This document shows, one piece after another, positions 1 through 32,860 of a stretch of 32,860 nucleotides of DNA (positions within the stretch are counted from its first letter, which is position 1; every line of letters begins with the position of its first letter). The DNA comes from a virus, in IMG/VR virus record IMGVR_UViG_3300011258_000207, positions 1-32,860 of that record. One strand, given 5' to 3'. Below the pieces are notes generated by a model. It was not told the origin of the DNA. It ran no database searches and saw only the letters and a program-made list of their open reading frames with translations. A program made the position numbers and the translations under genes.

Positions 1-1
1 T

Positions 2-403
2 AAATTAACTATTAAAGAAATTAACAGTTATCTTAATGAACATAACCCAAAAGTTTTAGTTAAGTCTGATGCTTTTGATAGCTACACTATTGATTTAGCA
101 AGTGTAGTTTTTAGAAATGGAGTTTCTCAATTTGCTAAAGATGTTTTTTTTGCTTATGAAAACACTTATGTAAATAATACTTTTTACACTAAAGAAGCTA
201 CTGGGTGGAATGATGGGCATGAAAATGCAGATTATGATGATATTGAGTGTGTTAAAATTGAACACGATTGTTGGTTGACTGAGGTTAAGACTGAGCAGAA
301 GATTATATCACGAAGTGATTTAGATGCTATAAACAAAGCATCTGGTGATTTAGATGCTATAAACAACATAGTAAAAGTAACAGACAAAAAGGAGGTTGCG
401 TAA
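2..403 (+). CDS. Hypothetical early protein, 5' end cut by window edge
   Basis: An open frame runs from the window edge to a TAA that overlaps the next ATG by one base, leaving 133 visible residues. The visible part begins KLTIKEINSYLNEHN, which reads like a sequence just after an initiator Met, so probably little is missing. It is acidic and rich in aromatic residues (a WNDGHENADYDDIE stretch near residues 66-79) with no recognisable motif, signal peptide or membrane segment. Close to the C-terminus a ten-codon unit (SDLDAIN/GDLDAIN) is duplicated in tandem. A good AAGGAGG site for the next gene lies inside its last codons. Function unknown. Confidence 0.75.
   Translation, partial: KLTIKEINSYLNEHNPKVLVKSDAFDSYTIDLASVVFRNGVSQFAKDVFFAYENTYVNNTFYTKEATGWNDGHENADYDDIECVKIEHDCWLTEVKTEQKIISRSDLDAINKASGDLDAINNIVKVTDKKEVA
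315..366 (+). repeat. 30-base in-frame tandem duplication
   Basis: A 22-base unit is repeated perfectly at 315-336 and 345-366, a period of 30 bases (ten codons). Both copies are in frame and encode DLDAIN. It looks like a recent slippage or duplication inside the partial gene. Confidence 0.8.
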
Positions 404-585
404 TGAAAAAAGATATTAAGAAATTACAAAATGGGGTTGCCACGTTAGAGTGGCAGCCTAGCAGTGTACACAAAAATTGGAAAGTTACACTAGACTTAAA
501 AACTAGTGATAAAATGGAAGTGTGCTTTTATAACCATGATGAAGGAATGAGAAAGCTACAATCCATTCCTTATACAATAAGGTAA
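403..585 (+). CDS. Hypothetical small protein (60 aa)
   Basis: The ATG overlaps the upstream stop in a TAATG junction and is preceded by AAGGAGG, a strong ribosome binding site, so the start is secure. The product is basic at its N-terminus (MKKDIKKLQNG) and contains a W-rich centre (LEWQP, HKNW), suggesting a small compact beta protein. No known family is recognised. It is the first of several tiny early genes that are probably cotranscribed and translationally coupled, a setting typical of phage host-takeover genes, though nothing in the protein shows this. Confidence 0.7.
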   Translation: MKKDIKKLQNGVATLEWQPSSVHKNWKVTLDLKTSDKMEVCFYNHDEGMRKLQSIPYTIR

Positions 586-589
586 TAAT

Positions 590-850
590 ATGAAAGAATT
601 AACAGAAGTACAAAAAGAAAAAACGATTACAGATTTATACAGAATTGTATTAACTAAAAACTCTGTATATTTATGGGAGCAAGAAAAAGGAGAATCTATT
701 TTATTAATGGCTAGTTCAGATATTCTTTTATTACAAAAAAGCTATTACAGTTTTATAGGTTTTATAGAAAGCAATGCAGATACAGAAGATACTAAGAATA
801 AATTAATAGGCAGTTACATAGATCATTTCTGTCGCAACAAATCACAATAG
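590..850 (+). CDS. Hypothetical protein (86 aa)
   Basis: A short ORF four bases after the previous stop, with only a weak AAGG upstream. It has charged ends and a more hydrophobic middle (SILLMASSDILLLQKSYYSFIGFIES, residues about 36-61), probably amphipathic helices rather than a true membrane span because charged and polar residues interrupt it. No domain is recognised. It belongs to the early small-gene operon. Confidence 0.65.
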   Translation: MKELTEVQKEKTITDLYRIVLTKNSVYLWEQEKGESILLMASSDILLLQKSYYSFIGFIESNADTEDTKNKLIGSYIDHFCRNKSQ

Positions 851-860
851 GGAGGATGAT

Positions 861-1043
861 ATGTTAAGTAATCTAATTTATATTTATAATAGTTACCAAG
901 CAGCACTTGCAGGTCAAGGAGATGCTAACCCAGAATATTGGGAAAACAAATGGGAAGAAGTATGTAAGAAATATAATTGTTGCCCAGAAGATACCGCAGT
1001 AGATATAGCGGAAGAGTTACACAATAGATCAGGTGGCCACTAA
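861..1043 (+). CDS. Hypothetical small protein (60 aa)
   Basis: The start is supported by GGGAGGATGAT just upstream. The protein is acidic and helical, with tryptophans (EYWENKWEEV) and two adjacent cysteines (YNCCPED) that are too few for a metal site. The ending NRSGGH is unstructured. The stop overlaps the next ATG (TAATG). No family is recognised. Confidence 0.7.
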   Translation: MLSNLIYIYNSYQAALAGQGDANPEYWENKWEEVCKKYNCCPEDTAVDIAEELHNRSGGH

Positions 1044-1114
1044 TGTATATAGTGATTAGTATTTATGCACTTAATGCAATAGTTTGGTTTTATTTATTTT
1101 TAATTTCAATGTAG
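1043..1114 (+). CDS. Candidate 23-aa transmembrane microprotein
   Basis: A TAATG-coupled ORF of 23 codons fills the gap between two well supported genes. Its product, MYIVISIYALNAIVWFYLFL plus three residues, is almost entirely hydrophobic and long enough for one membrane span. The AGGAGAAAGTT site of the next gene begins exactly at its stop, which fits translational coupling. AT-rich DNA yields hydrophobic short ORFs by chance, so the evidence is position and coupling, not family. A role in membrane interference or superinfection exclusion is only a guess. Confidence 0.45.
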   Translation: MYIVISIYALNAIVWFYLFLISM

Positions 1115-1123
1115 GAGAAAGTT

Positions 1124-1357
1124 ATGTTTTCAGATTTATATGAACAAGTTTTAATAGCACAAGATGCAGTAATAGAATTAATGGAGCAAAAAATTGAACT
1201 TCAAAAACATTTAAATAGTACGGATGAAAGAATTATTAAATGGGAAAAAAAAGTTAAAGAATTAAAAAACAAAATAGATAATATTGAAGAAGATATTGCA
1301 AAGGAATCAGGTTATGAAAAAGAAGATAATACAATTCAAATTACAAAAAAAAAATAG
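1124..1357 (+). CDS. Coiled-coil protein (77 aa)
   Basis: ATG is preceded by TAGGAGAAAGTT, an excellent ribosome binding site. From about residue 15 to 65 the protein is one long charged helix with heptad-like spacing of I, L and V (VIELMEQKIELQKHL, then WEKKVKELKNKIDNIEEDI), so it is probably a dimeric or trimeric coiled coil. The tail is lysine-rich. No family is recognised. Phage early coiled-coil proteins of this size often bind host factors, but that is not shown here. Confidence 0.7.
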   Translation: MFSDLYEQVLIAQDAVIELMEQKIELQKHLNSTDERIIKWEKKVKELKNKIDNIEEDIAKESGYEKEDNTIQITKKK

Positions 1358-1364
1358 AGTTAAT

Positions 1365-1469
1365 ATGTTAGTTAATCCTATTGAGATACCAGTAACAACT
1401 AAAAGAAATAAATTAATACCACTATTGACTTTAAACTATTTTAAAAAGAAAGGTAAAAAAGATGATTAG
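1365..1469 (+). CDS. Possible 34-aa basic peptide
   Basis: An ORF starting MLVNPIEIPVTTKRNK and ending in a KKKGKKDD tail fills the space between the coiled-coil gene and the nuclease gene, overlapping the latter's start by eight bases. Its own ribosome site is poor (TAGAGTTAAT). The same frame is open further upstream, back to 1284, but that part lies inside the preceding gene. It may be a real coupled micro-ORF or simply the leader that carries the nuclease ribosome site. Confidence 0.3.
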   Translation: MLVNPIEIPVTTKRNKLIPLLTLNYFKKKGKKDD

Positions 1470-2226
1470 AAAATTTACTATTAATGGTACAGAAGTTGAG
1501 ATTAGTTTTAATGCCAAAACCCATAGATATACTATTACTATAAATGGAGTTAAAAACCATTCACCTAGTGTTTCTACTATACTCAAATTGGGAGACACGT
1601 TTGGTATAGCAAGTGCAGCTGGACGCAAAAACTATCAAGACACTTTACATGAGGTATTATGTGTAGGTGAAGGAACTGAGTTCAGAGACAAAGACGAACT
1701 ATTAGAAAAACTTATTTTGATAAAAAAAGAAGCTGCTAATAAGTGGTTGCAATCCGCTAACTTAGGTACGTTGTGTCATGAATTTTGGGAAAATATACCT
1801 AAAGGCATTATACAATATGATGAGGATAAAAAAATTCAACGATTACAATATGCTCTTTATAACTACCATTTAAAAAATGTAACTAAAACTAATTACACAG
1901 AACGATTAGTTTATAATGACAATTTAGGTACACCTTATGCAGGGATGTTTGACGCAGACCTTGAGATAAGAGGTGAAAGAGTATTAATGGATTTAAAAAC
2001 ATATACTAAAAAATCTAATACTTCTACATGGCCAATTCAATTAAGTGCATACAACCATGCTCATACTTTAGAATTAGGAATAGAGCCTTTGCCTAGAGTT
2101 ATTATAGCAATAGATAAAGACACAGAAGAGGTCAAAGAGTTTTGGTACAGAGATAGCCAAGAGAAACATTTGGAGGTATTTAAAAGTTACCTTCACATTA
2201 GTCAGTTCTTAAAGGAAAAGAATTGA
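1462..2226 (+). CDS. RecB-like PD-(D/E)XK exonuclease
   Basis: The 254-aa protein carries the ordered motifs of the Cas4/RecB-type PD-(D/E)XK superfamily: GTLCHEFWE with H106, E148 in TERLV, D164 in AGMFDAD, the catalytic DLK (D177-K179) and the helix motif QLSAY (Q193, Y197). These bind the divalent metal and cut DNA, and phage members act as 5'-3' exonucleases in recombination or host DNA breakdown. Its position before an OB-fold-like protein and the primase-helicase fits replication and recombination. The first 95 residues are a beta-rich extension (MIRKFTINGTEVEISFN). Start chosen from AAAGGTAAAAAAG before the ATG. The family is clear; single- versus double-strand preference cannot be read. 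Confidence 0.85.
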   Translation: MIRKFTINGTEVEISFNAKTHRYTITINGVKNHSPSVSTILKLGDTFGIASAAGRKNYQDTLHEVLCVGEGTEFRDKDELLEKLILIKKEAANKWLQSANLGTLCHEFWENIPKGIIQYDEDKKIQRLQYALYNYHLKNVTKTNYTERLVYNDNLGTPYAGMFDADLEIRGERVLMDLKTYTKKSNTSTWPIQLSAYNHAHTLELGIEPLPRVIIAIDKDTEEVKEFWYRDSQEKHLEVFKSYLHISQFLKEKN

Positions 2227-2231
2227 TGCTA

Positions 2232-2292
2232 GAGCTTAATATTAACATGGGATTGTTTTTGGTGAGTTAAGCTCCACCTGTTTGCAATCCCA
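2232..2292 (+). ncRNA. Putative H-type pseudoknot in the leader of the OB-fold gene
   Basis: In the 87-base gap before 2314, two perfect 8-bp complementary pairs interleave: GAGCTTAA (2232-2239) with TTAAGCTC (2267-2274), and TGGGATTG (2248-2255) with CAATCCCA (2285-2292). The order A-B-A'-B' with connecting segments of 8, 11 and 10 bases is a classical H-type pseudoknot. The second stem can alternatively enclose a local hairpin, GGTGAG pairing with CTC-C-ACC (2261-2278), which competes for A', so two exclusive folds are possible. The ribosome site ATAGGAGATAAAC follows 12 bases later. The segment is visibly richer in GC than its surroundings. Regulation is inferred from structure and position. 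Confidence 0.55.
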
Positions 2293-2313
2293 CCCATTTT
2301 ATAGGAGATAAAC

Positions 2314-2775
2314 ATGGAATTACATATAACAGAAGTTAAACCACCAAGAGAAGGAAAGAAAGCATATATTGTAAAAGCAAGTAATGGAGTAGATTATTTT
2401 TGTAGTAAGGGTGGCGGTGCATTAAGACCTGACACAACGATAACTGCTGAAGTAACTGTACAAGAATATAGCGGTAAAACTTATAACTGGATAAAATCTT
2501 ACACACCTAGTAATGATGTGGAAAAGATCAAACAAGTTTTTCCTGACAGTAAAGTAGTAAGTAACAGCAATGGTTATAGCCAGTTACAAACTACAGCTAA
2601 AGACTTACAAAGTTTACTGCCTAATAATCAATATATGATTGTGCTACAAACTATTTTAAAGACAGGCACTAAACCAGAAGATTGGGATATAGCTCTTAGA
2701 TGGTATTTTGATAATTTAAAAGCTGGTGTATTAGAAACAGATAAAAGATTAAATGGTGGTCAGGAAGTTTTTTAA
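2314..2775 (+). CDS. OB-fold-like protein, candidate ssDNA-binding protein
   Basis: The 153-aa product starts after AGGAGATAAAC. Its first 75 residues look like a five-strand OB barrel: KKAYIVKASNGVDYFCSKGG, then TTITAEVTVQEYSGKTYNWI. This kind of barrel binds single-stranded DNA or RNA. The C-terminus ends in QEVF, a terminal phenylalanine reminiscent of SSB tails, although acidity there is modest. A middle region (KTGTKPEDWDIALRWYFDNL) is helical. Neighbours are a RecB-like nuclease, an HNH protein and the primase-helicase, which suits a replicative SSB or recombination mediator. The leader can fold into a pseudoknot, recalling T4 gp32 autogenous control. The SSB role is inference, as no exact family is recognised. 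Confidence 0.55.
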   Translation: MELHITEVKPPREGKKAYIVKASNGVDYFCSKGGGALRPDTTITAEVTVQEYSGKTYNWIKSYTPSNDVEKIKQVFPDSKVVSNSNGYSQLQTTAKDLQSLLPNNQYMIVLQTILKTGTKPEDWDIALRWYFDNLKAGVLETDKRLNGGQEVF

Positions 2776-3182
2776 TGGCCAAAAGATACACTAATAAAAA
2801 GCACGTTGAATGGGTGAGCAATTTAGACTGTTGTATAGCAGATCATTTTAATAGGTTAAGACAAAATGGCACTATGCCTAAAGACAGACCTAGATGTAGT
2901 GATTATAACATTCAAGCTCACCATCTTTTAAAACCTATCTTTAGCTCAAGAGGAATGAGTTTAAGAGCAGGTGATAAAGATGTTATTCCATTGTGCTACA
3001 GCTGCCATAGTAGTTTACATAACATGGGAAATGAATTTAAATTTTTTGAAAAAATGGTTTGTAATACTAGATTTGGTATGGCTACCGCAGAAAGATTATG
3101 GAATGAATCACCCCACAATAAAGGAGATAAAAATGAAACTAACACAAAATCAATTAATACTAGAACACTTAAAAGAACATAA
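2775..3182 (+). CDS. HNH-like nuclease protein
   Basis: A TAATG-coupled gene of 135 aa. Residues about 49-82 form an HNH/beta-beta-alpha-metal pattern: HH (49-50) followed by LRAGDKDVIPLC and CYSCHSSLH, with C74, C77, H78 and H82 positioned as zinc or catalytic ligands. The ending ATAERLWNESPHNKGDK resembles DUF968 or P1 Ref-like HNH proteins of phage recombination modules. The likely activity is metal-dependent nicking or cleavage of DNA, perhaps Holliday or branched substrates. It overlaps the following HTH gene by 50 bases. Confidence 0.7.
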   Translation: MAKRYTNKKHVEWVSNLDCCIADHFNRLRQNGTMPKDRPRCSDYNIQAHHLLKPIFSSRGMSLRAGDKDVIPLCYSCHSSLHNMGNEFKFFEKMVCNTRFGMATAERLWNESPHNKGDKNETNTKSINTRTLKRT

Positions 3183-3384
3183 AACTATCAACCCAATACA
3201 GGCCTTAGAGTTATTTTCCTGCTTTAGATTAGGAGCTAGGATATATAATTTAAAACAAGATGGTTACCAAATAGAAACCAAAAGAAAGAAAAATAATAAG
3301 TATGGTAATTATTATGCAGAATATCATTACAAAGGTGATGGTAAACAAATGGATATAGAAGATGCTATAAAAGGGAGTAATTAA
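3133..3384 (+). CDS. Winged-helix HTH_39-like DNA-binding protein
   Basis: The start at 3133 has AAAGGAGATAAAA immediately upstream; the same frame is open further 5' but lacks a site. The 83-aa protein has the pattern QLILEHLKEHKTINPIQALE followed by CFRLGARIYNLKQDGYQIET, the common phage helix-turn-helix domain of the HTH_39 type, then a beta wing (KYGNYYAEYHYKGDG). It likely binds DNA near the replication genes. Whether it is an initiator accessory or a regulator is not visible. Its 5' end overlaps the HNH gene. Confidence 0.8.
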   Translation: MKLTQNQLILEHLKEHKTINPIQALELFSCFRLGARIYNLKQDGYQIETKRKKNNKYGNYYAEYHYKGDGKQMDIEDAIKGSN

Positions 3385-3385
3385 T

Positions 3386-3538
3386 ATGAGTATTACAAAA
3401 TCTTATGACCATAGTTATTATTATTTACAACAAGCTAAAAAATTAGCTAATTGTAATGATAAAGAATGGGATAATTTATCTAAAGTAATTAGAGATAATT
3501 ATGAAAAATTAGTTAGAGATAAAGAAAATGTTAAATAA
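3386..3538 (+). CDS. Hypothetical 50-aa protein
   Basis: A small ORF between the HTH gene and the Mom-like gene, starting ATGAGTATTACA after AAGGGAGTAATTAAT, a usable ribosome site. The product MSITKSYDHSYYYLQQAKKL is followed by a helical lysine and aspartate-rich region. Its end overlaps the next start by 11 bases, as expected for a coupled gene. No family recognised. Confidence 0.6.
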   Translation: MSITKSYDHSYYYLQQAKKLANCNDKEWDNLSKVIRDNYEKLVRDKENVK

Positions 3539-4157
3539 TTATAAAGTTTTACAAATAAAACCAGATGAAACACATTTATGGTTAACTCAAAAACATTACG
3601 CAAAAAGAGTACCTAATATTATGTATGCTTTTGGACTATACAAATTAAACAATTTAGTTGGTGTTATTACTTATGGTAAACCAGCTAGTAATTCATTATG
3701 TATAGGAGTATGTGGTAAAGATAATGCTAAATATGTGATTGAATTAAATAGATTATGTTTATTAAATAATAACAGGAATGAAGCATCATATTTTATTGGA
3801 AAAAGTTTAAAATTATTATTAAAACCTAAAATTGTTGTCTCTTATGCTGATACAAGTATGAATCATAATGGATATATTTATCAAGCAACTAATTTTATAT
3901 ATACAGGTTTATCTGCTAAAAGAACTGATGTAGATACTGGTAATAAGCACTCAAGGCATTATAAAAAATTTGATATTACTAAAAGAAAAATTAGGTCAAG
4001 AAAGCATAGATATATATTTTTTGTTGCTGATAAAAAAACTAAAAAATTATTTAATTCACAATTAAATTATAAAATTTTATCTTATCCTAAAAATATAACT
4101 AAAAAATATGATTCTGGAGAAAGGGTTAATTCACAACTAATTATGAGTTTAACATGA
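3528..4157 (+). CDS. mom: Mom-like DNA adenine modification protein
   Basis: The 209-aa protein matches the recognisable core of the Mom family, GNAT-like enzymes first known from phage Mu that convert adenine in DNA to N6-carbamoylmethyl-adenine. Visible blocks, in order: HYAKRVPNIMYAFGLY, LVGVITYGKPASNSLCIGVC, VIELNRLCLL, IVVSYADTSMNHNGYIYQAT (the most conserved block), NFIYTGLSAKRTD, and GNKHSRHY. Modification protects virion DNA from restriction. It sits directly upstream of the primase-helicase with an ATGA overlap, so it would be made with the replication proteins, whereas Mu makes Mom late. No Com-like translational activator is recognised. Confidence in family is high; the exact modified base is inferred. 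Confidence 0.85.
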   Translation: MLNNYKVLQIKPDETHLWLTQKHYAKRVPNIMYAFGLYKLNNLVGVITYGKPASNSLCIGVCGKDNAKYVIELNRLCLLNNNRNEASYFIGKSLKLLLKPKIVVSYADTSMNHNGYIYQATNFIYTGLSAKRTDVDTGNKHSRHYKKFDITKRKIRSRKHRYIFFVADKKTKKLFNSQLNYKILSYPKNITKKYDSGERVNSQLIMSLT

Positions 4158-4423
4158 TAACTAGAGAATGGTTATTAAGTAGACCACATAGCGGTAAGTA
4201 TAAATGTCCTGTGTGCAGCCATACTAGAAAGAATAAGCACGATAGATGTTTAAGTGTAACGATTAAAACAGAAGGTGTGGTGTGTTATTGCCATCACTGT
4301 AATTACTCAAAAGGAGAATATTATGATAAGTGGGAATGTAATAAACTGGGCGGAGAAAAGAGGAATAAACAAGGAAGCTCTGCAACAGTTAAAAGTAAGA
4401 AGTGGTCTGGCCCAGTATGGTGA
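4154..4423 (+). CDS. Stand-alone primase zinc-binding domain
   Basis: The first 60 residues are the zinc domain of a T7 gp4-type primase: CPVC (C18, C21), about 24 residues, then CYCHHC (C44, C46, C49). In T7 this domain reads the template recognition site and hands the primer on. Here the frame leaves the usual primase path after NYSKGE and ends about 35 residues later in an unrelated basic tail (KSKKW). The continuation expected of a fused primase (a NWAEKRGI segment) is in another frame, in the next gene. ATGA overlap with the Mom-like gene sets the start. It is probably a separate small polypeptide acting with the helicase. Confidence 0.75.
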   Translation: MITREWLLSRPHSGKYKCPVCSHTRKNKHDRCLSVTIKTEGVVCYCHHCNYSKGEYYDKWECNKLGGEKRNKQGSSATVKSKKWSGPVW

Positions 4424-5831
4424 TAGAAAATTAGAATCTATTATTTTTGATTACTACAACACAGATAATGAAGTAGTTAATTATAAAGCAAGAGCCATAC
4501 AAGAAAAAACATTTAAGCAGCTATTAAATGGCGAATCTGCGTTTTATAATCTAAATAATGTGTTAGCTAATAAGAATTTAGAAAACACTACCATATACAT
4601 CTGTGAAGGAGAGATGGATGTTGCTGCTATGTTAATGGGTGGATATGATCTAAACCAATTATTATCTGTACCGACAGGAGCAACTGCTAAAGCAAGTGAT
4701 GACCCATCAGAGTTAAAAAAATACAGATATGTTTTAGATGGATTAGAAAAGGGATTAGATAAGGTTAAGTGTTTTGTGTTACTAACAGACAATGATGAGC
4801 CTGGTCTAGCTCTACGACAAGATTTAGTGGCTTTATTAGGTTCTGGCAGGTGTAAGTATTATAATTACCCAGATAATATTAAAGATGCTAATGATGCTTT
4901 ATTAGAATGGGGTAAAGAATTTAAATATATGATTGAGGAAGATATTACTCCTTTTCCCATTGAAGGTGTATATAATATAGAAGAGATACCAGACCCTCCA
5001 AAGGTAAAATTATATAATATTAATATGCAAGGATGGGAAGATAAGTTTTATTTAGGAGCAGGGATGTTAAGTTTATTTCTTGGATATCCAGGTGGTGGTA
5101 AGACTAGCTTTGCTATACAAATGTGGACTAATATTGCCAAGCATTACAAATGTAATATAGGAATGTTTAGCGGTGAGACTAGAATTAAACCATATGTAGT
5201 AAGAGCAATAAGACAATTTTATCATAATAAATTAGAGATAGAACAAACAGATGCAGAAAAGCAAGAAGCAGATAATTTTATTAGAGATAGATTTGTATTC
5301 TTAAACCATCCCAACAATACACCATCATTTGAATGGACTGTAGATAGAATAAAAGATATGAAAGCACGATATAATATTAGTGCATTTATACTAGACCCTT
5401 GGAACAAATTAGAAGCACCAGATTTTGGCAAAGGTAGTGAAACACAATGGATAGGAAGATGCTTAGATTATTTAACTTCATTAGTAAAAGTTTTAGATAT
5501 ACATATAATGATTTTAGTGCATCCTGCCAAACCAGATAGCAAGGCACAACACGCACCGCCTACTCCATATAGTGCAGCTGGTTCAGCACATTGGAATAAT
5601 AAAGCAGATCATATATTTAGTGTTTGGAGACCTAAATTTGAAAATGATGATGGTAGTAGATGTACAGAATCTGTTTTTTCTATATCCAAAACTAGGTATG
5701 AGGAACTAGGTTACCCTAGAGTATTAGATATGATGCTTAATTTAGACACAGGTTGTTTTGAATCATATGTTAAAGATAAACCTGTTAAGAAAAGAAAAGT
5801 TGTTAAACATTGGAATGATTTAGATGACTAG
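4323..5831 (+). CDS. Toprim primase-SF4 helicase (Twinkle/gp4B-like)
   Basis: I choose ATG 4323 (502 aa) because AAAGGAGAATATT precedes it; the frame is open upstream to 4275 without a site. Toprim motifs are ICEGEMD (E95) and LLTDNDEPG (D156, D158), which form the metal site for primer synthesis. The C-terminal half is a RecA-type hexameric helicase: Walker A GYPGGGKTS (K260), Walker B-like FILDPWNKLE, the H3-like ILVHPAK and the SAAGSAHWNNKAD segment. It unwinds the fork 5'-3' and primes the lagging strand. It lacks its own zinc domain, which lies in the overlapping upstream ORF, like T7 gp4B versus 4A. It is the main replisome enzyme visible. Confidence 0.93.
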   Translation: MISGNVINWAEKRGINKEALQQLKVRSGLAQYGDRKLESIIFDYYNTDNEVVNYKARAIQEKTFKQLLNGESAFYNLNNVLANKNLENTTIYICEGEMDVAAMLMGGYDLNQLLSVPTGATAKASDDPSELKKYRYVLDGLEKGLDKVKCFVLLTDNDEPGLALRQDLVALLGSGRCKYYNYPDNIKDANDALLEWGKEFKYMIEEDITPFPIEGVYNIEEIPDPPKVKLYNINMQGWEDKFYLGAGMLSLFLGYPGGGKTSFAIQMWTNIAKHYKCNIGMFSGETRIKPYVVRAIRQFYHNKLEIEQTDAEKQEADNFIRDRFVFLNHPNNTPSFEWTVDRIKDMKARYNISAFILDPWNKLEAPDFGKGSETQWIGRCLDYLTSLVKVLDIHIMILVHPAKPDSKAQHAPPTPYSAAGSAHWNNKADHIFSVWRPKFENDDGSRCTESVFSISKTRYEELGYPRVLDMMLNLDTGCFESYVKDKPVKKRKVVKHWNDLDD

Positions 5832-5840
5832 GAGGTCAAC

Positions 5841-5909
5841 ATGGAGTTTTTAATTATGTATACAATAATTTATACCTTTATAGGTTTACAGAACTCAGGA
5901 ATATTATAG
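5841..5909 (+). CDS. Candidate 22-aa hydrophobic microprotein
   Basis: An ATG ten bases after the helicase stop is preceded by TAGGAGGTCAAC, one of the best ribosome sites in the window, yet the ORF is only MEFLIMYTIIYTFIGLQNSG plus two residues. It ends in TAGTG, coupling to the next GTG start. It may be a small membrane peptide, or a ribosome-loading leader whose job is to deliver ribosomes to the weak GTG gene that follows. Confidence 0.5.
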   Translation: MEFLIMYTIIYTFIGLQNSGIL

Positions 5910-6073
5910 TGGGTAAATTTGTTATTAACTATGTAATGGAGTTTGAAAAAAGACCTAGCAAACATGAAGTAGAAGGAAGGTTATGGAATTTATTAGCTAA
6001 AGGTTTTGTTTTAAGAACAGTAGAAGAAAACGATTATTATGTAACTAGAAAAGAAGTAAAGGAGAAAAAATAG
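5909..6073 (+). CDS. Hypothetical 54-aa protein, GTG start
   Basis: The GTG overlaps the upstream TAG (TAGTG). The product runs MGKFVINYVMEFEKRPSKHE then LLAKGFVLRTVEENDYYVTR, compatible with a tiny winged or beta-hairpin fold of the kind seen in small phage DNA-binding proteins, but no family is recognised. It ends in another TAGTG junction with the next gene, so three genes in a row are coupled this way. Confidence 0.55.
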   Translation: MGKFVINYVMEFEKRPSKHEVEGRLWNLLAKGFVLRTVEENDYYVTRKEVKEKK

Positions 6074-6291
6074 TGCCTAAAATAGCAACATTAGATGATT
6101 ACAAAGTAACTACAGCTCATGGAAAATTACTTTATAATATTGGTAAAAAAAATAATTTAACCATTCAAGATTTAGCTAAAGAACTATCTTGTTCTGTAGT
6201 TTATATAAGGTCTATCTTAAAAGGAGATTTTATTTTATCTTCTGATAAATCAATGTTACTTAGAAAAAAATATGAAAGAGAGAATATATGA
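6073..6291 (+). CDS. Small HTH protein (72 aa), GTG start
   Basis: The GTG start at TAGTG is preceded by AAGGAGAAAAAATA. The segment LLYNIGKKNNLTIQDLAKEL followed by SCSVVYIRSILKGDF has the spacing of an XRE/Cro-type helix-turn-helix (helix 2 TIQDLAKEL, turn SCS, recognition helix VVYIRSILKG). It is a candidate repressor or activator. Another XRE-type protein is encoded at 6454. Two TTGAC-N5-GTYAA dyads in the window are possible targets, which is inference. Confidence 0.65.
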   Translation: MPKIATLDDYKVTTAHGKLLYNIGKKNNLTIQDLAKELSCSVVYIRSILKGDFILSSDKSMLLRKKYERENI

Positions 6292-6292
6292 A

Positions 6293-6457
6293 ATGGTTAA
6301 AAGAAAACCAATAAAAAAAGATAATACCAGTAGTCACTGGAAGAAACTTATACATTTAAAAATGTGTAGCTTTTGTGATAATGCAGCAGTTCATTATCAT
6401 AAGTTAAAATATTACTGCAAAGAATGTTATGAAAAATTAATTAAGGAGATAAAATGA
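6293..6457 (+). CDS. Small zinc-finger protein (54-61 aa)
   Basis: The product has CSFCDNAAVHYHKLKYYCKE followed by CYEKLI, that is, CxxC and CxxC pairs separated by 15 residues with histidines between, a treble-clef or zinc-ribbon type knuckle. A basic N-terminus (VKRKPIKK) suits nucleic-acid binding. I place the start at 6293, two bases after the previous stop with AAAGAGAG upstream; an in-frame ATG at 6272 without a site is the alternative. It ends in an ATGA overlap. Confidence 0.6.
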   Translation: MVKRKPIKKDNTSSHWKKLIHLKMCSFCDNAAVHYHKLKYYCKECYEKLIKEIK

Positions 6458-6639
6458 TATTAGAATATATTGCCAAGAAAAATAAATTAAGTAAATCTGA
6501 TATAGCAAAAGATTTAGATATATCAGAATCAATGGTAACTTTATTATTTCAAGGTAAAAGAAACCCAAGCATAAAACTTATTAAAAGAATAAAGAATACT
6601 TACAATATTTCTTTAAATAAAATTATGGAGGATTTATGA
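6454..6639 (+). CDS. XRE/Cro-type HTH mini-regulator (61 aa)
   Basis: Almost the whole protein is one Cro/CI-like helix-turn-helix domain: ILEYIAKKNKLSKSDIAKDL then DISESMVTLLFQGKRNPSIK. The SKSDIAKDL helix, DIS turn and ESMVTLLFQG recognition helix, followed by KRNPSIKL, are textbook for the XRE family. There is no oligomerisation domain, so it may act as a simple dimer like lambda Cro. AAGGAGATAAA precedes the ATGA-coupled start. It is a good candidate for control of the phage early promoters. Confidence 0.85.
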   Translation: MILEYIAKKNKLSKSDIAKDLDISESMVTLLFQGKRNPSIKLIKRIKNTYNISLNKIMEDL

Positions 6640-6818
6640 ACTGTTATAATTGCAATACAAAATTAATATGGGGTGGTGATCATGATATAGATGATAGTTT
6701 TCAAGTAGATGACGAAGTAAAAGATTATAACATGACTACTAATTTAAGTTGCCCTAAATGTGAAGCACTTGTCTTGATTTACCATAAAAAACCTACTTGT
6801 ATACAGGAGGAAGTATGA
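6636..6818 (+). CDS. Zinc-ribbon protein (60 aa)
   Basis: MNCYNCNTKLIWGGDHDIDD begins a zinc ribbon: CxxC at residues 3-6 and CPKC at about 39-42, about 33 residues apart. The middle is acidic (SFQVDDEVKDYNM), so it more likely contacts protein or transcription machinery than DNA. It is ATGA-coupled on both sides. The ribosome site of the next gene, CAGGAGG, lies in its last codons. Function unknown. Confidence 0.7.
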   Translation: MNCYNCNTKLIWGGDHDIDDSFQVDDEVKDYNMTTNLSCPKCEALVLIYHKKPTCIQEEV

Positions 6819-7252
6819 AAGAGAAACTATTTTATTTTCCATTTTATCCATCAGATTGGTTAGCAGATACCTCTATATTAAATTTAGAGGAGAAAGGTGC
6901 TTACATTACATTAATTGCTACAATGTATCTCCAGAAGGATTGTAGCCTGTTTAAAAGGCATATACCGAACATATTAGGGGTAACGGATGAAAGAAAGTTT
7001 AATAAACTAATGCAGAATATTATACCGCTATTAATAGATGATGGTGAAAAGTATACACAGAAAAGAATAAAAGAAATTAAGAATAAGATAGAAGGCATTG
7101 TAGAAAAGAAACGACAAGCTGGTATAGCATCTGGTGTAGCTAAAAGAAGAAAGTTAAACATAGTAACTACTAAAAACTACACTAAAAAGATAGATAAATT
7201 TAGTGATGTAAGTGCAATAGATAAAGCTAGAAATACTTTAAATAATAATTAA
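6815..7252 (+). CDS. DUF1376/YdaU-like replication-associated protein
   Basis: Start at 6815 is set by CAGGAGGAAGT; the frame is also open to 6797. The N-terminus FPFYPSDWLADTSILNLEEK followed by GAYITLIATMYLQKDCSLF is the DUF1376 signature, a winged-helix-like domain found in phage replication modules. The C-terminal half is lysine-rich (KKRQAGIASGVAKRRKL). Related proteins are often called replication initiators or helicase-loader-like, but biochemical proof is thin. It is the last gene before a promoter-like gap and so probably ends the early operon. Confidence 0.8.
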   Translation: MKEKLFYFPFYPSDWLADTSILNLEEKGAYITLIATMYLQKDCSLFKRHIPNILGVTDERKFNKLMQNIIPLLIDDGEKYTQKRIKEIKNKIEGIVEKKRQAGIASGVAKRRKLNIVTTKNYTKKIDKFSDVSAIDKARNTLNNN

Positions 7253-7260
7253 TTTATTAC

Positions 7261-7300
7261 TTGACTATTAGTCAAATGTATGTAATCATGTTTACATGAT
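7261..7300 (+). promoter_or_regulatory. Promoter/operator region with two dyads
   Basis: In the 70-base gap before 7323, TTGACTATTAGTCAA (7261-7275) is a perfect TTGAC-N5-GTCAA palindrome that includes a consensus-like -35 hexamer TTGACT. Ten bases later ATCATG-TTTA-CATGAT (7285-7300) is a second perfect dyad, overlapping where a -10 or start site would lie. The same TTGACTAT block, a partly matching spacer and a very similar AAAGGAGCTTA leader recur at 32338-32395. I read this as a regulated promoter; no good -10 at 17-base spacing is seen. Confidence 0.55.
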
Positions 7301-7322
7301 AAACAAAACAAAGGAGCTTAAA

Positions 7323-7802
7323 ATGGCTAAAACAAACATAGTAAGAATAGAAACTCATAAATCAGTAGGTAGCGATATTATCAATATGATTGATATAATA
7401 GTAGTAGACCAAGAGGTAGAATTTAAAATGAAATCAGGAATTACTCATGATTTTAACAAAATCGTTAATGGCTCTTCTGCTATAAAGTCTTGGAAAAACA
7501 TAGAAAAACATACAGCACAAAGAAAACAAACTTTTAGATTTATTATTGAAAATAATAGAATTGATAATTGTCAAATGATAAAAGTACAGAGCAGACCTAA
7601 TAACTGGTCAAGTAGCATAAGCATCTCAGAAACTACAAAGAGAGGTAGAATAGCAAATAAAAATTCAGATGGCTCTTGGACAATGGCACATAAAGGTTCA
7701 ATTAGCCATAGAATAAACTTTACAAAGAAAGATAAAAAAATGTTTAATGATATTGTAGAAGTAGCAGAAAAAAAATCTCAAGAAATGAAGGAGAGTGTTT
7801 AA
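7323..7802 (+). CDS. Hypothetical protein (159 aa)
   Basis: AAAGGAGCTTAAA precedes the ATG; an upstream in-frame ATG at 7296 has no site and lies inside the regulatory dyad. The protein is basic and beta-rich at first (NIVRIETHKSVGSDIINMID), then has a serine and arginine-rich centre (VQSRPNNWSSSISISETTKR) and a lysine-rich C-terminal helix. No family is recognised. It heads a three-gene operon behind its own promoter, shares leader sequence with the 32396 gene, and its basic character suits nucleic-acid binding. Confidence 0.75.
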   Translation: MAKTNIVRIETHKSVGSDIINMIDIIVVDQEVEFKMKSGITHDFNKIVNGSSAIKSWKNIEKHTAQRKQTFRFIIENNRIDNCQMIKVQSRPNNWSSSISISETTKRGRIANKNSDGSWTMAHKGSISHRINFTKKDKKMFNDIVEVAEKKSQEMKESV

Positions 7803-7829
7803 CAACACTATTTTAAAAGGAAATAGAAA

Positions 7830-8039
7830 ATGCAAAACAATAAAGTAAAGGTAACAGGAATAACTGGTAAACTAGCACCAGAAATGGATATAAAAGATAT
7901 TCAAGGTGGTTATGCTAAATTATATTTAGATATGGATTTATGGATATATAAACTTGTTATTTTTAAAGATGGTATTAAAAGTGTTAAAGAAATATTATTA
8001 CCTTCAGTTGCTATAAAATTATTTAAAGATTTAAAGTGA
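7830..8039 (+). CDS. Hypothetical small protein (69 aa)
   Basis: Starts after AAAAGGAAATAGAAA. The sequence is a plausible small beta-sheet protein (KVKVTGITGKLAPEMDIKDI then GYAKLYLDMDLWIYKLVIFK). The KVTG opening suggests an OB-like strand, but the protein is too short to be sure. No family is recognised. It lies in the same operon as the 7323 gene. Confidence 0.65.
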   Translation: MQNNKVKVTGITGKLAPEMDIKDIQGGYAKLYLDMDLWIYKLVIFKDGIKSVKEILLPSVAIKLFKDLK

Positions 8040-8078
8040 TTATAATAATTTTGTTATTAATTAAAAAAAAAATCATTA

Positions 8079-8351
8079 ATGTCTAATCATGTAGGTGTAG
8101 TAGGAGATCGTATCACTGCTACACTTACTGTACGATTTGCTAAATACTTAGGTGAAACTGAATGGGGTTATTCTAAATTCATGGTATCGTTAAAAGATGC
8201 TGCTGATAATATTTATATCTATTATGGCTCACATTTTATTGCTGAAGCTACAGAAATAGTAACACTAAAAGCAACGATAACAGATCACAATATCTATGAA
8301 AATATTAAGCAAACTATTATTAAAAGACCTAAGATAATAGAGGTAAATTAA
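8079..8351 (+). CDS. OB-fold-like nucleic-acid-binding protein (90 aa)
   Basis: The layout VGDRITATLTVRFAKYLGET, a middle KFMVSLKDAADNIYIYYG, then TLKATITDHNIYENIKQT matches a short OB-like domain seen in many phage proteins, whose last strand carries a KGTVKxHxxYxGxKQT-type signature (here KATITDHNIYENIKQT). Such domains usually bind single-stranded nucleic acid. There is no ribosome site near the ATG, only an A10 run in the 39-base gap, so translation may depend on coupling or AT-rich leader. It would be the second OB-like protein in the window. Confidence 0.65.
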   Translation: MSNHVGVVGDRITATLTVRFAKYLGETEWGYSKFMVSLKDAADNIYIYYGSHFIAEATEIVTLKATITDHNIYENIKQTIIKRPKIIEVN

Positions 8352-8352
8352 C

Positions 8353-8438
8353 TACCCCTCAAAAGGGAATAACTCGCTGTGTGTTACCATTCATACCCAA
8401 CCCTAACACTTATACCCAATACATATAATATTATACCC
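8353..8438 (+). repeat. Iteron-like (A)TACCC direct repeats
   Basis: TACCC occurs at 8353, 8394, 8413 and 8434, three of them as ATACCC and two of them as ATACCCAA. The spacings of 41, 19 and 21 bases are close to multiples of two helical turns, placing the motifs on one DNA face. This resembles protein-binding iterons of replication origins or operator arrays. Confidence 0.4.
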
Positions 8439-8941
8439 CTATAACAACTAACTAATTATACTAGCATTATAACTATACTTTTATATTTAACTTTAAATTC
8501 TATTATTGTTTAAACATAATCCCAGTTATGTACAGTTTATGTTAAGCATATGTACAAACACCTGTACCAATTCTGTTTAAGCTGTGTTGATACAATACTA
8601 ATATATAAAGATAAATATATATACTAACACTAGTATGCCTGTATACCTTATTGTAATATATCTTATAGCTTTCATTCTTTTGTTTTATGTTAGGCAATAA
8701 TAAAAATACATCTTTATCCTTCTACAAAAAAGGCCTGTGAAATAAAGCTACATAAACATTAAGACTTAGCGGTGTTACTTTCTATCTATAATCTATTAAC
8801 AGTAACTATATAAGCATTTAAATAACTTTATATGGCATATAGGTATTATATTTATATGTATATATAACAATCAATAAGCTAGAAGTATTATATATGTATG
8901 TATAACCAAGTAGAAGGTTCATTAAATATTTTATTATTTGA

Positions 8942-8983
8942 TTTTTTTTTTTAAAATCCGATGTGGGGGGTAGTCGGCTACTA
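8942..8983 (+). other. T11/G6 tracts and TCGG-loop hairpin
   Basis: A run of eleven T (8942-8952) is followed by six G (8965-8970) and then GTAG-TCGG-CTAC (8970-8981), a hairpin with a UNCG-type loop in RNA. The G run is exceptional in this AT-rich sequence and lies just upstream of the terminase genes, so it is a candidate packaging or terminus signal. Confidence 0.35.
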
Positions 8984-9024
8984 TCTATAGGCATATATCT
9001 CTTGTACATCTAACATAATACATT

Positions 9025-9093
9025 AGGCTTTACATAATATAAAAATATAAAAAAGGCTTTACATAAATTGTTATTTTATATATATGCTATTAT
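9025..9093 (+). promoter_or_regulatory. Putative late promoter, leaderless start
   Basis: AGGCTTTACATAA is repeated exactly at 9025-9037 and 9054-9066. The second copy supplies TTTACA (9058-9063) as a -35; a 17-base spacer leads to TATATG (9081-9086) with TATATA overlapping it. Transcription would then begin at about 9093-9094, on the A of the terminase ATG. No purine-rich ribosome site lies upstream of that ATG, which agrees with a leaderless mRNA. The duplicated element may bind an activator. Confidence 0.45.
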
Positions 9094-9483
9094 ATGAGTG
9101 ATACAAAAAGCAATACAGGTCGCCCAGCTTTTGAAGTAACGGAAGAACTAGAAAGGCAAGTATCATTAGCAGTAGGGTTTGGCCTTAGTCATGTGCAGAT
9201 AGGTAAGCTAGTAGACTGCGATCCTAAGACACTTAGAAAATATTTTAGAAGAGCTTTAGAAAGCGGCAAAGAAAGATTGACTATGGATATAGGTAGTCAG
9301 TTGTATAAGAAAGCAATGAATGGAGATACAATATCTGCAATATTTTTGGCTAAAACCAAAGGCGGTTTTAGAGAGACTGTCGAGCATGAAGGATTACCTA
9401 GTAATATAACAGTAAGTTTTAATTTAGATGATAAGAAACCAATTGAAGCTGAAGTAGTAAAGGAGAAACTAACACATGGCTAA
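9094..9483 (+). CDS. terS: Terminase small subunit-like HTH protein
   Basis: The 129-aa protein opens with GRPAFEVTEELERQVSLAVG then GLSHVQIGKLVDCDPKTLRK, a helix-turn-helix of the kind found in small terminases and in phage proteins next to TerL. The middle MDIGSQLYKKAMNGDTISAI plus LAKTKGGFRE is also typical. It would recognise the packaging site and hand DNA to TerL, encoded four small genes later. The start has no Shine-Dalgarno sequence and abuts a promoter, so leaderless translation is likely. The C-terminus is short and acidic. TerS versus a regulator remains a small uncertainty. Confidence 0.75.
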   Translation: MSDTKSNTGRPAFEVTEELERQVSLAVGFGLSHVQIGKLVDCDPKTLRKYFRRALESGKERLTMDIGSQLYKKAMNGDTISAIFLAKTKGGFRETVEHEGLPSNITVSFNLDDKKPIEAEVVKEKLTHG

Positions 9484-9649
9484 AAGAGGATTATATTCTA
9501 ATATTAACGCAAAAAGAAAACGTATAGCAGCAGGGTCTGGTGAAAAGATGCGTAAAGTAGGAAGTAAAGGTTCACCAGCCAAAGGTATCTTTAAGAAAAT
9601 TGCAAATAAAATTAAAAAGAAAAAAACAATTAAAAAAAGGAGTACATAA
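9476..9649 (+). CDS. Small basic phage protein (57 aa), MAKRGLYSN family
   Basis: Begins inside the end of the terminase gene with AAAGGAGAAACTAACAC upstream. MAKRGLYSNINAKRKRIAAG then SGEKMRKVGSKGSPAK is a widely conserved opening of tiny phage proteins encoded near terminase or portal genes; the C-terminus is nearly pure lysine (KKIANKIKKKKTIKKRS). Very basic, probably DNA-associated, perhaps packaged with the genome. Function is not established. Ends in TAATG. Confidence 0.75.
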   Translation: MAKRGLYSNINAKRKRIAAGSGEKMRKVGSKGSPAKGIFKKIANKIKKKKTIKKRST

Positions 9650-9756
9650 TGAATTACGGATATGGTAGCAGTAAAAAAATGACTAAGAAAAAACCTATGA
9701 AGAAAAAAACTAAAATAGTTATGACTAAGAAAAAAACAAAAAAGAAGATGGCATAA
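9649..9756 (+). CDS. Lysine-rich peptide (35 aa)
   Basis: TAATG-coupled on both sides, with AAAAAAAGGAGTACATA upstream. MNYGYGSSKKMTKKKPMKKK and a KTKKKMA ending make it about half lysine. Repeated MTKKK units suggest internal duplication. It is likely to coat or condense nucleic acid; no family is recognised. Low complexity alone would be doubtful, but exact coupling and a good ribosome site argue for a gene. Confidence 0.6.
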   Translation: MNYGYGSSKKMTKKKPMKKKTKIVMTKKKTKKKMA

Positions 9757-9926
9757 TGAAAGGGGTAAAACATTATAAAAGAGATGGTTCTTTGTTTAAA
9801 GGCAATACACATAAAATGCCTAACGGAGATTTACACTCTGGTAAGACACATGGTAAAACCAGTGTTAAATTATTTCACTTTAAAGACTTATCTAAAACAG
9901 CAAAGAGTAAAGCTAAAAAGGCATGA
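9756..9926 (+). CDS. Small basic protein (56 aa)
   Basis: TAATG start, ATGA end. The product MKGVKHYKRDGSLFKGNTHK then MPNGDLHSGKTHGKTSVKLF is basic with several histidines. The phrase G-x-x-HKMPNGxLHSGKTHxxxSxxLFHF is one I have seen in small phage proteins next to terminase genes, without a known role. It is the third member of a four-gene basic-protein block. Confidence 0.65.
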   Translation: MKGVKHYKRDGSLFKGNTHKMPNGDLHSGKTHGKTSVKLFHFKDLSKTAKSKAKKA

Positions 9927-10174
9927 GTATAGACTATAGGGGTGAAAGATTTTCTGGTTATAATAAACCAAAAAGAACTCCAAATAAAAATAAAAAATTT
10001 GCTGTATTAGCAAGAGCTAATGGACAAACAAAACTCATACGATTTGGCGACCCTAATATGAGAATAAAAAAAAGTAGTCCTGATAGAAGAAAAAGTTTTC
10101 GAGCTAGACATAAGTGCGACACATCTCCACCTTCTAAACTAACAGCTCGATACTGGTCGTGTAAGAAATGGTAG
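9923..10174 (+). CDS. Basic phage protein with SFRARHKCD...YWSCKKW motif
   Basis: The 83-aa product has FSGYNKPKRTPNKNKKFAVL, then KLIRFGDPNMRIKKSSPDRR, then SFRARHKCDTSPPSKLTARY and WSCKKW at the end. This arrangement is a recurrent small phage family encoded between terminase and portal genes. The conserved H, two cysteines and W could form a small metal-bound or stacked core. Strongly basic, so DNA or capsid interior is likely. Function unknown. Ten bases separate it from TerL. Confidence 0.75.
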   Translation: MSIDYRGERFSGYNKPKRTPNKNKKFAVLARANGQTKLIRFGDPNMRIKKSSPDRRKSFRARHKCDTSPPSKLTARYWSCKKW

Positions 10175-10184
10175 CCTGTTCCCT

Positions 10185-11519
10185 ATGCACATAACTATTC
10201 CTTACACACCCAGACCACAACAAGCAGACTTACATAAAAATGATAAACGATTTAAGATTTGTGTATCACACAGACGTTGGGGTAAATCTGTGTATGCGAT
10301 AACAGAAATATTACGTAAAGCATTAGAAATAAAAACAGAAAGAAAAGATGGTAGATACGCATACATTGCTCCGTACTACCGACAGGCAAAAGCTGTGGCT
10401 TGGGATTATTTATTATATTATACAAAAAACATTCCTGGTACTAAAGTTAACCAATCCGAACTACGAGTAGATTTAATAAATGGTAGTCGTATACGATTGT
10501 ATGGTGCAGGAGATGACCCAGATGCCTTGAGAGGAATATTCTTAGATGGTTGTGTAATGGATGAGTATGCAGATATGTCTCCTAGAATGTGGTCAGAAGT
10601 TATAAGACCTGCCTTAACCGATAGAAAAGGGTGGGCAATATTTATTGGTACACCAAAAGGTAGAAATCAATTCTGGCAATTATATGAAGATGCTAAACAT
10701 GAACCTGATTGGCATAGAGCTATCTATCGTGCAAGTGAAACAGGAGTAGTAGACCCTGTAGAATTAGAAGCTGCAAAAAAACAAATGGGTGAAGATGAGT
10801 TTATGCAAGAATTTGAGTGTTCATGGGCAGCTGCTATTAAAGGCTCATACTATGGTAATTTAATTATAGAAGCAGAACAAGAAGGACGAATTACAAAAGT
10901 AGAAAGAGACCCTAGCTTACCTGTTCATGTAGCATGGGATTTAGGAATATCTGATAGTTGTGCATTATGGTTTTTCCAAGTAACTATGGGCGAGATAAGA
11001 ATATTTGATTATTATGAAAGTGCAGGAGTGGGATTAGACCACTATGTAAAAGTAATGGATGAGATGCAAATAGAATACTGGGGTGATGATTACCTACCAC
11101 ATGATGCTAAAGTACGAGAACTAGGTACAGGTAGAACTAGAGCAGAAACTTTAATCAATATGGGTAGACGACCTCGTATCGTACCAAACCATAAAGTTGA
11201 TGATGGAATCAATGCTGTACGATTATTATTGCAAAATTGTTATTTTGATGTTAAGAGATGTGAAAATGGTATTAATGCTTTGAGGAATTATCAAAGAGAA
11301 TGGGATGATGTTAAAAGAGTATTTAAAAGAAATCCTTTACATAATTGGGCATCACATGGTAGTGATAGTTTTAGGTACTTAGCTATGTCTTATAAAAATA
11401 TAAAACCAAAAGAAAAAGAACCAGATATTATGAAAGAATTACTGCGTACTCCAACACTAGATGAAATGATGGATATGCACGATAGAGAACAACTTAGAAA
11501 ACCAGAAAAAAGGATATAA
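10185..11519 (+). CDS. terL: Terminase large subunit
   Basis: A 444-aa packaging motor. The ATPase has Walker A SHRRWGKS (K34) and Walker B CVMDEYADM (D126, with catalytic E127), followed by the coupling motif GTPKGRNQF. The RNase H-like nuclease begins at HVAWDLGISDSCALWF (D252) and ends with GSDSFRYLAM (D394), giving the acidic metal-binding residues that cut DNA at the start and end of packaging. TerL assembles on the portal vertex. The ribosome site upstream of ATG 10185 is weak, so it may rely on coupling with the preceding gene. Length is normal for podoviral TerL. Confidence 0.95.
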   Translation: MHITIPYTPRPQQADLHKNDKRFKICVSHRRWGKSVYAITEILRKALEIKTERKDGRYAYIAPYYRQAKAVAWDYLLYYTKNIPGTKVNQSELRVDLINGSRIRLYGAGDDPDALRGIFLDGCVMDEYADMSPRMWSEVIRPALTDRKGWAIFIGTPKGRNQFWQLYEDAKHEPDWHRAIYRASETGVVDPVELEAAKKQMGEDEFMQEFECSWAAAIKGSYYGNLIIEAEQEGRITKVERDPSLPVHVAWDLGISDSCALWFFQVTMGEIRIFDYYESAGVGLDHYVKVMDEMQIEYWGDDYLPHDAKVRELGTGRTRAETLINMGRRPRIVPNHKVDDGINAVRLLLQNCYFDVKRCENGINALRNYQREWDDVKRVFKRNPLHNWASHGSDSFRYLAMSYKNIKPKEKEPDIMKELLRTPTLDEMMDMHDREQLRKPEKRI

Positions 11520-11520
11520 T

Positions 11521-11835
11521 ATGCAAGTAGACCCTAGAATGTATGACAGACCCATGACAGAAGAAGAAAAAAGATTAATGATGATTCAAGGGTTAAGGCA
11601 AAATAACATGAGTATGGCAAATGCAGAACAAGATATGATGAATGACCCTTCTATGGAAGCAGATAGAACAAGAGGAGTTCCTATGCCTGATAGTATGAAC
11701 CCTACATTAAGAAATGAACAACCTTATTCACCACCTGTAGAAAGAATAAGTCCTATGGGTAGGCCTATGACCCCACAAGAAATAGATGAAGAAATTATGA
11801 GATTACAAATGCTTAAACAGACTATGGGAACTTAA
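11521..11835 (+). CDS. Hypothetical Met-rich protein (104 aa)
   Basis: Starts after AAAAAAGGATATAAT and ends in TAATG with the portal gene. It is acidic, proline and methionine-rich (about 18 Met), for example EEEKRLMMIQGLRQNNMSMA, and looks largely disordered except for a final helix (TPQEIDEEIMRLQMLKQTMG). Position between TerL and portal suggests a minor head or packaging accessory. No family recognised. Confidence 0.7.
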   Translation: MQVDPRMYDRPMTEEEKRLMMIQGLRQNNMSMANAEQDMMNDPSMEADRTRGVPMPDSMNPTLRNEQPYSPPVERISPMGRPMTPQEIDEEIMRLQMLKQTMGT

Positions 11836-13790
11836 TGGCAGAAACTAGAAAAGAAATGGAAGTAGTGCAAGGTACTGCACAATACTGGCAAATGGAATTA
11901 GAAAGTGCCGACCAAACTGAAAAAGATTGGAGAGACAGAGGAAGAGCTGTTGTAGCACGTTATAGAGACGATAGAAGTGCAGATAGCTTTGGTGCAGGGT
12001 TATATAAGCAGTTTAATATCTTATGGTCTAACACAGAAACCATGAAAGGTGCATTATTTGCTCGTATGCCTAAAGCAGATGTACGCAGAAGATACAATGA
12101 CAATAATCCTATAACTAGACAAACAGCTATAGTGCTAGAAAGAGCATTACAATACGGAAATGAGGTATATTCAGCAGATAAACCAATAAAAGCTGCATTA
12201 GAGGACTATTTACTACCAGGAAGAGGTGTAGTTTGGGTAGTTTATGAACCTATTTTAATGAAAGAAACTATAAAAGTAGAATCTATGGATGAATTTGGCA
12301 ATATGATAATGATTGACCAAGAAGAAGAAAGAATTGCAGATCAAAGGTGTTATTTTGAGTATGTAAATTGGGAAGATTATAGAGAAAGTCCAGCAAAAAG
12401 ACCAGAAGATGTATATTGGAAGGCAAGAAGGCACTTACTTACAAGAGATGAGTTAATAGAAAAAGGCTTTAAAAATGCATCCAATATACCCCTAAATTGG
12501 TCTCCTGAACCATCAGAAGGCTATTCTGAAGAGTATTCTGAAGTATTTTCTAGGGCGGAAGTATGGGAAATATGGGATAAATACAAAGAAAAACGATATT
12601 ACATATCAAAGGGTTATAACGAAATACTAGCAGAAGATGATGACCCTTATGGATTAGAAAAATTTTTTCCTTGTCCTGATTCACTAGTAGCAATAAGAAC
12701 CAATGAAACTAGTGTTCCTATACCAGAATTTACATTATACCAAGATCAAGCAGATGAATTAGATAGAATTACAACTAGAATAAGTAATTTAATAGAAGGA
12801 TTAAAAAGAAGGGGTATTTATGATGCTTCTGTACCAGAATTATCACATTTAGCAGACGCAGGAGATAATGATTTTGTACCTTCAGAAAATTTTGCACAAT
12901 TAGCATCAAAAGGTGGGTTAGGTGCAGTATTTCAACAAGAAGATATAGCTCCTATTGCACAAGTTTTAGCTGGTTTATATCAACAAAGAAACCAGGTATT
13001 AGACACTATTTACCAAATAACAGGCATATCTGATCTTATCAGAGGTTCTACAAAAGCTAGTGAAACTGCTACAGCTCAGCAATTAAAAGCACAATTTGGT
13101 AGTATGCGTATGCGTAGAAAACAATCTGAAATAGCTGAATATATAAGAGATTTATTTAGAATTAAAGCTGAATTGATAGCAGAACATTATGAACCAGAAG
13201 TATTAGCAGCTATGACCGCACTTACTATTACACCAGAAATGATGCAAATATTAAGAGATGATAAACTTAGAAGCTACAGTATAGATATAGAATCAGATGC
13301 TACAATTTTTACAGATGAAGAAGAAGAGAAAAGAACTAGAATAGAGTTTTTATCTTCATTTGGTAGTTATTTAGAAAGAGCAGTAGGTATTGCAACTAAA
13401 GCTCCAGACCTTACCCCATTAGCATTTCAAGCATTAAGATTTTTAATGGGTGCTTGGAAAGTAGGTAGAAATTTTGAAGATGTAATAGATAGAACAGAAG
13501 CAACACTAATGCAACAAGCACAGGCAATGAAACAAGCTGGGCCACAACCTACAGAAGGTGAAAGAATAGCAGCACAGAAAATGCAAACAGAAATGGCTAA
13601 AGAACAATTAAAACAACAAGGTAAACTAGCAGATATACAATCAAGAGAAAGAACTGTAGGTAATAAAACATCTACAGAAGCACAAGCTAGTCAGGGTAGA
13701 ATGGATGCAAAGAAAGAACTAGCATTATTACAAAGTGACATGAAAATAGCAGAAAAATTAAGTGAAGAGGCAGTAGATGAGTTACAATAA
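11835..13790 (+). CDS. Portal protein (P22-like)
   Basis: The 651-aa protein follows TerL and precedes scaffold and capsid genes, the canonical place of the portal. It has the features of P22-type portals: DRGRAVVARYRDDR near the N-terminus, FNILWSNTETMKGALFARMP (the first conserved block), a LLPGRGVVWVVYEP block, ITTRISNLIEGLKRRGIYDA, and the long stem helix around YQITGISDLIRGSTKASETA. After residue 560 comes a glutamine-rich helical barrel or tail (QQAQAMKQAG). Twelve copies form the DNA channel at one vertex. Start by TAATG overlap. Confidence 0.9.
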   Translation: MAETRKEMEVVQGTAQYWQMELESADQTEKDWRDRGRAVVARYRDDRSADSFGAGLYKQFNILWSNTETMKGALFARMPKADVRRRYNDNNPITRQTAIVLERALQYGNEVYSADKPIKAALEDYLLPGRGVVWVVYEPILMKETIKVESMDEFGNMIMIDQEEERIADQRCYFEYVNWEDYRESPAKRPEDVYWKARRHLLTRDELIEKGFKNASNIPLNWSPEPSEGYSEEYSEVFSRAEVWEIWDKYKEKRYYISKGYNEILAEDDDPYGLEKFFPCPDSLVAIRTNETSVPIPEFTLYQDQADELDRITTRISNLIEGLKRRGIYDASVPELSHLADAGDNDFVPSENFAQLASKGGLGAVFQQEDIAPIAQVLAGLYQQRNQVLDTIYQITGISDLIRGSTKASETATAQQLKAQFGSMRMRRKQSEIAEYIRDLFRIKAELIAEHYEPEVLAAMTALTITPEMMQILRDDKLRSYSIDIESDATIFTDEEEEKRTRIEFLSSFGSYLERAVGIATKAPDLTPLAFQALRFLMGAWKVGRNFEDVIDRTEATLMQQAQAMKQAGPQPTEGERIAAQKMQTEMAKEQLKQQGKLADIQSRERTVGNKTSTEAQASQGRMDAKKELALLQSDMKIAEKLSEEAVDELQ

Positions 13791-14043
13791 AAACTATGAT
13801 AATATCCAATGGGGTAAAAGTAACTATAAGTTTGCTAAAGCAACAAAAAGAACAAAATCACATCAAGTTATGGGTGATATACAAGAATTTGTGTCTCCAA
13901 TCGACAAGACTGTTATAGGCAGTCGTTCTCAAATAAAAGAACACGAAAGGAAACATAATGTTAGGCAAGTAGGTAACGATTATGTAGGCTCTACAAAACC
14001 TAAGTTTTGGGATAATATGATTAACAATAACAAAAGAGGATAA
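13777..14043 (+). CDS. Hypothetical phage head protein (88 aa)
   Basis: Overlaps the portal end by 14 bases. MSYNKNYDNIQWGKSNYKFA leads to SRSQIKEHERKHNVRQVGND; the EHERKHxxRQxGND phrase recurs in small proteins encoded between portal and scaffold in short-tailed phages. Basic, no metal site. Function unknown; a minor head component is likely from position. Confidence 0.7.
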   Translation: MSYNKNYDNIQWGKSNYKFAKATKRTKSHQVMGDIQEFVSPIDKTVIGSRSQIKEHERKHNVRQVGNDYVGSTKPKFWDNMINNNKRG

Positions 14044-14044
14044 T

Positions 14045-15172
14045 ATGACACAAGAAAGCACTCCTAGTCAGGAATCAGCACCTAATACAACACCAGCATC
14101 TGCACCAACATTGGAAGCTGTATTAGAAGGTGCTATTAACCAAACTATAGATAAAGAACCTGAAACACCTAGCAATGATACACCAAAGGAAGAAATAGAA
14201 AACACTACTATTCCTGATGCTCCTAAACAAGTGGAGACAAATAATTCCGAAGAATCTAATTCTGAATCATTAGATCAGGTAGCTACTGAGAATGAACCAG
14301 AAACTCAAGATTCTACAGAAGAACCTTCTGAAAAAGTAGGGAGTGAGGATTCGAAAGAAACACCTCTTGAAGCTCCTAAGAACTGGTCAGAGGACGTAAA
14401 AGGCACGTTTAAGGATTTACCTCGTGAAGCACAGGAGTATATGTTAAAACGAGATAAAGAGATGACTGCTGATTACACTAGAAAGACACAAGAAGTAGCT
14501 CAACAACGCAAAAGTTATGAATCATTAGATAGAGTTATAGCTCCAATGAGACAGCAAATACAAGCAAGTGGTATAGGAGAAGCAGAATATGTTTCTAGGT
14601 TACTTAATGCTGATATTGCCCTCAGAAATAACCCTAAAATGGCCCTCAAACAATTAGCACAAGGTTATGGCATTGATCTTTCATCAATAGAAGAAACTGG
14701 GGATTGGAATGAATCTGAACCCCAAATCACCCAATTACAACAACAAAATCAGGCGATACTTGCTGAACTAAATCAGTTCAAACAGCAAAATCTACAATCG
14801 GCTAGACAGCAAACAGAAAATCAAATTTCTACTTTTGCACAATCAACTGATGCTAAGGGTAACTTAAAATATCCTCATTTTGAGCAATTAAGAGTTAAAA
14901 TGGGTAATCTAATAGATGCAGGAGAAGCTAAAGGCTTAGAAGATGCTTATGCTAAATCTGTTCGATTAGATGATAATTTATATAAACAATCTTTAGAATC
15001 ACAAAGAAAAAATGTAAAAGCAGAAGAAGATGCTAAGAGAAAATCAGCATTAGAAAAGGCTAAAAAAGTTAGACCTAGAAGTGCTGGAACTCCTCCTAGT
15101 GGCTCTGTTAAAACTAGCGATTTAGATTCTTTGCTTATGGAATCAATTAGTGGTGCAGGTATAACTAAATGA
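14045..15172 (+). CDS. Capsid scaffolding protein
   Basis: 375 aa, directly upstream of the major capsid gene. The first 110 residues are highly acidic and low-complexity (T, S, P, E, N). Then follows PKNWSEDVKGTFKDLPREAQ, a typical start of the ordered scaffold region, long helices and coiled coil (QITQLQQQNQAILAELNQF) and a basic C-terminus (KAKKVRPRSAGTPP), as expected for the capsid-binding end. Scaffold guides procapsid assembly and is later expelled or degraded. No separate protease gene is evident. Ribosome site GAGGATAAT. Confidence 0.85.
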   Translation: MTQESTPSQESAPNTTPASAPTLEAVLEGAINQTIDKEPETPSNDTPKEEIENTTIPDAPKQVETNNSEESNSESLDQVATENEPETQDSTEEPSEKVGSEDSKETPLEAPKNWSEDVKGTFKDLPREAQEYMLKRDKEMTADYTRKTQEVAQQRKSYESLDRVIAPMRQQIQASGIGEAEYVSRLLNADIALRNNPKMALKQLAQGYGIDLSSIEETGDWNESEPQITQLQQQNQAILAELNQFKQQNLQSARQQTENQISTFAQSTDAKGNLKYPHFEQLRVKMGNLIDAGEAKGLEDAYAKSVRLDDNLYKQSLESQRKNVKAEEDAKRKSALEKAKKVRPRSAGTPPSGSVKTSDLDSLLMESISGAGITK

Positions 15173-15208
15173 GTTGTGGGTATAACAATAACTTAATGAG
15201 GTAAAAAA

Positions 15209-16162
15209 ATGGCAAGTCCAAATAGTACGTTTACTGAAATAGTTACAACTACTCTTGCAGGATATTCAAAAACTCTTGCAGATAACGTAACTAACAGTAA
15301 TGCCTTACTTCGTCATATTGATGAAAAAGGCAACAAACAAATCGCCACAGGTAGAACAATTGTGCAGGAATTAGAATACGCAAGTAACTCAACTGCAAAA
15401 TGGTATAGTGGCTACGAGGTATTAGATACATCTACATCTAATGTATTCACAGCAGCTGAGTTTAATTATAAACAATTAGCTGGTAATGTGGTTATATCAG
15501 GTTTAGAACAGGTCGAAAACTCTGGTAAAGAAGCAATCTTTAACTTACTTAAATCAAGAGTAAGAAACTTAGAAAAAACTCTAAAAAATACTATGGCTAC
15601 TGGCTTATATGCTGATGGCACAGGTACTGATGGAAAAGAACTAGGTGGACTACAGTTGATTGTAGCTGGTACAAACACTAATACAGTTGGTGGTATTAAC
15701 GCAGGTACTTATACATTCTGGAAAAACCAAGTGTATGATTTTTCAGCAGCAGGTGCAACACCTGGTGCAACTACTATCCAAACAGCTATGAACACACTAT
15801 GGTTAAGTACAACTAGAGGTGCAGATCACCCTGATGTTATCGTAGCAGACACTAATTACTTTCAATTCTATTGGAGTTCTTTACAGACTAACCAAAGATT
15901 TACAAGTGATGATAGTGCTAGTGCTGGATTTATGAACTTAATGTTTATGGATGCACCAGTATACTATGACGACCAATGTCCGAGTGATAAAATGTATATG
16001 TTAAACTCAGACTATTTATTCCTTCGTCCAGCTCAAGGTAGAGAATTCTCTCCTTTAGGTGAGAAGGCTTCTGTTAACCAAGATGCTATGGTATTGCCAG
16101 TCGTTTGGGCAGGTAATATGACTTGTTCAAATAGAGCAAGACAAGGCATCATACAAGCATAA
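15209..16162 (+). CDS. Major capsid protein
   Basis: 317 aa, preceded by GAGGTAAAAAA and placed after scaffold. The N-terminus SPNSTFTEIVTTTLAGYSKT, the IVQELEYASNSTAKWYSGYE region, the long spine-like helix GKEAIFNLLKSRVRNLEKTL and the P-domain-like ADTNYFQFYWSSLQTNQRFT with MDAPVYYDDQCP are those of a common podoviral and siphoviral capsid family with an inferred HK97 fold. It forms the icosahedral shell. The sequence is complete, with no delta domain since a separate scaffold is encoded. Confidence 0.92.
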   Translation: MASPNSTFTEIVTTTLAGYSKTLADNVTNSNALLRHIDEKGNKQIATGRTIVQELEYASNSTAKWYSGYEVLDTSTSNVFTAAEFNYKQLAGNVVISGLEQVENSGKEAIFNLLKSRVRNLEKTLKNTMATGLYADGTGTDGKELGGLQLIVAGTNTNTVGGINAGTYTFWKNQVYDFSAAGATPGATTIQTAMNTLWLSTTRGADHPDVIVADTNYFQFYWSSLQTNQRFTSDDSASAGFMNLMFMDAPVYYDDQCPSDKMYMLNSDYLFLRPAQGREFSPLGEKASVNQDAMVLPVVWAGNMTCSNRARQGIIQA

Positions 16163-16178
16163 TAAAGGAGAAAAAATT

Positions 16179-16643
16179 ATGGCTTATATTACTGGAATGG
16201 ACAAAACTGAAGTTAGTGATTCTGCTACTTTCCTAGTCGGTCAAAAAGGCATGGATGCAGCTGGAAACACCTTTAAGTATGTTCAATACGATACTGGTGC
16301 TGGAAGTGTAGCAGCAGTAAGTGGACAAGTTGCTTATTACTATGCACCATCAGGTGCTTCAGCAGGTGCTGTAAATGTAGTAACAAGTGATTTATCTGAT
16401 TCAGCAAATTTAGGTGCTGGTGTTTTACAATCTGCTCCAACAGACGGACAATATTGTTGGATACAGATAGGTGGAACAGCAACTCTATCTGTTGCATTAA
16501 CAGCAGGTGCAGATGGTCAAGCATTAACACCTGTGGGTTCTTCTGATGGCAAATTAGATTTAAGTGATGCTGTTACAGACCCAATATGTGCATTTGCTAT
16601 AGATGCTTCAGCTAAAATAATTGCTTGTCAATTTGCAGGTTAA
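16179..16643 (+). CDS. Head decoration-like protein
   Basis: 154 aa, 16 bases after the capsid gene with AAAGGAGAAAAAATT upstream. It is rich in A, G, S, T and V with alternating beta pattern (KYVQYDTGAGSVAAVSGQVA, then NLGAGVLQSAPTDGQYCWIQ, then SVALTAGADGQALTPVGSSD). Beta-barrel proteins of this size and composition next to the capsid gene usually decorate or cement the shell. The family match is by position and composition only. Confidence 0.7.
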   Translation: MAYITGMDKTEVSDSATFLVGQKGMDAAGNTFKYVQYDTGAGSVAAVSGQVAYYYAPSGASAGAVNVVTSDLSDSANLGAGVLQSAPTDGQYCWIQIGGTATLSVALTAGADGQALTPVGSSDGKLDLSDAVTDPICAFAIDASAKIIACQFAG

Positions 16644-16655
16644 AGCATTATAATC

Positions 16656-16676
16656 GTGGGGGTGAGATTCCCCCAC
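16656..16676 (+). terminator. Strong GC hairpin after the capsid operon, no U tract
   Basis: GTGGGGG (16656-16662) pairs perfectly with CCCCCAC (16670-16676) across a 7-base loop. It is the most GC-rich stem seen in the window. No T run follows on either strand, so it may be a pause or partial terminator, or a 3' stabiliser that keeps capsid mRNA abundant over downstream tail genes. Confidence 0.55.
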
Positions 16677-16692
16677 ACAAACAGGAGGTAAC

Positions 16693-17088
16693 ATGGGTAA
16701 TTTAAGAGTAAACATATTTAAGAGTGAAGATGGTAAACAAGATTTAGTAGAGTTTAAACTAATCGGAGACCCTAATACTGTTATATATAAAATGAGTGAA
16801 AAAGAAGCACAGGTAAAACAAGAATTTCCTGCTGAATACAACGCATATTATAAAACTAAAAAACCAATACCAAAAGCAACTCCTATAAGTAAATTAAAAA
16901 CAATTAATAAAAGTAAAATAAAATTCTTTGATTTAGAAGGCATTAGTTCTATAGAACAACTAGCAGACTTATCTGATGGTGCTTGTCATGGACTAGGTAA
17001 AGATGTATTAGATTGCAGAAAACAAGCTAGAAATTATTTAGCAAAAGAACATGATATTAAACCACAATTAATAGTAGGTAAAGAATGA
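16693..17088 (+). CDS. Hypothetical head-tail region protein (131 aa)
   Basis: Start after ACAGGAGGTAAC. The N-terminal half (GNLRVNIFKSEDGKQDLVEF) is beta-rich with VEFKLIGDPNT. The C-terminal half, GISSIEQLADLSDGACHGLG then CRKQARNYLAKEHD, resembles a helix-hairpin-helix or SAP-like helical module in which a G follows a SIEQLA helix. It is ATGA-coupled to the adaptor gene. Related proteins occur at this place in other podoviruses without an assigned function. Confidence 0.65.
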   Translation: MGNLRVNIFKSEDGKQDLVEFKLIGDPNTVIYKMSEKEAQVKQEFPAEYNAYYKTKKPIPKATPISKLKTINKSKIKFFDLEGISSIEQLADLSDGACHGLGKDVLDCRKQARNYLAKEHDIKPQLIVGKE

Positions 17089-17789
17089 GTTTATTAACCA
17101 TATGCCAAGATGCAGCTAATGAGATAGGAGTACCCTCTCCTTCTACTGTAGTAGGTAGTACTGATACTACTAACATACAATTATTAGCAGCTGCCAATAG
17201 AGAAGGTAAAAACCTTGTTGCAGGATATGACTGGCAAACATTAATTAAAGAAGAAGCACATACAACACTTGCAGCAGAATCGCAAGGAGATATGAGTACC
17301 ATAGCTACTGATTTTTTAAGATTTAGTAACGATACTATGTGGAACAGAACCACAGATAGAAAGTATTACGGACCACTTAACAACGCACAATGGCAAAGAC
17401 TAAAAGCAAGTGTTAGTAGTGGTATAACAAATTACTTTAGAATAAGAGGTAATGCGTTATTATTTCACCCAGCTCCCCCAGCAGGAGAATCTGTGTTTTT
17501 TGAATACATAGGTAAAAACTGGGCGATAACATCTGGCTCAACAGCTAACGCAACTAGCTTTGCAGCAGATGCAAATACAACAGTATTAGACGAAGATTTA
17601 ATTACACTTGGTGTAATATGGAGATTTTTAAAACAAAAGGGTTTGCCTTATGATAACCAGTTTCAAGAATACAGATTGAAATTATCAGAAAAGCAATCCA
17701 AAGATGGTGCGAAGCAAATCATTCGTATGGCAGGACCAAACAGATTATATCTACCTGTTAACGAACCAGAAGGAAACTTCTCACTTTAA
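17085..17789 (+). CDS. Head-tail adaptor, P22 gp4-like
   Basis: 234 aa. SLLTICQDAANEIGVPSPST, NIQLLAAANREGKNLVAGYD plus WQTL, and the C-terminal LGVIWRFLKQKGLPYDNQFQ are characteristic of the gp4-like tail accessory family in P22-type podoviruses. Copies bind under the portal ring, seal the packaged DNA and provide the platform for the nozzle (the gp10-like protein encoded at 20472). The middle is beta-rich and mediates ring contacts. Start by ATGA overlap. Confidence 0.85.
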   Translation: MSLLTICQDAANEIGVPSPSTVVGSTDTTNIQLLAAANREGKNLVAGYDWQTLIKEEAHTTLAAESQGDMSTIATDFLRFSNDTMWNRTTDRKYYGPLNNAQWQRLKASVSSGITNYFRIRGNALLFHPAPPAGESVFFEYIGKNWAITSGSTANATSFAADANTTVLDEDLITLGVIWRFLKQKGLPYDNQFQEYRLKLSEKQSKDGAKQIIRMAGPNRLYLPVNEPEGNFSL

Positions 17790-17804
17790 TTATAAAGGTG
17801 AGTT

Positions 17805-18260
17805 ATGACTGAAGAAGAAAAAGAAAGATTAGCTAACGAGCTTAGAAGAGATGCATTGAAAGAAGATATGTTAGATCAGGCTTTTGGTGATAGACCTGAG
17901 TTTGGTTCTTTTCAAGATGCTACTAGAAGTTTAATTGATAGTGATTATAACCCAGAAGGAACTGTATTAAGTAGAGCTATGGGTATAACAAAACAACCTG
18001 CACAACTTAATATAGACCCTAATAATGTTGGTGGTGGTTTTGGATATGGACAAAGGGATATGAGTATGAGTACAGTTCCTGAAGTAGGAACAAATCCATT
18101 TAGAGATGAATTAAATGAAAGGGGTATGTCTCAAGATAGTATGCCTTTACCAAGTGGTGTAGATATGATTTCAGACCCTATTAGAAGTAAAGACATATTA
18201 GTAAATAGGTTAAAAGAATTACCATTAAATGTATTAGCAAAAATGTTAGGTATTAGGTAG
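17805..18260 (+). CDS. Hypothetical protein (151 aa)
   Basis: Starts after AAAGGTGAGTT. It is acidic, with a charged N-terminal helix (TEEEKERLANELRRDALKED), a Gly/Met/Pro-rich flexible centre (VGGGFGYGQRDMSMSTVP) and a leucine-rich C-terminal helix (LVNRLKELPLNVLAKMLGIR). Composition is like the 11521 protein. It ends in TAGTG. Probably a minor virion or assembly protein by position; no family recognised. Confidence 0.65.
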   Translation: MTEEEKERLANELRRDALKEDMLDQAFGDRPEFGSFQDATRSLIDSDYNPEGTVLSRAMGITKQPAQLNIDPNNVGGGFGYGQRDMSMSTVPEVGTNPFRDELNERGMSQDSMPLPSGVDMISDPIRSKDILVNRLKELPLNVLAKMLGIR

Positions 18261-18388
18261 TGCCTGTTAAAAAAGTAAAAGGTGGTTATAGGTTTGGAAC
18301 AAAAGGAAAAGTATATAAAACTAAAACAAAGGCTAATAAACAAGCAAAAGCAATATATGCTTCTGGATATAAAAAGAAAACAACATGA
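18260..18388 (+). CDS. Small basic protein (42 aa), KVKGGY family, GTG start
   Basis: GTG start at a TAGTG junction, ATGA end. MPVKKVKGGYRFGTKGKVYK then ANKQAKAIYASGYKKK is the widespread short phage peptide that reads KVKGGYxxGxxGKVYxTKxKAxxQxxAIYASGYK. It is highly conserved in many marine and enteric phages, lies among structural genes and has no established function. Its size and charge suit DNA or virion interior binding. Confidence 0.85.
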   Translation: MPVKKVKGGYRFGTKGKVYKTKTKANKQAKAIYASGYKKKTT

Positions 18389-20301
18389 TTATAGATGAAG
18401 AAGAACAAAAACAAATGATAGCTAATACATTAAGAAATAGCCAACCTATAAATAATCAAGCTAGGTCTTTGAAATATGGTGTAGGAAATCAAAACTTACC
18501 TAAACCTAAAAATAAATTTTTTACTAATGCTTTAAGATTTGGTACACAATTAGGAAGTGATTTTTTATTAGGAAGCTCCACAGCAGAAGCATTAGGTTAT
18601 AGACCTGATGTAATAAAAGGTCAAGGATATACACCATCTTATAGAGACCAATTTAATACTACAGTAGATTTATTAAGACAAGGTAAAACTACTGAAGGTT
18701 TAGTAAAAGGAGCAGAAACATTATTAACAGGAACTGGAACAGTAGGTGAAGGATTAATGTTAGGTAGTGCAGTAGCAGGGCCATTAGCTCCATTATTATT
18801 AGGTGCTGGATTTGTAGTTAAAGGTTTATCAAAAGGTGGCAAACTAATCTTACAAAGTAAAACAGGAAAACAAATATTAGCTAACTTTACTGGAGATAAA
18901 ACACAAGGTTTTAACGTTACCGATATAGAATTACCTAAAAATGATACATCTCCAGAAATACAAACATTAGAAGATAATATAGATATTCCTACTACTAAAA
19001 CAGAAGTAAATAATTTTGAACCAATAAATAATACAAATAATATTTTTGTTCCAGAACCAGAATTAATATCTGCTAGATTACCTACCGCTGTAAATAGTAA
19101 TGAAGATGGCATTAATAATATATTAAATGTAGGTTTAGCAGAAAGTAAAATATTAAAACCTCAATTTGATGCCAATGTAAAAATAATTAGTGAGTATCCA
19201 AATTTAAAATTAAATGAAATAACCAATAAAACAACAGATGAAATAGCAGATACTTATGTTAACCATCTTAAAAATAATTTATTATATTTGCATGATAAAG
19301 TTCCAGAAAACACTAGAAAAAGATCAAAAAAATGGTATGACGGAGCTAATAAAGTAGCTAATACATGGTCTAAAGAATTTAATATACCAACATCATCTGT
19401 AGCAGGAACTATAGCAGCTTTATCACCACAAAAAGATTGGTACATGAATGCTAGTTTAGCTTACAGAGTTTTAGATATTAATAAAAATAAACAAGATTTT
19501 ATTTTTGATAAAAAAATGATGAGTAAAGCTAAAGAGCTTTATGGTAAACCAGTATTTAAAGAAATGTTAAAAAACATAGATGGTAAAAAACTATCAGAAT
19601 TAGATTCTTTAGATGCAAAAGCTATATGGACTAGAGTATATGATGAAACATATAATGATAAAAGTTTTAAAGTGTTAACACCAGAAGGAAAATTTGGAAA
19701 ATTTGTAAAAACAGATAAAGGAGAAAATGCTAAGATTGGTTGGGGTAGTAATCATATGATAAAATCTGCTTTATTATCAATGGATAGTGGAGGAGATGCA
19801 AAAAAAATTACTAATCATTTAGGAGACAGACATAAAGTTAGAAGTTTTTATAACAACATTATTTCTCCTAATTCTAAAAATGGAGATGTAACTATAGATA
19901 CACACGCAGTAGCAGCTGCAACACTACAACCAGTTAGTGGTAATAGCACAACAGTTTATCACAACTTTGGAACATCACCAGAAATAAGAAAAAGACAAAA
20001 AGACTGGCAAGGAGCAGCTAAAAATTCTTCTATAAGTGGTAATAAAGGTACATACGGAATTTATGCAGAAGCATACAGAAAGGCAGCTAAAGAAAGAAAT
20101 ATACTGCCTAGAGAAATGCAATCTATTACATGGGAAGCTATAAGAGGTTTATTTACTTCTGGATACAAACAAAACGAGCAGAATGTAGAAAATATAAGTA
20201 AATTATGGTATGATTACAGAAATGATAAATTAACATTACAAGAGGTGTTAGATGAAATTGAAAAAAGAGCAGGGGGAATCAACCCTCCAAGCTGGGAATA
20301 A
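18385..20301 (+). CDS. Large virion protein with HhH-GPD-like C-terminal domain
   Basis: 638 aa. Residues about 115-155 (GTVGEGLMLGSAVAGPLAPL plus LLGAGFVVKGLSKGGK) form a glycine-rich hydrophobic helix of the kind seen in ejected podoviral proteins. After an acidic N-rich linker, residues 310-600 form an ordered domain: RSKKWYDGANKVANTWSKEF, AALSPQKDW (L346-W352), HKVRSFYNNI, TIDTHAVAAA (D505), GTYGIYAEAYRKAAKE and MQSITWEAIRGLF (578-590). The K-x-R-x-F-Y helix followed by a DTH motif is laid out like the hairpin Lys and catalytic Asp of HhH-GPD DNA glycosylases. That relation is a remote-homology inference. Internal-virion location is inferred from position and helix. Confidence 0.6.
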   Translation: MIIDEEEQKQMIANTLRNSQPINNQARSLKYGVGNQNLPKPKNKFFTNALRFGTQLGSDFLLGSSTAEALGYRPDVIKGQGYTPSYRDQFNTTVDLLRQGKTTEGLVKGAETLLTGTGTVGEGLMLGSAVAGPLAPLLLGAGFVVKGLSKGGKLILQSKTGKQILANFTGDKTQGFNVTDIELPKNDTSPEIQTLEDNIDIPTTKTEVNNFEPINNTNNIFVPEPELISARLPTAVNSNEDGINNILNVGLAESKILKPQFDANVKIISEYPNLKLNEITNKTTDEIADTYVNHLKNNLLYLHDKVPENTRKRSKKWYDGANKVANTWSKEFNIPTSSVAGTIAALSPQKDWYMNASLAYRVLDINKNKQDFIFDKKMMSKAKELYGKPVFKEMLKNIDGKKLSELDSLDAKAIWTRVYDETYNDKSFKVLTPEGKFGKFVKTDKGENAKIGWGSNHMIKSALLSMDSGGDAKKITNHLGDRHKVRSFYNNIISPNSKNGDVTIDTHAVAAATLQPVSGNSTTVYHNFGTSPEIRKRQKDWQGAAKNSSISGNKGTYGIYAEAYRKAAKERNILPREMQSITWEAIRGLFTSGYKQNEQNVENISKLWYDYRNDKLTLQEVLDEIEKRAGGINPPSWE

Positions 20302-20485
20302 TGAAACTATTATGTTTATGAAAAAAAATAAAATTCCAGTAACAAGACAAAATTATTTAGATTTAGTATATGGTGGTAATCCTCCAGAAGAATTAGGAGC
20401 AGAAGAATTATTAGATATACCAGATTTTAACAAAACTTTAGATGAATCAATAAACGAAGCAATAAATAATAATGGCAATATTTAA
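20252..20485 (+). CDS. Small acidic phage protein (77 aa)
   Basis: The end is firm; the start could be 20252, with AAGAGGTGTTAG upstream but 50 bases inside the previous gene, or ATG 20312, which has a weak site. The conserved portion is KKNKIPVTRQNYLDLVYGGN then PPEELGAEELLDIPDF, a pattern (R-x-NYLxLxY-x-GxPPEELxAE) found in small proteins among phage tail genes. Acidic, no known role. Overlaps the nozzle gene by 14 bases. Confidence 0.65.
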   Translation: MKLKKEQGESTLQAGNNETIMFMKKNKIPVTRQNYLDLVYGGNPPEELGAEELLDIPDFNKTLDESINEAINNNGNI

Positions 20486-22043
20486 TCCTACAGGAGAAAG
20501 TACATCTCAATCTGCACCTATTGGTGGATTAAACACAAGAGATGCTGTGGACTTGATGCCACAAACTGATGCTATACGATTAGATAATTTCTTTCCTGGT
20601 TCTACAGATGTAAGTTTAAGAAAAGGTTATACAAACCATGTAACTGGTTTGCCTAGCACAATACAAAGTTTATTAACATATCAATCTCCTAGTGCTAATA
20701 AACTTTTTGCTGCTAGTAGTGGAGAAATTTATGACGTTACATCTGCTGGTGCTATAGGAGCATCATGGGACACTGCATCATGGGACACATCTAGTTGGGC
20801 AAGTGTTTCTAATTCTCCAGTTTTAACTGGACTTAGTAATGCTAAATGGGAATCTGTAAACTTTACAACATCAGGAGGTTCATTTTTATTTATAGTAAAT
20901 GGTGCTGATGCTCCAAGACATTATAATGGTAGTGCATGGGCAACTCCTACTTTAAGTGGAGTAACAGGCTCTACATTAAACAATGTAACAGTATTTAAAG
21001 AACGATTATTTTTTATAATAAATGATAGTTTAAGTTTTGGTTATTTACCTATAAATGCAGTAGCAGGAACAGTATCTACATTTCCATTAGGAAGTGTATT
21101 TAACTTTGGTGGTAAATTAGTAGCAGCTGGTAGCTTAACAAGAGATGGTGGTTCTGGTTCGGATGACTACATAGCATTTATAACATCAGAAGGTGAAGTA
21201 GCTGTGTATCAAGGAACAGACCCAAGTGATGCTAATAAATGGGCATTAGTTGGTGTATTTAAAATAGCAAGGCCTATTGGTAAAAGATGTGTTGTTAATG
21301 TAGGGCCAGAGTTAATTGTTATTACAGAATCTGGTTTTGTGCCATTAACACAAATGTATGCAGAAAATGAAGCTAATTATTCTAAAGCAATATCAGACAA
21401 AATAAGTGGCAGTATTATAACAGCAGTAACTAATTTTAAATCTACTTTTGGTTGGGAAGCATTAATTTATCCTAAAGGACAGTTTGGTTTATTTAATATA
21501 CCTAACGGAGTATCAGGTGAATTTGTGCAATTTGTAGTAAACTTATCCACAGGTGCATGGGGTAGATTTACAGGACAAGATGCGTACTGTTGGGGTTTAT
21601 TAAATGGTGATTTATATTTTGGTGGTAATACTAAAGTATATAAAGCAGATAGTGGATTTAGTGATGCAGGAGTACAAATACAAGGAAGTGCAAAAACAGC
21701 ATTTGTTTATTATGGTGGAAGGGGTACATCAAAAAGATTTACAGCTATACGACCTATTGTATCATCAGATGCACAATTACCAGTTAGTATAGGATTTGAT
21801 GTAGACTTTAATGATGGTACTTCTACTTATACACCATCTAGTGCAACTACTACAGGTTCTGAATGGGATAATACTGCATGGGATGTAGGATTATGGGCAG
21901 GAACTATATCTTCTCAATTAGTATGGAGAAGTGTTGCAGATATAGGATGGAACGCAGCAATAAGAATTAAAACTAGTACACAAGCACAAAGTATTAAATG
22001 GCATAGTGTAGATATTTATTATGAAAAAGGAGTAGGTTTATGA
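20472..22043 (+). CDS. Tail nozzle / DNA stabilisation protein, P22 gp10-like
   Basis: 523 aa, beta-propeller-like throughout. The start PIGGLNTRDAVDLMPQTDAI followed by RLDNFFPGSTDVSLRKGY is the standard N-terminus of phage nozzle or stabilisation proteins that hold DNA in the filled head and connect the adaptor to the spike or fibres. Repeating blade motifs include LFFIINDSLSFGYLP, GKLVAAGSLTRDGG, DYIAFITSEGEVAVYQGTDP, and WGLLNGDLYFGGNTKVYKAD. Two tandem W-D motifs occur, SWDTASWDTSSWAS near residue 99 and EWDNTAWDVGLWAG near residue 465, resembling one in the 30170 protein. Confidence 0.85.
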   Translation: MAIFNPTGESTSQSAPIGGLNTRDAVDLMPQTDAIRLDNFFPGSTDVSLRKGYTNHVTGLPSTIQSLLTYQSPSANKLFAASSGEIYDVTSAGAIGASWDTASWDTSSWASVSNSPVLTGLSNAKWESVNFTTSGGSFLFIVNGADAPRHYNGSAWATPTLSGVTGSTLNNVTVFKERLFFIINDSLSFGYLPINAVAGTVSTFPLGSVFNFGGKLVAAGSLTRDGGSGSDDYIAFITSEGEVAVYQGTDPSDANKWALVGVFKIARPIGKRCVVNVGPELIVITESGFVPLTQMYAENEANYSKAISDKISGSIITAVTNFKSTFGWEALIYPKGQFGLFNIPNGVSGEFVQFVVNLSTGAWGRFTGQDAYCWGLLNGDLYFGGNTKVYKADSGFSDAGVQIQGSAKTAFVYYGGRGTSKRFTAIRPIVSSDAQLPVSIGFDVDFNDGTSTYTPSSATTTGSEWDNTAWDVGLWAGTISSQLVWRSVADIGWNAAIRIKTSTQAQSIKWHSVDIYYEKGVGL

Positions 22044-22375
22044 TGCTTACAGACAAAGTATGGAAACTATTAGAACCAGCGACAAGTATTGGAGAAAATC
22101 TAACAAAAGAAAATATAGAAAAAGGTATTGATGATGGAACATACCAAATATTTATGGATGAACAAAGTGTAGTTATTACAGCAGATTACAAAGATGCATT
22201 ACGTATAGGTTTAGCAGGAGGAGAATTAAATAGTTTGAAAAAATTAGAAAAAAAGATTATAACTTATGCAAAAGAAAAAAAATATAAATATGTTGACATT
22301 TTAGGAAGAATGGGTTGGGAAAAAGCATTAAAAGGTTATAAAAAACAAGCAGTCTTATTAAGGAAGGAAGTATAA
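22040..22375 (+). CDS. Degenerate GNAT-like phage protein (111 aa)
   Basis: ATGA-coupled to the nozzle gene. The layout ITADYKDALRIGLAGGELNS, then LEKKIITYAKEKKYKYVDIL, then GRMGWEKALKGYKKQAVLLR matches a family of short phage proteins with the C-terminal part of a GNAT fold (GRxGWEKxLxGYxxxxxLxxK). The acetyl-CoA binding loop typical of active enzymes (R/Q-x-x-G-x-G/A) is not visible, so it is more likely structural or a scaffold for tail assembly. Seen at this position, before internal virion genes, in many podoviruses. Confidence 0.6.
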   Translation: MMLTDKVWKLLEPATSIGENLTKENIEKGIDDGTYQIFMDEQSVVITADYKDALRIGLAGGELNSLKKLEKKIITYAKEKKYKYVDILGRMGWEKALKGYKKQAVLLRKEV

Positions 22376-23550
22376 TGGCATTTGTAGGAAATTTATTTAA
22401 ATCTCCATCACCACCACCAGCACCAGATTATGCAGGTGCAGCTGAAGCTCAAGGAGCAGCTAATGTAGAAACAGCTAGGGTAGAAGGTAGAATGAATAGA
22501 CCTGATGTATTTTCTCCTTATGACCAAACATTAATAACAGATTTAGGTAACGATAGATTTGCACAAACATATAGTTTAGCTCCTGAGTATGAAGATCAAA
22601 GACAAAAACAAGTAGGTATTACTGATAAATATTTAGATACAGCTAGTAATTATTTATCAGGTTTGCCACAAGAAACATTTTCATTATCTGGATTATCAGC
22701 ACAACCAGGTCTTATAGACAGAAGTGGTTTAACTGCGTTACCTACAATGGAAGATATAAATAGTTATGCAACTAGAGTAGAAGGCGATTATTATAATAGA
22801 GCATTAGAAAGAATACAACCTTCACAACAACAAGAAGTTATAGATTTACAAACACGATTAATTAACGCAGGTATACCAGAAGGCTCAGTAGCACATAACA
22901 ATGCACTTGCAGAGCTTAGAATGAGCCATCAAGACACATTAAGAGGTTTAGCTAGTGAATCTATTAGAGAAGGACAAGCACTTGCTGATGCTCAATTACA
23001 AAGAGCTACAGGTATGAGAAGTTATCAATTAGGCGAAGGACAAGGATTAGTAGGAGAACAAGAAAGAATTAGAGATAGACAATTAAGTGATTATTTACTA
23101 AGTAGAAGTCAACCACTTAGTGAAATTGCTACTTTATCAGGACAAGCAGCTCCTCCTCCTAGTGTAGCTACAACAGGATTAAATGTACCTGCAACAAGTA
23201 TAGCTCCACCGCCAATCTTTGCAGCTACACAACAACAAGGTGCTTATGATACAAATATATATGGAAATCAAATAGCAGGATATGGAGCTAAAATGAAAGC
23301 AGTTGGAGATATAGCTGCTGCTGGAATATCAAAATCAGACAGAAGATTAAAGAAAAATATTAAATACAAATCTAAATCTAAATCTGGATTAAATGTATAT
23401 GAGTTTGAGTATAATTGGTCACCACAAAAATACACTGGTGTAATGGCACAAGAAGTTAAAAAAGTAAAACCATCAGCAGTATCTGAAAATATCTTTGGAC
23501 ACATGATGGTAGATTATAACCAGTTAGATATAAACATGGAAAGAGTGTAA
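22375..23550 (+). CDS. Internal virion-type protein with C-terminal S74 chaperone domain
   Basis: 391 aa with TAATG start. The N-terminal 300 residues (GNLFKSPSPPPAPDYAGAAE, then helical Q/E/R-rich regions such as RIQPSQQQEVIDLQTRLINA) are typical of podoviral tail or ejected proteins. Residues 321-391 form an intramolecular chaperone: SDRRLKKNIKYKSKSKSGLN, YEFEYNW, YTGVMAQEVKKVKPSAV and MMVDYNQLDI. The S-D-x-R-x-K motif with S321 is the autoproteolytic Ser of the S74 family, which trimerises the protein and then cuts itself off. Such domains normally sit on fibres; here the chain lacks a fibre-like beta-helix. Confidence 0.75.
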   Translation: MAFVGNLFKSPSPPPAPDYAGAAEAQGAANVETARVEGRMNRPDVFSPYDQTLITDLGNDRFAQTYSLAPEYEDQRQKQVGITDKYLDTASNYLSGLPQETFSLSGLSAQPGLIDRSGLTALPTMEDINSYATRVEGDYYNRALERIQPSQQQEVIDLQTRLINAGIPEGSVAHNNALAELRMSHQDTLRGLASESIREGQALADAQLQRATGMRSYQLGEGQGLVGEQERIRDRQLSDYLLSRSQPLSEIATLSGQAAPPPSVATTGLNVPATSIAPPPIFAATQQQGAYDTNIYGNQIAGYGAKMKAVGDIAAAGISKSDRRLKKNIKYKSKSKSGLNVYEFEYNWSPQKYTGVMAQEVKKVKPSAVSENIFGHMMVDYNQLDINMERV

Positions 23551-23551
23551 T

Positions 23552-25042
23552 ATGGCAGTAACAAGTAACCCATTTGCTAACAGACAAAGAAATCCATTAG
23601 TAGAAGAGTTGTTAAGACAAGCAGCAAGAGATTCACAGGCAGCAATGAGTACCACCGCAGGTCAGTATGCAGCAGAAGCTTATGGTGGTAATTTTCCTAT
23701 TGGAACTTTAACATCACAAATATTAAAAGGTGTAACAGCAAGATCAAATATAAAAGAAGCAAAAAATTTACAAGCTCAAGAAAATCAAATTGTAGATTTA
23801 TTAAAACAAAATGCACTAAATGAACAATTACCAGACAATAAATATTTTGATGAAACAGGGCAAGTAAGGCAAATGACTGGTGGCCCAGCAGAAGGTAGTA
23901 TAGTTAATAATCAAATACAAGTTACACCACAATCAGTACCTTCTAGTGTAGAAGTGGGTAAAGATTCTAGTTTTTTAGATAGGTTTGTAAATGGTGCTAT
24001 AAATGCTTATAAAATAGAAAATAAAAACCAAGCTATGGCAGATGTTGGGATATCTTCAGATGATTTAGATTTATATAAAAGACAAAAACAGGGAACACTT
24101 ACACCTGTTACTTTATATAGAGGAGAGGAAGCAGTACCAGTATTAATGAAAACAGATGATAGAGGTAGTTTTGTTAATTATACAGATTTAAAAGGAAATG
24201 AATTAACTGATTCGACAGGATTAAGTACTAGTAAATCAGTAGAATCAAGAAGGGACAAGTTTATGAAAGCTTATGTATCAGATTTTACTATTAAATCAAA
24301 TATAGCAGGTAGAGACTATGATATAGAAGAGGTAGTCAGAACAGCAAATCGTTTAGCAGATGAACTGAATATACCTAAAGATAATATAAATACTACACAA
24401 AATGATATAAGTATCATAGAGGATGATTTAGGTTTTGGTGATATTATGGATTCTTTAAATGGTGAATCTAAAACAGATAAACAAAAAGATACTGATGATA
24501 CTTTAGTAAAACCAAGATTAAGTAAGAAAGAACAAGCAGATATAGAGAAAAAGACAGAAGAAACAAAAGAAAAAAAGAGAAAAAATATACAAATTATATC
24601 TACGGATGTAGGTAGTCTTGATTTAACTAGAAGTAAAATAGCAACACTAAAAGATGCTTTACCAAAAATAGAACAATTATATAAACAATTAGAAGATTTA
24701 AATATAACAGGTAGAGGTATTTCTGCTAGTGCTTTTATTAACACAAGTGGCCCAGCTGCACAATTAATAGGATTAATAAATACTTTAAAAGGTTCAGTAT
24801 TTGTGTCCGCAACAGGTAAATTAAAAGAAGCTGGTGGAGGTTCTACAGGAATGGGTTCATTAACAGAAGTAGAAGGAGAAAAAATTCAAGGTTCAGAAGG
24901 ACAAGTAAAAGTAGATTTAAAAAATCAAACTATAAATACATTAAAAAAAGTATTAAAAGAATTACAAGAAGCAGAAGCTCGTAAATTAAAATATTTACAA
25001 AACGCATATGAAGATGAGTATAAACAATATATGGTTCAATAA
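23552..25042 (+). CDS. Internal virion/ejection-type protein (496 aa)
   Basis: One base after the S74 protein. Helix-rich and charged, with no signal or membrane span. The N-terminus (NPLVEELLRQAARDSQAAMS then YAAEAYGGNFPIGTLTSQIL) is alanine-rich. The middle has a beta-like LTPVTLYRGEEAVPVLMKTD segment. The C-terminal 150 residues are coiled coil (ADIEKKTEETKEKKRKNI, TLKKVLKELQEAEARKLKYL) interrupted by a Gly/Ser patch (KEAGGGSTGMGSLTEVEGEK), which resembles a conserved loop of T7-like and P22-like ejected proteins. Probably ejected with DNA; assigned from order and composition. Confidence 0.65.
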   Translation: MAVTSNPFANRQRNPLVEELLRQAARDSQAAMSTTAGQYAAEAYGGNFPIGTLTSQILKGVTARSNIKEAKNLQAQENQIVDLLKQNALNEQLPDNKYFDETGQVRQMTGGPAEGSIVNNQIQVTPQSVPSSVEVGKDSSFLDRFVNGAINAYKIENKNQAMADVGISSDDLDLYKRQKQGTLTPVTLYRGEEAVPVLMKTDDRGSFVNYTDLKGNELTDSTGLSTSKSVESRRDKFMKAYVSDFTIKSNIAGRDYDIEEVVRTANRLADELNIPKDNINTTQNDISIIEDDLGFGDIMDSLNGESKTDKQKDTDDTLVKPRLSKKEQADIEKKTEETKEKKRKNIQIISTDVGSLDLTRSKIATLKDALPKIEQLYKQLEDLNITGRGISASAFINTSGPAAQLIGLINTLKGSVFVSATGKLKEAGGGSTGMGSLTEVEGEKIQGSEGQVKVDLKNQTINTLKKVLKELQEAEARKLKYLQNAYEDEYKQYMVQ

Positions 25043-27213
25043 TGGCATTATCTAGTCAAGAAATAAGAAATAGACTAACTGCAATAGAAAAAAATTTAGC
25101 AAGTAAATCTATTAGAAACCAACAAGAAGAAGAAATATTAAAAGCTATACAGTCTCAAGATTTTTTTTCTAGTGGTAAAACAGGTCAAATATTACAAGGT
25201 TTACAAGAATATGGTATACCAAGTGAAGAAATTACTGCACTATTTGGTAGATCAGATAGATCAAAAATATTATCTGATGCATTAAGATCGCAAAATAAAT
25301 TACCAGAAGAAGGTAGGGAAGGTTTTTCACCTCCTAGTCAATATGATATAAATTTAGCTTTACAAAGAAAAAACTTAGAAGATTATCAAAAAAGAAATCC
25401 TGTAGGTGCTTTTGGTTTACAAGCTATGGGAACTTTAGCACCTGCAATTATTACAGCAGGAAGAGGTTCAGGAACAGCTATTAAAAAAGCAACAGATGTT
25501 TTATTTAATCCAAAAACTTACAAAGGTGCAGTTGGAACAGGAGCAGGATTAACAGCTTTAGGAACTTTTATGAGAGGGGAAGATAGTTTTCGTAATAGAT
25601 TATCTAAAATACCAACCAATGTAGCAGTATCATTGCCTTTTTCTTTTGGAGGTAAATTAGTAAGTGATAAAGCTGGTGAATTACTTAGTAAAATAATAAA
25701 ACCTAATCCTAATGTTTTAGGTATAAAACAAGCTAGAGATTTAGTAAACGAAGCCTTAGAATTAGATGAGATTACAGCAGCAAAAGCCATAGAAATAGTT
25801 ATGAAAAAAAATAATTCTGAATTTACTATGGCAGATATAGGAGAAAACACAGAAGCATTATTAGGGGCTTTAAATGCTATTCCTGGTGTAGGTAAAAAAG
25901 ACGCAGCTAATTTTTTAAGAGCTAGAAACGAAGGTAAAATTAATAGGTTATATCATATATTTGATAATGTTAAAAATGGCCCTTGGATAGATGAATTTAA
26001 AGCATTGCAAACAGCAATGAAAAGCAAAGGAAATAAATTATATGGAGAAGCCTATAATCCAAAAAATAAAAATAGTATTTTAAATATAAATACAGGAGTG
26101 GATATAAATGGAAAAATTACTTCTATAGCAGAATATATGGGTAGAGATGATTTTGTATCTGCATTTAAAAATGCTCAAAAATTAAATAGAGTAAGACCTA
26201 TAAGTGGTCTCAAAAAATATAATAATTATACTTTAGATGTTATTAATGGTGTAGCAACCTTAAAAAATGAAAAAGGAAAAGTTGTTAATGAGATACCTAC
26301 ACAATTTTTTCAATTAATAAAAAGAGGATATGACGATTTAATACAATCAGCAAAAAAAGATATGACAGGTACAACAGGCAAAGAATTATTAGGCGGTATA
26401 GTAGCTAACAAAAATGAATTATTACAAGTAGTAGATACATTAAATCCTTTATATAAAAAAGCTAGAGATCAATGGGCAGGAGATGCTTCTATTTTAAATG
26501 CTATGGATTTAGGTAAGGCTATAAAATCTAATAAATATGAATATTCAGAATTAGAACAAATGGTTAGGACTATGAGTAAATCAGAAAAAGATGCTTTTCG
26601 TATTGGTGCTTTAAATTCTTTTATACAACAAATAGAATCAAAAGGAGTTAATAGCAACATAGCACAACAAATAGCTAGAAGCACTAGAGATAGAAAGTTA
26701 TTAAGATTAGCATGGGGTGGAACAGATGAATCTTTTAATAAATTTTGGGGTAAATTAACTGATGAAATGACTACAGCACAAACAGCTCAATCTGTATTAG
26801 GTAATTCTAAAACAGCAGTAAGGCAAACATTTATTAATAAAATACAATCTGGTGATCAACCATATAAACCATCTAGAGAAATAACATCTTTATTAATGGA
26901 TGCTATATCTATCTCAACTAAAGATGCAGATAAAACTAGACAAAAAGCATTATCTAAAGAAATGGCAAGAATACTATTAGCTACAGGAAAAAGTAAAATA
27001 GAAATACAAACTATAAAAAAACAATTACAACAAAAAGCAACTTTAGAAGAATTAATTATAATGTACCCTGAGTTTATAAAAGCAATAGCAAAGTATCCGT
27101 TATCTCCAGCATTAGCTGCTTTAGTAGCACAAGACGAAAAAAACAAATTAGGAGAAATACCTAGAGGTGCAACGCAAGGAGTAAAGGAAGTATTAGAACC
27201 AATATTTTTTTAA
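25042..27213 (+). CDS. Large internal virion/ejection protein (723 aa)
   Basis: TAATG-coupled to the previous gene and the largest protein in the window. A hydrophobic, Gly/Ala-rich stretch at about residues 120-180 (VGAFGLQAMGTLAPAIITAG, then GAVGTGAGLTALGTFMRG) could insert in membrane or form a transperiplasmic channel, as in T7 gp16-type proteins. The remainder is long helices (QLIKRGYDDLIQSAKKDMTG, KKARDQWAGDASILNAMDLG). No lytic transglycosylase motif is seen, so wall penetration must come from another protein or be unneeded. Likely role: genome ejection. Confidence 0.7.
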   Translation: MALSSQEIRNRLTAIEKNLASKSIRNQQEEEILKAIQSQDFFSSGKTGQILQGLQEYGIPSEEITALFGRSDRSKILSDALRSQNKLPEEGREGFSPPSQYDINLALQRKNLEDYQKRNPVGAFGLQAMGTLAPAIITAGRGSGTAIKKATDVLFNPKTYKGAVGTGAGLTALGTFMRGEDSFRNRLSKIPTNVAVSLPFSFGGKLVSDKAGELLSKIIKPNPNVLGIKQARDLVNEALELDEITAAKAIEIVMKKNNSEFTMADIGENTEALLGALNAIPGVGKKDAANFLRARNEGKINRLYHIFDNVKNGPWIDEFKALQTAMKSKGNKLYGEAYNPKNKNSILNINTGVDINGKITSIAEYMGRDDFVSAFKNAQKLNRVRPISGLKKYNNYTLDVINGVATLKNEKGKVVNEIPTQFFQLIKRGYDDLIQSAKKDMTGTTGKELLGGIVANKNELLQVVDTLNPLYKKARDQWAGDASILNAMDLGKAIKSNKYEYSELEQMVRTMSKSEKDAFRIGALNSFIQQIESKGVNSNIAQQIARSTRDRKLLRLAWGGTDESFNKFWGKLTDEMTTAQTAQSVLGNSKTAVRQTFINKIQSGDQPYKPSREITSLLMDAISISTKDADKTRQKALSKEMARILLATGKSKIEIQTIKKQLQQKATLEELIIMYPEFIKAIAKYPLSPALAALVAQDEKNKLGEIPRGATQGVKEVLEPIFF

Positions 27214-27267
27214 AATAATTTGATTAATAAACTAAAATAAGGTAAAACAAATAAAAGGAGAATAAAA

Positions 27268-28494
27268 ATGGGTTGGTCAGGAGGAACATACACAAGGTCA
27301 GATGGAGTATTTACAGGTACATCTATTTGGCAAAATAACAGAGATGCAGGAACAAAGATTGTTGCAGACAGGCACGATACACACGACCAAGATATGGCAA
27401 CAGGATTAAACCAAGCTATAAACAAAGATGGAAGTAATGCTTTTACAGGTGCAGCTAACTTAGGTAGTCAAAAGATTACAGGATTAGCTGATGGTACAGC
27501 ACATACAGATGGAGTAAATGCTGGGCAAATACAAGATGGTGGATTAATATTCCAAGCTACAGATAGTGGTAGTGCTAATACTTATGCAATAGCTTTAACA
27601 CCAGCAGTAACTGGTTATGTAGCAGGACAAGTATTTCATTTTAAAGCAGCCAACGCATCTACAGGAGCATCTACATTAAATGTAAATGCACTTGGTGCAA
27701 AAAACATTAAAAAGAAAAATGATCAAGATATAGCTTCTGGAGATATAGAAGCTAATGCAATTGTATCTGTAATATATGATGGTACATCATTTCAAATGAC
27801 AAGCCAATTAGGTACAGCAGGTGGTTCTATGAGTTCATTTACTCTTACTGGTGATAGTGGTAGCAACCAAACAATATCAGACAGCAATACATTAGATATA
27901 GCAGGTGGCACAGGTATAGACACTGTAGTTGGTTCAACTGATACAGTAACAGTAAGTGTAGATAGCACTATTAAAAAAGTAGGAAAAGAAACTATATGGG
28001 TTCCAGCAGTTGCTATGTACCCTAATACTACAAATGGGTGTGCTGCTTTAGCACAAACAGAACTAAGTAATGGCCCTGAAATTAAAACATTAGATTTTGA
28101 TAAAGATTCAGATGAATTTGCACAATTTGCAGTAGCTTTTCCTAAATCATGGAATGAAGGCACAGTAACCTTTCAAGCATTTTTTACAGCAGCTTCTACT
28201 AATACAGGAACAACAGCTTTTGTATTAAATGCAGTAGCTTTAGCTGATAATGGTGATTTAAATACAGCATTTGGTACAGCAGTAGGGCCTACAGCAAAAG
28301 CCATGAGTGGAACATCAAATGATTTAGCAGTTACAGCAGAAAGTGGTGCAGTAACAATAGCTGGTAGTCCTAGTGTAGATGAGTATGTTTTTTTTCAAAT
28401 AATGAGAGATGTTTCTGCTGATAGTTTAACAGCAGATGCAAAATTATTAGGAATTAAATTATTCTTTACAACTGATGCAGCAAATGACGCATAA
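27268..28494 (+). CDS. Tail fibre-like protein (408 aa)
   Basis: Start after AAAAGGAGAATAAAA in a 54-base gap. The first 60 residues (MGWSGGTYTRSDGVFTGTSI then RHDTHDQDMATGLNQAINKD) are a common virion-attachment domain of phage fibres. Next come beta repeats, GAANLGSQKITGLADGTAHT then DGVNAGQIQDGG, the joint motif that precedes fibre shafts. The C-terminal part (from VPAVAMYPNTTNGCAALAQT) is a beta-sandwich-like domain shared with other marine phage tail proteins, probably receptor-facing. It likely trimerises. No S74 chaperone in this gene. Confidence 0.75.
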   Translation: MGWSGGTYTRSDGVFTGTSIWQNNRDAGTKIVADRHDTHDQDMATGLNQAINKDGSNAFTGAANLGSQKITGLADGTAHTDGVNAGQIQDGGLIFQATDSGSANTYAIALTPAVTGYVAGQVFHFKAANASTGASTLNVNALGAKNIKKKNDQDIASGDIEANAIVSVIYDGTSFQMTSQLGTAGGSMSSFTLTGDSGSNQTISDSNTLDIAGGTGIDTVVGSTDTVTVSVDSTIKKVGKETIWVPAVAMYPNTTNGCAALAQTELSNGPEIKTLDFDKDSDEFAQFAVAFPKSWNEGTVTFQAFFTAASTNTGTTAFVLNAVALADNGDLNTAFGTAVGPTAKAMSGTSNDLAVTAESGAVTIAGSPSVDEYVFFQIMRDVSADSLTADAKLLGIKLFFTTDAANDA

Positions 28495-28502
28495 GGTTTA
28501 AT

Positions 28503-29411
28503 ATGACAAGTTTTGGATATAATGTATTAGGTTTCGGCTCTGGTGGGGTAGTTGCAGGAGCAGCATATAATATTGACACTCTAGTTATTGCTGGTGGAGG
28601 TGGAGGAAGTAATTCTTCTGGTGGTAATGGTTGGGGTTCTGGTGGTGGAGGAGCTGGAGGTTTACTTGCAGCAACTTCTTTAGAAGTAAATACAGGAACA
28701 GCTTATACTGTTACTGTAGGTGCTGGAGCTGCAAATGCTACAACTAGTGTAAATGGTTCTAACTCAGTTTTTTCAGGTGGTACAGTAGCAACTCAAACTG
28801 CAATAGGTGGTGGTGGTTCTGGTGGTAAACAATCAGGTCATCAGTCTGGTAAAGATGGAGGTTCAGGAGGTGGAGGAAACCGAAATGCCTCTAACACTGG
28901 TGGTGCTGGAACTTCTGGACAAGGAAATGATGGTGGTTCTCCTCAAAGAAGTTCTTATCAAGATAATGACAGAGGTTCAGGAGGTGGTGGTGCTGGAAGT
29001 GTTGGTCAAGATGCTAAAGATGGGGGTCAAGGTGGTACAGGTAGTAATGCTTATTCAGCTTGGGCGACTGCAACATCTTCAGGAGATAATGGATATTATG
29101 CTTCAGGAGGTGGTGGAGGTAGAGGAGATGCTGTAGCTGGTGCTACTGCTTCTGACGGAGGTGGTGGTAATGGTGCTGGTACTAGTGGCACTTCAGGTAA
29201 TACAGGTGCAGATGGTTCAGCAAATACTGGAGGTGGCTCTGGAGGTGGTGGTTCATCACCAGGAGCATCAGGAAATGGTGGGTCTGGTGGCTCTGGTATA
29301 GTTATTATTAGATACCAAAGTGGTACACAATTAGGAACAGGAGGCTCAGTAACTTCAAGTGGAGGTTACTATTATCATAAATTTACATCATCAGGGACAT
29401 TTACAGCATAA
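28503..29411 (+). CDS. Glycine-rich adhesin-type tail protein (302 aa)
   Basis: More than a third of the residues are glycine, in blocks such as GGGGGSNSSGGNGWGSGGGG and GGGRGDAVAGATASDGGGGN, between a short N-terminal beta part (TLVIAGGGGG, VNTGTAYTVTVGAG) and a beta C-terminus (GIVIIRYQSGTQLGTGGSVT then YYYHKFTSSGTFTA). The layout is that of polyglycine-II adhesins at fibre tips, which vary fast and determine host range. It follows the fibre gene directly. The GGTGGT-rich DNA explains apparent ORFs in other frames. Confidence 0.75.
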   Translation: MTSFGYNVLGFGSGGVVAGAAYNIDTLVIAGGGGGSNSSGGNGWGSGGGGAGGLLAATSLEVNTGTAYTVTVGAGAANATTSVNGSNSVFSGGTVATQTAIGGGGSGGKQSGHQSGKDGGSGGGGNRNASNTGGAGTSGQGNDGGSPQRSSYQDNDRGSGGGGAGSVGQDAKDGGQGGTGSNAYSAWATATSSGDNGYYASGGGGGRGDAVAGATASDGGGGNGAGTSGTSGNTGADGSANTGGGSGGGGSSPGASGNGGSGGSGIVIIRYQSGTQLGTGGSVTSSGGYYYHKFTSSGTFTA

Positions 29412-29818
29412 TGGCACATTTCGCAAAATTAGATGAAAACAATTTAGTATTAGAAGTAATAGTAGTAGCAGATAGTGATGCACCTACTGAAGCAAAAGGA
29501 CAAACTTTTTTACAAAATTTATATAAAAATACAATAACTTATAAACAAACATCTTATAATACTATTGCTGGTGAACACAAACTAGGTGGTACAGCTTTTA
29601 GAAAAAACTATGCTGGTGTTGGTTATACATATGATGCTAGTAAAGATGCTTTCATACCTCCAAAACCTTTTAATAGTTGGACATTAAATGAAGATACTTG
29701 TCAATGGGAAGCACCAGTTGCATATCCAGATGATGGAAAAAGTTATGTATGGAAAGAAGATACCCAAACATGGATATTATTTTATGGAAAAGTATTATTT
29801 GATGCAAAAAGTACATGA
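29411..29818 (+). CDS. Conserved marine phage tail-associated protein (135 aa)
   Basis: TAATG start. MAHFAKLDENNLVLEVIVVA, YKQTSYNTIAGEHKLGGTAF, RKNYAGVGYTYDASKDAFIP and PKPFNSWTLNEDTCQWEAPV are a very conserved set of phrases known from cyanophages and pelagiphages (KQTSYNT..G.H.LGGTPFRKNYAGIGYTYD..RDAFIPPKP). It forms a compact beta-rich domain of unknown function, probably at the fibre or baseplate region. Family recognition is strong; function is not established. Confidence 0.85.
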   Translation: MAHFAKLDENNLVLEVIVVADSDAPTEAKGQTFLQNLYKNTITYKQTSYNTIAGEHKLGGTAFRKNYAGVGYTYDASKDAFIPPKPFNSWTLNEDTCQWEAPVAYPDDGKSYVWKEDTQTWILFYGKVLFDAKST

Positions 29819-29922
29819 AAAATAAAATAAAAAAAATTTATCAAAAGATTAAAAAAAGATTGTTTGGTAAACTATGTGAATGTAAGCCTAAAAAAAAGGG
29901 TAGACCTAGAAAGGATAAGTAA
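29815..29922 (+). CDS. AT-hook-like basic peptide (35 aa)
   Basis: ATGA start and TAATG end place it exactly between two real genes. MKNKIKKIYQKIKKRLFGKL is an amphipathic basic helix, followed by CECKPKKKGRPRKDK. KKGRPRK contains the GRP core of an AT-hook, which binds the minor groove of AT-rich DNA; the CxC may form a disulphide or bind metal. A DNA-binding peptide among fibre genes is unexpected. No family recognised. Confidence 0.6.
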   Translation: MKNKIKKIYQKIKKRLFGKLCECKPKKKGRPRKDK

Positions 29923-30173
29923 TGGCTACAAACTCAGAAGCAAGACAAGCATCTATAAGAGCAGTAACCTCTACAACAGCATTACATAACGAAGATTGGT
30001 TAGCTTTATTTGCAGCAAGGTCTATTCCAGCAGGTACATTTAACGAAAGAATGTTAGCTTATATTAATGGTGAGTTAAGTACATCTTACACTGATATAAA
30101 CCTAGCCTTACAAGCATTTGCTACAGACCAAGATGATTTTAACTTTTCTAGTATGGGGACATTTACACCATGA
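29922..30173 (+). CDS. Tail-region protein, paralogue A (83 aa)
   Basis: TAATG start. SEARQASIRAVTSTTALHNE then DWLALFAARSIPAGTFNERM plus LAYI, ending SSMGTFTP. It matches the next protein over the N-ED-W...F...I-x-x-GTF-x-ERML-x-Y block and the S-x-GTF ending, so the two are tandem duplicates. Acidic and helical. Such proteins occur near fibre genes in marine phages without a known role. Confidence 0.75.
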   Translation: MATNSEARQASIRAVTSTTALHNEDWLALFAARSIPAGTFNERMLAYINGELSTSYTDINLALQAFATDQDDFNFSSMGTFTP

Positions 30174-30475
30174 GCCAACAATCACTAAAACAACAGAGTT
30201 GCAGAGATGCTTCAGATACAGAAGGTACATATAATGAAGATTGGATTAAAACCTTTGAAGAAGCAGGTATAACTACAGGTACATTTTCTGAAAGAATGTT
30301 ACAGTATACAAAAGAACAAGGCTCTGCTTGGGATAATGCACAATGGGATGTATCAAGTTGGAATACAGGCCCATTTATTAATGTTAATCAATCAATGGCA
30401 CAATTAGGTAAACAAAATGGTACAACAGTTCCCGGTTCTTTATGGAGTAGTCTAGGTACATTTAGTGCCGATTAG
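30170..30475 (+). CDS. Tail-region protein, paralogue B with W-D repeat (101 aa)
   Basis: ATGA-coupled. It repeats the paralogue A block (YNEDWIKTFEEAGITTGTFS plus ERMLQY) and then has a 25-residue insertion beginning SAWDNAQWDVSSWNTG, a WD-x3-WD-x3-W motif also present twice in the tail nozzle protein. Ends SLGTFSAD. Likely a tail-associated protein; the motif may be a shared contact surface. Confidence 0.75.
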   Translation: MSQQSLKQQSCRDASDTEGTYNEDWIKTFEEAGITTGTFSERMLQYTKEQGSAWDNAQWDVSSWNTGPFINVNQSMAQLGKQNGTTVPGSLWSSLGTFSAD

Positions 30476-30483
30476 GAGGTATT

Positions 30484-30852
30484 ATGGCTTTACAATTTAT
30501 TACACCTATAGCTAATTTAGCAGGAACATGGTTAAAAGGTAGACAAAAAAAAGCAGAGACTAAACAAAAATTAGAAGTAGCTAAAATAGAAGCACAAGTA
30601 AAAAGAATACAAAGTGATGCTAATTGGGAAGAAAAAGCAATGGATGCTTCAGCGGATAGTTGGAAAGATGAGTTATGGACTATTTGCTTTATTTCTATAA
30701 TTGTTGCTTGTTTCATTCCTGCTTGTCAACCATACTTATCTGATGGTTTTAAATTTTTAAGAGAGGATTGTCCAGATTGGTTGTCATGGGGTATACTTGC
30801 AAGTATTGGTGCTAGTTTTGGTTTAAAATCAATAGGACAATTTAAAAAATGA
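30484..30852 (+). CDS. Holin-like membrane protein (122 aa)
   Basis: Strong site TTAGGAGGTATT. An amphipathic N-terminus with a charged coil (GRQKKAETKQKLEVAKIEAQ) leads to NWEEKAMDASADSWKDELWT, then a transmembrane helix (ICFISIIVACFIPACQPYL) and a second, weaker one (LSWGILASIGASFGLKSIG). The KIEA...SWKDE...TI layout is common in proteins encoded just before phage endolysins. It would open the inner membrane for lysozyme release. Coupled by ATGA to the endolysin. Confidence 0.7.
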   Translation: MALQFITPIANLAGTWLKGRQKKAETKQKLEVAKIEAQVKRIQSDANWEEKAMDASADSWKDELWTICFISIIVACFIPACQPYLSDGFKFLREDCPDWLSWGILASIGASFGLKSIGQFKK

Positions 30853-31283
30853 GAGTAGATAAAGGTAAATTAATAGATATGTTAATTCTACATGAAGGAT
30901 TAGAGTTAAAACCATATCAATGCACAGCAGATAAAACAACAATCGGAGTGGGTAGAAACTTATCTGATGTAGGTATTACAGATGAAGAAGCAAAATTTTT
31001 ATTATTAAATGATTTGCAAAGAATACAAAAAGAAATAGAACATTGGACATTTATGGAATCATTAGCAGAGCCTAGACAAGCTGTGTTATTAGACATGGTA
31101 TTTAATATGGGTATTAGTAGGTTTAATGCTAATACATGGGTTAAGACCTTTGCAGCAATACAAGATAAAGATTTTGAGAAAGCTGCAAATGAAATGTTGG
31201 AGAGCAAATGGGCTAAACAAGTAGGTCAAAGGGCTATACGATTATCACAAATGATGCGTAAAGGGGTATGGTATGTCGATTGA
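30849..31283 (+). CDS. Endolysin, GH24 (T4/P21-type) muramidase
   Basis: 144 aa. ILHEGLELKPYQCTADKTTI plus GVGRNL is the GH24 active-site region; the E-8-(D/C)-5-T triad reads E16, C25, T31, as in P21/P22-type lysozymes with Cys at the second place. Later motifs LDMVFNMGISRFNANTWVKT and WAKQVGQRAIRLSQMM complete the fold. It cleaves peptidoglycan between MurNAc and GlcNAc at lysis. No signal peptide or SAR helix is seen, so export depends on a holin. Start by ATGA overlap. Confidence 0.93.
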   Translation: MRVDKGKLIDMLILHEGLELKPYQCTADKTTIGVGRNLSDVGITDEEAKFLLLNDLQRIQKEIEHWTFMESLAEPRQAVLLDMVFNMGISRFNANTWVKTFAAIQDKDFEKAANEMLESKWAKQVGQRAIRLSQMMRKGVWYVD

Positions 31284-31521
31284 CCCTATGATGATGTGGA
31301 ACATAATTATAACTGTGGTTTTAGGACCATTTGCATGGGCATTTTCTAAAATGTTTAATGAAGTAAAAAGATTACAAATACTTCTAAACAAAACTAGAGA
31401 AGATTTAGGAAAAGAATATGCCACAAAATCCGAGCTTCACAATGAAACAAGAGAGATTAAAGAGCTAGTATTAAGACTAGAAGTTAAACTCGACAGGTTC
31501 ATTGAGAAGCATAATGGTTGA
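31273..31521 (+). CDS. Membrane-anchored coiled-coil lysis-region protein (82 aa)
   Basis: Overlaps the endolysin end by 11 bases. One N-terminal membrane helix (MMMWNIIITVVLGPFAWAFS) is followed by a charged coiled coil (NEVKRLQILLNKTREDLGKE, then ETREIKELVLRLEVKLDRFI). This topology is common for small proteins next to holins and may be a holin, antiholin or i-spanin-like factor. No lipobox partner (o-spanin) is recognised. Confidence 0.7.
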   Translation: MSIDPMMMWNIIITVVLGPFAWAFSKMFNEVKRLQILLNKTREDLGKEYATKSELHNETREIKELVLRLEVKLDRFIEKHNG

Positions 31522-32149
31522 ACCAGTAAGTGCTGTATTAACTGGCATAGCTTTAGTTAAAAAATCTGTAGACTTTATTAAGAGCAATATAAGCACAGCA
31601 CAAGATATTGGTGATATTATTGGTCATGTAGACAAAGCACTTAATGGTCAACAAGAAGTTATAAAAGCCAGAGATAAAGCTAATGTAGACCACTTTGCAG
31701 TAGAAAATGTGGCAAAGGAAGTGATTGATGCTAAATTAGCACAAGAGCATCTCTATGAAATGAAACAATTAATCAACCTTCGCTTTGGTCATGGAACTTG
31801 GGAGTTTATCTTAGAAGAACGCAAGAAACGTATTGATGCAAAAAAAAAAGCAATAAAAATAGCAAAAGCTAAAGCCAGACAAAAACAAGAAGAAATGGTA
31901 GAAATGATTAGGAATATATTTTTAGTTGTAGGTGGTTTTATATTTATAGGGTTATGTGCTTTCTTAGGATATATATTGTTTATATCAAAAGGAGTGGCAC
32001 ATCCAGTAGAAGGAGACGATAAATCCTGCAAACTATATGAGCCTAAATATTATCTTATCTGTTTAAATGAGGGCAGAGGATATGCAGATACACAATTATA
32101 CCTAGATTATCAATTACAAAAAGATAACTGGATAATAGAAAAAGATTGA
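31514..32149 (+). CDS. Conserved marine phage membrane protein (211 aa)
   Basis: I start at 31514 (MVEPVSAVLTGIALVKKSVD) rather than an in-frame ATG at 31502, because MVxPVSAxxxx is the usual N-terminus of this family in marine phages. The protein is helical and charged, has a long basic stretch (ERKKRIDAKKKAIKIAKAKA), and one strong membrane helix (IFLVVGGFIFIGLCAFLGYI, residues about 136-155) with an external C-terminal domain holding two cysteines (SCKLYE, YLICLN). Cyanophage relatives are reported as virion or membrane proteins of unknown role. It is the last late gene. Confidence 0.75.
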   Translation: MVEPVSAVLTGIALVKKSVDFIKSNISTAQDIGDIIGHVDKALNGQQEVIKARDKANVDHFAVENVAKEVIDAKLAQEHLYEMKQLINLRFGHGTWEFILEERKKRIDAKKKAIKIAKAKARQKQEEMVEMIRNIFLVVGGFIFIGLCAFLGYILFISKGVAHPVEGDDKSCKLYEPKYYLICLNEGRGYADTQLYLDYQLQKDNWIIEKD

Positions 32150-32170
32150 TTACTTAATTAACATATATAT

Positions 32171-32296
32171 ACTTGTCAAACGGACTAGAGATTTATTAAT
32201 ATAATTATGAAAGGGTAGTTATCCTTTGATTTTGATATAAAAATGGTAAACATATTGTGGTATTTGGAATTTATCATACTCTAGTTCGTACCATTT
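32171..32296 (+). ncRNA. Possible pseudoknotted RNA
   Basis: CGGACTAGAG (32171-32180) pairs with CTCTAGTTCG (32279-32288), ten pairs with one G-U, and AAATGGTA (32241-32248) pairs with TACCATTT (32289-32296). The order is A-B-A'-B', and A' and B' are directly adjacent, so the two helices could stack coaxially. A smaller hairpin (32210-32227) lies in the first loop. Each stem alone could occur by chance; the exact abutment is what suggests structure. No known RNA family is recognised. Confidence 0.35.
32210..32227 (+). terminator. Weak terminator candidate after late genes
   Basis: AAAGG (32210-32214) pairs with CCTTT (32223-32227) over an eight-base loop, followed by GATTTTGAT. The stem is short and the T tract imperfect, but it is the only terminator-like element after the last late gene. 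Confidence 0.3.
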
Positions 32297-32337
32297 CCGC
32301 TAGTTTCCTACCTAATAAAATTATTTTACTAATAGTC

Positions 32338-32392
32338 TTGACTATATGTTAAAATAATATAAGCTCTATATAAATAACAAAAAAAGGAGCTT
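32338..32392 (+). promoter_or_regulatory. Promoter/operator and leader, second copy of TTGAC module
   Basis: TTGACTATATGTTAA (32338-32352) is a near-perfect TTGAC-N5-GTYAA dyad. It matches the 7261 element in its first eight bases and in the GT and AAA that follow, and the AT-rich downstream part also aligns in phase (AT, TAA). The leader AACAAAAAAAGGAGCTTAC before the ATG resembles the CAAAACAAAGGAGCTTAAA of the 7323 gene. A TATAAG lies at 14-base spacing. Read as a phage-regulated early promoter. Confidence 0.55.
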
Positions 32393-32395
32393 ACA

Positions 32396-32857
32396 ATGAA
32401 TAAAAATATTAATAAAATAAAAGAAAGCCTAGAAAAATTCTTTACTGTTACTGACAAAGAGTTTATTAAAAGAAATGGTGAGTTTTTTGTAGAGAGAGCA
32501 AAAGCAGTTAGAAAAGTTGATGGTTGGAAAGCATCTGTAGAAGCTGCAGGTGGTAGAACAATACTTAGACTTATTGAGCATAGAGGTCTTGATGATGTTT
32601 TTGAGCAAGGTACGAAACAAGCTCAAAGAGTTATTAATACCAGAAATAAATCACTAGCTGCTAAGCTTGAAAAAATTGGAATTACTAAAGTGGTTGATTC
32701 AAAAGTAGGGTTTTGTACTGATGGATTTCATGGTTCTTTTAAAGTAGAAACAGACAAAGGAACTAAAAATATTGAAATTGATACCATTATTGCAGGTGGT
32801 CACAACATCCAATGTATTCACAATAGAACACTTTTTAAAGTAAAGGAGAGTGCATAA
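32396..32857 (+). CDS. Conserved hypothetical early protein (153 aa)
   Basis: AAAGGAGCTTAC upstream. The N-terminal half is helical and basic (NKNINKIKESLEKFFTVTDK, RAKAVRKVDGWKASVEAAGG). The C-terminal half is beta-rich: VGFCTDGFHGSFKVETDKGT then NIEIDTIIAGGHNIQCIHNR plus TLFKVK, which I recognise as a recurrent pattern (DGFxGxFxVxTDxGxxxIxIxTIxAGGxNIQxxHxRxL) in hypothetical proteins of marine phages, often early genes. Function unknown. The stop forms TAATG with an ATG at 32857, so another gene begins at the window end. Confidence 0.8.
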   Translation: MNKNINKIKESLEKFFTVTDKEFIKRNGEFFVERAKAVRKVDGWKASVEAAGGRTILRLIEHRGLDDVFEQGTKQAQRVINTRNKSLAAKLEKIGITKVVDSKVGFCTDGFHGSFKVETDKGTKNIEIDTIIAGGHNIQCIHNRTLFKVKESA

Positions 32858-32860
32858 TGA

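Follow-up and report, generated by a model that had tools for sequence, protein, structure and literature searches.

In the literature covered, autogenous control of a single-strand binding protein (SSB) by a leader pseudoknot is documented for the phages T4 and RB69, whose gp32 proteins repress their own mRNA via leader pseudoknots of diverged sequence (PMC535899). In the gp32 operator, protein binding begins at the pseudoknot, which nucleates it, and goes on to cover the ribosome site; how an SSB that is blind to sequence recognizes its own mRNA was named as unclear (PMC535899). A passage of the same paper presents the M13 gene 5 protein as a phage SSB acting as a specific repressor of gene 2 mRNA (PMC535899), i.e., of another gene's mRNA, unlike the autogenous case proposed here. 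Pseudoknots are also known from the STAXI motif, where they occur in tandem near SSB, topoisomerase, and integrase genes (PMC2864571).

The leader analyzed here lies between an exonuclease gene and a gene for a probable SSB-like protein. With gene 32 of T4 and RB69 it shares two stems interleaved in the order A-B-A'-B' in the leader of a (here putative) SSB gene, 5' of an A/U-rich ribosome site, and a fold that stays while the sequences of relatives diverge (PMC535899). It differs from the T4 leader in size (about 61-85 nt, including a third helix, C, versus a knot of about 28 nt), in the distance from knot to AUG (16-22 nt without UUAAA repeats versus more than 40 nt with such repeats), in being joined to the stop codon of the exonuclease gene, and in having an anti-Shine-Dalgarno loop. 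Whereas STAXI pseudoknots are repeated two or three times, the leader is single, has a fixed position, and has no Rfam match.

The SSB-like gene and its leader

The stretch of DNA analyzed (the window) comprises 32,860 bases of an IMG/VR virus record, from an uncultured, probably marine phage. Its terminase is nearest to those of pelagiphages (~47% identity) and its portal protein to Mx8-type portals. The exonuclease gene and the 153-aa gene starting at 2314 are separated by a gap of 87 nt (2227-2313). No promoter- or terminator-like site was matched in the region 1400-2500, for which the promoter scan covered sigma-70-type promoters, and this fits a polycistronic message under translational control. 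The gap is locally GC-richer, as a previous inspection of the letters alone (the sequence-only reading) had noted, its GC content being 38% (39% within the knot) compared to 32% in the window.

For the 153-aa product, no match that would name it was found in Pfam, PHROGs, NCBIfam, or PDB sequences, and hhalign comparisons with T4 gp32 and T7 gp2.5 gave no match (probability 0.2% for T4 gp32, to which the product is not detectably homologous). Two AlphaFold models, based on alignments of 15 and 17 relatives, predicted a beta-barrel whose top PDB matches were largely OB folds (RPA14/32, CST, IF1; best E 1.7e-3, pTM about 0.4, pLDDT about 70); no PDB structure matched either model below E 0.001. 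Most relatives, like the window, have an acidic C-terminal tip ending in Phe (QEVF, SSDSF, DDGTF, DEGDSF, DEGDF, EDSF), others end in Tyr (EGNSY, DGSSY), and there is one exception (DDGVL). These tips resemble the C-terminus DEDGDF of T7 gp2.5. Besides the exonuclease gene, the neighbors encode an HNH or PD-(D/E)XK nuclease and a primase-helicase. Because of the OB-fold models, the acidic Phe tips, and the replication and nuclease neighbors, the orphan product is probably SSB-like, and its gene family can be flagged as a probable SSB family. For the candidate SSB proposed at 2314 in the sequence-only reading, an OB fold is thus predicted by models of modest confidence, but no known SSB family matches it in sequence.

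Stems A and B were present exactly as described in that reading, interleaved over 61 nt, and each is extended by one U-G pair (Table 1). The complete order is A, an A/U-rich loop ending in an invariant A, B, C, an apical loop with A', C', B', and CC; across alleles, 16-22 nt containing the Shine-Dalgarno sequence then follow up to the AUG. Two mutually exclusive folds had also been proposed, the second being a hairpin within stem B that uses A'. This did not hold for most of that hairpin: its GGUG...CACC part (2261-2264/2275-2278) is the conserved helix C, which surrounds A', leaves its A-pairing bases unused, and is compatible with the pseudoknot. Competition with A:A' is confined to the inner extension of three pairs (2265-2267/2271-2273). 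Thermodynamic folding that disregards knots gave the B+C hairpin in 8 of 8 group-1 alleles. One group of relatives (L045 group) has an additional hairpin between B and A' that is able to reach into A' (CAAC/GUUG), possibly a competing fold. The invariant unpaired bases, the A of AUGG and the CC after B', may contact a protein, take part in tertiary contacts, or belong to a reinitiation codon. A coding function of the upstream AUG as a uORF was rejected, since neither frame nor length is kept.

Table 1. Positions of genes and RNA elements around the exonuclease/SSB-like gene junction in the window.
Feature	Position	Strand	Remarks
Exonuclease gene (phrog_298)	1462-2226	+	5' of the knot; stop codon adjoins strand A
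Stem A, 5' strand, GAGCUUAA	2232-2239	+	ninth pair U2240-G2266; 6-13 nt past exonuclease stop codon
Loop 1, A/U-rich	2240-2247	+	last base is the invariant unpaired A of AUGG
Short frame MGLFLVS* with its upstream AUG	2247-2270	+	AUG in all aligned leaders; frame varies
Stem B, 5' strand, UGGGAUUG	2248-2255	+	with ninth pair U2256-G2284: UGGGAUUGU, 2248-2256
Helix C, 5' strand, GGUG	2261-2264	+	surrounds A'; compatible with pseudoknot
Stem A, 3' strand (A'), UUAAGCUC	2267-2274	+	with C2275 forms CUCC, complementary to Shine-Dalgarno GGAG
Helix C, 3' strand, CACC	2275-2278	+	
Stem B, 3' strand (B'), CAAUCCCA	2285-2292	+	with ninth pair: GCAAUCCCA, 2284-2292; followed by invariant unpaired CC (2293-2294)
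Shine-Dalgarno of downstream gene, AGGAG	2303-2307	+	
SSB-like gene (probable), 153 aa	2314-2775	+	predicted N-terminal OB fold; C-terminus ...GGQEVF

Conservation of the pseudoknot in relatives

A lone 8-bp stem could arise by chance, but when the 87-nt gap was shuffled 3000 times with its dinucleotides preserved, not one shuffle contained two interleaved perfect stems of at least 8 bp, and among 2262 sliding 87-nt segments on both strands of the record this locus was the only one to contain them. In eight near-identical contigs whose leader is intact, the knot did not vary, which made them uninformative, so that diverged relatives were required. To gather these, the exonuclease and successively larger alignments of the SSB-like protein were used as queries. 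The A-B-A'-B' arrangement, detected alignment-free, was located directly 5' of the homologous gene in all 34 intact IMG/VR leaders (33 contigs, about ten diverged alleles, 18 leaders distinct over the last 60 nt). The family knot was the top-scoring arrangement in 29 of these leaders; in the remaining five it was outscored by a chance A/U-rich helix, with the family stems also present. A downstream gene kept without stems or without compensatory changes, which the sequence-only reading had named as evidence against the structure, was not encountered among these leaders.

The extent of divergence is illustrated by four relatives (designated by L numbers). L014 pairs AAGGAGUU with AACUCCUU in stem A and UGGGGUAG with CUACCCCA in stem B, and the corresponding strands are AAGAAGCU-AGCUUCUU and UGGCAUUGU-ACAAUGCCA in L040, GGAGUCAA-UUGACUCC and UGGGAUUG-CAAUCCCA in L043, and UGGAGCAAC-GUUGCUCCA and UGGAGGG-CCCUCCA in the L045 group. 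In stem-only alignments, compensatory changes with both sides altered were found for 14 of the 21 pairs of A, B, and C. Paired cells amounted to 93.9%, compared to 72.6% after shuffling and 41-52% with the partner strand slid by 1-3, the absolute percentage being somewhat favored because the stem rows were cut by hand at the anchors UGG/CCA and CUYC. The number of compensatory cells was 55 versus 18.7 expected from shuffles, and the covariation score was reached by 0 of 500 shuffles.

Free of the hand-cutting bias is an allele found with R1, a covariance model containing stem B only. It was matched at E~1e-13 and lies in the second of two modules on a 62.9-kb contig, and its stem A (GGAGUCAG/UUGACUCC) and helix C (UGCG/CGCA) pair although both are absent from the model. 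R1 also matched the insert-bearing L045 group (E about 1e-3). Covariation, shuffles, and this out-of-sample allele refute chance complementarity, which can practically be dismissed, and the suspicion of the sequence-only reading that two interleaved pairs are no accident was borne out. We regard the pseudoknot structure as almost certainly real.

Scans of viral and genome contigs with the stem B pattern revealed, among the matches listed, no copy with the family layout outside the gene family; the matches there were unrelated, although a few contained, by chance, an A-like helix of about the same length, and those in genome contigs look like chance. The SSB-like protein had no match in genome contigs, and searches of phage isolates yielded weak or spurious matches but no relative. 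R1 did not match the leader of T4 gene 32, its one weak match in the T4 stretch being located elsewhere. Weak R1 matches at 3048-3135 and 4249-4325 of the window and in HTVC010P were at chance level.

Possible control of the SSB-like gene

The four best-kept pairs of stem A are GGAG/CUCC (GAAG/CUUC in L040), and the others vary freely. By this core A' remains complementary to the Shine-Dalgarno sequence of the SSB-like gene, and it carries CUYC in every allele. The A':Shine-Dalgarno pairing amounts to -5.2 to -10.1 kcal/mol, which is equaled by 0-2% of random 9-mers. A' pairing with A in one state and with the Shine-Dalgarno sequence in the other is a better-supported exclusive alternative than the hairpin mentioned above. 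A function of strand A as decoy ribosome site was weakened by the alleles of the window and of L040, in which A is no longer Shine-Dalgarno-like (16S pairing -1.9 and -1.0 kcal/mol) while the A':Shine-Dalgarno pairing is kept.

The leader is probably a switch-like element controlling translation of the SSB-like gene. The most likely reading, to which we give about even chances, is an autogenous translational operator, analogous rather than homologous to that of T4 gene 32; such an independent example, also suggested in the sequence-only reading, would fit the gene context. The intercistronic RNA forms a three-helix pseudoknot, in which the apical A' of the B+C stem-loop pairs with the upstream A, and this knot, ending 16-22 nt 5' of the start codon of the SSB-like gene, would control initiation there. 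After saturation of ssDNA, free SSB would bind the pseudoknot and the flanking A/U-rich single strands, the ribosome site would be covered or closed, and SSB synthesis would halt. A plausible closing step is a strand exchange in which A:A' is lost and the CUYC of A' pairs with the Shine-Dalgarno sequence. Counting against this reading are the missing sequence match to a known SSB, the modest confidence of the OB-fold models, the loose co-variation of leader and protein (see below), and a single-stranded stretch before the AUG that is shorter than that of T4 and free of UUAAA repeats. If this reading is true, a non-homologous RNA and an unrelated SSB-like protein in a phage lineage unrelated to T4 would mean that such control arose more than once. 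The ten natural alleles represent ready compensatory mutants for testing how an SSB recognizes its own mRNA.

The chief rival of the autogenous operator is a coupling to termination of exonuclease translation that works independently of a binding protein. In every allele, strand A lies no more than about 11 nt before and 13 nt past the end of the exonuclease stop codon; in L043 and L283 it falls within the last exonuclease codons. A ribosome terminating at the stop would cover it. A' would thereby be freed and alter access to the SSB Shine-Dalgarno sequence, or the ribosome would reinitiate, and the leader would set the exonuclease:SSB ratio. Besides the position of A and the strength of the A':Shine-Dalgarno pairing, the AUG kept at the start of B agrees with such a coupling, as does the upstream frame of L040 and L042, which ends in TAATG on the SSB start. 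However, A:A' (-9.4 to -14.7) is stronger than A':Shine-Dalgarno in every case, the upstream frame has just 2-7 codons in half of the alleles, and a tight gene junction would place A next to the stop codon anyway. We consider coupling possible but rather doubtful. Somewhat more tentative still is the idea that A' is common to two exclusive pseudoknots, one formed with a Shine-Dalgarno mimic further 5', at the stop of the exonuclease gene, and the other with the actual Shine-Dalgarno sequence of the SSB-like gene. If true, such a leader would sense the translation of the exonuclease as well as free SSB and adjust the ratio of the two.

A ligand-sensing switch, the other function suggested in the sequence-only reading, found little support. 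An H-type pseudoknot that lies near a ribosome site and has a loop complementary to the Shine-Dalgarno sequence is reminiscent of small-molecule riboswitches of the SAM-II or preQ1 type, but the leader precedes only one DNA-metabolism gene, its stem sequences are free to vary, and few unpaired bases are invariant (the A of AUGG and the CC after B'). Moreover, searches of Rfam gave no match at the gathering cut-off and noise alone at E up to 10. A riboswitch is thus very unlikely. The leader of ribosomal protein S15 mediates autogenous control via a pseudoknot at the ribosome site. Its Rfam model overlapped weakly, at chance level (12.7 bits versus a cut-off of 39.5), and membership was rejected because of this score and the different gene. 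A full-text literature search found no description of the leader element, which is apparently undescribed.

A constitutive structure without a regulator, on which mRNA stability or the basal rate of initiation would depend, would equally give a stable intercistronic fold and no sign of a ligand. We consider it improbable, since the GAG/CUC part of stem A is invariant while other pairs vary, which suggests more than stability.

Exchange of the leader and neighboring genes

The leaders of L046 and L065 are 100% identical over 104 nt, whereas their exonucleases share 38% and the N-terminal parts of their SSB-like proteins 58% identity. Leader and protein thus do not co-vary tightly, and the identical leader points to strong constraint or a recombination boundary. 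The window and L042 have exonucleases of 98% identity but differ in leader allele and SSB-like protein (30-34%); this switch at the 3' end of the exonuclease gene indicates that leader and SSB-like gene moved together. A strict co-inheritance of the two was rejected as weak (rank correlation of the leader 0.37 with the SSB N-part and 0.12 with the exonuclease).

Such swapping of exonuclease and SSB modules around the leader, in both pairs of relatives, would also be expected of a DNA-level element, i.e., folded ssDNA or a recombination boundary. Yet on the coding strand G-U cells outnumber A-C cells by 9 to 2, a tolerance of G-U pairs that favors an RNA of the plus strand, and the element lies always on the coding strand at a near-fixed distance from the start codon. 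We regard a DNA element as highly improbable.

The 62.9-kb contig IMGVR_UViG_3300030116_002682 (L267, L283) contains two differing exonuclease-leader-SSB modules and represents either two genomes that were joined or a chimeric assembly. The next gene 3' of the SSB-like gene (2775-3182 in the window; 3495-3884 in both L065 and L069) encodes an HNH nuclease (DUF968-like) or a PD-(D/E)XK endonuclease, swapped among relatives. Directly 5' of the zinc-ribbon/primase genes, a slot for DNA modification differs by relative: it holds a Mom-like gene in the window (3528-4157), an N6/N4 methylase gene in L042 (4114-5250), a C5 methylase gene in L048 (3432-4226), both kinds of methylase gene in L070 (4091-6164), and none in several other relatives. 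In the window and in relatives with this region, the zinc-ribbon ORF (window 4154-4423) overlaps the Toprim-helicase ORF (4275-5831) out of frame, possibly reflecting a split primase or a programmed frameshift.
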